From Synergistaceae bacterium (GTDB taxonomy: Bacteria; Synergistota; Synergistia; Synergistales; Synergistaceae): a stretch of DNA of 34,627 nt. The stretch covers positions 1 through 34,627 of the forward strand of contig JAIRNC010000115.1 of the NCBI GenBank assembly GCA_031258255.1. The letters run 5' to 3'. A program made the position numbers and the translations under genes. Positions 1 through 34,627 of this stretch are shown in pieces. Below the pieces are notes generated by a model. The model worked only from the letters and a program-made list of their open reading frames with translations. It did no database searches and had not been told where the DNA came from. Position 1 is the stretch's first letter; each line of letters begins with the position of its first letter.

Positions 1-81
1 GGGACAGGCACGGGGCAGACGCGCGTTCGGGGCGTCGAGACGATTGACGCCGAAGGGCTTGCGGGGATCGCTTTTGCGTAA
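1..81 (+). CDS. C-terminal end of an unidentified protein (5' truncated)
   Basis: Frame 1 is open from the first base to a TAA at 79-81 and gives 26 residues ending in AGIAFA. It ends 33 bases before the next gene's start, on the same strand, which fits the tail of an upstream gene. There is too little sequence to name a family. A chance open frame of this length is quite possible in GC-rich DNA, so the call rests mainly on position. Confidence 0.4.
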   Translation, partial: GTGTGQTRVRGVETIDAEGLAGIAFA

Positions 82-114
82 GGTTCCCCGGGAGATTTGG
101 AAGGAGGAGTTTTT

Positions 115-2877
115 TTGAGTAAGAGGAAGTTTGTTCTGTTCGCCCTCGTGGCGGCATTGGTGCTGGGCTTCGCGGGAAGCGCGATGGCAGGGGACGTCAC
201 ATGGAAAGGCGTGGGTTCTTCGCTTATAGGAGACTGGAATGTACCCACTAACTGGGAAGGCGGCGCACCAGGTGCCGGTGATGACGTGTTCATTCCGGCC
301 GGTTCGCAGGTAACGGTGCCGACTGCGACTGCGCCTGTGGCTAAAACCGTGACTTTCCAAGCCGCCGCGCAGGGTGTTGACCGCCCACAGACACAGCTCA
401 CGCTTAATGCCGGTTTGACTGTGGGAGACACTGGGACTGCCGCAGAGGATGCCCCGCTCATTAAAATAACCGCGGCTCATGAGACTATCATATCCGGCAA
501 CGCCGATGGCGCGATAACGCTTACGGATCACGCTAACTCCGCCACTACTCATAGGATCATTTCGGTGGCACCGGATCAAACGTTGACCATCGAAGTTCCA
601 GTTGGAGGAGACGGAGCAGAAGTGACCGAAATCCGAAAAGACGGCACAGGCACGTTGGCGCTCACGTCTGATGAAGCCCCAGCCAATGAGCCTGTTATAA
701 CCGTCACCAACGGGACGCTGATACTCTCCAACGAGGATCTAGTAGCGCTTAATAGCACAATAAGGCTCGCAGCCGCTACATCGAGATTGATCCTGAGCGG
801 AGATGACGGATTCACTTTTGCCCCCGCGTCGGCGGCGACTAGAGATGTGACCGTAACTTTAGCAGGAGCGACTGTAGCAATAGACGCCGGCACGGAAGTG
901 ACCCTTGGCGGCGCTGGAGCTTCAATCTTGACTGATCGCGCAACGGTCATTGTCTCCGGCGACCTGACGATTGAGAGCACGGTTGCCGCTTTCACAGCAC
1001 ATCCTTCCGTCAGGGTGGTCGAAGGCGGCAAGGTGACCATAGCCGCTCCCGCGGCCGACCCCGTTTTCAACAACCTGACCGGCGACGGGAGCGTCGTGAT
1101 CAACAGAGACCTGACGATCCAGCCGGCCGCGGCTGCCGCCTCGTTCGAGTTCAGCGGCGACATATCCGGGAGCGGCGGCCTGACCTACGACGCGCAGACT
1201 ACCTCTGTGGCTGACACCACCGCGTTCACGCTCAGCGGCACGAACACATATCTTGGCGACACGACGGTCGTAACTGAGGCTGCCGCCGGCGGGAACGAAG
1301 GCCGGCAGGGGCTGAGGCTGGCCAGCGCGAGCGCGCTCTCACCCGCCAGCACCCTGGCTCTCGGCAACGCAAACGGAGCGGGCAGGATAGTCGTGGCGGG
1401 AGACATCACGCTGCCTAACGATATTAACGTGACCGCTGTAGGCGCCGGCGTCATCTACGTCCCTGACGGCAGCAAGCTGACGCTCACCGGGGAACTCGAC
1501 GTAGTAAATGCCGCAAACAACACCCTCTTCAAGAGAGGCCCTGGCGAGCTGGTCCTGGACGGGTTCATCGTGCCTACGACCACCGGGACGCTCATTGTCA
1601 ACGATGGCACCCTCACGCTCGCGTCTGACGGCGCGGCGGACGAGATAGACCTGCAGATCAACCAGAACGGGACGCTCAACATACCGACGTCCCAGACCCA
1701 CACGCCTCTGAACGGCGCTAATAATGCTGACTTGTTCGCCAACGGGGCTAAGATCGTCGCGCACCTGACGCCAGCCAACCTGATCGACCCAAACAATCCC
1801 GACGACGCCGATCCGTATCTCAACGTCGACGGAAGGCTCGAGGTGGTAGGCGCCACAAACAGGGTCAGGATCGTGCCGAACTTCATCGGCACCATAAAGA
1901 AGGATCAGCGGCTGCTCGTAATCGACTACGCCGAGGACGGCACCGCAGCTATAGGCACTTATGCAGACGCCGACAACTTCCGCGTCATTAACGCGGACGG
2001 CAGCGCGAACACCACTGACTTCGTGGTGGAGGACTTATCAGACGGGCGCGACAACCGCGGCATCGCCCTGCGGGCGCTCAAGAATCTGGACATCGCTGCC
2101 CCAGTGGATCCCACCTACTCTATCTCGCCAAAACTCGCCGCTGACCTCAAGACGATAACAGTCAGCTTCCTGAAGAACGGCGCGACCGACACGGGGCTGA
2201 ACGGCACGTTCGACTACGACATAACGCTTGGCACGACGTCGGTGACGGATAGTACCGATGTGGTCGCCGGGATAGCCACGATAGAGCTGGTCGACGAGCT
2301 GGAGCTCAACAAGACCTACACCCTCACAGTGAGCGGGATCGCGGACTACGAGGGCAAGAGCAAAACGTTCGGCTACGACACCACCGTGTCGCAGCCACCA
2401 TATCCTTCGGATTACACGTGGGCCGCGGACGGCAGCAAGGTTGGCGACGATGCCGTATTCGCCAGCAGCTTCGCGTTCAACGACTCCGATAACACGATAG
2501 TGGCGACGATCTACGACCCGAGGCTGGCCGATCTCTCCAGCCAGAAACTCTGGGTATGGGTGGTAACCCCCAGCGGCAACACAGGGACAAAATATGACCT
2601 TGGCAGCGTCACGCCCGCGCCGGTCTCCGGCAAGCCCGGCTACTACACGCTGACGGTCCCCGTGGGCGGCCTGAGCGACTCCGTGCTGGAGGCCGCAGCC
2701 AAAGACTTCGCTGTGTACTACCAGGCAGTGGAGGCCCTTTCCGTCAGGGCCAACAGCCCCAAGCAGTCGATCAGCACCGGCGGCGGTAACGGCGGCGGCG
2801 GTTGCGACGCTGGCTTCGGCCTCTTCGGCCTCCTGGCCGCGACGGGCGCCGTGGCGCTCCTCCGCAGGAAGGGCTAA
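115..2877 (+). CDS. Surface/secreted beta-repeat protein with Synergist-CTERM sorting tail
   Basis: The start is the TTG at 115, because GGAAGGAGGAG (99-109) is its ribosome site; an earlier in-frame TTG at 97 would lie upstream of that site. The 920-residue product opens with a signal peptide (SKRKF, hydrophobic stretch, SAMAG). Much of the body is Thr/Ala/Gly-rich beta-strand sequence, including pieces like LSGTNTYLGDTTV and GPGELVLDG that resemble autotransporter-associated beta-strand (PATR) repeats. From about residue 675 the sequence looks like globular beta-sandwich domains. Residues 889-920 are a Gly-rich linker, CDAGFG with Cys897, a hydrophobic helix and RRKG, matching the Synergist-CTERM layout. 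No outer-membrane beta-barrel is seen, so it is probably sorted to the envelope through the tail. The function is unknown; adhesin or surface layer is inference. Base composition changes around position 960-1000. Confidence 0.88.
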   Translation: MSKRKFVLFALVAALVLGFAGSAMAGDVTWKGVGSSLIGDWNVPTNWEGGAPGAGDDVFIPAGSQVTVPTATAPVAKTVTFQAAAQGVDRPQTQLTLNAGLTVGDTGTAAEDAPLIKITAAHETIISGNADGAITLTDHANSATTHRIISVAPDQTLTIEVPVGGDGAEVTEIRKDGTGTLALTSDEAPANEPVITVTNGTLILSNEDLVALNSTIRLAAATSRLILSGDDGFTFAPASAATRDVTVTLAGATVAIDAGTEVTLGGAGASILTDRATVIVSGDLTIESTVAAFTAHPSVRVVEGGKVTIAAPAADPVFNNLTGDGSVVINRDLTIQPAAAAASFEFSGDISGSGGLTYDAQTTSVADTTAFTLSGTNTYLGDTTVVTEAAAGGNEGRQGLRLASASALSPASTLALGNANGAGRIVVAGDITLPNDINVTAVGAGVIYVPDGSKLTLTGELDVVNAANNTLFKRGPGELVLDGFIVPTTTGTLIVNDGTLTLASDGAADEIDLQINQNGTLNIPTSQTHTPLNGANNADLFANGAKIVAHLTPANLIDPNNPDDADPYLNVDGRLEVVGATNRVRIVPNFIGTIKKDQRLLVIDYAEDGTAAIGTYADADNFRVINADGSANTTDFVVEDLSDGRDNRGIALRALKNLDIAAPVDPTYSISPKLAADLKTITVSFLKNGATDTGLNGTFDYDITLGTTSVTDSTDVVAGIATIELVDELELNKTYTLTVSGIADYEGKSKTFGYDTTVSQPPYPSDYTWAADGSKVGDDAVFASSFAFNDSDNTIVATIYDPRLADLSSQKLWVWVVTPSGNTGTKYDLGSVTPAPVSGKPGYYTLTVPVGGLSDSVLEAAAKDFAVYYQAVEALSVRANSPKQSISTGGGNGGGGCDAGFGLFGLLAATGAVALLRRKG

Positions 2878-2921
2878 GACGAGAACGAACTGGTAATCAT
2901 CGGACATTAAGTATCGACCAA

Positions 2922-2953
2922 GCGAGGGAGGGGCCGCGAGGCCCCTCCCTCGC
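2922..2953 (+). terminator. Strong GC-rich hairpin after the surface-protein gene
   Basis: A perfect 14-bp stem (2922-2935 with 2940-2953) closes on a GCGA loop 45 bases after the stop codon. No long T-tract follows, so it may act as a factor-assisted terminator or an mRNA 3' end stabiliser. Confidence 0.7.
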
Positions 2954-2980
2954 GTTCGTGTGTCCCTGCACGCGTCGGGC

Positions 2981-3233
2981 GCGGAAATTTATTGCGTGTA
3001 AAAACCCGCGTTTGGTGTTTGCTTGGCACGTCCCTCGCGCAGAGACCGGGGCGGGGGGTATTTTTCGGGTTGCCGTTGCGAAGCAGTGCGCCCGAAAAAT
3101 GCACCCTGCCTCGGCCTCTGCGCGAGCGCGGCAATCACGAAACAACGGCTGCATTTACGCAACAAACGCCTATTTCCCGGTGCGGGACACCGGGCTACAA
3201 CGGACACGTAACGCCATGACGCGGAAATTTATT
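2981..3233. repeat. Non-coding block bounded by 13-bp direct repeats
   Basis: The 13-mer GCGGAAATTTATT occurs at 2981-2993 and again at 3221-3233, enclosing about 227 bases with no convincing gene. Several short open frames here overlap in most frames and show no family resemblance. The block contains the long inverted repeat at 3034-3126. It could be a small non-autonomous mobile element or an intergenic repeat unit. The direct repeats could be target duplications but are long for that. Confidence 0.5.
3034..3126. repeat. 36-bp imperfect inverted repeat able to form a long hairpin
   Basis: Arms 3034-3069 and 3091-3126 match at 31 of 36 positions, starting CTCGCGCAGAG and ending ATTTTTCGGG, with a 21-base loop. 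Several mismatches are G/A or T/C and would still pair as G-U in RNA on one strand, which suggests that structure may be conserved. It is far longer than a simple terminator. Confidence 0.7.
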
Positions 3234-3243
3234 AAATGCTGTT

Positions 3244-3264
3244 GCCCTGCTGCGCAGACAGGGC
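3244..3264 (-). terminator. Short hairpin after the HE-motif gene
   Basis: GCCCTG (3244-3249) pairs with CAGGGC (3259-3264) just beyond the 3' end of the minus-strand gene at 3276-4115. The downstream side on the minus strand is AT-rich but lacks a clean T-tract, so the terminator call is tentative. Confidence 0.35.
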
Positions 3265-3275
3265 GACCGAAATCA

Positions 3276-4115
3276 TCAGGACTCGCCCTTTTTCATGCCC
3301 GCGATCCCTAGGATTCCGGCAGTGGCGAGCTTCAGCGCCAAATCTGTGGGGTTCTCGCATATTGCCGCAGCCCCGTCATCATCCGGGTGCGATTCGAGCG
3401 CGTCGAGCGCCGCGTTCAGGTGACGGCACACCGTCGGGACTGACTCCGCTGGCAGGTTTTTTACGTAAGACCACAGGCGCCCGCCCTCTTTTACGCCGTC
3501 GCCATCCGAAGTCAGCCCAAAGAATTTTCTCTGGAGGGAGGCGCTGAAACGCCCAAACGCCGCTATCTGCCCCGCGTAGTCCGCGGCTACCTCGTCGAGG
3601 ACGTGATTCTTCATCCCTCCCAGCGCCCTCAATATAAAGTAACGGAAGCACTCATGGTAAAGCCGTATTATGGTTGATTTTCCAATCCACACATCCTCCT
3701 GGATGCCCACATCCTCTCCCGAGAGCGCGCTGTAGCCGGCCCTGTTCATTAAAATGACCCGGTGCCCTTTCATTTCCGGAAGCTTGACCGCCACCGTGAA
3801 AGCGTTCACCGACGGAGGAATGCTGAACGCTTCGGTTTTTGCCTCCCAAATACCATAGAGACGTTCAAACAGCGTCCGATCCGCGGAGAATACGACCGGT
3901 ATCCTCCCGGCGGCCGTCCTCTCTATCCAGCAGTGGGTTTTGACGTTTTTTAATATGCTCTGGACGGCATCGGGGAAACGCAGGCGTCTTTTTTCCCACT
4001 CCCTCCACTCACTGACGCAGCTCTCGTCCCGAAGCGGAAATTTCATGGCGCCAACGTCCTCGTAGCGTTGTCCCAGGTATTGCAGCGCGACTTCGTTTGC
4101 GGAAGATTCTGTCAT
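3276..4115 (-). CDS. Hypothetical protein with HE...DE motifs, possibly zincin-like
   Basis: The ATG at 4115 is preferred over the upstream TTG at 4148 because GAGGAGAAGAGG sits just before it. The product has 279 residues with no signal peptide or clear membrane helix. I do not recognise the family. A helix containing His154-Glu155 (YHECFRYF) is followed about 15-25 residues later by DEVAADYAGQ. That pattern resembles gluzincin-type metallopeptidase-like proteins but lacks a full HExxH, so catalysis cannot be claimed. The Ala/Gly-rich C-terminus ends MKKGES. The gene stands alone, divergent from the MoxR operon, separated by about 145 bases that may hold promoters for both. Confidence 0.75.
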   Translation of the reverse strand: MTESSANEVALQYLGQRYEDVGAMKFPLRDESCVSEWREWEKRRLRFPDAVQSILKNVKTHCWIERTAAGRIPVVFSADRTLFERLYGIWEAKTEAFSIPPSVNAFTVAVKLPEMKGHRVILMNRAGYSALSGEDVGIQEDVWIGKSTIIRLYHECFRYFILRALGGMKNHVLDEVAADYAGQIAAFGRFSASLQRKFFGLTSDGDGVKEGGRLWSYVKNLPAESVPTVCRHLNAALDALESHPDDDGAAAICENPTDLALKLATAGILGIAGMKKGES

Positions 4116-4259
4116 TTTCCTCTTCTCCTCATAGTCGTAGTCTAGCAAAATTTGGGAAAAAAAACAAAGATCCCTCTCCCTGACAGATGGGGCTGTTCTA
4201 TCTGGTGGTTTAGTAGTAGTATCGTTCCATGAACTTTTTTATCGAATGGAAGTGATTCA

Positions 4260-5204
4260 GTGGATCCCTTTGAAGTGAAGAACGAGACTGTACTGGCTAT
4301 TTTAGACCGCCTTTCACCGTTTTTGCAGGGAAAAGACGAGGCTCTCATACGCATCCTGGCCTGCGCCTTCTCCGGCGGACATATGCTCCTGGAGGATCTC
4401 CCTGGCCTGGGCAAGACCACGATGGCAATAGCGGCGGCGCGCGTGCTTGGCCTCAGGTTCGGCAGGGTCCAGTGTACGAACGACCTCCTGCCGACGGACG
4501 TGACAGGCCTCAACATCTTCAAGGCGGACAAAGGCGCCTTCGAGTTCCACCCCGGGCCGATATTCAACAACCTCGTCCTCGTGGACGAGATAAACAGGGC
4601 GACGGCGAAGACGCAGAGCGCGCTCCTTGAGGCCATGGGCGAGGAGCAGGCCACAGTGGACGGCCTCACGTACCGCCTCGCGCGCCCCTTCATGGTGATC
4701 GCCACCCAAAACCCGATAGAGCACTCCGGCACGACGCCACTGCCGGAGTCACAGATGGACAGGTTCATGATGAGGGTCTCTATCGGTTATCCAGACAGGG
4801 CCTCTGAGTTGGACATCCTCAGATCCGGCAGCCAGCGGTTCGCCATAGAGGGCATATCCCCCGTCCTGTACCCCGAGGCCGTCGTGTCCGCCCAGCAGTC
4901 CATAGAGCGCGACATCGTAGCGTCGGACAGGATCCTCGATTACATACTGTCGATAGCCCAGGTGACGAGAGACCACCCGCACATAGCATCCGGCGTCTCC
5001 ACCCGTGGGGCGATGGTGCTCCTGGCTTGCGCCAAATGCGCCGCGTGGATGCAGGGCAGAGGCTTCGTCATACCAGAGGACGTGAAGGCCTTCGCCACGG
5101 AGGCGCTCGCGCACAGGATACAGATTAAGGGCGCTGCCAGGCGCGGCTCGGAGGACGCACAGGAAATCATACAGTCGGTCATGAACGAGGTCCCCGTGCC
5201 CTGA
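4260..5204 (+). CDS. MoxR-family AAA+ ATPase
   Basis: The 314-residue protein belongs to the MoxR AAA+ chaperone-like ATPases. The Walker A GLGKTT is at residues 49-54, Walker B LVLVDEI at 105-111, followed by the family signature NRA. The QCTNDLLPTDVTG segment near 71-83, ATQNP and PLPESQMDRF are all typical, and a lid domain follows. The GTG start at 4260 has GGAAG at a normal distance. The stop overlaps the next ATG (TGATG), so translation is probably coupled to the DUF58 gene. MoxR, DUF58 and transglutaminase genes commonly form one operon, in which MoxR is thought to help assemble or activate partners. The substrate is unknown here. Confidence 0.93.
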   Translation: MDPFEVKNETVLAILDRLSPFLQGKDEALIRILACAFSGGHMLLEDLPGLGKTTMAIAAARVLGLRFGRVQCTNDLLPTDVTGLNIFKADKGAFEFHPGPIFNNLVLVDEINRATAKTQSALLEAMGEEQATVDGLTYRLARPFMVIATQNPIEHSGTTPLPESQMDRFMMRVSIGYPDRASELDILRSGSQRFAIEGISPVLYPEAVVSAQQSIERDIVASDRILDYILSIAQVTRDHPHIASGVSTRGAMVLLACAKCAAWMQGRGFVIPEDVKAFATEALAHRIQIKGAARRGSEDAQEIIQSVMNEVPVP

Positions 5205-6103
5205 TGAGACGCGGACGCGTGAGCATGGTCGTGCATCGGTCCGGGAAAATCTACATAGCCGTCGCCATAGTGCTGGCAGTCCTGGCGATATGCGGCGGGA
5301 ACAACTTCCACTACCTGGCGGCCGCGTCTATGCTGGGTTACATGGCCGTCTCCGGGGAGACGGGGAAGTTCAACATAAGGGGCGCGTCCGTGTCGCTCTT
5401 CTTGCCGGATGAAATTTACGCCGGGACGCCGTTTTTCGCGACGGTCGAGGTGACGAACACAAAGAGGTTTCAGGCCATATCCCTGCTTGACGTGAGCGTG
5501 CTTGGTGGTTCCGCGTTCTTCTCCGTGATTTTGCCGAAGGAGAAAAAAACCGCCACTATAGAACTCGTTGCCCGGCGCCGGGGCGCAAACGACGCCGGCT
5601 CAGTCACGCTCAGGTCCCCCTACCCCTTCAACCTCTTCACGTGCAGCCTCCTCATCCCCTGCCACCAGAGGCTGACCGTGTTCCCGGAACCGCTCAGGGC
5701 AGACGACAGCGCCAGGATGAGCTGCATGGTCGGCCTGGATGAGATGGATGAGGCGCTCTCCCGCCCCGGGCCGCAGAAACGGCACTCTGACTCGGACATA
5801 GCGGGGGTCAGGCCCTACGCGGAGGGCGACCCGATGAAGCTGATACACTGGAAATCCAGCGCGAAGACGGGGCGGCTCAAGTCGCGCCTGTACGAGCCAT
5901 TGAACAGCGGGAAGGTCATCGACCTGGACAGGCTCACGGCGTCCGGCGTCGAGAGGGGCCTCTCCTGCGCGAGCTGGGAGATAAAGGAGTCCATCAGGAC
6001 CGGTGAAGCGATAGGGCTGCTGGATCGCGGGAACCTGCTGGACGTTTCCGGAGAGAGACAGGACAAGCTCTCCATGCTCGCGGCGCTCGCCCTTTATGAG
6101 TGA
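5204..6103 (+). CDS. DUF58 domain protein (MoxR partner)
   Basis: The 299-residue protein has two hydrophobic segments near the N-terminus (about residues 15-50), so most of it probably faces one side of the inner membrane. The DUF58 signature is near residues 195-220: RPYAEGDPMKLIHWK followed by SSAKTGRL. A middle beta-rich region precedes it. It is slightly shorter than many DUF58 proteins, which often carry a vWA-like C-terminus. The ATG overlaps the moxR stop, and the next gene begins 21 bases after its stop. The function is not known biochemically; the MoxR-DUF58-TgpA arrangement suggests one membrane complex. Confidence 0.9.
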   Translation: MRRGRVSMVVHRSGKIYIAVAIVLAVLAICGGNNFHYLAAASMLGYMAVSGETGKFNIRGASVSLFLPDEIYAGTPFFATVEVTNTKRFQAISLLDVSVLGGSAFFSVILPKEKKTATIELVARRRGANDAGSVTLRSPYPFNLFTCSLLIPCHQRLTVFPEPLRADDSARMSCMVGLDEMDEALSRPGPQKRHSDSDIAGVRPYAEGDPMKLIHWKSSAKTGRLKSRLYEPLNSGKVIDLDRLTASGVERGLSCASWEIKESIRTGEAIGLLDRGNLLDVSGERQDKLSMLAALALYE

Positions 6104-6124
6104 GGCGATGGGGGACGCCAAGGC

Positions 6125-8080
6125 ATGATCCGCCTGAGCACCCTCCTTTACGCCAACACCGTCGTCTGCGCGCTGGTTGCCTTGGCGTCCTGCGTCGGCG
6201 CCGTAGCGCCGTCCTCCGTCGCGCTGTTCTTGGCGCTATCCCTGGCCGCTTTTGCCATAGACGCCCTAGGCCTCCGCCGCCCCCCGAGGCTGGCGATCAA
6301 CGCCGTCTCCGTCTGCGCGCTCCTGTGGGCCCTCAGGGCCATGCGGTACAACAACGTGGTAGAGACCTTCACAGGCGCGGTGCTTCTGCTGATATCGGTC
6401 AAGATGCTGGAGGAAAAGAAGTGGAGGGACTATCTGCAAATCCTGGGGCTCGCTGTCCTTGCCGTCCTTAGCGCGGCCATCGTCTCATACATCGAGAGCG
6501 TGGTCTATTACTCCATGCTCATCAGCGTCCTCTCTGGGACGGAGCTGGTGCTGATGTCGTGGTACGACAAAGATCCTGGGGCGCGCATGACCAGCCGTCA
6601 GGCGCTCCGCACCATAGGCGGCGCGGCCCTGATCTGGGCCTCGATGCTCCCAATATGCCTCGCCTTCTTCTTTGCCGCGCCGCGCACGAGGTCCGTGATG
6701 ACGCAATTCCAGAGGCCAGGCGTCGAGACGGCGTCCTCCGGCTTCAGCGACCACGTGGCGCTCGGTTCCGTGAAGGAGATACAACTGAGCGAGAAGACGG
6801 CCTTCCGGGCCGAGGCGCCCTTTTTGCCGCCAAGGGAACTCTACTGGCGCGGCATGACGCTGGACGCGTTTAACGGCACTGCCTGGTTTCCGATGCGCAG
6901 AAATTTTGAAGGGGAGCGTTTCGAGGCCCAGGGCGAACAGGTCGTTCAGGAGATACTCCTGGAGCCTGGCTTTCACAGGGTTTTCTTCGCACTGGACAAG
7001 CCTCTCTGGATCGACAGCGCGAACGCGATCGACCTTGGTGACGGGATTTTCGCGAACGCGAACGCCAGGATGTCAGGGAGGCTGGAGTATAGGGCGTTTT
7101 CATCGCTTTCGCCGTCCATGAAGCCCCTGGATCCCAGCGGGAACAGGAGGATTTACCTGGCCCTGCCAGAGGGCTTCATGCCGGAGCTCAGGGAAATCAC
7201 CGCCGCGATCACTTACGGGAAGGGCGACAGGGAAAAAGCGGAGGCGATAATGGCGTATCTTGCCCCGCCGAATTTCGAATACTCCCTGAGCGACCTGCCA
7301 GCCTCCGATAACCCATTAGGCGAATTCATCCTCTCGTCCCGCCGGGGAAACTGCGAGTATTTCGCCACGGCGATGGGCGTGATGCTGCGGCAGGCGGGCG
7401 TGCCGAGCCGTCTCGTGGCTGGATATCAGGGAGGCGAGTACAACAGGGGCAGCGGCTATTACATCGTAAGCCAGGCTGACGCCCACGTCTGGGTGGAGGC
7501 ATGGGACCGGGACGCGGCCGCGTGGGTGAGGTACGACCCCACCCCGTCTGTCTCCTCTGAGATGGCAGAGGCAGAGACGGATAGGAAGTATAATTTACTC
7601 TCCTTCTACCTCGACGCCCTGAACTACAGGGTGTCAAAGATATTCCTGGAATATGACAGAGAGTCGCAGTGGGAAATGCTGGGGGGCTTCCGCCGGGCGA
7701 TAGAAAATTCCGGCAGGCTCGCCCCGGAGGAGACTGGTGAATTTTTCAGGTACCTGTGGAAGCTGGCCGCGCTCCTGGCGGCAACGGCAACTGTTTTCCT
7801 CGCTGCCGTTGCCGCCAGGAGCGCCATGCGGCGCAGAAGGGACAGGGAGGGCGCTCTCTTGCGCGATTTCCTCCGGGTCATGAAGCGCAAGGGGTACGAA
7901 AAGGCCCCCTGCTGCGGACTGGAGGAGTTCGTGTCATCCATCGCCAGCGACATCGCCGTATCAACGCTCGCCCGCTCCTTCGTCCTGATCTTCGAGGAGT
8001 TCTACTTTCGCGACATCCCTATCGACGCAGACACCGAGTCCGAGCTCCGCTCGATACTGAAAAAGATCCGCGCGGGCTGA
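6125..8080 (+). CDS. TgpA-type membrane transglutaminase-like protein
   Basis: The 651-residue protein has several N-terminal membrane helices (roughly residues 10-190, DUF3488/TgpA_N region), then a large extracytoplasmic part with a transglutaminase core. The triad is visible: Cys410 in GNCEYFA, His454 in DAHVWVEAW and Asp471 in RYDPTP. One more helix near residues 550-570 is followed by a cytoplasmic tail resembling DUF4129. These proteins act at the envelope as transglutaminases or peptidases; the natural substrate is mostly unknown. It is the last gene of the moxR-DUF58-tgpA operon. Confidence 0.92.
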   Translation: MIRLSTLLYANTVVCALVALASCVGAVAPSSVALFLALSLAAFAIDALGLRRPPRLAINAVSVCALLWALRAMRYNNVVETFTGAVLLLISVKMLEEKKWRDYLQILGLAVLAVLSAAIVSYIESVVYYSMLISVLSGTELVLMSWYDKDPGARMTSRQALRTIGGAALIWASMLPICLAFFFAAPRTRSVMTQFQRPGVETASSGFSDHVALGSVKEIQLSEKTAFRAEAPFLPPRELYWRGMTLDAFNGTAWFPMRRNFEGERFEAQGEQVVQEILLEPGFHRVFFALDKPLWIDSANAIDLGDGIFANANARMSGRLEYRAFSSLSPSMKPLDPSGNRRIYLALPEGFMPELREITAAITYGKGDREKAEAIMAYLAPPNFEYSLSDLPASDNPLGEFILSSRRGNCEYFATAMGVMLRQAGVPSRLVAGYQGGEYNRGSGYYIVSQADAHVWVEAWDRDAAAWVRYDPTPSVSSEMAEAETDRKYNLLSFYLDALNYRVSKIFLEYDRESQWEMLGGFRRAIENSGRLAPEETGEFFRYLWKLAALLAATATVFLAAVAARSAMRRRRDREGALLRDFLRVMKRKGYEKAPCCGLEEFVSSIASDIAVSTLARSFVLIFEEFYFRDIPIDADTESELRSILKKIRAG

Positions 8081-8081
8081 G

Positions 8082-8115
8082 GCCGCCCGTTCGGGACAGC
8101 GCGAAACCGGGCGGC
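8082..8115. terminator. Hairpin between convergent tgpA and alr
   Basis: GCCGCCCG (8082-8089) pairs with CGGGCGGC (8108-8115) in the 39-base gap between the converging genes. There is no T-tract on either strand, so it may be a bidirectional transcription barrier rather than a classical terminator. Confidence 0.45.
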
Positions 8116-8119
8116 GGCG

Positions 8120-9187
8120 TCACAGCCTCTCGGGCTGGGCGTACCTCCATATGTGAAGCGCTGCCAACTGTTCGGCGTTATTCGCGATCCCCCGTGAGGC
8201 GAGCGCGTCGATTTTGACATGCTCGCCATATATCTCCGCGACGTCGCCGACACTCACGCCGTCTGGCGCCTCTATGAACGTGTGGCTCATCAGTATTTTG
8301 CCCAGGATCTCGCACGAAGCGCCGTTAACGTAGACCGGCAGGACGGCCCTCGCCCTCATCAGACCGTCGCCATAGCCCATAGGGAGGACGGCCACCCTCA
8401 TATCGCGCCCAGCCGTGAAGCCCGTGCCGTAGCCCAGGCGCTCACCGCGCCGCAGGGGGCGGACGTCTATGACCTCGGCCGACACGAAGACGGACGGCGA
8501 GAGCCACTCCACCGGCTCCCGGGAGGAGTACCCGAACGGCAATATCCCAGGACGGACGAAATTGCAGAAGGAGAGCCGCCGGTCGCGCAGCAAAACCGCC
8601 GCCGAGTTCTCGCTGTGCACGTACCTGAACGAGCGGAGCGGCGAAAGCGCTTCGTAACAGGCGGCAAAGAGGTCGACATGTGCGCTGTGCTCCGAGAGAT
8701 CGGCCTCCTCCGCCAGAGCGAAGTGGGTGTAAAGGCCTGTGAGCGAAAGCCCCCTGGCACTGCAGGCGCGGACGACAGCGGACGCCTCGCGGATGTCGGA
8801 AAAACCGAAACGGTTCATGCCGGTATTTATCTTCATGTGGAGGTCAACCCCGCCAAGCGCGTCAGCGTACTCCCGGAACCACTCGCCGCTGCCCAGCGAA
8901 AGGGCTATGCCCATCTCCCGCGCGGCGCGCGCCTCCTCCCCCCTGGCTGGGTTGAGCTGGAGGACGTATGCCTCGGGGAAGCGCTCCTTTATAAATACCG
9001 CGTCCTCCGACAGGGTGACGGCGAAGTGACTCACGCCGCAACCGAGCAGCGTCCGCGTGACATCCGCGAGCCCCAGGTTATACGCGTTGTTTTTCACGAC
9101 GGCGAATAACCCCTTGCCGCTACGAGACACGATCTTCCTCGCGTTCTCAGCGACGGCCCCGTAGTCCACGAATATCCTGTTTTTCAT
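8120..9187 (-). CDS. alr: Alanine racemase family protein
   Basis: The 355-residue PLP-dependent racemase should interconvert L- and D-alanine for peptidoglycan. The PLP lysine is Lys32 in AVVKNNAYNLG, where most family members read VVKADAYGHG. MNRFGF, HSENSAAVL, VRPGI, the catalytic-Tyr region RLGYGTGF and the phosphate-binding MGYGDG are all present. It departs from the family near the C-terminus: the usual MDQ motif reads MSH, and the terminal RVPR-like motif is missing. It may therefore be a divergent Alr or another amino-acid racemase. The ATG has GGAGGG at good spacing. It lies 89 bases after polA on the same strand. Confidence 0.88.
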   Translation of the reverse strand: MKNRIFVDYGAVAENARKIVSRSGKGLFAVVKNNAYNLGLADVTRTLLGCGVSHFAVTLSEDAVFIKERFPEAYVLQLNPARGEEARAAREMGIALSLGSGEWFREYADALGGVDLHMKINTGMNRFGFSDIREASAVVRACSARGLSLTGLYTHFALAEEADLSEHSAHVDLFAACYEALSPLRSFRYVHSENSAAVLLRDRRLSFCNFVRPGILPFGYSSREPVEWLSPSVFVSAEVIDVRPLRRGERLGYGTGFTAGRDMRVAVLPMGYGDGLMRARAVLPVYVNGASCEILGKILMSHTFIEAPDGVSVGDVAEIYGEHVKIDALASRGIANNAEQLAALHIWRYAQPERL

Positions 9188-9276
9188 ATGCTGCCCTCCA
9201 GAGTTTTTTTAAGGCTATTCATGCTCGATAGCCACGTAAATTTTACCCATCGGCTCACTGACAATAAATGGGGCTT

Positions 9277-11865
9277 TTAAACATCTGCGAGGGAGTGTCC
9301 GCGCTTTGGTTCGGCTTTGAGGGGGACGCTGATGCACTTTACCCCTTCCATCGTCTCCACGAGCAACGACTCTATCGCGGCGGCCCTCTCAGGAGGCGTC
9401 TCACATATGAGGGAGTCGTGCACCTGCAGGACGATCAGCGTGTCGGGGCAGTCTCGCTCTATGGCCGCCTGAAAGCGGATGAGCGCTATCTTGGCGATGT
9501 CCGCCGCAGTGCTCTGTATAGGGGTGTTCACCGCCACCCTGTTTATGGAGTTGCCCCCGCGCCCCTCCGTAGTCGTGACCTCGGCAAGGGGCCTTATGCG
9601 GCCCAGCGCGGAAACGGTGTATCCCCTGGCCCTGGCTTCGTTCGCGCTCTCTTCGAGATAGTTTTTGACGCGCGGGAGCGCGGAAAAATACCTGTCGATC
9701 AGCCCTGATGCGTGAAGCCTCGATATCCCCATCCTCTCCGCGAGCCCGTGGGCGCCCATCCCGTAGATGAGGCCGAAATTCACGGTCTTGGCGAACCGCC
9801 GCTGCTCCGGCGTGATCTCCTCCGCAGGGACGCCGAAAACCCACGAGGCAGTCTCGCGATGTATGTCCCTGCCATCCCTGAAGGCGTCGAGCAGACGCTC
9901 CTCGCCGGACAGATGCGCCAGGACGCGCAGCTCTATCTGCGAGTAGTCCGCGGCGACGAAGACCCGGGGCGCGCCGTCGTGCTCGCCCGGCCTGATCGCC
10001 TGCCTGAACTTGACCGCCCACTCACCGAACACCGGGAGGTTCTGGACGTTGGGATCCCTGCTCGCCAGCCTAGCCGTCCCTGTCGCGGTGTGGAGGAATG
10101 TCGAGTGTATCCTTCCGTCGGCTGACGATGAGGCGTGCTTTAAAAACGGCAACACGAACCCGGAGGATATCTTCGAACACTCGCGAAAATCCAGCATCTT
10201 GCGCGGGATATCGCAAAGCGGCGCCGGGAGGCGCGAAAGCTCCTCCAGCACGCTCACGTCCGTGGAGTAGCCTGTCTTCGTCTTCTTTATGACGGGCAGC
10301 CTGAGCTTGTCGAACAGCAGCTCGCCCACCTGCTTTGGCGAGTTCAGGTTTATGACCCCCCCGGCCGCATTCCAGATGTCCCTCTCCGTCTCCGATATGT
10401 GCGCCTTGAGCTCGTCGTCCAGATCGCGCATCATGCCTGAGTCGACGTAGATGCCGTTCGCGTTGAGCCTGGCCAGGACGGTGACCAGCGGGACGTCTAT
10501 CTCCTCCATGACGCCCTCCATTGCCTGCGCCCGCCTGTCCGCCGTGAAGCCGCGCCACAGTTCCAGTATCCTTACGGCGGCCGGGATGTCCTGCCCTGTG
10601 TCTGGCGCGCCCGATATGAACTCCAGCTCGTGAGATTTCGCGTCCGGGTGAAGGAAGTAGTGGGCGATTTCGACGTCCCGGATAACCTCCGGGTACGCTG
10701 CCAGGGCCGGCAGCCTTTGAAGCCACGCCCCGTACCCGGCCAGTATCAGCTTCTTTTCGGCCGGTTCAGCGGACAGCCAGCTTACAAGATATGGCACCGT
10801 CTCCTCTGACAGTGGGACGGACTCGCCTGATGGCGTCATGACGACGTCAGGGCTGCTGGCCAAGACCAGGGCGTTTCCCTTAAAAACCACGCCCGCCTCA
10901 GAATCGCGCTGCGCAAGGCCTGTAGGGCAGGGCGTGGCAGATTCGTCACCGGATGCCGATTCGTCGGCTGCCATGCCGCCGCCAGCCCGCGTCGCGTCCA
11001 GCCCGAGGCGGGATATGAGCCGCTTGAGCCCGAGGCGTGAGCACAGGCCGAGCGACGCCTCCGCGTCCATCTCCTTCCTGCGCAGCTGGTCTAAGGGGAC
11101 GGGGTCAACGCTCTGCGGCACGACTAAGGCATAACTCATGTAGGCCAGCTCCCTGCCGCTCTCCAGCTTCTTCCTCTGGCTCTCCGTAAGGGTGCCCAGC
11201 GCCTCGTATATGGCGCCCAGCGCGCCGTAAGCCGCAAGCAGCGAACGCGCCGTCTTGTCACCTATGCCCGGGACTCCTGGGATGTTGTCTACGGAGTCGC
11301 CGACCAGCGCAAGGTAGTCAGCCATGGACGGGGGCGCGAAGCCGTATTCCGCGGTAAAACCTTTTTCGTCGTACAGCTTGAATTCCGTTATGCCCTTCGA
11401 CGGCCTGGCCACGGTGACGCCGCCTCGGAGGATTTGCAGCAGGTCCTTGTCCGCCGACAGGATGATCACGTCCAGCCCTTGTTCCGCGGCCGATACGGCG
11501 GTCGCGGCTATCATATCGTCCGCCTCCGTCCCCTCCTCGACAAAGACAGGGAAGCCCAAGGCGCGGGCCAGCTCCATAATGAGCGGCACCTGCGGCTTGA
11601 AGGACTCCGGCGCCGGAGCGCGCCCGTCCTTGTAGGCGGCGTACATCGCGTCTCGCGCCGTAGGGCCGTGCGGGTCGAAGAAAAGCGCCGTCCTGTCGGG
11701 CTTCCACTGATCCATCGCCTTCATCAGCATATTCATGAACCCCATGACGGCGTTGGTGGGCGTCCCGTCCGGGGCGTTCATCTCCGGTATCGCGTAAAAC
11801 CCCCTGAAGGCGAGCCCGTGTCCGTCCACGAGCAGCAGTCTCTCTTTTTTTGCCACGTTCTCCAC
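9277..11865 (-). CDS. polA: DNA polymerase I
   Basis: I place the start at the GTG at 11865, six bases after GGAGGT; the longer open frame would run into the divergent gltX. The 862-residue product has the three-part layout of family A polymerases: an N-terminal 5'-3' exonuclease/flap domain (LLLVDGHGLAFRGFYA to about residue 290, with the GVPGIGDKTA helix-hairpin-helix), a middle exonuclease-like domain, and the polymerase. Motif A is VAADYSQIELR, motif B RRFAKTVNFGLIYG and motif C LQVHDSLICE. The middle domain keeps a fold-like remnant but lacks the DxE motif, so it probably does not proofread. The role is Okazaki-fragment processing and repair synthesis. Confidence 0.96.
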   Translation of the reverse strand: MENVAKKERLLLVDGHGLAFRGFYAIPEMNAPDGTPTNAVMGFMNMLMKAMDQWKPDRTALFFDPHGPTARDAMYAAYKDGRAPAPESFKPQVPLIMELARALGFPVFVEEGTEADDMIAATAVSAAEQGLDVIILSADKDLLQILRGGVTVARPSKGITEFKLYDEKGFTAEYGFAPPSMADYLALVGDSVDNIPGVPGIGDKTARSLLAAYGALGAIYEALGTLTESQRKKLESGRELAYMSYALVVPQSVDPVPLDQLRRKEMDAEASLGLCSRLGLKRLISRLGLDATRAGGGMAADESASGDESATPCPTGLAQRDSEAGVVFKGNALVLASSPDVVMTPSGESVPLSEETVPYLVSWLSAEPAEKKLILAGYGAWLQRLPALAAYPEVIRDVEIAHYFLHPDAKSHELEFISGAPDTGQDIPAAVRILELWRGFTADRRAQAMEGVMEEIDVPLVTVLARLNANGIYVDSGMMRDLDDELKAHISETERDIWNAAGGVINLNSPKQVGELLFDKLRLPVIKKTKTGYSTDVSVLEELSRLPAPLCDIPRKMLDFRECSKISSGFVLPFLKHASSSADGRIHSTFLHTATGTARLASRDPNVQNLPVFGEWAVKFRQAIRPGEHDGAPRVFVAADYSQIELRVLAHLSGEERLLDAFRDGRDIHRETASWVFGVPAEEITPEQRRFAKTVNFGLIYGMGAHGLAERMGISRLHASGLIDRYFSALPRVKNYLEESANEARARGYTVSALGRIRPLAEVTTTEGRGGNSINRVAVNTPIQSTAADIAKIALIRFQAAIERDCPDTLIVLQVHDSLICETPPERAAAIESLLVETMEGVKCISVPLKAEPKRGHSLADV

Positions 11866-11966
11866 AGCCTGACCTCCGTTGATGTATAATCCATCCTGCT
11901 CTATTATAATGGAGAGCGGCACATTATACCAATTCACGGGATGACCCGAAGGCAGGTTTAAATAGG
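11866..11966. promoter_or_regulatory. Divergent polA/gltX promoter region
   Basis: The 101-base gap has TATAAT on the plus strand at 11905-11910 and another on the minus strand (complement of 11924-11929), suitable as -10 boxes for gltX and polA. Matching -35 boxes are weak. The polA ribosome site GGAGGT lies at 11872-11877 on the minus strand. Confidence 0.45.
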
Positions 11967-13310
11967 ATGACTGAAAAGAACGTAAGGGTCCGCTTTGCCC
12001 CAAGCCCCACGGGGGCGCTTCACATAGGGGGCGCGCACACGGCTCTCTTCAACTGGCTCTGGGCGCGGCGGCGCGGCGGCGCGTTTATACTGCGCGTCGA
12101 GGACACGGACGCTGAGAGATCCACGGCGGAGTACGAGGACACCATCATGGACGGCCTGAAATGGCTCGGCCTGGACTGGGACGAGGGGCCGGACGTGGGC
12201 GGCGCTTTCGGGCCGTATCGCCAATCTGAGAGGATGGATCTGTACCGTAAATACGCCGAGCAGCTTCTGGACGAGGGCAAGGCTTACAGGGAGGACGGCG
12301 CGGTGATCTTCCGGACGCCCGTTGGCGTGAGCCTCGTCATCGAGGACGAGATATACGGCGACATAAAGATACAGAGCGAGAAGGCCTCCGTCAACCAGGA
12401 CGGGTCGGTGAAGGACATCGTGATCATCAAGAGGGATGGTATGCCGACGTACAACTACGCCGTCGTGGTGGATGATCACGCCATGGATATAAGCTGGGTG
12501 ATACGGGGGGAGGATCACATCTCGAACACGCCGAAGCAGATGCTCCTCTATCGCGCCCTGGGGTGGGAGATGCCGCGCTTCGCCCATCTGCCGATGATAC
12601 TGGGCAAGGACAAGAAAAAACTCTCAAAGCGCCACGGCGCCACGAGCGTGTTCGAGTACAACGACATGGGCTATCTGCCGGACTCGGTGTTCAACTTCCT
12701 GGCCCTCCTCGGGTGGTCGCCGGGCGGCGGCATCGAGATATTCGACAGGGACGAGGCCGTGAGGTCCTTCGAGCTGTCGAAGGTGATAAAAAAACCGGCG
12801 GTCTTCGACATGGACAAACTCAATTACGTGAACCAGGAGCACCTCAAGACGATGGATCCCGTCCTGAAAAAGAGGATCGTCGAGCCGTTCTGGAGGGAGC
12901 TTGGGCTGAAACCCGAAAGGCACGCCGATCAGTACCTCATGGACGCCCTGACGCTGATGGGCGCGCGGGGCAGGACGACCAAGGAACTCGCGGAGTTCAG
13001 CGACTATTTCGTTGACTTCTCGCCCGTCAAGGAGCGCTACGACGCGAGCGACATCACGCCGGAGCAGAGGGGGACGCTTAAAAAATTCTTCGCGGCGTTC
13101 ATGTCCATGCCAGAATGGGAGTCCGGCTCTATGGAAGCCTTCGCGCGGAACTGGTGCGAGGCGAACGGCGCGTCCCTCAAGGAGGTGGCGCTCCCTCTCC
13201 GCTGGGCGCTCACGGGCCGCAAGGTCAGCCCTGGCGTCTTCGAGGTCGCGCAGCTCCTTGGCCGCGACGAGTGCGGCACAAGGCTGAAACACTTTGATTT
13301 CGTCGATTAA
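11967..13310 (+). CDS. gltX: Glutamyl-tRNA synthetase
   Basis: The 447-residue class I aminoacyl-tRNA synthetase charges tRNA-Glu, and in many bacteria without GlnRS also tRNA-Gln. The ATP-binding HIGH motif reads HIGG in SPTGALHIGGAH at the N-terminus, and the KMSKS loop reads KLSKRHG near residue 220. FAPSPTG, RVEDTD and WVIRGEDHI are characteristic. The C-terminal part is a helical anticodon-binding region. The ATG at 11967 has only a weak ribosome site. The size is slightly short for the family. Which of the GltX1/GltX2 types it is cannot be decided here. Confidence 0.96.
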   Translation: MTEKNVRVRFAPSPTGALHIGGAHTALFNWLWARRRGGAFILRVEDTDAERSTAEYEDTIMDGLKWLGLDWDEGPDVGGAFGPYRQSERMDLYRKYAEQLLDEGKAYREDGAVIFRTPVGVSLVIEDEIYGDIKIQSEKASVNQDGSVKDIVIIKRDGMPTYNYAVVVDDHAMDISWVIRGEDHISNTPKQMLLYRALGWEMPRFAHLPMILGKDKKKLSKRHGATSVFEYNDMGYLPDSVFNFLALLGWSPGGGIEIFDRDEAVRSFELSKVIKKPAVFDMDKLNYVNQEHLKTMDPVLKKRIVEPFWRELGLKPERHADQYLMDALTLMGARGRTTKELAEFSDYFVDFSPVKERYDASDITPEQRGTLKKFFAAFMSMPEWESGSMEAFARNWCEANGASLKEVALPLRWALTGRKVSPGVFEVAQLLGRDECGTRLKHFDFVD

Positions 13311-13346
13311 CGGCGGCCCTTTGCGGAGAGCGCGGCCAGTGTGCGG

Positions 13347-14594
13347 TCACGCCCGGAACATCACAGGCACGCGCCTGGCCTCGCTCCGTGTATTGGGGCA
13401 GTCGGTGAGCGTCTCCCACAGCTCCGTCGCCCTGTGTTCGATCTCCATCATCCGGGACGCGTAGTCTGGGGCGCCTTGGCTGCCCTTTGGGACGGACGCC
13501 TTAGATATCACGGGCAGCGACGCCCTGTCGCGCATTAGAGCCAGCAGCCGTCTGCCGGTTTCGCCAGCCCCAAGGACCCTTATGTACGCCGGGCCGCCCC
13601 TCTGAAAGGCGCGGCTCTCATCGTGTCCGAGGCCTATCAGGAGGTGCATGCAGTGGCGCTGGATCCGCCCCTTCGTGTACCTGCGCGTGACGCAAGCGTC
13701 CACGAACGACTCGAAGGACTCCGACCTCCAGGCGGCGGCTGCCATCCTGTTCTCCAGCCCCTCGCCCATCTCGGATATCGCCCGGATCCCCTCCGGCCCA
13801 GCGCGCAGCAGGGACTGCTTCACCGCCCGCCACAGCCGCCCGCTGTCGCTTACGAGACGTCCGCCGCTTTTGGCCTCCTGGAGCAGCGCCGCGCACGGGC
13901 CGGGCGTCATGGAATACGCTAGCTCCCACTCGCCGGCGCGCATGAGCGCCCTTATCGCGGCTGCGCTCGCCACGGCGGCGCTGCGATCTCCCGGCGCGTC
14001 GGGCAGCCTTTCGTCGTGGAAGCCCCTGCCGGCACGCTTAATCGCTACTGGCACGATGTCGTAGTTTTTTTCGCGGATGCGCTTCACGTAAGCGAGAGCC
14101 AGGTTGTTGTTCGGGCTTTTGAGCAAATCCAGCGCCCCTGGAACGGCCATGTCCAGCGCCATGCTCCGGGACTGCACGAACGAATACCCCTCGCGCAGGA
14201 AATTTTTGAGCGAGGCCTTAAAGGACGGAGGCTCATCGTTCAACAGGTCGGCCAGGGCGCAGAGCGCCCGCAGGTCTGGCGTCTCCATGCCGAAGGAGAT
14301 GCCGGACACGAGACCCGTCGCGGCCAGGATATCGACGGCGGCGCCGGCGAAGACTCCCGCGTTGTGAGACGAATACACGACCGGGAGTTCCAGCACGAGA
14401 TCGACGCCGCAGGAGAGGGCCATCGCGGCCCGCAGGCCCTTGTCGGTCAAGGCCGGCATCCCTCGCTGGACAAAATTCGCTGAAATTATCGATATTACGG
14501 CAGATGACTCAACACAGCCGCGCGATTTCCTGATATGATATTCATGCCCCCTGTGAAGGGGGTTATATTCTGCTATAATTCCGACTGCGTTCAA
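13347..14594 (-). CDS. tmcAL: tRNA(Met) cytidine acetate ligase (TmcAL/YlbM family)
   Basis: The family acetylates the wobble cytidine of elongator tRNA-Met using acetate and ATP. The N-terminal nucleotidyltransferase motif is clear: GIIAEYNPLHRGH carries the HxGH signature, followed by SANFVQRGMPA and, further in, SPNNNLALAYVKRI. I start it at TTG 14594, preceded by a G-rich run and just before NAVGIIAEYN; the open frame extends to 14660 but would overlap the ackA leader. The product has 415 residues, normal for the family. It converges on gltX (36-base gap) and diverges from ackA. An acetate-using enzyme beside acetate kinase may be coincidence. Confidence 0.9.
   Translation of the reverse strand: MNAVGIIAEYNPLHRGHEYHIRKSRGCVESSAVISIISANFVQRGMPALTDKGLRAAMALSCGVDLVLELPVVYSSHNAGVFAGAAVDILAATGLVSGISFGMETPDLRALCALADLLNDEPPSFKASLKNFLREGYSFVQSRSMALDMAVPGALDLLKSPNNNLALAYVKRIREKNYDIVPVAIKRAGRGFHDERLPDAPGDRSAAVASAAAIRALMRAGEWELAYSMTPGPCAALLQEAKSGGRLVSDSGRLWRAVKQSLLRAGPEGIRAISEMGEGLENRMAAAAWRSESFESFVDACVTRRYTKGRIQRHCMHLLIGLGHDESRAFQRGGPAYIRVLGAGETGRRLLALMRDRASLPVISKASVPKGSQGAPDYASRMMEIEHRATELWETLTDCPNTRSEARRVPVMFRA
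14547..14579 (+). promoter_or_regulatory. Putative ackA promoter with small hairpin
   Basis: A TATAAT at 14574-14579 lies about 85 bases before ackA. A small hairpin (CCCCC 14547-14551, GGGGG 14558-14562) overlaps the expected -35 position, where no good hexamer exists. It overlaps the tmcAL start region on the other strand. Confidence 0.35.
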
Positions 14595-14663
14595 GCGTTC
14601 CCGCCCCCCCTTCGTTACATTACGTCCGGGGAGCCAATCGGTCAAGGAGGTTGCGTGCATAAG

Positions 14664-15854
14664 ATGAAGATTCTCGTTTTAAACTGTGGCAGTTCCTCTC
14701 TCAAATACCAGCTGTTCGACATGACAGGCGAGGTCGTCATGGCCAAGGGGCTGGTCGAGAGGATAGGCATCGGCGGGTCCATCGTGAAGCACACGAAAGG
14801 CGAGGATTCGACAGTCCGCGAGCATGACATCCAGGATCACGCCCAGGCCATTAAGATCGTGCTGGATCTGCTGACCGGGCCAGGCACCGGCGTGATCGCA
14901 AGCCTTAGCGAGATATCGGCGGTCGGCCACCGCGTCGTGCACGGCGGTGAGAAGCACGCCAAATCCGTGCTCATATCGGACGACGTGATCAAGGGCATCG
15001 AGGAGTGCGTGCCATTGGCGCCGCTCCACAACCCTGCGAACCTGATGGGGATCACGGCCATGAGAAAGCTCTTGCCCGGCGTCCACAACGTCGCGGCTTT
15101 CGACACGGCCTTTCATCAGACCATGCCACAGGCGGCCTATATATACGGCATACCCTTCGAGTACTACGAGAGGGACAGGGTGCGCCGCTACTCCTTCCAC
15201 GGCACGAGCCACGACTTCGTGTCGGCCAGGGCGGCCGAGATCCTGGGAAGGCCGCTCGACTCCCTCAAGATCGTCACCTGCCACCTGGGCAACGGCAGCT
15301 CGCTGGCTGCGGTGGACTGCGGCAAGAGCGTTGACGCCAGCATGGGCATGGGCACGAGCTGTGGCGTCCTCATGGGCACCAGATGCGGCGATGTCGACGC
15401 GTCCGTGCTGCTCCACATCATGGAGCAGGGCGTGGGCGCGTCCGAGCTGAGTGACATAATTCACAAGAAGAGCGGGCTTTTGGGCGTCTCAGGCGTCTCC
15501 AGCGACCTCCGTGACGTGGAGAAGGCCGCAGACAAAGGCGACAGGCGCGCCAAGCTCGCCTGCGAAATGCTGTACAGATCCGTGAAGAAGTACATCGCGT
15601 CATTCGCGGCCGTCATGGGCGGGGTGGACGCCATCGTGTTCACAGCCGGTATCGGCGAGAACAGCGACCTGACCCGCAAGGCTGTAGTATCAGGGCTGGA
15701 GTTCATGGGCGCCAAGATCGACGACGCCAAAAACAACGGCCTCCGCGGCAAAGAGGCCGTAATTAGCGCAGACGACTCTAAGGTAAAAGTTCTCGTGGTC
15801 CCCACGAACGAGGAGCTCCTCATAGCGAGGGACACCCAGAGGCTGGCAAAATAA
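14664..15854 (+). CDS. ackA: Acetate kinase
   Basis: The 396-residue enzyme converts acetyl phosphate and ADP to acetate and ATP, the energy-yielding step of acetate fermentation. The N-terminal signature MKILVLNCGSSSLKYQ has the conserved Asn7. HRVVHGG, AFDTAFHQTMP, YSFHGTSH, LGNGSS, GTRCGDVD and the C-terminal FTAGIGEN and PTNEELLIARDT are all family motifs. Two starts are possible: ATG 14664 (13 bases after AGGAGG) or GTG 14655 (4 bases after); I chose the ATG because family members begin there. No pta gene is in the window. yceD follows 13 bases later, so they are probably co-transcribed. Confidence 0.97.
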   Translation: MKILVLNCGSSSLKYQLFDMTGEVVMAKGLVERIGIGGSIVKHTKGEDSTVREHDIQDHAQAIKIVLDLLTGPGTGVIASLSEISAVGHRVVHGGEKHAKSVLISDDVIKGIEECVPLAPLHNPANLMGITAMRKLLPGVHNVAAFDTAFHQTMPQAAYIYGIPFEYYERDRVRRYSFHGTSHDFVSARAAEILGRPLDSLKIVTCHLGNGSSLAAVDCGKSVDASMGMGTSCGVLMGTRCGDVDASVLLHIMEQGVGASELSDIIHKKSGLLGVSGVSSDLRDVEKAADKGDRRAKLACEMLYRSVKKYIASFAAVMGGVDAIVFTAGIGENSDLTRKAVVSGLEFMGAKIDDAKNNGLRGKEAVISADDSKVKVLVVPTNEELLIARDTQRLAK

Positions 15855-15867
15855 GGGGCAAGGATAC

Positions 15868-16446
15868 TTGGACAGCATAAAAGCACCTCCCGGCAACTGG
15901 GCCTGCAAGGTTCTGTCGTCAAGGATACCGAAAACCGGGGAACCGTACCACGAGGCGTTCGAGTTAGCGTTAGGCGCGCCCATAGAACACTGGGGGCAGC
16001 AGTACGCACCCAGCGGCCCGGTCAAGGCGGACGTCTGCTTTGAGTTCGTGAACGAGAGGGTGCTGGCCGTGGTCTCCGTGCGGGCCGCGTTTACCCTCCC
16101 CTGCTCGCGCTGTCTCCGCGAAACCGGCGTGGAGGCATCAGGGGAGCTAAAATACCTTTTCTCGCTGCGCCCGACGAGAGATTCGGCAGCCCCCGACGGC
16201 TGTGGCGCGCCGGAGGAGGACGGTGACGTAGACGTAATACAGGTTGACAGCTTCCAGGCGGAGCTGGACGTGACCCAGTGCGTCTGGGAGGCGCTCCTCC
16301 TCAGCCTGCCGGAGGGCGCGCTCTGCTCGCCGGATTGCGAGGGGCTCTGCCCGATATGCGGCAAGGACAGAAACGAGGGCGATTGCGGCTGCCGTTACGA
16401 TGATTTGGATCCACGCCTTGCTGTCCTTAGAGGTCTTGATGTATAA
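15868..16446 (+). CDS. YceD/DUF177 family protein
   Basis: The 192-residue protein belongs to the YceD (DUF177) family, which is widely found just before rpmF and is linked to 23S rRNA/ribosome biogenesis. Typical pieces are LPCSRCLRE in the middle and a Cys-rich C-terminal zinc-like segment with LCPICGKDRNEGDCGC. The conserved acidic stretch with DVDVIQVD is also present. It starts at TTG 15868 with AAGGA close upstream. The N-terminus is longer and less conserved than usual. It lies between ackA and rpmF on the same strand. Confidence 0.88.
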   Translation: MDSIKAPPGNWACKVLSSRIPKTGEPYHEAFELALGAPIEHWGQQYAPSGPVKADVCFEFVNERVLAVVSVRAAFTLPCSRCLRETGVEASGELKYLFSLRPTRDSAAPDGCGAPEEDGDVDVIQVDSFQAELDVTQCVWEALLLSLPEGALCSPDCEGLCPICGKDRNEGDCGCRYDDLDPRLAVLRGLDV

Positions 16447-16489
16447 TACTACGGTTTTTTGATGTCCTAGGAACAGGGGAGGGAATACG

Positions 16490-16687
16490 ATGGCGACACC
16501 AAAGAGAAGAATTTCTCACGCCCGCACGCACAACCGCAAGGCGAAGTTCATCGGCGCGCTTACCGCGCCGGCGCTCATGATCTGTCCGCACTGCGGCGAG
16601 ACCATACAGACGTACCGCGCCTGCGGAAGCTGCGGCTACTATCGCGGCAGACAGGTCCTGAAGATAGCCTCTGAGGAGGAGAAGTAG
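16490..16687 (+). CDS. rpmF: 50S ribosomal protein bL32
   Basis: The 65-residue protein begins MATPKRRISHARTHNRKAK, the standard bL32 N-terminus. A four-cysteine zinc ribbon follows at Cys32, Cys35, Cys45 and Cys48. AGGGGAGGGA precedes the ATG. It follows yceD by 43 bases, the usual yceD-rpmF pair; plsX and fab genes that often follow are absent, and a terminator comes instead. Confidence 0.97.
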   Translation: MATPKRRISHARTHNRKAKFIGALTAPALMICPHCGETIQTYRACGSCGYYRGRQVLKIASEEEK

Positions 16688-16690
16688 GCG

Positions 16691-16770
16691 CGCCGGGTAC
16701 AATTCGCCCGGCGGATTCGATAGAGCGGCGAGACCGGGCGAGGCCAGCACAATGCCTCGCTCTTGTTCTT
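16691..16770 (+). terminator. Tandem hairpins terminating rpmF transcription
   Basis: The first stem is CGCCGGG (16691-16697) with CCCGGCG (16707-16713), right after the rpmF stop. The second is GCGAGGC (16738-16744) with GCCTCGC (16754-16760), followed by the T-rich TCTTGTTCTT. The second looks like an intrinsic terminator. Confidence 0.65.
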
Positions 16771-16785
16771 CCCTAATGTGAGGAT

Positions 16786-17187
16786 GTGAAGGGATTGACA
16801 ACGAAGGACTGGAAGAACAGCAGCCTTTTTCGCAAGACCCTCAACTCCCTCAACGGCTTCAGGGTCGCGTTCATTAAGGAGAAGGCCATAATGCAGGAGA
16901 CAGTGGCGCTCGTGCTGACCGTCACCGCCTCCGTCGTGCTCGAGTGCGACGGCGCCCAGGTCGTGCTGGTCTTTCTCGCCTGTCTCTTGCCGATCACGCT
17001 GGAGCTCGTCAACTCCGCCATGGAGATCTTTATAGACCACGTGGTCGGCAGCGCGTACCGCGAGGAGATAAGGCGCGCGAAGGACATGCTCTCCGCGGCC
17101 GTCTGTCTCGCTCTCATCATAGGATACAGCGGCTCCATCTGGATCATCTTCTTCTCGGCCAAACGGATACCGCTGCCGCCGCTATAG
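16786..17187 (+). CDS. dgkA: Diacylglycerol kinase, DgkA type
   Basis: The 133-residue integral membrane protein resembles the small proteobacterial-type diacylglycerol (or undecaprenol) kinase, which recycles membrane lipid by phosphorylation. An N-terminal amphipathic stretch with RVAFIKEKA is followed by three membrane helices. The active-site signatures LELVNSAMEIFIDH and KDMLSAAV align with the family ELLNSAIE and KDMGSAAV motifs. The start is uncertain: GTG 16786 has a ribosome site very close, and TTG 16795 is an alternative. It follows the rpmF terminator and ends 6 bases from the convergent next gene. Confidence 0.9.
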   Translation: MKGLTTKDWKNSSLFRKTLNSLNGFRVAFIKEKAIMQETVALVLTVTASVVLECDGAQVVLVFLACLLPITLELVNSAMEIFIDHVVGSAYREEIRRAKDMLSAAVCLALIIGYSGSIWIIFFSAKRIPLPPL

Positions 17188-17193
17188 GCGCGG

Positions 17194-18102
17194 CTACGCT
17201 ATCTTCTCCTTCGGCGTCGCTCGTACGCGGGAGGAGAGCGTGAGCAGGATCCCGGTCACGTACATGGTACCCACTGCCCTGTCGTACATGTCGAAGCCCC
17301 GCTCGCAGGGACGGCTCATCCTGCTGTGGTCAAAGCGGGCAAAACCGCCGTACCCCGCTTCCTGATAGGCGGTCAGCACCCTCACCATGTCACGCGATTC
17401 GTGGGGGGAGCAGTGCTCCGTCTCCTCGAAGGCGCCGTCCTCCTTTGCCCTCACGTCCCTGAGCAGCGCGTAATGGATGCGCCCTGTGGAGACGTACTTG
17501 TTTATCATGCCCAGGTAAGCGTCGAAGCCGGACGATTCGAGGCCCGCGCTCGACATGGCGATGCCGTGGCACGGCGCGCCGTGCAGCGAGAGAAACTTGT
17601 CTATGTCCCCCTCATCCGCTATGAGGCGATCCGTCCCTGAGCCAGGCGCGCAAAGCTCGCCGAAGCGGAACGCCATGTTGACGCCTCTTTTGTGGGCGAC
17701 CGGGACTATCTCCCGCACGAAGGACGCCAGGTTCGCCCAGAGCCCATCCCTGCCCAGGGCCTTGAAGCTGTCGTCCGCTTCCGGCGCGAAGCCGTAGCCG
17801 ATGACGCCGATGCCAGCCGCCGAGAGGCGGGCTATGTTCTCCCTGTATTCGTCGATGTGGCGCTCGAAGTCGCCGCCGCGCAACTTTATGTCGCGATGCA
17901 CCGGCAGGTCCTCCAGGACACGGCAGACATACCCGCCGGACTCGACCCTCTCCCTCTCTGCCGCGATGCGCTCGACTGAGATCGTCCCCCCTGAAAGATC
18001 GCTGCCGGCGAGCGATACGCCGGCGACCCCGCGCATATAACTCAGGTTGTCTATTGTCACAGGGTCATTGTCGCCAAACCATGGGAATGTCATCTTCATC
18101 AT
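17194..18102 (-). CDS. Mannonate dehydratase-like (UxuA family) protein, divergent
   Basis: The start is ATG 18102 (MMKMTFPWFG), with GGAG ten bases upstream, giving 302 residues; typical UxuA proteins have about 350-400. The N-terminus KMTFPWFGDNDPV, the C-terminal RFDHSRM and GFDMYDRAVGTMYVTGI match UxuA, a TIM-barrel enzyme dehydrating D-mannonate in hexuronate catabolism. Two metal-binding motifs are changed: the family CTGS reads MSSAG (Ser184-Ser185), and HFVHFRNI reads IHYALLRDV, where only His210 of the two histidines remains. It may be inactive or use another substrate. No other hexuronate genes are nearby. Confidence 0.72.
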   Translation of the reverse strand: MMKMTFPWFGDNDPVTIDNLSYMRGVAGVSLAGSDLSGGTISVERIAAERERVESGGYVCRVLEDLPVHRDIKLRGGDFERHIDEYRENIARLSAAGIGVIGYGFAPEADDSFKALGRDGLWANLASFVREIVPVAHKRGVNMAFRFGELCAPGSGTDRLIADEGDIDKFLSLHGAPCHGIAMSSAGLESSGFDAYLGMINKYVSTGRIHYALLRDVRAKEDGAFEETEHCSPHESRDMVRVLTAYQEAGYGGFARFDHSRMSRPCERGFDMYDRAVGTMYVTGILLTLSSRVRATPKEKIA

Positions 18103-18243
18103 AATCAACGAACTCCAATCATGCAATAAAATACGGAACCGCTATTAGCGGAGGCCAGCCGCACACGACGACGGGCCCTTTGCCCGTTTGACTCGCTCTT
18201 AATTTGTCACTTCAGCTGTGGTTTTTGCGAACGTGAGGTGTAA

Positions 18244-18714
18244 TTACGACGGGAGAAGCCGCTCGATGGCCTTAAGCCAGTTTTTCATGTCGGCAGAGCT
18301 GCCGACCGCGCAGAAACCGCTTGCGGCGGCTGATCTGATGTACTCGGACTCGTACGCTTTCACCATGCTGCGCAAGGAGCGCGGCGACATGCCAGCAGCG
18401 TCGCGCGCTGTCCTCCTGCCGGTTTCCGGCTGGTGGCGCCATGCGGCTTTCTGATAGTCGTGCGCATCGTACGAGTCAGCGTAGATATCGACATGGAGAC
18501 GATACGTCGTCCCGTCCCAAAACACATCCATGCCCCTCTGCGCCTCGTTTGCGCCGCGTGGCGCGGCAGATGCCTCCGAAAGGCTGAGAGCGTCCCCTGA
18601 GAAAACAGAGGAGACGCCATAGAAAAGGGGAACCCGCAGCGCCAGAACGGCAAGGGCAAACACCGCCACGAACAAGAAGAGCTTAGACCTTGAAACTTTG
18701 ACACTGCCGCGCAT
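18244..18714 (-). CDS. Hypothetical single-pass membrane protein
   Basis: The ATG at 18714 is chosen because GAGGTGA lies just before it and a hydrophobic helix then begins near the N-terminus; an earlier ATG would add 34 residues with no ribosome site. The 156-residue product has one helix (about residues 12-30, LFLFVAVFALAVLAL) and a polar extracytoplasmic part with WDGTTYRLHVDIY and a Lys/Arg/Ser-rich tail. No family is recognised. It sits 109 bases after pyrD on the same strand. Confidence 0.7.
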   Translation of the reverse strand: MRGSVKVSRSKLFLFVAVFALAVLALRVPLFYGVSSVFSGDALSLSEASAAPRGANEAQRGMDVFWDGTTYRLHVDIYADSYDAHDYQKAAWRHQPETGRRTARDAAGMSPRSLRSMVKAYESEYIRSAAASGFCAVGSSADMKNWLKAIERLLPS

Positions 18715-18823
18715 CGCTGTCACCTCATCACCCCAGGACGCAAAACTAGCATCCCCCGCATACGACGAGAAAGCTAAAAACAGGCAGATGTTAGCAACAT
18801 TTTCCGGCGATGTCAATAAGGAA

Positions 18824-19735
18824 TTAATTGTTTAAAATTACGGCGCCGACTAAATCCTTGATTCTGGACACGCCATGTTTTTCCATATATGACTCGATGT
18901 CATTTACGGTATTCACGCTGCAAACGGGATCATAAAAATTACCGGTCCCTATAGAAATTGCCGTTGCGCCTGCCAAAATAAACTCTATCGCGTCGTTCCC
19001 GTTGACTATGCCACCCATCCCCAATACAGGGATGCGGACAGCCTGAGCGGCTTCATACACCATCCTGACCGCTATGGGCCTGATCGCGGGCCCCGACAGC
19101 CCTCCCGTGTTGTTCCCCAGTATGGGGCGCCTGGTGTTTATGTCTATGCACATCGACAGGAACGTGTTTACGAGCGAAACCGCGTCCGCTCCGGCGTCCT
19201 CCGCGCCCTTGGCAAGGCTCGCGATATCCGAGACGTTGGGGGTCAGTTTCACGATCAGCGGTTTGCTCAGGACGCGGCGCACCCTGCCCGTGACCTCTTT
19301 CACGGTCTCGTAGTCACCGCCTAGGGCGCCGCCGCCGGCCTTCACGTTTGGGCACGACAGGTTAAGCTCGACCCCGTCTATGTCCGCAGAGTCCAAAATT
19401 TTGCAGACGTCGACGCAATCTTCGACCGTGCCGCCACAGGCGTTTACGATGACTGCCGCGTCAAATTTCCGGAGCCAGGGCAGATAATGCTCCACGACAT
19501 ACTCCACGCCCGGATTTTGAAGCCCGATGGCGTTCAGCAACCCGCCAGGCGTTTCGCATATCCTGGGTGGCGCATTCCCTGCCTTAGGTTTTAAGGAAGT
19601 CCCCTTGGTGATGATCCCGCCTAATATATTTAAATCAAATAATTCCGAAAATTCCTTGCCATATCCAAAAGTCCCAGAGGAAACCATGACCGGGTTTTTC
19701 ATTTTTATCCCAGCGAAATCAACGCTCATGTCCAT
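18824..19735 (-). CDS. pyrD: Dihydroorotate dehydrogenase B, catalytic subunit
   Basis: The start is ATG 19735, eight bases after GGAGGG, giving 303 residues. The protein is an FMN-binding TIM barrel that oxidises dihydroorotate to orotate in pyrimidine synthesis. SGTFGYG, TKGTSLKP, NAIGLQNPG and NLSCPN, which carries the class 1B catalytic cysteine, are seen, along with KLTPNV, GGLSGPAI, GMGGI and ISIGTGNF. It lies 22 bases after pyrK, its electron-transfer partner, so it is the NAD-linked PyrDK type. The codons of this gene and pyrK are noticeably AT-richer than their neighbours. Confidence 0.96.
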   Translation of the reverse strand: MDMSVDFAGIKMKNPVMVSSGTFGYGKEFSELFDLNILGGIITKGTSLKPKAGNAPPRICETPGGLLNAIGLQNPGVEYVVEHYLPWLRKFDAAVIVNACGGTVEDCVDVCKILDSADIDGVELNLSCPNVKAGGGALGGDYETVKEVTGRVRRVLSKPLIVKLTPNVSDIASLAKGAEDAGADAVSLVNTFLSMCIDINTRRPILGNNTGGLSGPAIRPIAVRMVYEAAQAVRIPVLGMGGIVNGNDAIEFILAGATAISIGTGNFYDPVCSVNTVNDIESYMEKHGVSRIKDLVGAVILNN

Positions 19736-19757
19736 AATCTGACCCTCCAGGCAAAGG

Positions 19758-20543
19758 CTAGAATTCCACATCCGCAGCGTTAAAGACCGGCCCGTCCTTA
19801 CAGACGCGGGCATAGGCGGGGGGCTTTCCCGTGTCGCTGAACTTTACGGCGCACCCCATGCAAGCCCCGATCGCACACCCCATTCTCTCCTCAAGGGAAA
19901 CTTGACAGGGGATCTCGCGCCTGGCGGCAATTTCTTTGACGCTGCGCAGCATCGGCAAGGGGCCGCACGCGAAGATCGCGTCAATATCGTCTGAACCGAG
20001 GTCGCTGTCGAGATTTCGGCAGACACTGCCTCTGAGCCCGTATGTGCCGTCGTCCGTGAATATATTCAACGCGTGGCACTGTTCTCTGAACTCATCCTCA
20101 AGAACCACGTTATCCTTGGAACGGAAACCCAGACGCACGAATGCGTTATGTTTCTTGGGTAACCGCTTTGCCAATAAGTAAAGAGGGAATATGCCGATCC
20201 CTCCGCCTATAATCATCACGTTGCCGCAACCGTCCCAGGAAAATACGCCATCGCCGAGCGGGCCGATGATATTGATATGCTCTCCGACATGCTTTTTTGA
20301 GAGCAGCCTCGTCCCCTGCCCCTTTGCCTGGAAAATAAAATCCACGATCCCATTTGACCTGTCAATGTCAAAAATGCTAAAGGGGCGCCTCAAAAAGGCC
20401 CCCAATCCGCCATCGACCTGTATTTGCAAAAACTGACCGGGTTTGGCGTTATCGCATATATTATTTGATCGCACCGAAAAGCGGTAAAGGCATGGGCCGA
20501 GACATTCCCTCTCCAGCAATTCTGAATCCTCGCAAAACAACAT
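19758..20543 (-). CDS. pyrK: Dihydroorotate dehydrogenase B, electron-transfer subunit
   Basis: The 261-residue subunit carries FAD and a [2Fe-2S] cluster and passes electrons from PyrD to NAD. An N-terminal ferredoxin-reductase barrel contains the FAD motif RRPFSI, the NAD-binding part has IGGGIGIFPLYLLAK, and near the C-terminus Cys residues in GCAIGACMGC and YARVCKDGPVF hold the iron-sulfur cluster. ATG 20543 has AGAAGG at six bases; a TTG at 20573 is open in frame but falls in a hairpin and lacks a ribosome site. It directly precedes pyrD. Confidence 0.95.
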   Translation of the reverse strand: MLFCEDSELLERECLGPCLYRFSVRSNNICDNAKPGQFLQIQVDGGLGAFLRRPFSIFDIDRSNGIVDFIFQAKGQGTRLLSKKHVGEHINIIGPLGDGVFSWDGCGNVMIIGGGIGIFPLYLLAKRLPKKHNAFVRLGFRSKDNVVLEDEFREQCHALNIFTDDGTYGLRGSVCRNLDSDLGSDDIDAIFACGPLPMLRSVKEIAARREIPCQVSLEERMGCAIGACMGCAVKFSDTGKPPAYARVCKDGPVFNAADVEF

Positions 20544-20559
20544 ACAAAGCACCTTCTGT

Positions 20560-20587
20560 CTTTTAGCGGCCAAGACGCCGCTAAAAG
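20560..20587 (-). promoter_or_regulatory. Perfect hairpin in the leader just before pyrK
   Basis: An 11-bp perfect stem (20560-20570 with 20577-20587) has a 6-base loop. It lies between the reductase stop and the pyrK ribosome site. There is no T-tract, so it may be an mRNA processing or attenuation element rather than a terminator. Confidence 0.5.
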
Positions 20588-20597
20588 AGATTATAAC

Positions 20598-21224
20598 CTA
20601 TCGAATGAAATGAGTGTACACGTGCGGCTCGTCCTCCGGGGGCGGTATCGTCGCCTTGCTGGCGTTTATTATCTTTATGAGCCAGGCCATCGCGCGGGCA
20701 TTTTTGAGAACGGTCTGCGCCCCCTCGGCATCCTGGATGGCATCGCCTTTTTCCATGCCGTAGATGACCGTCCAGTACTGGCTTGGCGGGGTGACGGTCT
20801 CAGAAAGGTTGAAGTAATTCATGAGCTGGTGCACGACGTCCACGCCGCCAGCCCTCCTAACAGCGGTGACTGCCGTCCCGACCTTGAACTTAAAGTAAGC
20901 CGAGCTGCTGTAGAACACCCTGTCTAAAAAGCACTTCATTGTCCCAGGGATCCCCGCGTAGTACGTAGGCGCGCCCAGTATTATGCCGTCGGCTTCCCTC
21001 ATCTTCGGCACCGCCTCAGCCACGATGTCGTCCTTAAAGACGCAGAGGTTGCGCTCTGACGTCATGCAATACCCGCATCCGACGCACCCATGGATCTGCA
21101 GGCCGCCGACATGGACAAACTCGGTTTCAATCCCCTCCCTCGACAGGACCTCTGCCGCCAGCCGCAGCGCAAAAGCAGTGTTGCCGTCCTTCCTCGGGCT
21201 TCCGTTCACAGCTATGACCTTCAC
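20598..21224 (-). CDS. NAD(P)H-dependent FMN reductase / flavodoxin-family protein
   Basis: The 208-residue flavodoxin-fold protein starts at GTG 21224, six bases after GGAGGT. The FMN phosphate loop GSPRKDGNT is at the N-terminus. The Cys-rich GCVGCGYCM after the second strand and the GAPTYYAGIPG loop are typical of the iron-sulfur flavoprotein-like and NADPH-FMN reductase family. It probably moves electrons to an unknown acceptor. A paralogue lies directly upstream, and pyrK follows. Confidence 0.88.
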   Translation of the reverse strand: MKVIAVNGSPRKDGNTAFALRLAAEVLSREGIETEFVHVGGLQIHGCVGCGYCMTSERNLCVFKDDIVAEAVPKMREADGIILGAPTYYAGIPGTMKCFLDRVFYSSSAYFKFKVGTAVTAVRRAGGVDVVHQLMNYFNLSETVTPPSQYWTVIYGMEKGDAIQDAEGAQTVLKNARAMAWLIKIINASKATIPPPEDEPHVYTHFIR

Positions 21225-21249
21225 GCGAACACCTCCACATTCAACAGAA

Positions 21250-21798
21250 CTACAGGCTTCTTCCCAGAGCCTCTGCCTTGGAGAGCCAGTCGCCAGAGGA
21301 AATGTCCCCTACGGCGTAAACGCCGTTTGCGTAGATCTCTCCCGCGATATCCAGCTTGCAGAACCCACACGCCAGATCAAAGGATTTGCGCAGCCCGTCG
21401 AAGCACGAGGGGGATTCATCGCCGGCCACGGCCAAGAGCACGGCGCGCTTGCCCCTGATGTCGGCTTTCGCGTCTGGCGAGAAATAAGGCAGGAGCCTGT
21501 CCCATACGGGTTTGATCTGCGCCGGCCAGGAGTAGAAATAAAGCGGGACGGCAAACACGAAGACATCGGACGTGTCAAGCGCGCTGTAGATTTCAGCCAT
21601 GTCGTCGTGCAGAAAACAGTGCGTGCCGTTCATCCAGCATCTCCGGCAGTCGATGCAGCCACCGATCCTGAGCGTGTGGACGCGTATGATCCGCACGGCG
21701 TGCCCTGAATCGGTCGCCCCCTTTGCGAAAGCGGCGGCCAACTGCTCACTGTTACCGTTCCGCCTGGGGCTGCCCAACAGCGTGGTGATTTTATACAT
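21250..21798 (-). CDS. Flavodoxin-family NAD(P)H-dependent oxidoreductase
   Basis: The 182-residue flavodoxin-fold protein begins at ATG 21798, eight bases after GGGAGG. The FMN loop GSPRRNGNS, the Cys pattern CIDCRRCW and the flavin-contact loop AVPLYFYSWPAQ match the family. It is the first gene of the flavodoxin pair. A consensus promoter at 21872-21900 drives it. The pair is diverged in sequence, so it is not a recent tandem copy. Confidence 0.88.
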   Translation of the reverse strand: MYKITTLLGSPRRNGNSEQLAAAFAKGATDSGHAVRIIRVHTLRIGGCIDCRRCWMNGTHCFLHDDMAEIYSALDTSDVFVFAVPLYFYSWPAQIKPVWDRLLPYFSPDAKADIRGKRAVLLAVAGDESPSCFDGLRKSFDLACGFCKLDIAGEIYANGVYAVGDISSGDWLSKAEALGRSL

Positions 21799-21871
21799 GC
21801 GCAAAACCTCCCTCTCGCCCCTCGTAAAGGCGTGACAGACGCATTCAATTTTTCCTCGTTATCAATAGAGC

Positions 21872-21900
21872 ATAATACATGATCCGTGGCTCAATGTCAA
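21872..21900 (-). promoter_or_regulatory. Consensus promoter for the flavodoxin/pyrKD run
   Basis: On the minus strand TTGACA (complement of 21895-21900), 17 bases, then TATTAT (complement of 21872-21877). It lies 74 bases upstream of the first gene, with nothing else between. Confidence 0.75.
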
Positions 21901-21955
21901 AAAAGCTGAGTCGCGAAAGTAAATGCCGCAGCCCTCGACAATTACGATATGCCGC

Positions 21956-21984
21956 TTGACAGGGGCAGATTATGAATTTAAAAT
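21956..21984 (+). promoter_or_regulatory. Consensus promoter for the candidate structured RNA / metQ
   Basis: TTGACA (21956-21961), 17 bases, TAAAAT (21979-21984). Transcription would start near 21991. It faces away from the flavodoxin promoter. Confidence 0.75.
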
Positions 21985-21990
21985 CCACTT

Positions 21991-22193
21991 AGGATAAAGG
22001 GTATTTTACTTTTACGGCAGGAGGCGAGCGGACATGAGGCAATCTGTGAATGTGGTCTTTTTCGAGACTCGCTTTGCGTTAGCGATGTGTCGCGCGTCCT
22101 GGTTCCCGTCTCGGGCGCCCGCCGCGTGAGGTCGCGTAGCGAAGCCTGATTGACGGGGATCCCAGGTACGAACGGGATCCCATTTTTTTTGCA
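21991..22193 (+). ncRNA. Candidate structured RNA or leader, about 200 nt
   Basis: It is bounded by a consensus promoter and an intrinsic terminator and contains no convincing open frame. Local hairpins are visible: GTCT/AGAC and TCGCT/AGCGA around 22054-22085, and CCCG/CGGG around 22106-22116. CAGG near 22018 could pair with CCTG near 22145, giving a long closed structure. Size and build recall 6S RNA, but no conserved sequence proves it. The SAM-I core, T-box sequence and other common riboswitch motifs were looked for by eye and not found. It could instead be a metQ leader with regulated termination. Confidence 0.45.
22156..22190 (+). terminator. Intrinsic terminator upstream of metQ
   Basis: GGGATCCC at 22156-22163 and 22174-22181 forms an 8-bp stem with a 10-base loop, followed after one A by eight Ts (22183-22190). 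Standing 88 bases before the metQ start, it either ends a separate small RNA or acts as a regulated terminator in the metQ leader. Confidence 0.82.
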
Positions 22194-22277
22194 CGGGCTT
22201 TTACGAAAGGAGGGCAGCGGTTTTAAAATCAGCAGGGTACGGCTTCGAACATTAATAAAAAAAGGGAGTGTGTGATA

Positions 22278-23072
22278 ATGCAGTTGATTCGGAGGATTCT
22301 TTTCATAGCGCTGACATTGCTCGTTTTTATCCCGTCTGGCTCACAGGCCGCGGACGACAAGAAGATCGTGATCGGGGTAACCCCGTTCCCGCACGGTGAG
22401 ATCGTGAAGGTAGCCGTTCCTCTTCTCGAAAAAGAGGGCTACGCCGTGGAGATCAAGGAGTTCAACGATTACGTCACGCCGAACATCGCGCTCAACGACG
22501 GCAGCCTCACGGCGAATTTCTTTCAGCACATCCCGTATCTCGACGACCAGGTGAAGAACCAGAAGTACGACATCGCTTGGGTCGCAAAGGTACACATCGA
22601 GCCGCTTGGCATATATTCGAAGAAGGTGAAGGCCGTCGGGGACATACCGGACGGGGCGACCGTCGCCGTGCCTAACGACCCGACGAACAACGCCAGGGCG
22701 CTCCGCGTCCTCGAAAAGGCCGGGCTGATCAAGGTGAAGCCAGGGGAGCTGGTCACCGCCCGCGACATCACTGACAACCCAAAAAACATAAAGATCGTGG
22801 AACTTGAGGCCGCCCAGCTGCCTAGGACCCTGGACGATACGTCGGCGTCGGTCATCAACACCAACTTCGCGGTAGAGGCCGGGCTAAACCCGGCGAAGGA
22901 CGCCATCGCGATAGAGGACAAGGACTCCCCTTACGCCAACGTCCTCGTAGTCCGCAAGGCAGATATCGAGAAGCCGGCGATCAAAGCGCTGGCAAAGGCG
23001 CTGGGCTCCCCGGAGGTCAAAAATTTCATAGACACGGAACTCACGCCAAAGGGGATAGTCGCCGCGTTCTAG
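22278..23072 (+). CDS. metQ: MetQ/NlpA-family substrate-binding protein
   Basis: The 264-residue periplasmic binding protein is of the MetQ/NlpA family, which delivers methionine or related ligands to a MetNI ABC transporter. IGVTPFPHGEIV, FNDYVTPNIALNDGSLTANFFQ, GATVAVPNDPTNNARAL and LDDTSASVINTNFA are typical. The N-terminus is a signal peptide ending SGSQA before ADDKK. No lipobox cysteine exists, and the protein has no cysteine at all, unlike most MetQ lipoproteins. ATG 22278 is preferred over GTG 22272 by spacing from GGGAG. No metN or metI gene is in the window, so ligand and transporter are unproven. Confidence 0.9.
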   Translation: MQLIRRILFIALTLLVFIPSGSQAADDKKIVIGVTPFPHGEIVKVAVPLLEKEGYAVEIKEFNDYVTPNIALNDGSLTANFFQHIPYLDDQVKNQKYDIAWVAKVHIEPLGIYSKKVKAVGDIPDGATVAVPNDPTNNARALRVLEKAGLIKVKPGELVTARDITDNPKNIKIVELEAAQLPRTLDDTSASVINTNFAVEAGLNPAKDAIAIEDKDSPYANVLVVRKADIEKPAIKALAKALGSPEVKNFIDTELTPKGIVAAF

Positions 23073-23088
23073 GCGCCCCTGCAAGAAT

Positions 23089-23112
23089 GGGGCGGGATCT
23101 TATTCCCGCCCC
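23089..23112. terminator. Hairpin between convergent metQ and PTS IIC gene
   Basis: GGGGCGGGA (23089-23097) pairs perfectly with TCCCGCCCC (23104-23112), loop TCTTAT. It can serve both converging genes; the T-run is weak. Confidence 0.65.
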
Positions 23113-23138
23113 TATGCTTCCGCTCTCCTTTAAGGAAC

Positions 23139-24239
23139 TTAACACTCGATCCACAGATCGCGATCCTTTATGACGCAGCGCCTGCGCATCCATTCCGAGA
23201 CTAGCCAGGCGACGGCGGCGGGGATGACCACCGATGTCGCGAGCAGGCCCATCCAGTCGAAATACGTTGGGATCATGGCGGTCTCACCCAGCGCCGCTGC
23301 CGCTTCCGACGGGGCAAACCAGCCCGTCACCACTCCGATTGGCCCCACCACGCCGGACGTGCCCATGCCGGACGCAATGGGCGGGCCGTTCTGCCTCAGC
23401 TTGAAAATAACGGTCGCCACTGGGCCATTGACGAGCGACGCGGCGACGGCGGGCAGCCAGAGGACGGGCTTTCTCATCAGGTTGGGGATTTGCAGCATGG
23501 ACGTGCCAAGACCCTGCGCCAGCAGCCCGCCGATTTTATTTTCCCTCCACGAGGCGACAGCGAAGCCCACCATGTGCGCGCAGCACCCGGCGACCGCTGC
23601 CCCGCCCGCCAGGCCGACCAGGCCGAGGGCGGCGCAGATCGCGGCAGAGCTGACGGGCAGCGTTAGGATGATGCCGACTATGCCGGAGACCAGGATGCCC
23701 ATGATGAACGGCTGCATCTCCGTGGCCCACATGATGGCGATGCCGAAGGACGAAGCGACCCTGCCGATGGGGGGGGCCAGCAGATAAGCGGCTGAGATGC
23801 CGACAGCGATGGTTACGAAGGGGGAGATGATCAGGTCCACCGGCGTGACTTTCGAGACCAGCTTCCCTGAGAACACGGCGATCAGCGTGATGAAGTACAC
23901 TGCCAGCGGCCCACCGGACCCGCCCAGCGCGTTAGCGGCCTGGCCCACCGCCACAAGAGAATAAAGCACGAAGGACGGCGCCTTGAGCGCGAAGCCGATG
24001 GAAAGGGCCATTGCGGCGCCGGTGCCAGCCGTGGCGAACCCACCGATCTGATTGAGGAAGGGTATGCCGAGCTGGGTGCCCAGCGTGTTCATGATCGTTC
24101 CGATGAGCAACGATGCGAAAAGGCCGTGAGCCATGGCGCCCAAGGCGTCTATGCCGATCCTGCGCCAGGTCAGCTCTATGCCCTGCCTCTTCAAAAAAAC
24201 AGCAATCGAGCCGCTGTCAGCGACATTTAACGAAACCAT
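23139..24239 (-). CDS. Orphan PTS IIC-type membrane protein (PTS_EIIC_2 family)
   Basis: The 366-residue protein is very hydrophobic, with roughly nine or ten membrane segments and many Gly-rich turns. It resembles the EIIC_2 group of PTS sugar-transporter IIC proteins, for example in NTLGTQLGIPFLNQIGGFA, GGSGGPLAVYF, PVDLIISPF and MGTSGVVGPIGV. ATG 24239 is chosen because GAGAGGGG lies eight bases upstream; the open frame extends to 24299. No IIA or IIB partner is adjacent, so phosphotransfer-coupled uptake cannot be assumed. The substrate is unknown. Confidence 0.82.
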   Translation of the reverse strand: MVSLNVADSGSIAVFLKRQGIELTWRRIGIDALGAMAHGLFASLLIGTIMNTLGTQLGIPFLNQIGGFATAGTGAAMALSIGFALKAPSFVLYSLVAVGQAANALGGSGGPLAVYFITLIAVFSGKLVSKVTPVDLIISPFVTIAVGISAAYLLAPPIGRVASSFGIAIMWATEMQPFIMGILVSGIVGIILTLPVSSAAICAALGLVGLAGGAAVAGCCAHMVGFAVASWRENKIGGLLAQGLGTSMLQIPNLMRKPVLWLPAVAASLVNGPVATVIFKLRQNGPPIASGMGTSGVVGPIGVVTGWFAPSEAAAALGETAMIPTYFDWMGLLATSVVIPAAVAWLVSEWMRRRCVIKDRDLWIEC

Positions 24240-24403
24240 ACGACCATCCCCTCTCGTTAATTGAGAACGTAGCATATACAAAAAAGAACGAAAACGCAAT
24301 ACGAACCAGATTTACGTCGCTCGTCCGACGTCCCGAGGGACGGGTTCGCTGCGTTCGCTCGAAAAACCTGGCATCTCGCGCGAAATCGATTGCCGGATAC
24401 AGC

Positions 24404-24436
24404 AAAAAACCCCGGACATCCGTGTCCGAGGTTTTT
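24404..24436. terminator. Bidirectional intrinsic terminator
   Basis: A-tract, GGACA/TGTCC-type stem with TCCG loop, then TTTTTT on the plus strand; read on minus it also ends in TTTTTT. It lies 18 bases beyond the end of the small YjfB-like gene and is its terminator. Confidence 0.85.
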
Positions 24437-24453
24437 TGTGGTTTGAGAGTGCG

Positions 24454-24627
24454 TCAAGCCACAGTGTTAATTTGCTGTCCGATGCCCGATTTCCCGAGCA
24501 GTTGGTTAAGCAGATCCGACTGCAGGTCCGCCGTGGTGTTCATCACCTTCGCGGTCACAGCAGCCCCGATTTTCGCGCCTATCTCAGCCGCCTTCGCTCC
24601 GCTTATGCTGCTTACCAGATCCATCAT
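24454..24627 (-). CDS. Small YjfB-like putative motility protein
   Basis: The 57-residue protein starts at ATG 24627, six bases after AGGAGGT. The pattern, a short N-terminus followed by IGAAVTAKVMNTTADLQSDLLNQLL, resembles the YjfB family of small proteins, linked to motility by regulation in Bacillus; the biochemical role is unknown. It is a single-gene unit with a strong terminator. A sigma-28-like promoter candidate lies 34 bases upstream. No other flagellar gene is in the window. Family assignment is from the pattern only. Confidence 0.65.
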   Translation of the reverse strand: MMDLVSSISGAKAAEIGAKIGAAVTAKVMNTTADLQSDLLNQLLGKSGIGQQINTVA

Positions 24628-24660
24628 GGCATCACCTCCTCGAGCACTCCTATAAGCTAA

Positions 24661-24687
24661 GTATCGACACGAAAAAACGCCCACTTG
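24661..24687 (-). promoter_or_regulatory. Candidate sigma-28 (flagellar) promoter for the YjfB-like gene
   Basis: On the minus strand CAAG (24684-24687), 15 bases, GTCGATAC (24661-24668). The sigma-28 consensus is TAAA, 15 bases, GCCGATAA; the -10 matches 6 of 8 and the -35 2 of 4. Position relative to the start codon is right. Confidence 0.35.
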
Positions 24688-24767
24688 AGCAATGCCACGT
24701 CGATTTTAAATGTAACGCCTCACTAAAATCAAATCGCTATCAGCAAAAATCAGAGAGGCCAGGCCGT

Positions 24768-25550
24768 TCAACCCTTCTGCTCGTTCCTCTGCATAAAGGG
24801 CTTGATGAGGTCGATCGGCACCGGGAAGATCGTGGTGGAGTTCTTGTCCACGGATATCTCCCTGAGCGTCTGGAGGTAGCGCAGCTGGAGCGTCATCGGC
24901 GAGCGCTCCATCGTCTCGGAGGCCTGTGTCAGCTTTTCAGCGGCCTGGAGCTCGCCCTCGGCGGCTATTATCTTAGCCCTCCGCTCACGCTCCGCCTCGG
25001 CCTGGCGCGCCATCGCGCGCTTCATGCCCTCCGGCAGCTCCAGCTCCTTCAGTTCGACGGCGCTCACCTTTATCCCCCACGGGTCGGTCCGCTCGTCGAT
25101 GATCTGTTGCAGCTCCATGTTGATCTTGTCACGCGCTGACAGGACGTCGTCCAACTCCGCGCGCCCGATTACGGATCGGAGCGTCGTCTGCGCGAGCTGG
25201 CTCGTCGCCATTATATAATCCTCCACCTCGACCATGGACTTGGAGGGATCCAGCACGCGGAAGTAGATGACGGCGTTCACCTTGATCGGGACGTTGTCCT
25301 TCGTGATGACCTCCTGAACAGGCACGTCGAGCGTCACGACGCGGAGGTCGACCCGCAGCGTCCTGTCTATCCACGGGATCACGATGATAAGGCCAGGCCC
25401 CTTCGAACCCCAGAGCCGCCCGAGCCGGAATACGACCAGCCGCTGGTACTCTGGGACGATCCTGAAAGCCGACGAGAAGAAGAGGATCAATATAAAAATC
25501 ACGCCGATGAACGAACCCATGTTGAAAATGCCGCTTATAATACCGCCCAT
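24768..25550 (-). CDS. Slipin (SPFH/band 7 stomatin-like) membrane protein
   Basis: The 260-residue protein has a membrane anchor near residues 10-30, then an SPFH domain: [49 protein letters not shown], and later [22 protein letters not shown] helical Glu/Ala/Arg-rich segment ([14 protein letters not shown]) probably oligomerises. Slipins form membrane scaffolds and are substrates of NfeD proteases; the protease gene lies directly upstream (55-base gap). AGGGGGAA precedes the ATG. It is the last gene of a long minus-strand run. Confidence 0.95.
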
Positions 25551-25605
25551 TAAAATTCCCCCTATTTATAAATAAAAATACACGCTGCGATGACACAAGC
25601 CCTGT

Positions 25606-26979
25606 TCAGCCTTTCCTTATCAGCTTCACGAACAGCGTTAGCGATTCCACCAGCACCACCTCCACCTCGTCGCCCTCCGCGAGCTCGGTCTGCGGATCCA
25701 GGGGCATCACCCTCCAATACTCGCCGTGTACGAAGGCCATGAAGCTCCGATCCGTCCTGCCGCTTATCTTAAGCCTCTCGCCGATCAGGGCGTCCAGGCC
25801 GGAGGCGGGCTTTTTGCGGAGCGCCTTCACGGCCAGCCTGGCGATGAGCAGGAATATAGCGGCGATCACCAGCGTGACGCCTACGACGAAGCCCGTCGAA
25901 AGGTTCAGGAGCTCGGCGCCGGGCGCGTCAAAGAGCATGAGCCCGCCGGCTAGCATGGCAGCGATCCCCACCGCGGCGATTATCCCCATCCCGCCCAGGG
26001 CGATGTCCAGCGTAACGAGCAGTATGCCCCCCACTAGGAGGGCAATGCCGGCGAAGTTGACCGGGAGGACCCGCATACCGTAGGCGGCCATCAGCAGGAG
26101 CACCCCGCCGGTAGCCCCCATCACGAAGCCTCCGGGCGCCCTCGCCTCCAGGATGATCAAAAAAATCCCAGCCAAAAGCGCCAAATAGGCTATGTCAGGG
26201 CGGGAAAATAGCTCCAGCGCCCTCAGGCGGAGCGTCATCTCTATGCGCGTCACGTCCCTGTTCTCGGCCGATATGATCCTCGGGTGCCCCTTGACATCCA
26301 CGACCATCCCGTCGAGCTGCTCGAACAGCTCCTCCTCGCTGGCCGCGATGAAGTCGATAACGCCCTTCTCCAGTGCCTCTCTGGCCGTAAACGACGCGCT
26401 CTCGGTCACCATGGACTCGGCCGCCTCGACGTTTCTCCCCCGCTCCTGCGCGAAGGAGCGCATCTTGGCGGTAAGGTCGTTCGTGATCTTTTTCTTAACG
26501 TCGCCCTCCTCGATGTCGCCTCCCCCCGTCACCGGGTGAGCTGCGCCGATGTTCGTCCCAGGCGCCATGACAGCGACGTGGGCGGACTGCGCGATGAACG
26601 CCCCGGCTGACGCGGCCCTCGCGCCGGATGGCGTCACCCAGACCACCACCGGGAAATCTGCCTCGGCGATCAAGGTCATTATTTCGGACATCGAGTCCAC
26701 CAGCCCGCCAGGCGTGTTCATCCTGAATACCAGCACAGAGTCCTCCCCCCTGCCGATGGCCTTAAACACGCTCTGTACGTGTTCCTCCAGCGGGACGCCG
26801 ACTGTGCCGTTGATGTCGGCGATGAAGAACTTCGTGCCGGAAGCGCCGCTGTGCGCGGACGCGTCATCGGAGACCGCCGCTGCCAGGTCTGCGGACACTG
26901 CGGCACCCGACGGCGCGCAGACGAGCGCCGAAATGGCTAGACAGAGAATGAGCGAGGCGACGCACTGCGGTTTTCTCAT
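25606..26979 (-). CDS. Long NfeD-family membrane serine protease
   Basis: The 457-residue protein has a signal peptide (residues 1-27), a ClpP-class serine protease domain (about 48-230) and a C-terminal part with several membrane helices (about 235-385) plus an OB-like NfeD domain at the end. The nucleophile is Ser124 in GARAASAGAF; the catalytic lysine is probably Lys164 in KKKITND, 40 residues later, close to the spacing in the archaeal homologue. MNTPGGLVDSM is another family motif. Long NfeD proteins cleave the C-terminus of slipins, and the slipin gene follows. Its ATG overlaps the radA stop (ATGA), so the two are translationally coupled. Confidence 0.94.
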   Translation of the reverse strand: MRKPQCVASLILCLAISALVCAPSGAAVSADLAAAVSDDASAHSGASGTKFFIADINGTVGVPLEEHVQSVFKAIGRGEDSVLVFRMNTPGGLVDSMSEIMTLIAEADFPVVVWVTPSGARAASAGAFIAQSAHVAVMAPGTNIGAAHPVTGGGDIEEGDVKKKITNDLTAKMRSFAQERGRNVEAAESMVTESASFTAREALEKGVIDFIAASEEELFEQLDGMVVDVKGHPRIISAENRDVTRIEMTLRLRALELFSRPDIAYLALLAGIFLIILEARAPGGFVMGATGGVLLLMAAYGMRVLPVNFAGIALLVGGILLVTLDIALGGMGIIAAVGIAAMLAGGLMLFDAPGAELLNLSTGFVVGVTLVIAAIFLLIARLAVKALRKKPASGLDALIGERLKISGRTDRSFMAFVHGEYWRVMPLDPQTELAEGDEVEVVLVESLTLFVKLIRKG

Positions 26980-28328
26980 TTTAAAAACCTCTCCAGCATG
27001 GCTGAAACACTCCCAACTTTGATTATCAGGAAGCCGTCCTGTCCCTCTGGCTTCTCCGCCGGATCCCGCGCGCTCATGACCGCCGCCTTGAAACCGAGCC
27101 TCGCCGCCTCCCTCACGCGCAGGCTGGACTTGGCCGTGGGGCGGATCTCACCAGCGAGGCCCACCTCCCCGATGAAGCAGACGCCCTCCGGGAGCGCCAC
27201 GTCCCGAAACGATGAGGCCAGCGCCGCGCAGATCGAGAGGTCAGCGGCCGGGTCCTGAAGCGAGAGCCCCCCCGCGACGTTTACATACACGTCGCTGTTC
27301 CTTGAAAATATACCACATCTCCGCTCCAGGACAGCGAGTAGAAGCTGCAGCCTGTTGACCTCTATCCCCCGCGCCGTCCGTTTCGGATAGGGGAACGGGG
27401 TGGCGCAGGACAGCGCCTGGATCTCGGCGACAAGCGGGCGCGAACCCTCCAGCGAGACCCCGGCGGCGACGCCAGGCGTTCCAACCGATCCAGCCATCCC
27501 CCAGTACATCCTGCTCGGGTCGGTGACAGCGGCCAGGCCCCCTTCGGTCATCTCGAATATCCCCAGCTCGTCCGTGGCGCCGTACCGGTTCTTTTCTGCG
27601 CGGAGGAGCCTGTGCGACGAGTTCCTCTCCCCGGAGAAGAGCAGCACTACGTCCACCATGTGTTCTAAGATCTTAGGCCCGGCGATGGTGCCCTGCTTCG
27701 TTATATGCCCCACCATAACCATCGGTATCGACAGAGATTTAGCGGTCATGGCGGCGCGGGAGGCCACGTTGCGAACCTGGCTCGGAGAGCCTGACCACCC
27801 GCTCTCGCCCTCTATCCTGAACGCTTGCACGGAATCCACCACGAGAAACTCGTAGCCCGCGGCGGCTTCGAGCATCGACAGCAGATCCGCGTCGCAGAGC
27901 AGATCCACGTTTTTCTCGGAAATGCCCAGACGCCTGGCCCGCATCGCGAGCTGCCCGGCCGACTCCTCGCCGGAGATGTAAAGGACGCGATGCCCACCCT
28001 TAGCGATAAAGGCGCAGGCTTGGAGCAGCAGCGTGGACTTCCCCACCCCTGGCTCCCCTCCCAGCAGGACGACGCCGCCCTTGACCCATCCGCCGCCCAG
28101 CACCCTGTCCAGCTCCGCTATGCCAGACGGCACGCGCTCCTCTGGCTTCACGTCGAGGCTCGCTATGGGTTTGGCGGTGACGCGCGACACGGCGGACCCG
28201 CCCGACGGCGCGGGAGCTTCCTCTGACATCGTGCCCCATTCGCCGCAGCCCGGACACCTGCCGACCAGCGTAAGGCTCATGTAGCCGCACTCCGAACAGA
28301 GATATCTCGCGGCGCTTTTTTTTGCCAT
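26976..28328 (-). CDS. radA: DNA repair protein RadA
   Basis: The 450-residue RecA-like protein helps branch migration during recombination. An N-terminal zinc finger uses Cys11, Cys14, Cys25 and Cys28, the Walker A GGEPGVGKST is at 90-99, the RadA-specific KNRYG motif is in EKNRYGAT, and a Lon-like C-terminal domain contains NVAGGLSLQDPAAD and FIGEVGLAGEIRP. Length and domains are normal. The stop overlaps nfeD and the start lies 28 bases after the PHP gene. Confidence 0.97.
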   Translation of the reverse strand: MAKKSAARYLCSECGYMSLTLVGRCPGCGEWGTMSEEAPAPSGGSAVSRVTAKPIASLDVKPEERVPSGIAELDRVLGGGWVKGGVVLLGGEPGVGKSTLLLQACAFIAKGGHRVLYISGEESAGQLAMRARRLGISEKNVDLLCDADLLSMLEAAAGYEFLVVDSVQAFRIEGESGWSGSPSQVRNVASRAAMTAKSLSIPMVMVGHITKQGTIAGPKILEHMVDVVLLFSGERNSSHRLLRAEKNRYGATDELGIFEMTEGGLAAVTDPSRMYWGMAGSVGTPGVAAGVSLEGSRPLVAEIQALSCATPFPYPKRTARGIEVNRLQLLLAVLERRCGIFSRNSDVYVNVAGGLSLQDPAADLSICAALASSFRDVALPEGVCFIGEVGLAGEIRPTAKSSLRVREAARLGFKAAVMSARDPAEKPEGQDGFLIIKVGSVSAMLERFLK

Positions 28329-28356
28329 ATCCGTCAGCCCCGAGCCAAACGCCGTC

Positions 28357-29115
28357 TCAGCCCCAGGGCCATGAGACGCGCCGGCCGCCTTCGCCGCGGA
28401 GCGCGAGCCGTATCTCCGCGAACGTCGGCGCTTCCAGGTACATCTTGGTGCAATGCGCCCTGCCTAGGTCGTCCAGCATGTGGGCGTCGGACGACCTTAT
28501 GAACGCCCTCCGGGCGTAACGCCCCTTCCACGCGTCGGCCTTGGCGGAATCCAGACGCCACGACAGCTCGAACGCGTCTGCCGGGTAATCGTCGGGAAAC
28601 GGCCCCAGCACGGCGGGATAGGAGAACGACGGCCTGTCCACGTGTGCCAGTATAGCAAGCCCGCCCGACGCTCTCGTCTCCCGCACCACCGTGTCCACGT
28701 CGTAACCTACGCCCTGGACGAGCAGCACGCCCTCCATGCGGAGGATGCCGTTGTCCTTGTCTATCACCGCCTGATCGCCAAAAATGTCCGGATCGTTGGC
28801 AGTGGGGGGCATTTTAGCCCAGCGTCTGCGGAGCCACTCCTGAAATGCCCGCGCGAGAGCGTAATCCGGGAAAACAGCCAGGACGTGGATATCCTCGGCG
28901 GTCTGCACCTCTATCCCGGGCAGGACGACCGGACAGCCCATGGCGCGCTCAGAAATGGCCGGGAAGTTGTCCGAGCTGTTATGGTCGGATACCGCGATGA
29001 TGTCTATCCCAGCCTTCCTCGCCGCCTCCACGATCTCAGGCGCGCCCATCTCCAGCTCACCGCAGGGGGAGAGCGCCGTATGCACGTGGAGGTCCACCCA
29101 ATAAGGATTCAGCAC
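28357..29115 (-). CDS. PHP-domain phosphoesterase
   Basis: The start is placed at GTG 29115, which overlaps the TAG of the preceding gene (TAGTG); the open frame continues to 29205 and ATG 29151 is an alternative without a ribosome site. The 252-residue PHP domain has the metal-binding motifs DLHVHTALSPCG, VSDHNSSDN, AHVDRPSF and SSDAH. Such domains hydrolyse phosphoesters; a nucleotide or polynucleotide substrate is unknown. PHP genes accompany DRTGG and hydrogenase-like genes in related bacteria, suggesting a signalling role. Confidence 0.9.
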   Translation of the reverse strand: MLNPYWVDLHVHTALSPCGELEMGAPEIVEAARKAGIDIIAVSDHNSSDNFPAISERAMGCPVVLPGIEVQTAEDIHVLAVFPDYALARAFQEWLRRRWAKMPPTANDPDIFGDQAVIDKDNGILRMEGVLLVQGVGYDVDTVVRETRASGGLAILAHVDRPSFSYPAVLGPFPDDYPADAFELSWRLDSAKADAWKGRYARRAFIRSSDAHMLDDLGRAHCTKMYLEAPTFAEIRLALRGEGGRRVSWPWG

Positions 29116-29459
29116 TAGCCTGAAATCCCCAGCCGCCCCAGCTTCACGCATGTATCGAAGACAGAGGCCGCCGCGCTCACGAGCGCTATGCCCTCCGCGC
29201 GGCACCGCTCGAAGAGGTCCGCCGCCGGCTCGCGACCGGAGGCAATTATTATTATCGGGATATCCTTGAGGACGGCCACAGCAGCGACGTTCAGGTGCGT
29301 CTGGACGGTAATCCAGGCCGCGCCATCCGCATCGCTCCCCATCACGAAGCTCAAGAGGTCGCCCACTGCCGCGCGCTCTACCTCGCGGTCCATATCCCCC
29401 GGGACGTGTACCTTTGCGTCAATCTCCGCGCAGAGCTCGCTTATCCGTACAGAAGCCAA
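29115..29459 (-). CDS. DRTGG-domain protein
   Basis: The 114-residue protein is almost entirely a DRTGG domain, a fold of unknown function also found in Pta and some CBS proteins. The segment VLKDIPIIIIASGREPAADLFERC and the later GIALVSAAASVFDTCVKLGRLG match. It starts at TTG 29459 with GGGGGTGA upstream, 4 bases after the hydrogenase-like gene, and its stop overlaps the PHP start. A second DRTGG gene lies at 31260-31625. Confidence 0.85.
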   Translation of the reverse strand: MASVRISELCAEIDAKVHVPGDMDREVERAAVGDLLSFVMGSDADGAAWITVQTHLNVAAVAVLKDIPIIIIASGREPAADLFERCRAEGIALVSAAASVFDTCVKLGRLGISG

Positions 29460-29463
29460 ATCG

Positions 29464-30813
29464 TCACCCCCTTTGAGCGTTCACCTTTATGCTCTTCCCC
29501 GGCTGTATGCGCTTGAGCGCGTTCGGCTGCAGGTCGGCCAGGGAAATTATCTGGTTCGCCAAGGACGAGATGTCCTCCCTCAGCTTGAATATGCAGTCGG
29601 TTATCTCCCCCTGCTCGCGGGCCACGTCCTCGGCCATCGCCTTGCACGACGGCCTGCCGCATGCGCCGCAGTCTATGTGGGGGAGCTCTGCGAAGATGGC
29701 CTTCATCTGCTTCAGACGGTTCATGGCCTCCGGCAGGTCGCTCGAAAGCGGGAGCCTCTGACGCGACGGGATCGGCTCGCTAAGTCTCCACAGCTTCTCG
29801 TTTTCGAACATGGACTTGAGATGATCCTGCCTATCAGGCGAAAGCTGCCAGTTCGTCTCGATGTCCCTGTGCTTCATGTGGGCCAGGAAGCGCGATTCCG
29901 GCGCGGCGACACCCCCGAAGCACCCTATGTCGCAAGTCCTGCACTCCACAAAGTCCACGCCGCGCAGACGCCCCAGCTCGAGCTGTTCGAGCAGATCCAT
30001 GGTGTTGCGTAGGCCGGAAACGGCTATGACCCTCAAGTCCTTGCTCGCGAATCTCGTGATATGCCTGGACTCCCCTCCCCTGCTGGCCCACTCGGCGAAG
30101 CGCTTTGTGTCGGACTTGCCGCGCGGCGTGTCCGACGAGACCTTGACGCCGGAGGCCATGAGCGCGTGGACGACCTTTCGCATTGAGACTATGTGCTGTA
30201 TCGGGGAGGGCTGGCGTCCTACGGGATCGCGCACCATCGTTATCTTCGCGGGGCATGGGACGATGAGCGTGAGCGGGGCGAAGGACTTGGTTCTCTTGCG
30301 CCACATCTCGGCCGCTATCTCCAGAGGGTTCTCCACGACTATGAGGCGGCTCAGTAGTTCCGGGTATTCCAGCTGTATCAGCCTCACTACCGCGGGGCAG
30401 TAAGTGGATATGACCGGGAGCTGATCCTTAGACATGCGCTCTATCGTCCTGGCGGCCGCGTAAGCGCTCAGGTCGAACGCGTCCTCTATGTCCTCCACCA
30501 GGAGGTCGATCCCGTTCTGGGACAGCGCTTCCTTCGCCAGCTCAGGATACCAGTACGACCCGAACTGCGCGAAGAACGTGGGGTCGGGGATGGCCGCCAC
30601 GTTGCCGTGGGCGCGGATGAGATCCCAGTCGTCGTCGTCGATGCCCAGGGCTTTCCTGTCACACGCCCTCAGGCACTCGCCGCAATCGACGCACAGATCC
30701 TTTATGATCGTAATCGAACCCGCTATGACGCGGATAGCTTCCGTCGGACATGATTTTATGCAATTGACGCAGCCGTGACAGGCCGAATAAGAAATTCTTA
30801 TGCTGTGCGCCAT
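29464..30813 (-). CDS. Iron-only hydrogenase-like regulatory protein with two ferredoxin-type clusters
   Basis: The 449-residue protein begins with two [4Fe-4S] ferredoxin motifs (Cys12/15/18/22 and Cys41/44/47/51). A [FeFe] hydrogenase large-subunit domain follows. Its motifs align with the H-cluster loops: STYCPAV at 136-142 (usually TSCCP), VPCPAK at 185-190, and CRTCDIGC at 291-298. Cofactor cysteines are kept (Cys139, Cys187, Cys294, Cys298), as is Lys190, but the proton-transfer cysteine is Tyr138. A C-terminal four-cysteine module (DCGACGRPSC...C) ends the conserved part. No signal peptide is present. With the ATPase and DRTGG neighbours this resembles sensory-type hydrogenases rather than a bulk H2 enzyme. 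Confidence 0.85.
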   Translation of the reverse strand: MAHSIRISYSACHGCVNCIKSCPTEAIRVIAGSITIIKDLCVDCGECLRACDRKALGIDDDDWDLIRAHGNVAAIPDPTFFAQFGSYWYPELAKEALSQNGIDLLVEDIEDAFDLSAYAAARTIERMSKDQLPVISTYCPAVVRLIQLEYPELLSRLIVVENPLEIAAEMWRKRTKSFAPLTLIVPCPAKITMVRDPVGRQPSPIQHIVSMRKVVHALMASGVKVSSDTPRGKSDTKRFAEWASRGGESRHITRFASKDLRVIAVSGLRNTMDLLEQLELGRLRGVDFVECRTCDIGCFGGVAAPESRFLAHMKHRDIETNWQLSPDRQDHLKSMFENEKLWRLSEPIPSRQRLPLSSDLPEAMNRLKQMKAIFAELPHIDCGACGRPSCKAMAEDVAREQGEITDCIFKLREDISSLANQIISLADLQPNALKRIQPGKSIKVNAQRG

Positions 30814-30829
30814 GCCAGACTCAACTCCT

Positions 30830-31255
30830 TTACGGGAGGTTTATCACCGTCCTGAGAGTAGTTCCAGTGCCGACCTCCGTGAAAATCTCGAATACGTCGG
30901 CGTTACGCTTTATGTTGGGGAGGCCCATGCCCGCCCCGAAACCCATCTCGCGGGCCCGGTCCCCGGCCGTGGTAAAGCCCTCCTGCACCGCCTTTTCCAC
31001 GTCCGGGATCCCCGGGCCCTCGTCGATCGTCATCAGCTCTACCGACTCCTCGTCGATGTTCGCAACGATCTTCCCGCCGCCTCCGTGGATGACCAGGTTC
31101 ATCTCCGCCTCATAGGTTATGATGGCGGCCCTCCGCGAAATAGCTGTCGGGAGCCCCAGCATCTTGAGCGTCTCCTTCACGCTGTTAGAAGCGGCGCCGG
31201 CAGCCTGATAGTCGTCAGCGGCGACCTCGTACTCTAAATGGATGGGATCCGCCAC
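30830..31255 (-). CDS. RsbW-like ATP-binding (HATPase) regulator
   Basis: The 141-residue protein is a GHKL ATPase of the anti-sigma/serine kinase type. The N-box EAEMNLVIH and G1 box DEGPGIPD are clear, and the G2 box reads GFGAGMGLPNIK. There is no histidine-kinase dimerisation domain. RsbW-like proteins phosphorylate or bind a partner protein; no STAS or sigma partner is visible here. It starts at GTG 31255, 4 bases after the preceding DRTGG gene. Confidence 0.9.
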   Translation of the reverse strand: MADPIHLEYEVAADDYQAAGAASNSVKETLKMLGLPTAISRRAAIITYEAEMNLVIHGGGGKIVANIDEESVELMTIDEGPGIPDVEKAVQEGFTTAGDRAREMGFGAGMGLPNIKRNADVFEIFTEVGTGTTLRTVINLP

Positions 31256-31259
31256 TTGC

Positions 31260-31625
31260 CTATACCGGGGCGGAGTTCGCTTGAGTCGGCTTTACCCCCA
31301 TGGCATAAAGCAGCCCGCACGTGTGAAACATGTTGTGGCTCGACAGCACGAGCGGTATGCCGGCGCCCCTTGCCAGGGCGATGGTATCCTCCAGCGGGCA
31401 TTTTCCGCGCACGAACAGCACCGCCGGTATGTCCAGCATCTGGGCGGTCCTCACTATCTGAATGTTCGTGAGACCCGTGATCAGAAAAGCCCCGGGCGCG
31501 CAGAACGCGAGGACGTCGCTCATGAGGTCGCTGGCGAACGCGCCGTCTATTTCGACCGAAGCCAGACGTTCCTCACAGCAGAGCGTCTTCGTCTCCAGGA
31601 CACTCGCAATGTCGCCTAAGGTCAA
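31260..31625 (-). CDS. DRTGG-domain protein (second copy)
   Basis: The 121-residue protein has the DRTGG fold pattern, including GAFLITGLTNIQIVRTAQML and a later IPLVLSSHNMFHTCGLLYAMG. It starts at TTG 31625 behind GGGAGGCGAGG. It is only distantly similar to the DRTGG protein at 29115-29459. Position at the head of the hydrogenase-like cluster is like that in related anaerobes. Confidence 0.82.
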   Translation of the reverse strand: MTLGDIASVLETKTLCCEERLASVEIDGAFASDLMSDVLAFCAPGAFLITGLTNIQIVRTAQMLDIPAVLFVRGKCPLEDTIALARGAGIPLVLSSHNMFHTCGLLYAMGVKPTQANSAPV

Positions 31626-31668
31626 TTACCTCGCCTCCCTGAATAAAAATAGTTGCCAACGTAACATG

Positions 31669-32913
31669 TCATTCGATAACCTCCACGGAATAGACATCCA
31701 CGCTGGAGACAGGCTCAAAAGCCCTCCCCCCAACCTTCAAAACGCAGAATTTGCGCGACTTGGGCCTGTTTGTCCTTGGATCGATGGAGAGCATCTCGTC
31801 CATGAGCGGTATGCCGTCCGCCACAGAGAGAGCCTCCGCCACGGATGGCGCGCTTATAACCCGGGCGTTCACGAACCCGTCGATGGCCCATTTGCCCAGT
31901 GCATACGCCTTCGCAGCAGTGACTGGGTCGGCAAGCGCGCGGCCAAAAAGATCCCTCGCCTTTACGTCCATGACGTGCTTCCCCTCGTCGTTGTGATTCA
32001 ATATGTCGTCCTTGTCGACCAGGACGAGACCGTCAGCGTCAAGGAGTATGCTGTTTTTCACCCCGGAGAAGCAGACCGTCACGTCATTACGGCCGAGCGT
32101 GACCGTCCTCCACACGGACAGGGTGGAAAGGGAGTCCAGCCAGCTCGTTATCACGCCGGCGCCGGACGACACCGCCTCCCGCACCTGAGCGTCAAACCTG
32201 TTCTGTACCATCGCCGGCACAAAGTAGACGTGCGTCTGCACACCGTCCCTCCGCAGCATGTCGGCGTTTTTGCCTGCCCCCCGCGCGAGCTTTTCAGACA
32301 GCCCGTCCGTCATGATCACGACGGACCTGCCTGAAACGCCCTGCTTTGCGAAAGCGGCCAGTGCGTTGGCCCGAGCGAAGTAAGTGTAGTCGAGCGCGAA
32401 AAGGTAAGGGAACGGCGAGTCGTTAGCGGGGTTCTTTATAGCAATGTTCTCACCGCCGGCAAATATGACGGAAGGCCCCCGCTCCGCGCACAGGCGTTTC
32501 AGCTCGAGGTCCATCAGGTCGCCGCCGAAGCTCAGGATAGCGCAGGATTTCATGCCACGCCACGTCTCCACGCGCCTGGCGAGCTCGGCAGGGTCTGCTA
32601 CGGACGAGAACATGAACGTCACCTCGAAGCCATTTATGGCCTCCCGGGAGAGCGAGATCTCGCGTTCGGCGGCGCGGAGGCCGTATTTTATCGACTCCCC
32701 GGAAGGGCTGCCCCAGCCTTCTGGCGGCTGGATGACTATGACGGGCCAGGACCACCCCTCCTTGACCCCTGAAAGGTCAGTCTCCCCCCCGCCGATAGGC
32801 GCGGCATGGGCGGCGCGGATGAAAAAGGCAAAAAAAACGAGCAGGCCGCAAATGCACGCCCTCACAGCGGCATACGCGGACGAATCCGTCTGACTCAGCC
32901 TGATATCCCCCAT
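31669..32913 (-). CDS. Periplasmic binding protein, type 1 fold (ABC-type substrate-binding)
   Basis: The 414-residue protein has a signal peptide (about residues 18-38, ending AAHAA) and two Rossmann-like lobes of the branched-chain amino-acid/receptor-type binding proteins: YGLRAAEREIS, then SFGGDLMDLELKRLC, FALDYTYFARANALAAFAKQ and SGRSVVIMTD. Its ligand is unknown and no transporter genes are near. GGGGGGA lies 7 bases before the ATG. It is 43 bases upstream of the DRTGG gene, so it probably heads the same operon. Confidence 0.8.
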   Translation of the reverse strand: MGDIRLSQTDSSAYAAVRACICGLLVFFAFFIRAAHAAPIGGGETDLSGVKEGWSWPVIVIQPPEGWGSPSGESIKYGLRAAEREISLSREAINGFEVTFMFSSVADPAELARRVETWRGMKSCAILSFGGDLMDLELKRLCAERGPSVIFAGGENIAIKNPANDSPFPYLFALDYTYFARANALAAFAKQGVSGRSVVIMTDGLSEKLARGAGKNADMLRRDGVQTHVYFVPAMVQNRFDAQVREAVSSGAGVITSWLDSLSTLSVWRTVTLGRNDVTVCFSGVKNSILLDADGLVLVDKDDILNHNDEGKHVMDVKARDLFGRALADPVTAAKAYALGKWAIDGFVNARVISAPSVAEALSVADGIPLMDEMLSIDPRTNRPKSRKFCVLKVGGRAFEPVSSVDVYSVEVIE

Positions 32914-33107
32914 CTTGCCGTCCCCCCAAGCGCGTTCTCATACAAACGTCCGGCAATGCAGCCGCCACGGTTATAATATAACACAACAGCGGCCCTTTCA
33001 TAGCTGTTTCACTCATCAGGCATCAGACCAGGCTTGTCAAGACAGCAGTTTCTAAAATATCAATGCGAAATTCGTATATCACCGTTTATATTTGTCTATC
33101 AACATCG

Positions 33108-33302
33108 TTATATTACCTTTTCACGCTCAATCTTGCCAATCGTTTTCGTTTCTTTTCTTCTGCGTTGCCACTCGCGCTGATATTTTCTCTGGTATTCGCG
33201 ATGTTTCTGCAGTTTCTCCTTTTCGACCTGTGTCTTATTCGGTCTTGGGCTGAAAGCATGACAAATGACACACAGCGTTTCTGCATTGCAAATGTATGAC
33301 AT
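33108..33302 (-). CDS. Doubtful small basic protein with paired cysteines
   Basis: ATG 33302 opens a 64-residue frame with CNAETLCVICH followed by a Lys/Arg/Gln-rich helix (KHREYQRKYQREWQRRR). Such helices occur in small phage or HNH-related proteins, but no HNH core is present and there is no ribosome site. The codons are AT-rich. It opposes the toxin-antitoxin promoter, so it may be a chance frame or a remnant. Confidence 0.22.
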   Translation of the reverse strand: MSYICNAETLCVICHAFSPRPNKTQVEKEKLQKHREYQRKYQREWQRRRKETKTIGKIEREKVI

Positions 33303-33314
33303 TCGTGATATTTT
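33286..33314 (+). promoter_or_regulatory. Toxin-antitoxin promoter with palindromic operator
   Basis: TTGCAA (33286-33291), 17 bases, TATTTT (33309-33314). The inverted repeat AATGT-ATG-ACATT (33291-33303) lies inside it and could be the binding site for RelB-type autorepression. Confidence 0.5.
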
Positions 33315-33333
33315 GGATGAGAGGTGATCGGCC

Positions 33334-33618
33334 ATGCCTAAAACGGCAACGTTATCCATACGGGTAGACCCGAAAATAAAAAGCGAGGCGGAAACTCTTT
33401 ATTCCATGTACGGCTTGAGCCTCGGCGATGCCGTCAACGTCTTTCTGCACCAGTCTCTCAACGTAGGGGGCCTGCCCTTCGACATGAGGGCTTCGCGCCC
33501 TAACGCCGTGACGGAAGCGGCCATGCTGGAGGGTGATGAAATAATCAGGCGCGTGAAGTCATCGGAGAAGGGGCGCTTTGACAGCGCGGAGAGTATGCTT
33601 GCCGATTTGAAAAACTGA
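33334..33618 (+). CDS. RelB/DinJ-family antitoxin
   Basis: The 94-residue protein has a ribbon-helix-helix N-terminus: TATLSIRVDPKIKSEAETLY, then GLSLGDAVNVFLHQSL, and GGLPFDM near residue 50, the DinJ pattern. The C-terminal tail would wrap the toxin. It should repress its own promoter and neutralise the toxin encoded next. GAGAGGTGAT precedes the ATG. Its stop overlaps the toxin start (TGATG). Confidence 0.93.
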   Translation: MPKTATLSIRVDPKIKSEAETLYSMYGLSLGDAVNVFLHQSLNVGGLPFDMRASRPNAVTEAAMLEGDEIIRRVKSSEKGRFDSAESMLADLKN

Positions 33619-33884
33619 TGCTGACTCCCGATTACACAGGCCAGTTCAAAAAGGATTATAAGTTGGCGATGAAGCGGGGGTTCGACATCTGTCTCCTTGA
33701 TGGCGTCATTGTCGAATTGGTGAACGAACACCCCCTTGACGAGAAACACCGAGACCATCCCTTGGCTGGGAACTGGAACGGCCGGAGAGAATGTCATATT
33801 AAGGGAGATTGGCTGCTGATTTATCAAGTTGATGAAGGGGTCATCGTATTCGAGCGCACCGGGACGCACTCAGACTTATTCTGA
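33618..33884 (+). CDS. YafQ-family mRNA interferase toxin
   Basis: The 88-residue RelE-superfamily toxin cleaves mRNA on the ribosome. The five residues that matter in E. coli YafQ are all present with the same spacing: His47 in DHPLAG, His60 in ECHI, Asp64 in GDW, His84 and Phe88 in RTGTHSDLF. The ATG overlaps the antitoxin stop, the typical coupled arrangement. It appears intact, so the pair is probably functional. Confidence 0.94.
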   Translation: MLTPDYTGQFKKDYKLAMKRGFDICLLDGVIVELVNEHPLDEKHRDHPLAGNWNGRRECHIKGDWLLIYQVDEGVIVFERTGTHSDLF

Positions 33885-34391
33885 TAATTGTTTTCTTAAC
33901 ACGTGTTTTTTAAGTAAGCCCAGGGGATTGGTTCAGTTGAGGGGCGCTGTTTTTCAATTTATCTTTTCGTTTTGCCATCGCTGTGTCATATCACTTTCTC
34001 TTATCCTTTGGCTTGTGTTTCAGGCAGGGAAGCAAACGAGAAGCGACAGCGCCGAATGCTTACATTTTTACGGGCATTCGCTTATTTGAGCGGGGCAGGG
34101 ATGTAGCAGCCTGCAGTGTATTTCGGGCCGCTTGCGTGTGAATGCCGTCTTATGGACTCGGCCCCGTCGCTGGGCTGCGAGTGAATACGAACGCCATCAT
34201 CCGTGCATTCGTTTGCAGTCGTAGAATTTATCGGGCGGGGGGGAGAGATTATCGGCCTTGCCGCGTGGAAAGCTCTGCACGGAAAAGTCGTGCTCTTTGG
34301 CTCTGGCATTTTGTAACTTAGTATTAGCTTAATTATATGGAAAATCTGTGATAAACTAAAAATAAAATACTTCTATACGGGGATATGAAAA
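33885..34391. other. AT-rich stretch without a convincing gene
   Basis: About 500 bases downstream of the toxin hold only short open frames with no ribosome sites or recognisable motifs. A frame of 75 codons on the minus strand at 34082-34309 has no family resemblance. Composition drops from GC-rich to AT-rich toward the right. It may be decayed accessory DNA. Confidence 0.6.
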
Positions 34392-34627
34392 ATGAAAATT
34401 AATACCAAAATTGTAGTTGTGTTGACTATATTCGTCGAATTTATCGCTAGCTATGCTTTTTCAGAGACATTGGAACTATCAAAGTTAGATCTGTCAAAAG
34501 AGCCTAAAAATTTCCGTGGGCTGGAGTGGGGACAGCGTATCCCTTGGGGAAAGAGGTTGTTTGAATTTTACAGCGTCAAAGGAGATGGAGAAAAGACTTA
34601 TAGGCGCAGAAAAGAAAAACTGTATTT
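34392..34627 (+). CDS. AT-rich secreted protein of unknown function (3' end cut by window)
   Basis: ATG 34392, with GGGGAT about 8 bases upstream, opens a frame that runs to the window end (78 codons and part of another). The first 23 residues are a likely signal peptide (KINTK, hydrophobic stretch, SYAFS). After it come LELSKLDLSKEPKNFRGLEWG and a basic KTYRRRKEK. The FRGLxWG pattern occurs in small exported proteins of unknown function. Codons are much AT-richer than the core genes, suggesting recent transfer. Confidence 0.75.
   Translation, partial: MKINTKIVVVLTIFVEFIASYAFSETLELSKLDLSKEPKNFRGLEWGQRIPWGKRLFEFYSVKGDGEKTYRRRKEKLY

Follow-up and report, generated by a model that had tools for sequence, protein, structure and literature searches.

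The closest described counterparts of the proteins considered here are probably the [FeFe] hydrogenases of HydDB group C1, which are designated 'histidine kinase-linked (putative)' and annotated only with the statement that they 'may sense H2' (PMC5037454). They are hydrogenase-like proteins linked to a HATPase domain and often located near group A3 (BfuABC) hydrogenases, and their H-cluster motifs are hard to detect by published signatures; in the C1 proteins of Hydrogenedentota the HATPase domain is fused (PMC11406978). A regulatory role has also been proposed for HydS (group C3 in T. maritima and group D in T. mathranii). Eukaryotic Nar1/CIAO3, in turn, is hydrogenase-like and contains [4Fe-4S] clusters but no 2Fe cofactor, and SpoIIAB and RsbW are ATPases of the anti-sigma kinase type. 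Finally, the NiFe-HydABCSL enzyme of A. mobile (NiFe-Bfu) is encoded in an operon with hisK and hydD. Herein we analyze a five-gene cassette in a 34,627-nucleotide stretch of a Synergistaceae bacterium genome (the window, contig JAIRNC010000115.1), which combines a hydrogenase-like iron-sulfur protein (FEH) with a SpoIIAB/RsbW-like ATPase, two DRTGG-domain proteins and a PHP-family phosphoesterase. The DRTGG/PHP cassette is not described in either of the two C1 papers, and our literature search on DRTGG, PHP and hydrogenase returned no paper and no description of a redox-to-phosphate signaling system of the kind proposed below.

Organization and conservation of the cassette

The five genes lie on the minus strand in the order DRTGG1, ATPase, FEH, DRTGG2, and PHP, and are 1–16 bases apart or overlapping (Table 1). 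The gaps are 4 bases between DRTGG1 and the ATPase, 16 bases between the ATPase and FEH, and 4 bases between FEH and DRTGG2. The PHP gene is better started at 29115 (GTG in TAGTG) than at 29205 as given in the open reading frame list, and from that start it overlaps the DRTGG2 stop by one base. The genes, order, domains and close spacing given by the sequence-only reading were therefore confirmed by the reading frames and by Pfam and profile matches, in the case of DRTGG2 via hhalign. A scan of the region for promoters and terminators gave weak consensus matches only: a single weak match (9 of 12) lies close to where FEH starts, and the interval separating DRTGG1 from the binding-protein gene upstream of it contains nothing promoter-like. 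From the sequence, a single transcript for the cassette is plausible.

Table 1. Features of the cassette and its neighbors in the window.
Feature	Position	Strand	Details and evidence
DRTGG1, stand-alone DRTGG-domain protein	31260..31625	minus	121 aa, TTG start; Pfam and model
GHKL ATPase, SpoIIAB/RsbW-like	30830..31255	minus	141 aa; Pfam, TIGR01925 and PDB matches
FEH, hydrogenase-like Fe-S protein	29464..30813	minus	449 aa; Pfam, invariant Cys, model
FEH N-terminal ferredoxin-like region, C12–C22 and C41–C51 (two [4Fe-4S])	30661..30780	minus	invariant Cys
FEH H-domain cysteines C139 (L1, STYCP), C187 (L2, VPCPAK), C294/C298 (L3, CRTCDIGC)	29920..30399	minus	motif table
FEH C-terminal FeS domain (PF04060), C382, C385, C390, C407	29587..29685	minus	Pfam, invariant Cys
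DRTGG2, second, divergent DRTGG-domain protein	29115..29459	minus	114 aa; hhalign with DRTGG1
PHP-family phosphoesterase	28357..29115	minus	252 aa; Pfam, invariant positions
Peripla_BP_6-type periplasmic binding protein, upstream neighbor	31669..32913	minus	Pfam 2.2e-7, marginally under cut-off
radA/sms, downstream neighbor	26976..28328	minus	28 bases past PHP; not counted as part of the system

Of 79 loci, which come from Synergistota, Bacillota, and Caldisericota, 50 have the complete five-gene order, the remaining loci being mostly broken off at contig ends or partial variants, and hence the co-occurrence of the five genes extends well beyond this strain. As the same order recurs in other families and phyla at 30–60% protein identity, it is not due to chance. 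In four Bacillota loci (L103, L105, L106, and L116) the ATPase and FEH form one fused protein, with the HATP profile scoring ~157 bits and that of FEH ~350 bits on one reading frame, which supports the earlier proposal that the Fe-S protein and the ATPase are a conserved functional unit. The association with a histidine kinase-type ATPase that defines group C1 is thus found here as adjacency in the cassette and, in these four loci, as a fusion like that in Hydrogenedentota. Two neighbors had been missed previously. The Peripla_BP_6 gene lies directly 5' of the five genes on the same strand in many Synergistaceae, and radA often follows PHP in this family. The binding protein was considered as a sensor input and dropped, as it appears to be exported and is absent from cassettes outside the Synergistaceae.

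The ATPase matches Pfam HATPase_c (2.9e-7) and TIGR01925 spIIAB (4.6e-11), and its best PDB matches are to the anti-sigma F factor SpoIIAB (5e-12). The SpoIIAB/RsbW kinases are its closest solved relatives, and the N, G1, and G2 boxes together with the N-box Glu are kept, with the invariant ATP-binding motifs in the alignment being E49/N53, D78-G80-G82, and G105-GAGMGL. However, the partner of the cassette enzyme is an Fe-S protein, and the cassette itself (the flanking genes being partly identified) encodes neither a sigma factor nor a STAS antagonist or PP2C phosphatase, for which reason we rejected a classic anti-sigma partner-switch as the leading idea.

DRTGG1 matches the Pfam DRTGG family at an E-value of 6.6e-5, under the curated cut-off, and its model (pLDDT 94.6) has the DRTGG fold, with the best PDB match to 2ioj (TM 0.72) and further matches to 3l2b and 3l31. 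The Pfam match of DRTGG2 is just 0.05, but profile-profile comparison with DRTGG1 gave 99.7%, and the two share a D-L-x-S / T / N pattern. According to the sequence-only reading, the DRTGG and PHP proteins may bind or break a nucleotide signal; in CBS pyrophosphatases, nucleotides are bound by the CBS domains and the DRTGG domain lies in the dimer interface (PMC10742508). PHP (Pfam 8.5e-6) has EndoQ, 3e0f, 7ug9, and 2yb1 as PDB relatives. Its metal-ligand positions (HxH, DH, E, H, H, DxH) are invariant, namely H40, H42, H75, E99, H107, H188, D240, and H242 in the numbering of the 282-aa reading frame, and it lacks the Asp that follows HxH in some PHP enzymes.

Cofactor sites of FEH and its occurrence without H-cluster maturases

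FEH matches Fe_hyd_lg_C (1.4e-22), FeS (PF04060, 7.9e-12) and two Fer4 domains in Pfam, and its model (pLDDT 91.5) has the [FeFe]-hydrogenase fold (TM 0.62). Sixteen Cys residues are invariant across 36 sequences, enough for four [4Fe-4S] clusters, and we infer that all four sites are occupied. In the tree FEH forms a clade separate from HydA (support 100/98) and also from the C3-like proteins that were included. The protein was earlier suggested to sense either H2 or redox state, and a genuine H2 sensor, in which FEH with a full H-cluster reports H2 to the ATPase and so regulates hydrogenases, has several points in its favor. The hydrogenase fold and all four H-cluster cysteines are kept, including the counterpart of the one that bridges to the 2Fe site. 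The genome of the window encodes HydABC together with HydE, HydF, and HydG, so that this particular FEH could carry an H-cluster, and FeFe-HydABC adjoins the cassette in L103, L111, L114, and G013. Moreover, HydS of T. maritima, which shares the H-domain fold, the cluster cysteines and similar pocket changes with FEH, nevertheless incorporates the 2Fe cofactor (PMC10055695).

On the other hand, nearly every FEH row of the motif table departs from the group A enzymes at the non-ligand pocket residues C299, M353, and M497. At the site matching CpI C299, the window and nearly all Synergistota carry Tyr, and Ser, Ala, Cys or Asn is found elsewhere, while the M353 and M497 positions are Val and Arg in the window, and across the FEH rows are non-Met and Arg, Gln or other residues, respectively. 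The window cassette has neither the C-terminal PAS domain nor the phosphatase partner of group C3 HydS; no PAS domain was found in FEH in the Pfam scan of the window proteins, whereas locus L135 has both PAS and SpoIIE. H-cluster motifs were not found in the C1 proteins of Hydrogenedentota (PMC11406978).

HydE, HydF, and HydG are not present wherever FEH occurs. Twelve Synergistota genomes of at least 90% completeness, from six families, keep FEH (confirmed at loci from all 12 by an FEH-specific HMM or blastp) with no detectable HydE, HydF, HydG or catalytic HydA. The presence of FEH is independent of that of HydF (OR 0.78, p = 1, Fisher), whereas catalytic HydA and HydF are associated (OR 208, p = 7e-9, Fisher). 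Two genomes, G006 and G039, contain catalytic HydA-type genes but no detectable maturases, which shows that maturases are not always detected. With misses at this rate (2/34), 12 of 37 has a p of about 8e-7, a value that ignores shared ancestry. Because many genomes keep the cassette without the machinery for a hydrogenase active site, FEH is most likely a redox rather than an H2 sensor. Of the two options offered by the sequence-only reading, redox is thus the better one, while H2 sensing by the FEH family is not supported and we consider it unlikely for this cassette.

A proposed redox-sensing mechanism and the adjacent redox operons

The cassette often lies upstream of NADH-linked NuoE/NuoF operons of the type NuoE-HisK-HydD-NuoF, in which the third module is [NiFe], formate dehydrogenase (Fdh) or [FeFe]. 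In relatives of Acetomicrobium and Thermovirga the operon directly 3' of the cassette (NuoE-HisK-HydD-NuoF-HydA-HydS) is of the same type as that of A. mobile NiFe-Bfu; the cassette is upstream of it and is not mentioned in the parts of PMC9304861 that we consulted. Hence, in part of the tree, operon association bears out the suggested link to hydrogenase-type gene sets, although FEH, in contrast to the 'may sense H2' annotation of C1, also occurs without H-cluster maturases and beside [NiFe] or formate dehydrogenase modules. In the window the cassette stands alone beside RadA, and here, as in many species, no redox enzyme adjoins it, which speaks against the mechanism proposed below.

We propose, with a probability of roughly 0.55, that the cassette is a hydrogenase-derived redox-sensing system in which an H-cluster-free Fe-S sensor acts on an ATPase switch. 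FEH would carry four [4Fe-4S] clusters on the [FeFe]-hydrogenase scaffold with no need for the catalytic 2Fe subsite, and electrons would pass between it and the ferredoxin/NAD(H) pool. FEH would contact the SpoIIAB/RsbW-like ATPase, and its redox state would then alter the ATP-bound state or the kinase activity of that enzyme. DRTGG1 and DRTGG2 may serve as small interaction or effector subunits, and PHP, on the output side, as a metal phosphoesterase that clears a phosphorylated ligand or product. The purpose would be to tune NADH-linked redox enzymes of the electron-bifurcating type and electron disposal, with the direction of the signal and its target being likewise presumed.

An Fe-S assembly or trafficking factor similar to Nar1/CIAO3, in which FEH and the ATPase load or repair the clusters of NuoE/NuoF-type complexes, is less probable still than H2 sensing. 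It would fit with the case of Nar1, which resembles hydrogenases yet lacks the 2Fe cofactor (PMC12621388), and with FEH occurring without maturases and beside Fe-S-rich complexes of three catalytic types. However, FEH has two more cluster sites than Nar1/CIAO3 and a bacterial ATPase/DRTGG/PHP operon in place of CIA partners, the ATPase is of the SpoIIAB/GHKL and not the P-loop scaffold type, PHP and DRTGG have no evident role in assembly, and NuoF homologs are still present in those of the surveyed genomes that lack FEH. Least likely, if by little, is a role for FEH as an electron carrier rather than a sensor, in which it would belong to a ferredoxin-linked complex and be regulated by the other cassette genes. 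In favor of this, its four clusters resemble a wire, and in distant relatives (L119, L124–L126) it is directly 5' of RnfD/G/E/A-like genes in a set that closes with an NqrF-like flavoprotein (Pfam-checked in L119 and L124). Against it, FEH in the cassette invariably has the ATPase as its neighbor or fusion partner and mostly stands alone, and the tree places the Nqr-linked branch inside the Bacillota FEHs.

The essence of the redox-sensing mechanism may extend further. We suggest, more tentatively, that the widespread C1-like 'sensory hydrogenases' are not hydrogenases but H-cluster-free redox sensors with four [4Fe-4S] clusters. They would exert direct control over a SpoIIAB-like ATP switch, with DRTGG and PHP as the output arm, and would serve NAD(H)-linked bifurcating enzymes regardless of the catalytic metal. 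If so, a redox signaling module of fermentative and bifurcating metabolism awaits testing, and the maturase-free genomes, such as those of the relatives of Acetomicrobium and Thermovirga, offer a clean biological test. Genome surveys score such proteins as H2 sensors, and if FEH-type proteins lack the H-cluster, those predictions of H2 sensing would be wrong for many anaerobes.

The five-gene cassette and its variants

The ORF positions in the window bear out the sequence-only reading of five tightly packed genes on the minus strand, in the order DRTGG1, ATPase (SpoIIAB/RsbW-like), FEH (the hydrogenase-like Fe-S protein), DRTGG2, and PHP. Pfam supports the ATPase (HATPase_c), FEH (Fe_hyd_lg_C, FeS, and Fer4), and PHP; the match to DRTGG1 (6.6e-5) lies under the curated cut-off and that to DRTGG2 is marginal. 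The two DRTGG proteins are clear homologs of each other (hhalign, 99.7%), and the predicted model of DRTGG1 (pLDDT 94.6) matches both the DRTGG protein 2ioj (TM 0.72) and the DRTGG domain of CBS-pyrophosphatase. SpoIIAB is the closest relative of the ATPase (5e-12), whose ATP-binding motifs are intact in the alignment, and eight metal-ligand positions of PHP are conserved. A better start for PHP is position 29115; the TAGTG overlap there couples the gene to DRTGG2.

Conserved co-occurrence, for which the same reading had proposed a search, was found in both Synergistota and Bacillota. The cassette was found in twenty Synergistota loci of a first set and in twenty of a second, three of these loci lacking DRTGG2-PHP or being truncated at the end of a contig, and all five genes occur in order in 50 of the 79 loci of a broad set (78 plus the window), in which several incomplete loci are cut by contig ends. 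A variant of termite-gut Synergistaceae consists of DRTGG1-ATPase-FEH only; loci L055-L061, L148, and L153, from termite and cockroach Synergistaceae, show this loss of DRTGG2 and PHP. In the Fermentithermobacillaceae and one related Bacillota MAG the ATPase and FEH are fused and accompanied by DRTGG2, and one Spirochaetaceae MAG carries an ATPase-FEH variant. Apart from loci cut by a contig end, PHP was not seen without DRTGG2 in the broad set, and from this and the variants the unit therefore looks like two parts, [DRTGG1-ATPase-FEH] and [DRTGG2-PHP].

FEH and the H-cluster maturases

All 16 Cys of FEH are invariant among 36 sequences; they comprise the four Cys of the H-domain as well as those of two ferredoxin sites and of one PF04060 site. 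The residues at the positions of C299, M353, and M497 (CpI hydrogenase numbering) are altered, and the Lys of H-cluster motif L2 is kept or replaced by Arg in almost every row of the motif table. That a hydrogenase-like protein can carry nothing but ordinary clusters has a precedent in Nar1 (PMC12621388). The predicted structure of FEH (pLDDT 91.5) has the hydrogenase fold (TM 0.62), and the protein forms its own clade with support of 100/98.

HydE, HydF, and HydG are required to make the H-cluster, and these proteins together with PF02906 were scored in 61 Synergistota genomes. Twelve genomes from six families, each at least 90% complete (G037, G042-G046, G050, G051, G053, G054, G059, and G060), contain FEH with HydE, HydF, and HydG all under cut-off and no catalytic HydA, and FEH was verified in 12 of 12 by blastp or by the FEH profile on fetched loci. 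Among 48 high-quality genomes FEH is independent of HydF (25/12/8/3, OR 0.78, p=1) and HydA is tightly linked to it (32/2/1/13, OR 208, p=7e-9), the presence/absence table being hand-read from the outputs and both tests ignoring shared ancestry. Two near-complete genomes, G006 and G039, have a catalytic HydA-type gene of intact length with no HydE, HydF, or HydG detected, giving a maturase miss rate of about 6%, at which 12 misses in 37 have a p of about 8e-7. In G004, G008, G009, G011, G023, G027, G048, and G056, HydF and HydE were found with HydG under cut-off. G043 also carries a HydS-like gene (L135) that is another “sensory hydrogenase” without detected maturases.

HydDB describes its group C1 as “histidine kinase-linked (putative)” and says that it may sense H2 (PMC5037454). 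For the C1 proteins of Hydrogenedentota, a HATPase_C domain was reported and H-cluster motifs were not findable, and that study left their sensing of H2 in doubt (PMC11406978). Judging by these published descriptions, FEH most likely belongs to group C1. The window's own genome also encodes a C2-like protein (L130). New here are the test of whether FEH depends on the maturases, the DRTGG/PHP cassette, the fusion of ATPase and FEH, and the position of the cassette beside redox modules other than FeFe ones.

Coordinates of FEH and of other features observed in the window and at related loci
Feature	Location	Coordinates	Strand	Remarks
FEH	window	29464..30813	-	449 aa
RelB/YafQ-type toxin-antitoxin pair	window	33334-33884	+	
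Hydrogenase-like protein fused to MCP signalling domain	L130 (G000, contig C27)	6387-8117		576 aa; HydDB C2-like; L1 ITQPCP, L3 CQEGC
PAS-containing HydS-like (C3-like) gene adjoining SpoIIE phosphatase	L135 (G043)	4400-7323		genome without detected HydE/F/G
Region with distant FEH relative, Clostridia MAG	L119	9980-15271		
Region with distant FEH relative, Clostridia MAG	L124	9956-15260		
Distant FEH relative, Clostridia MAG	L125			
Distant FEH relative, Clostridia MAG	L126			

Redox neighbors and the proposed role of FEH

Downstream of the cassette in Acetomicrobium, Thermovirga, and their relatives come NuoE-HisK-HydD-NuoF-NuoG/HydA-like-[NiFe] small subunit, the same gene types as in the bifurcating NiFe-HydABCSL operon of A. 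mobile (PMC9304861). Formate dehydrogenase genes replace the hydrogenase beside the cassette at L094, L096, and L098, and a FeFe HydA takes its place at L103, L105, L111, L114, and in G013. In the window's family the cassette is mostly solitary, preceded by a Peripla_BP_6 gene or followed by radA, and HydABC of the window's genome is on other contigs.

In the Clostridia MAGs with distant FEH relatives (L119, L124, L125, and L126), the FEH-like gene lies directly 5' of RnfD/G/E/A-like genes (Pfam on L119). After these comes an NqrF-like flavoprotein, identified by Pfam at L119 and L124, and no RnfB, RnfC, or NqrA adjoins the set. It may be an ion pump in which a hydrogenase-like subunit takes in the electrons.

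The sequence-only reading had the Fe-S protein sensing either H2 or redox state. We infer that FEH senses redox; the H2 alternative is opposed by the occurrence of FEH in the 12 genomes without detected maturases, although in the window's own species it may still sense H2, because that genome has HydE, HydF, and HydG. We propose that the signal from FEH would be passed to the ATPase, and that the DRTGG and PHP proteins would form the output of the system.
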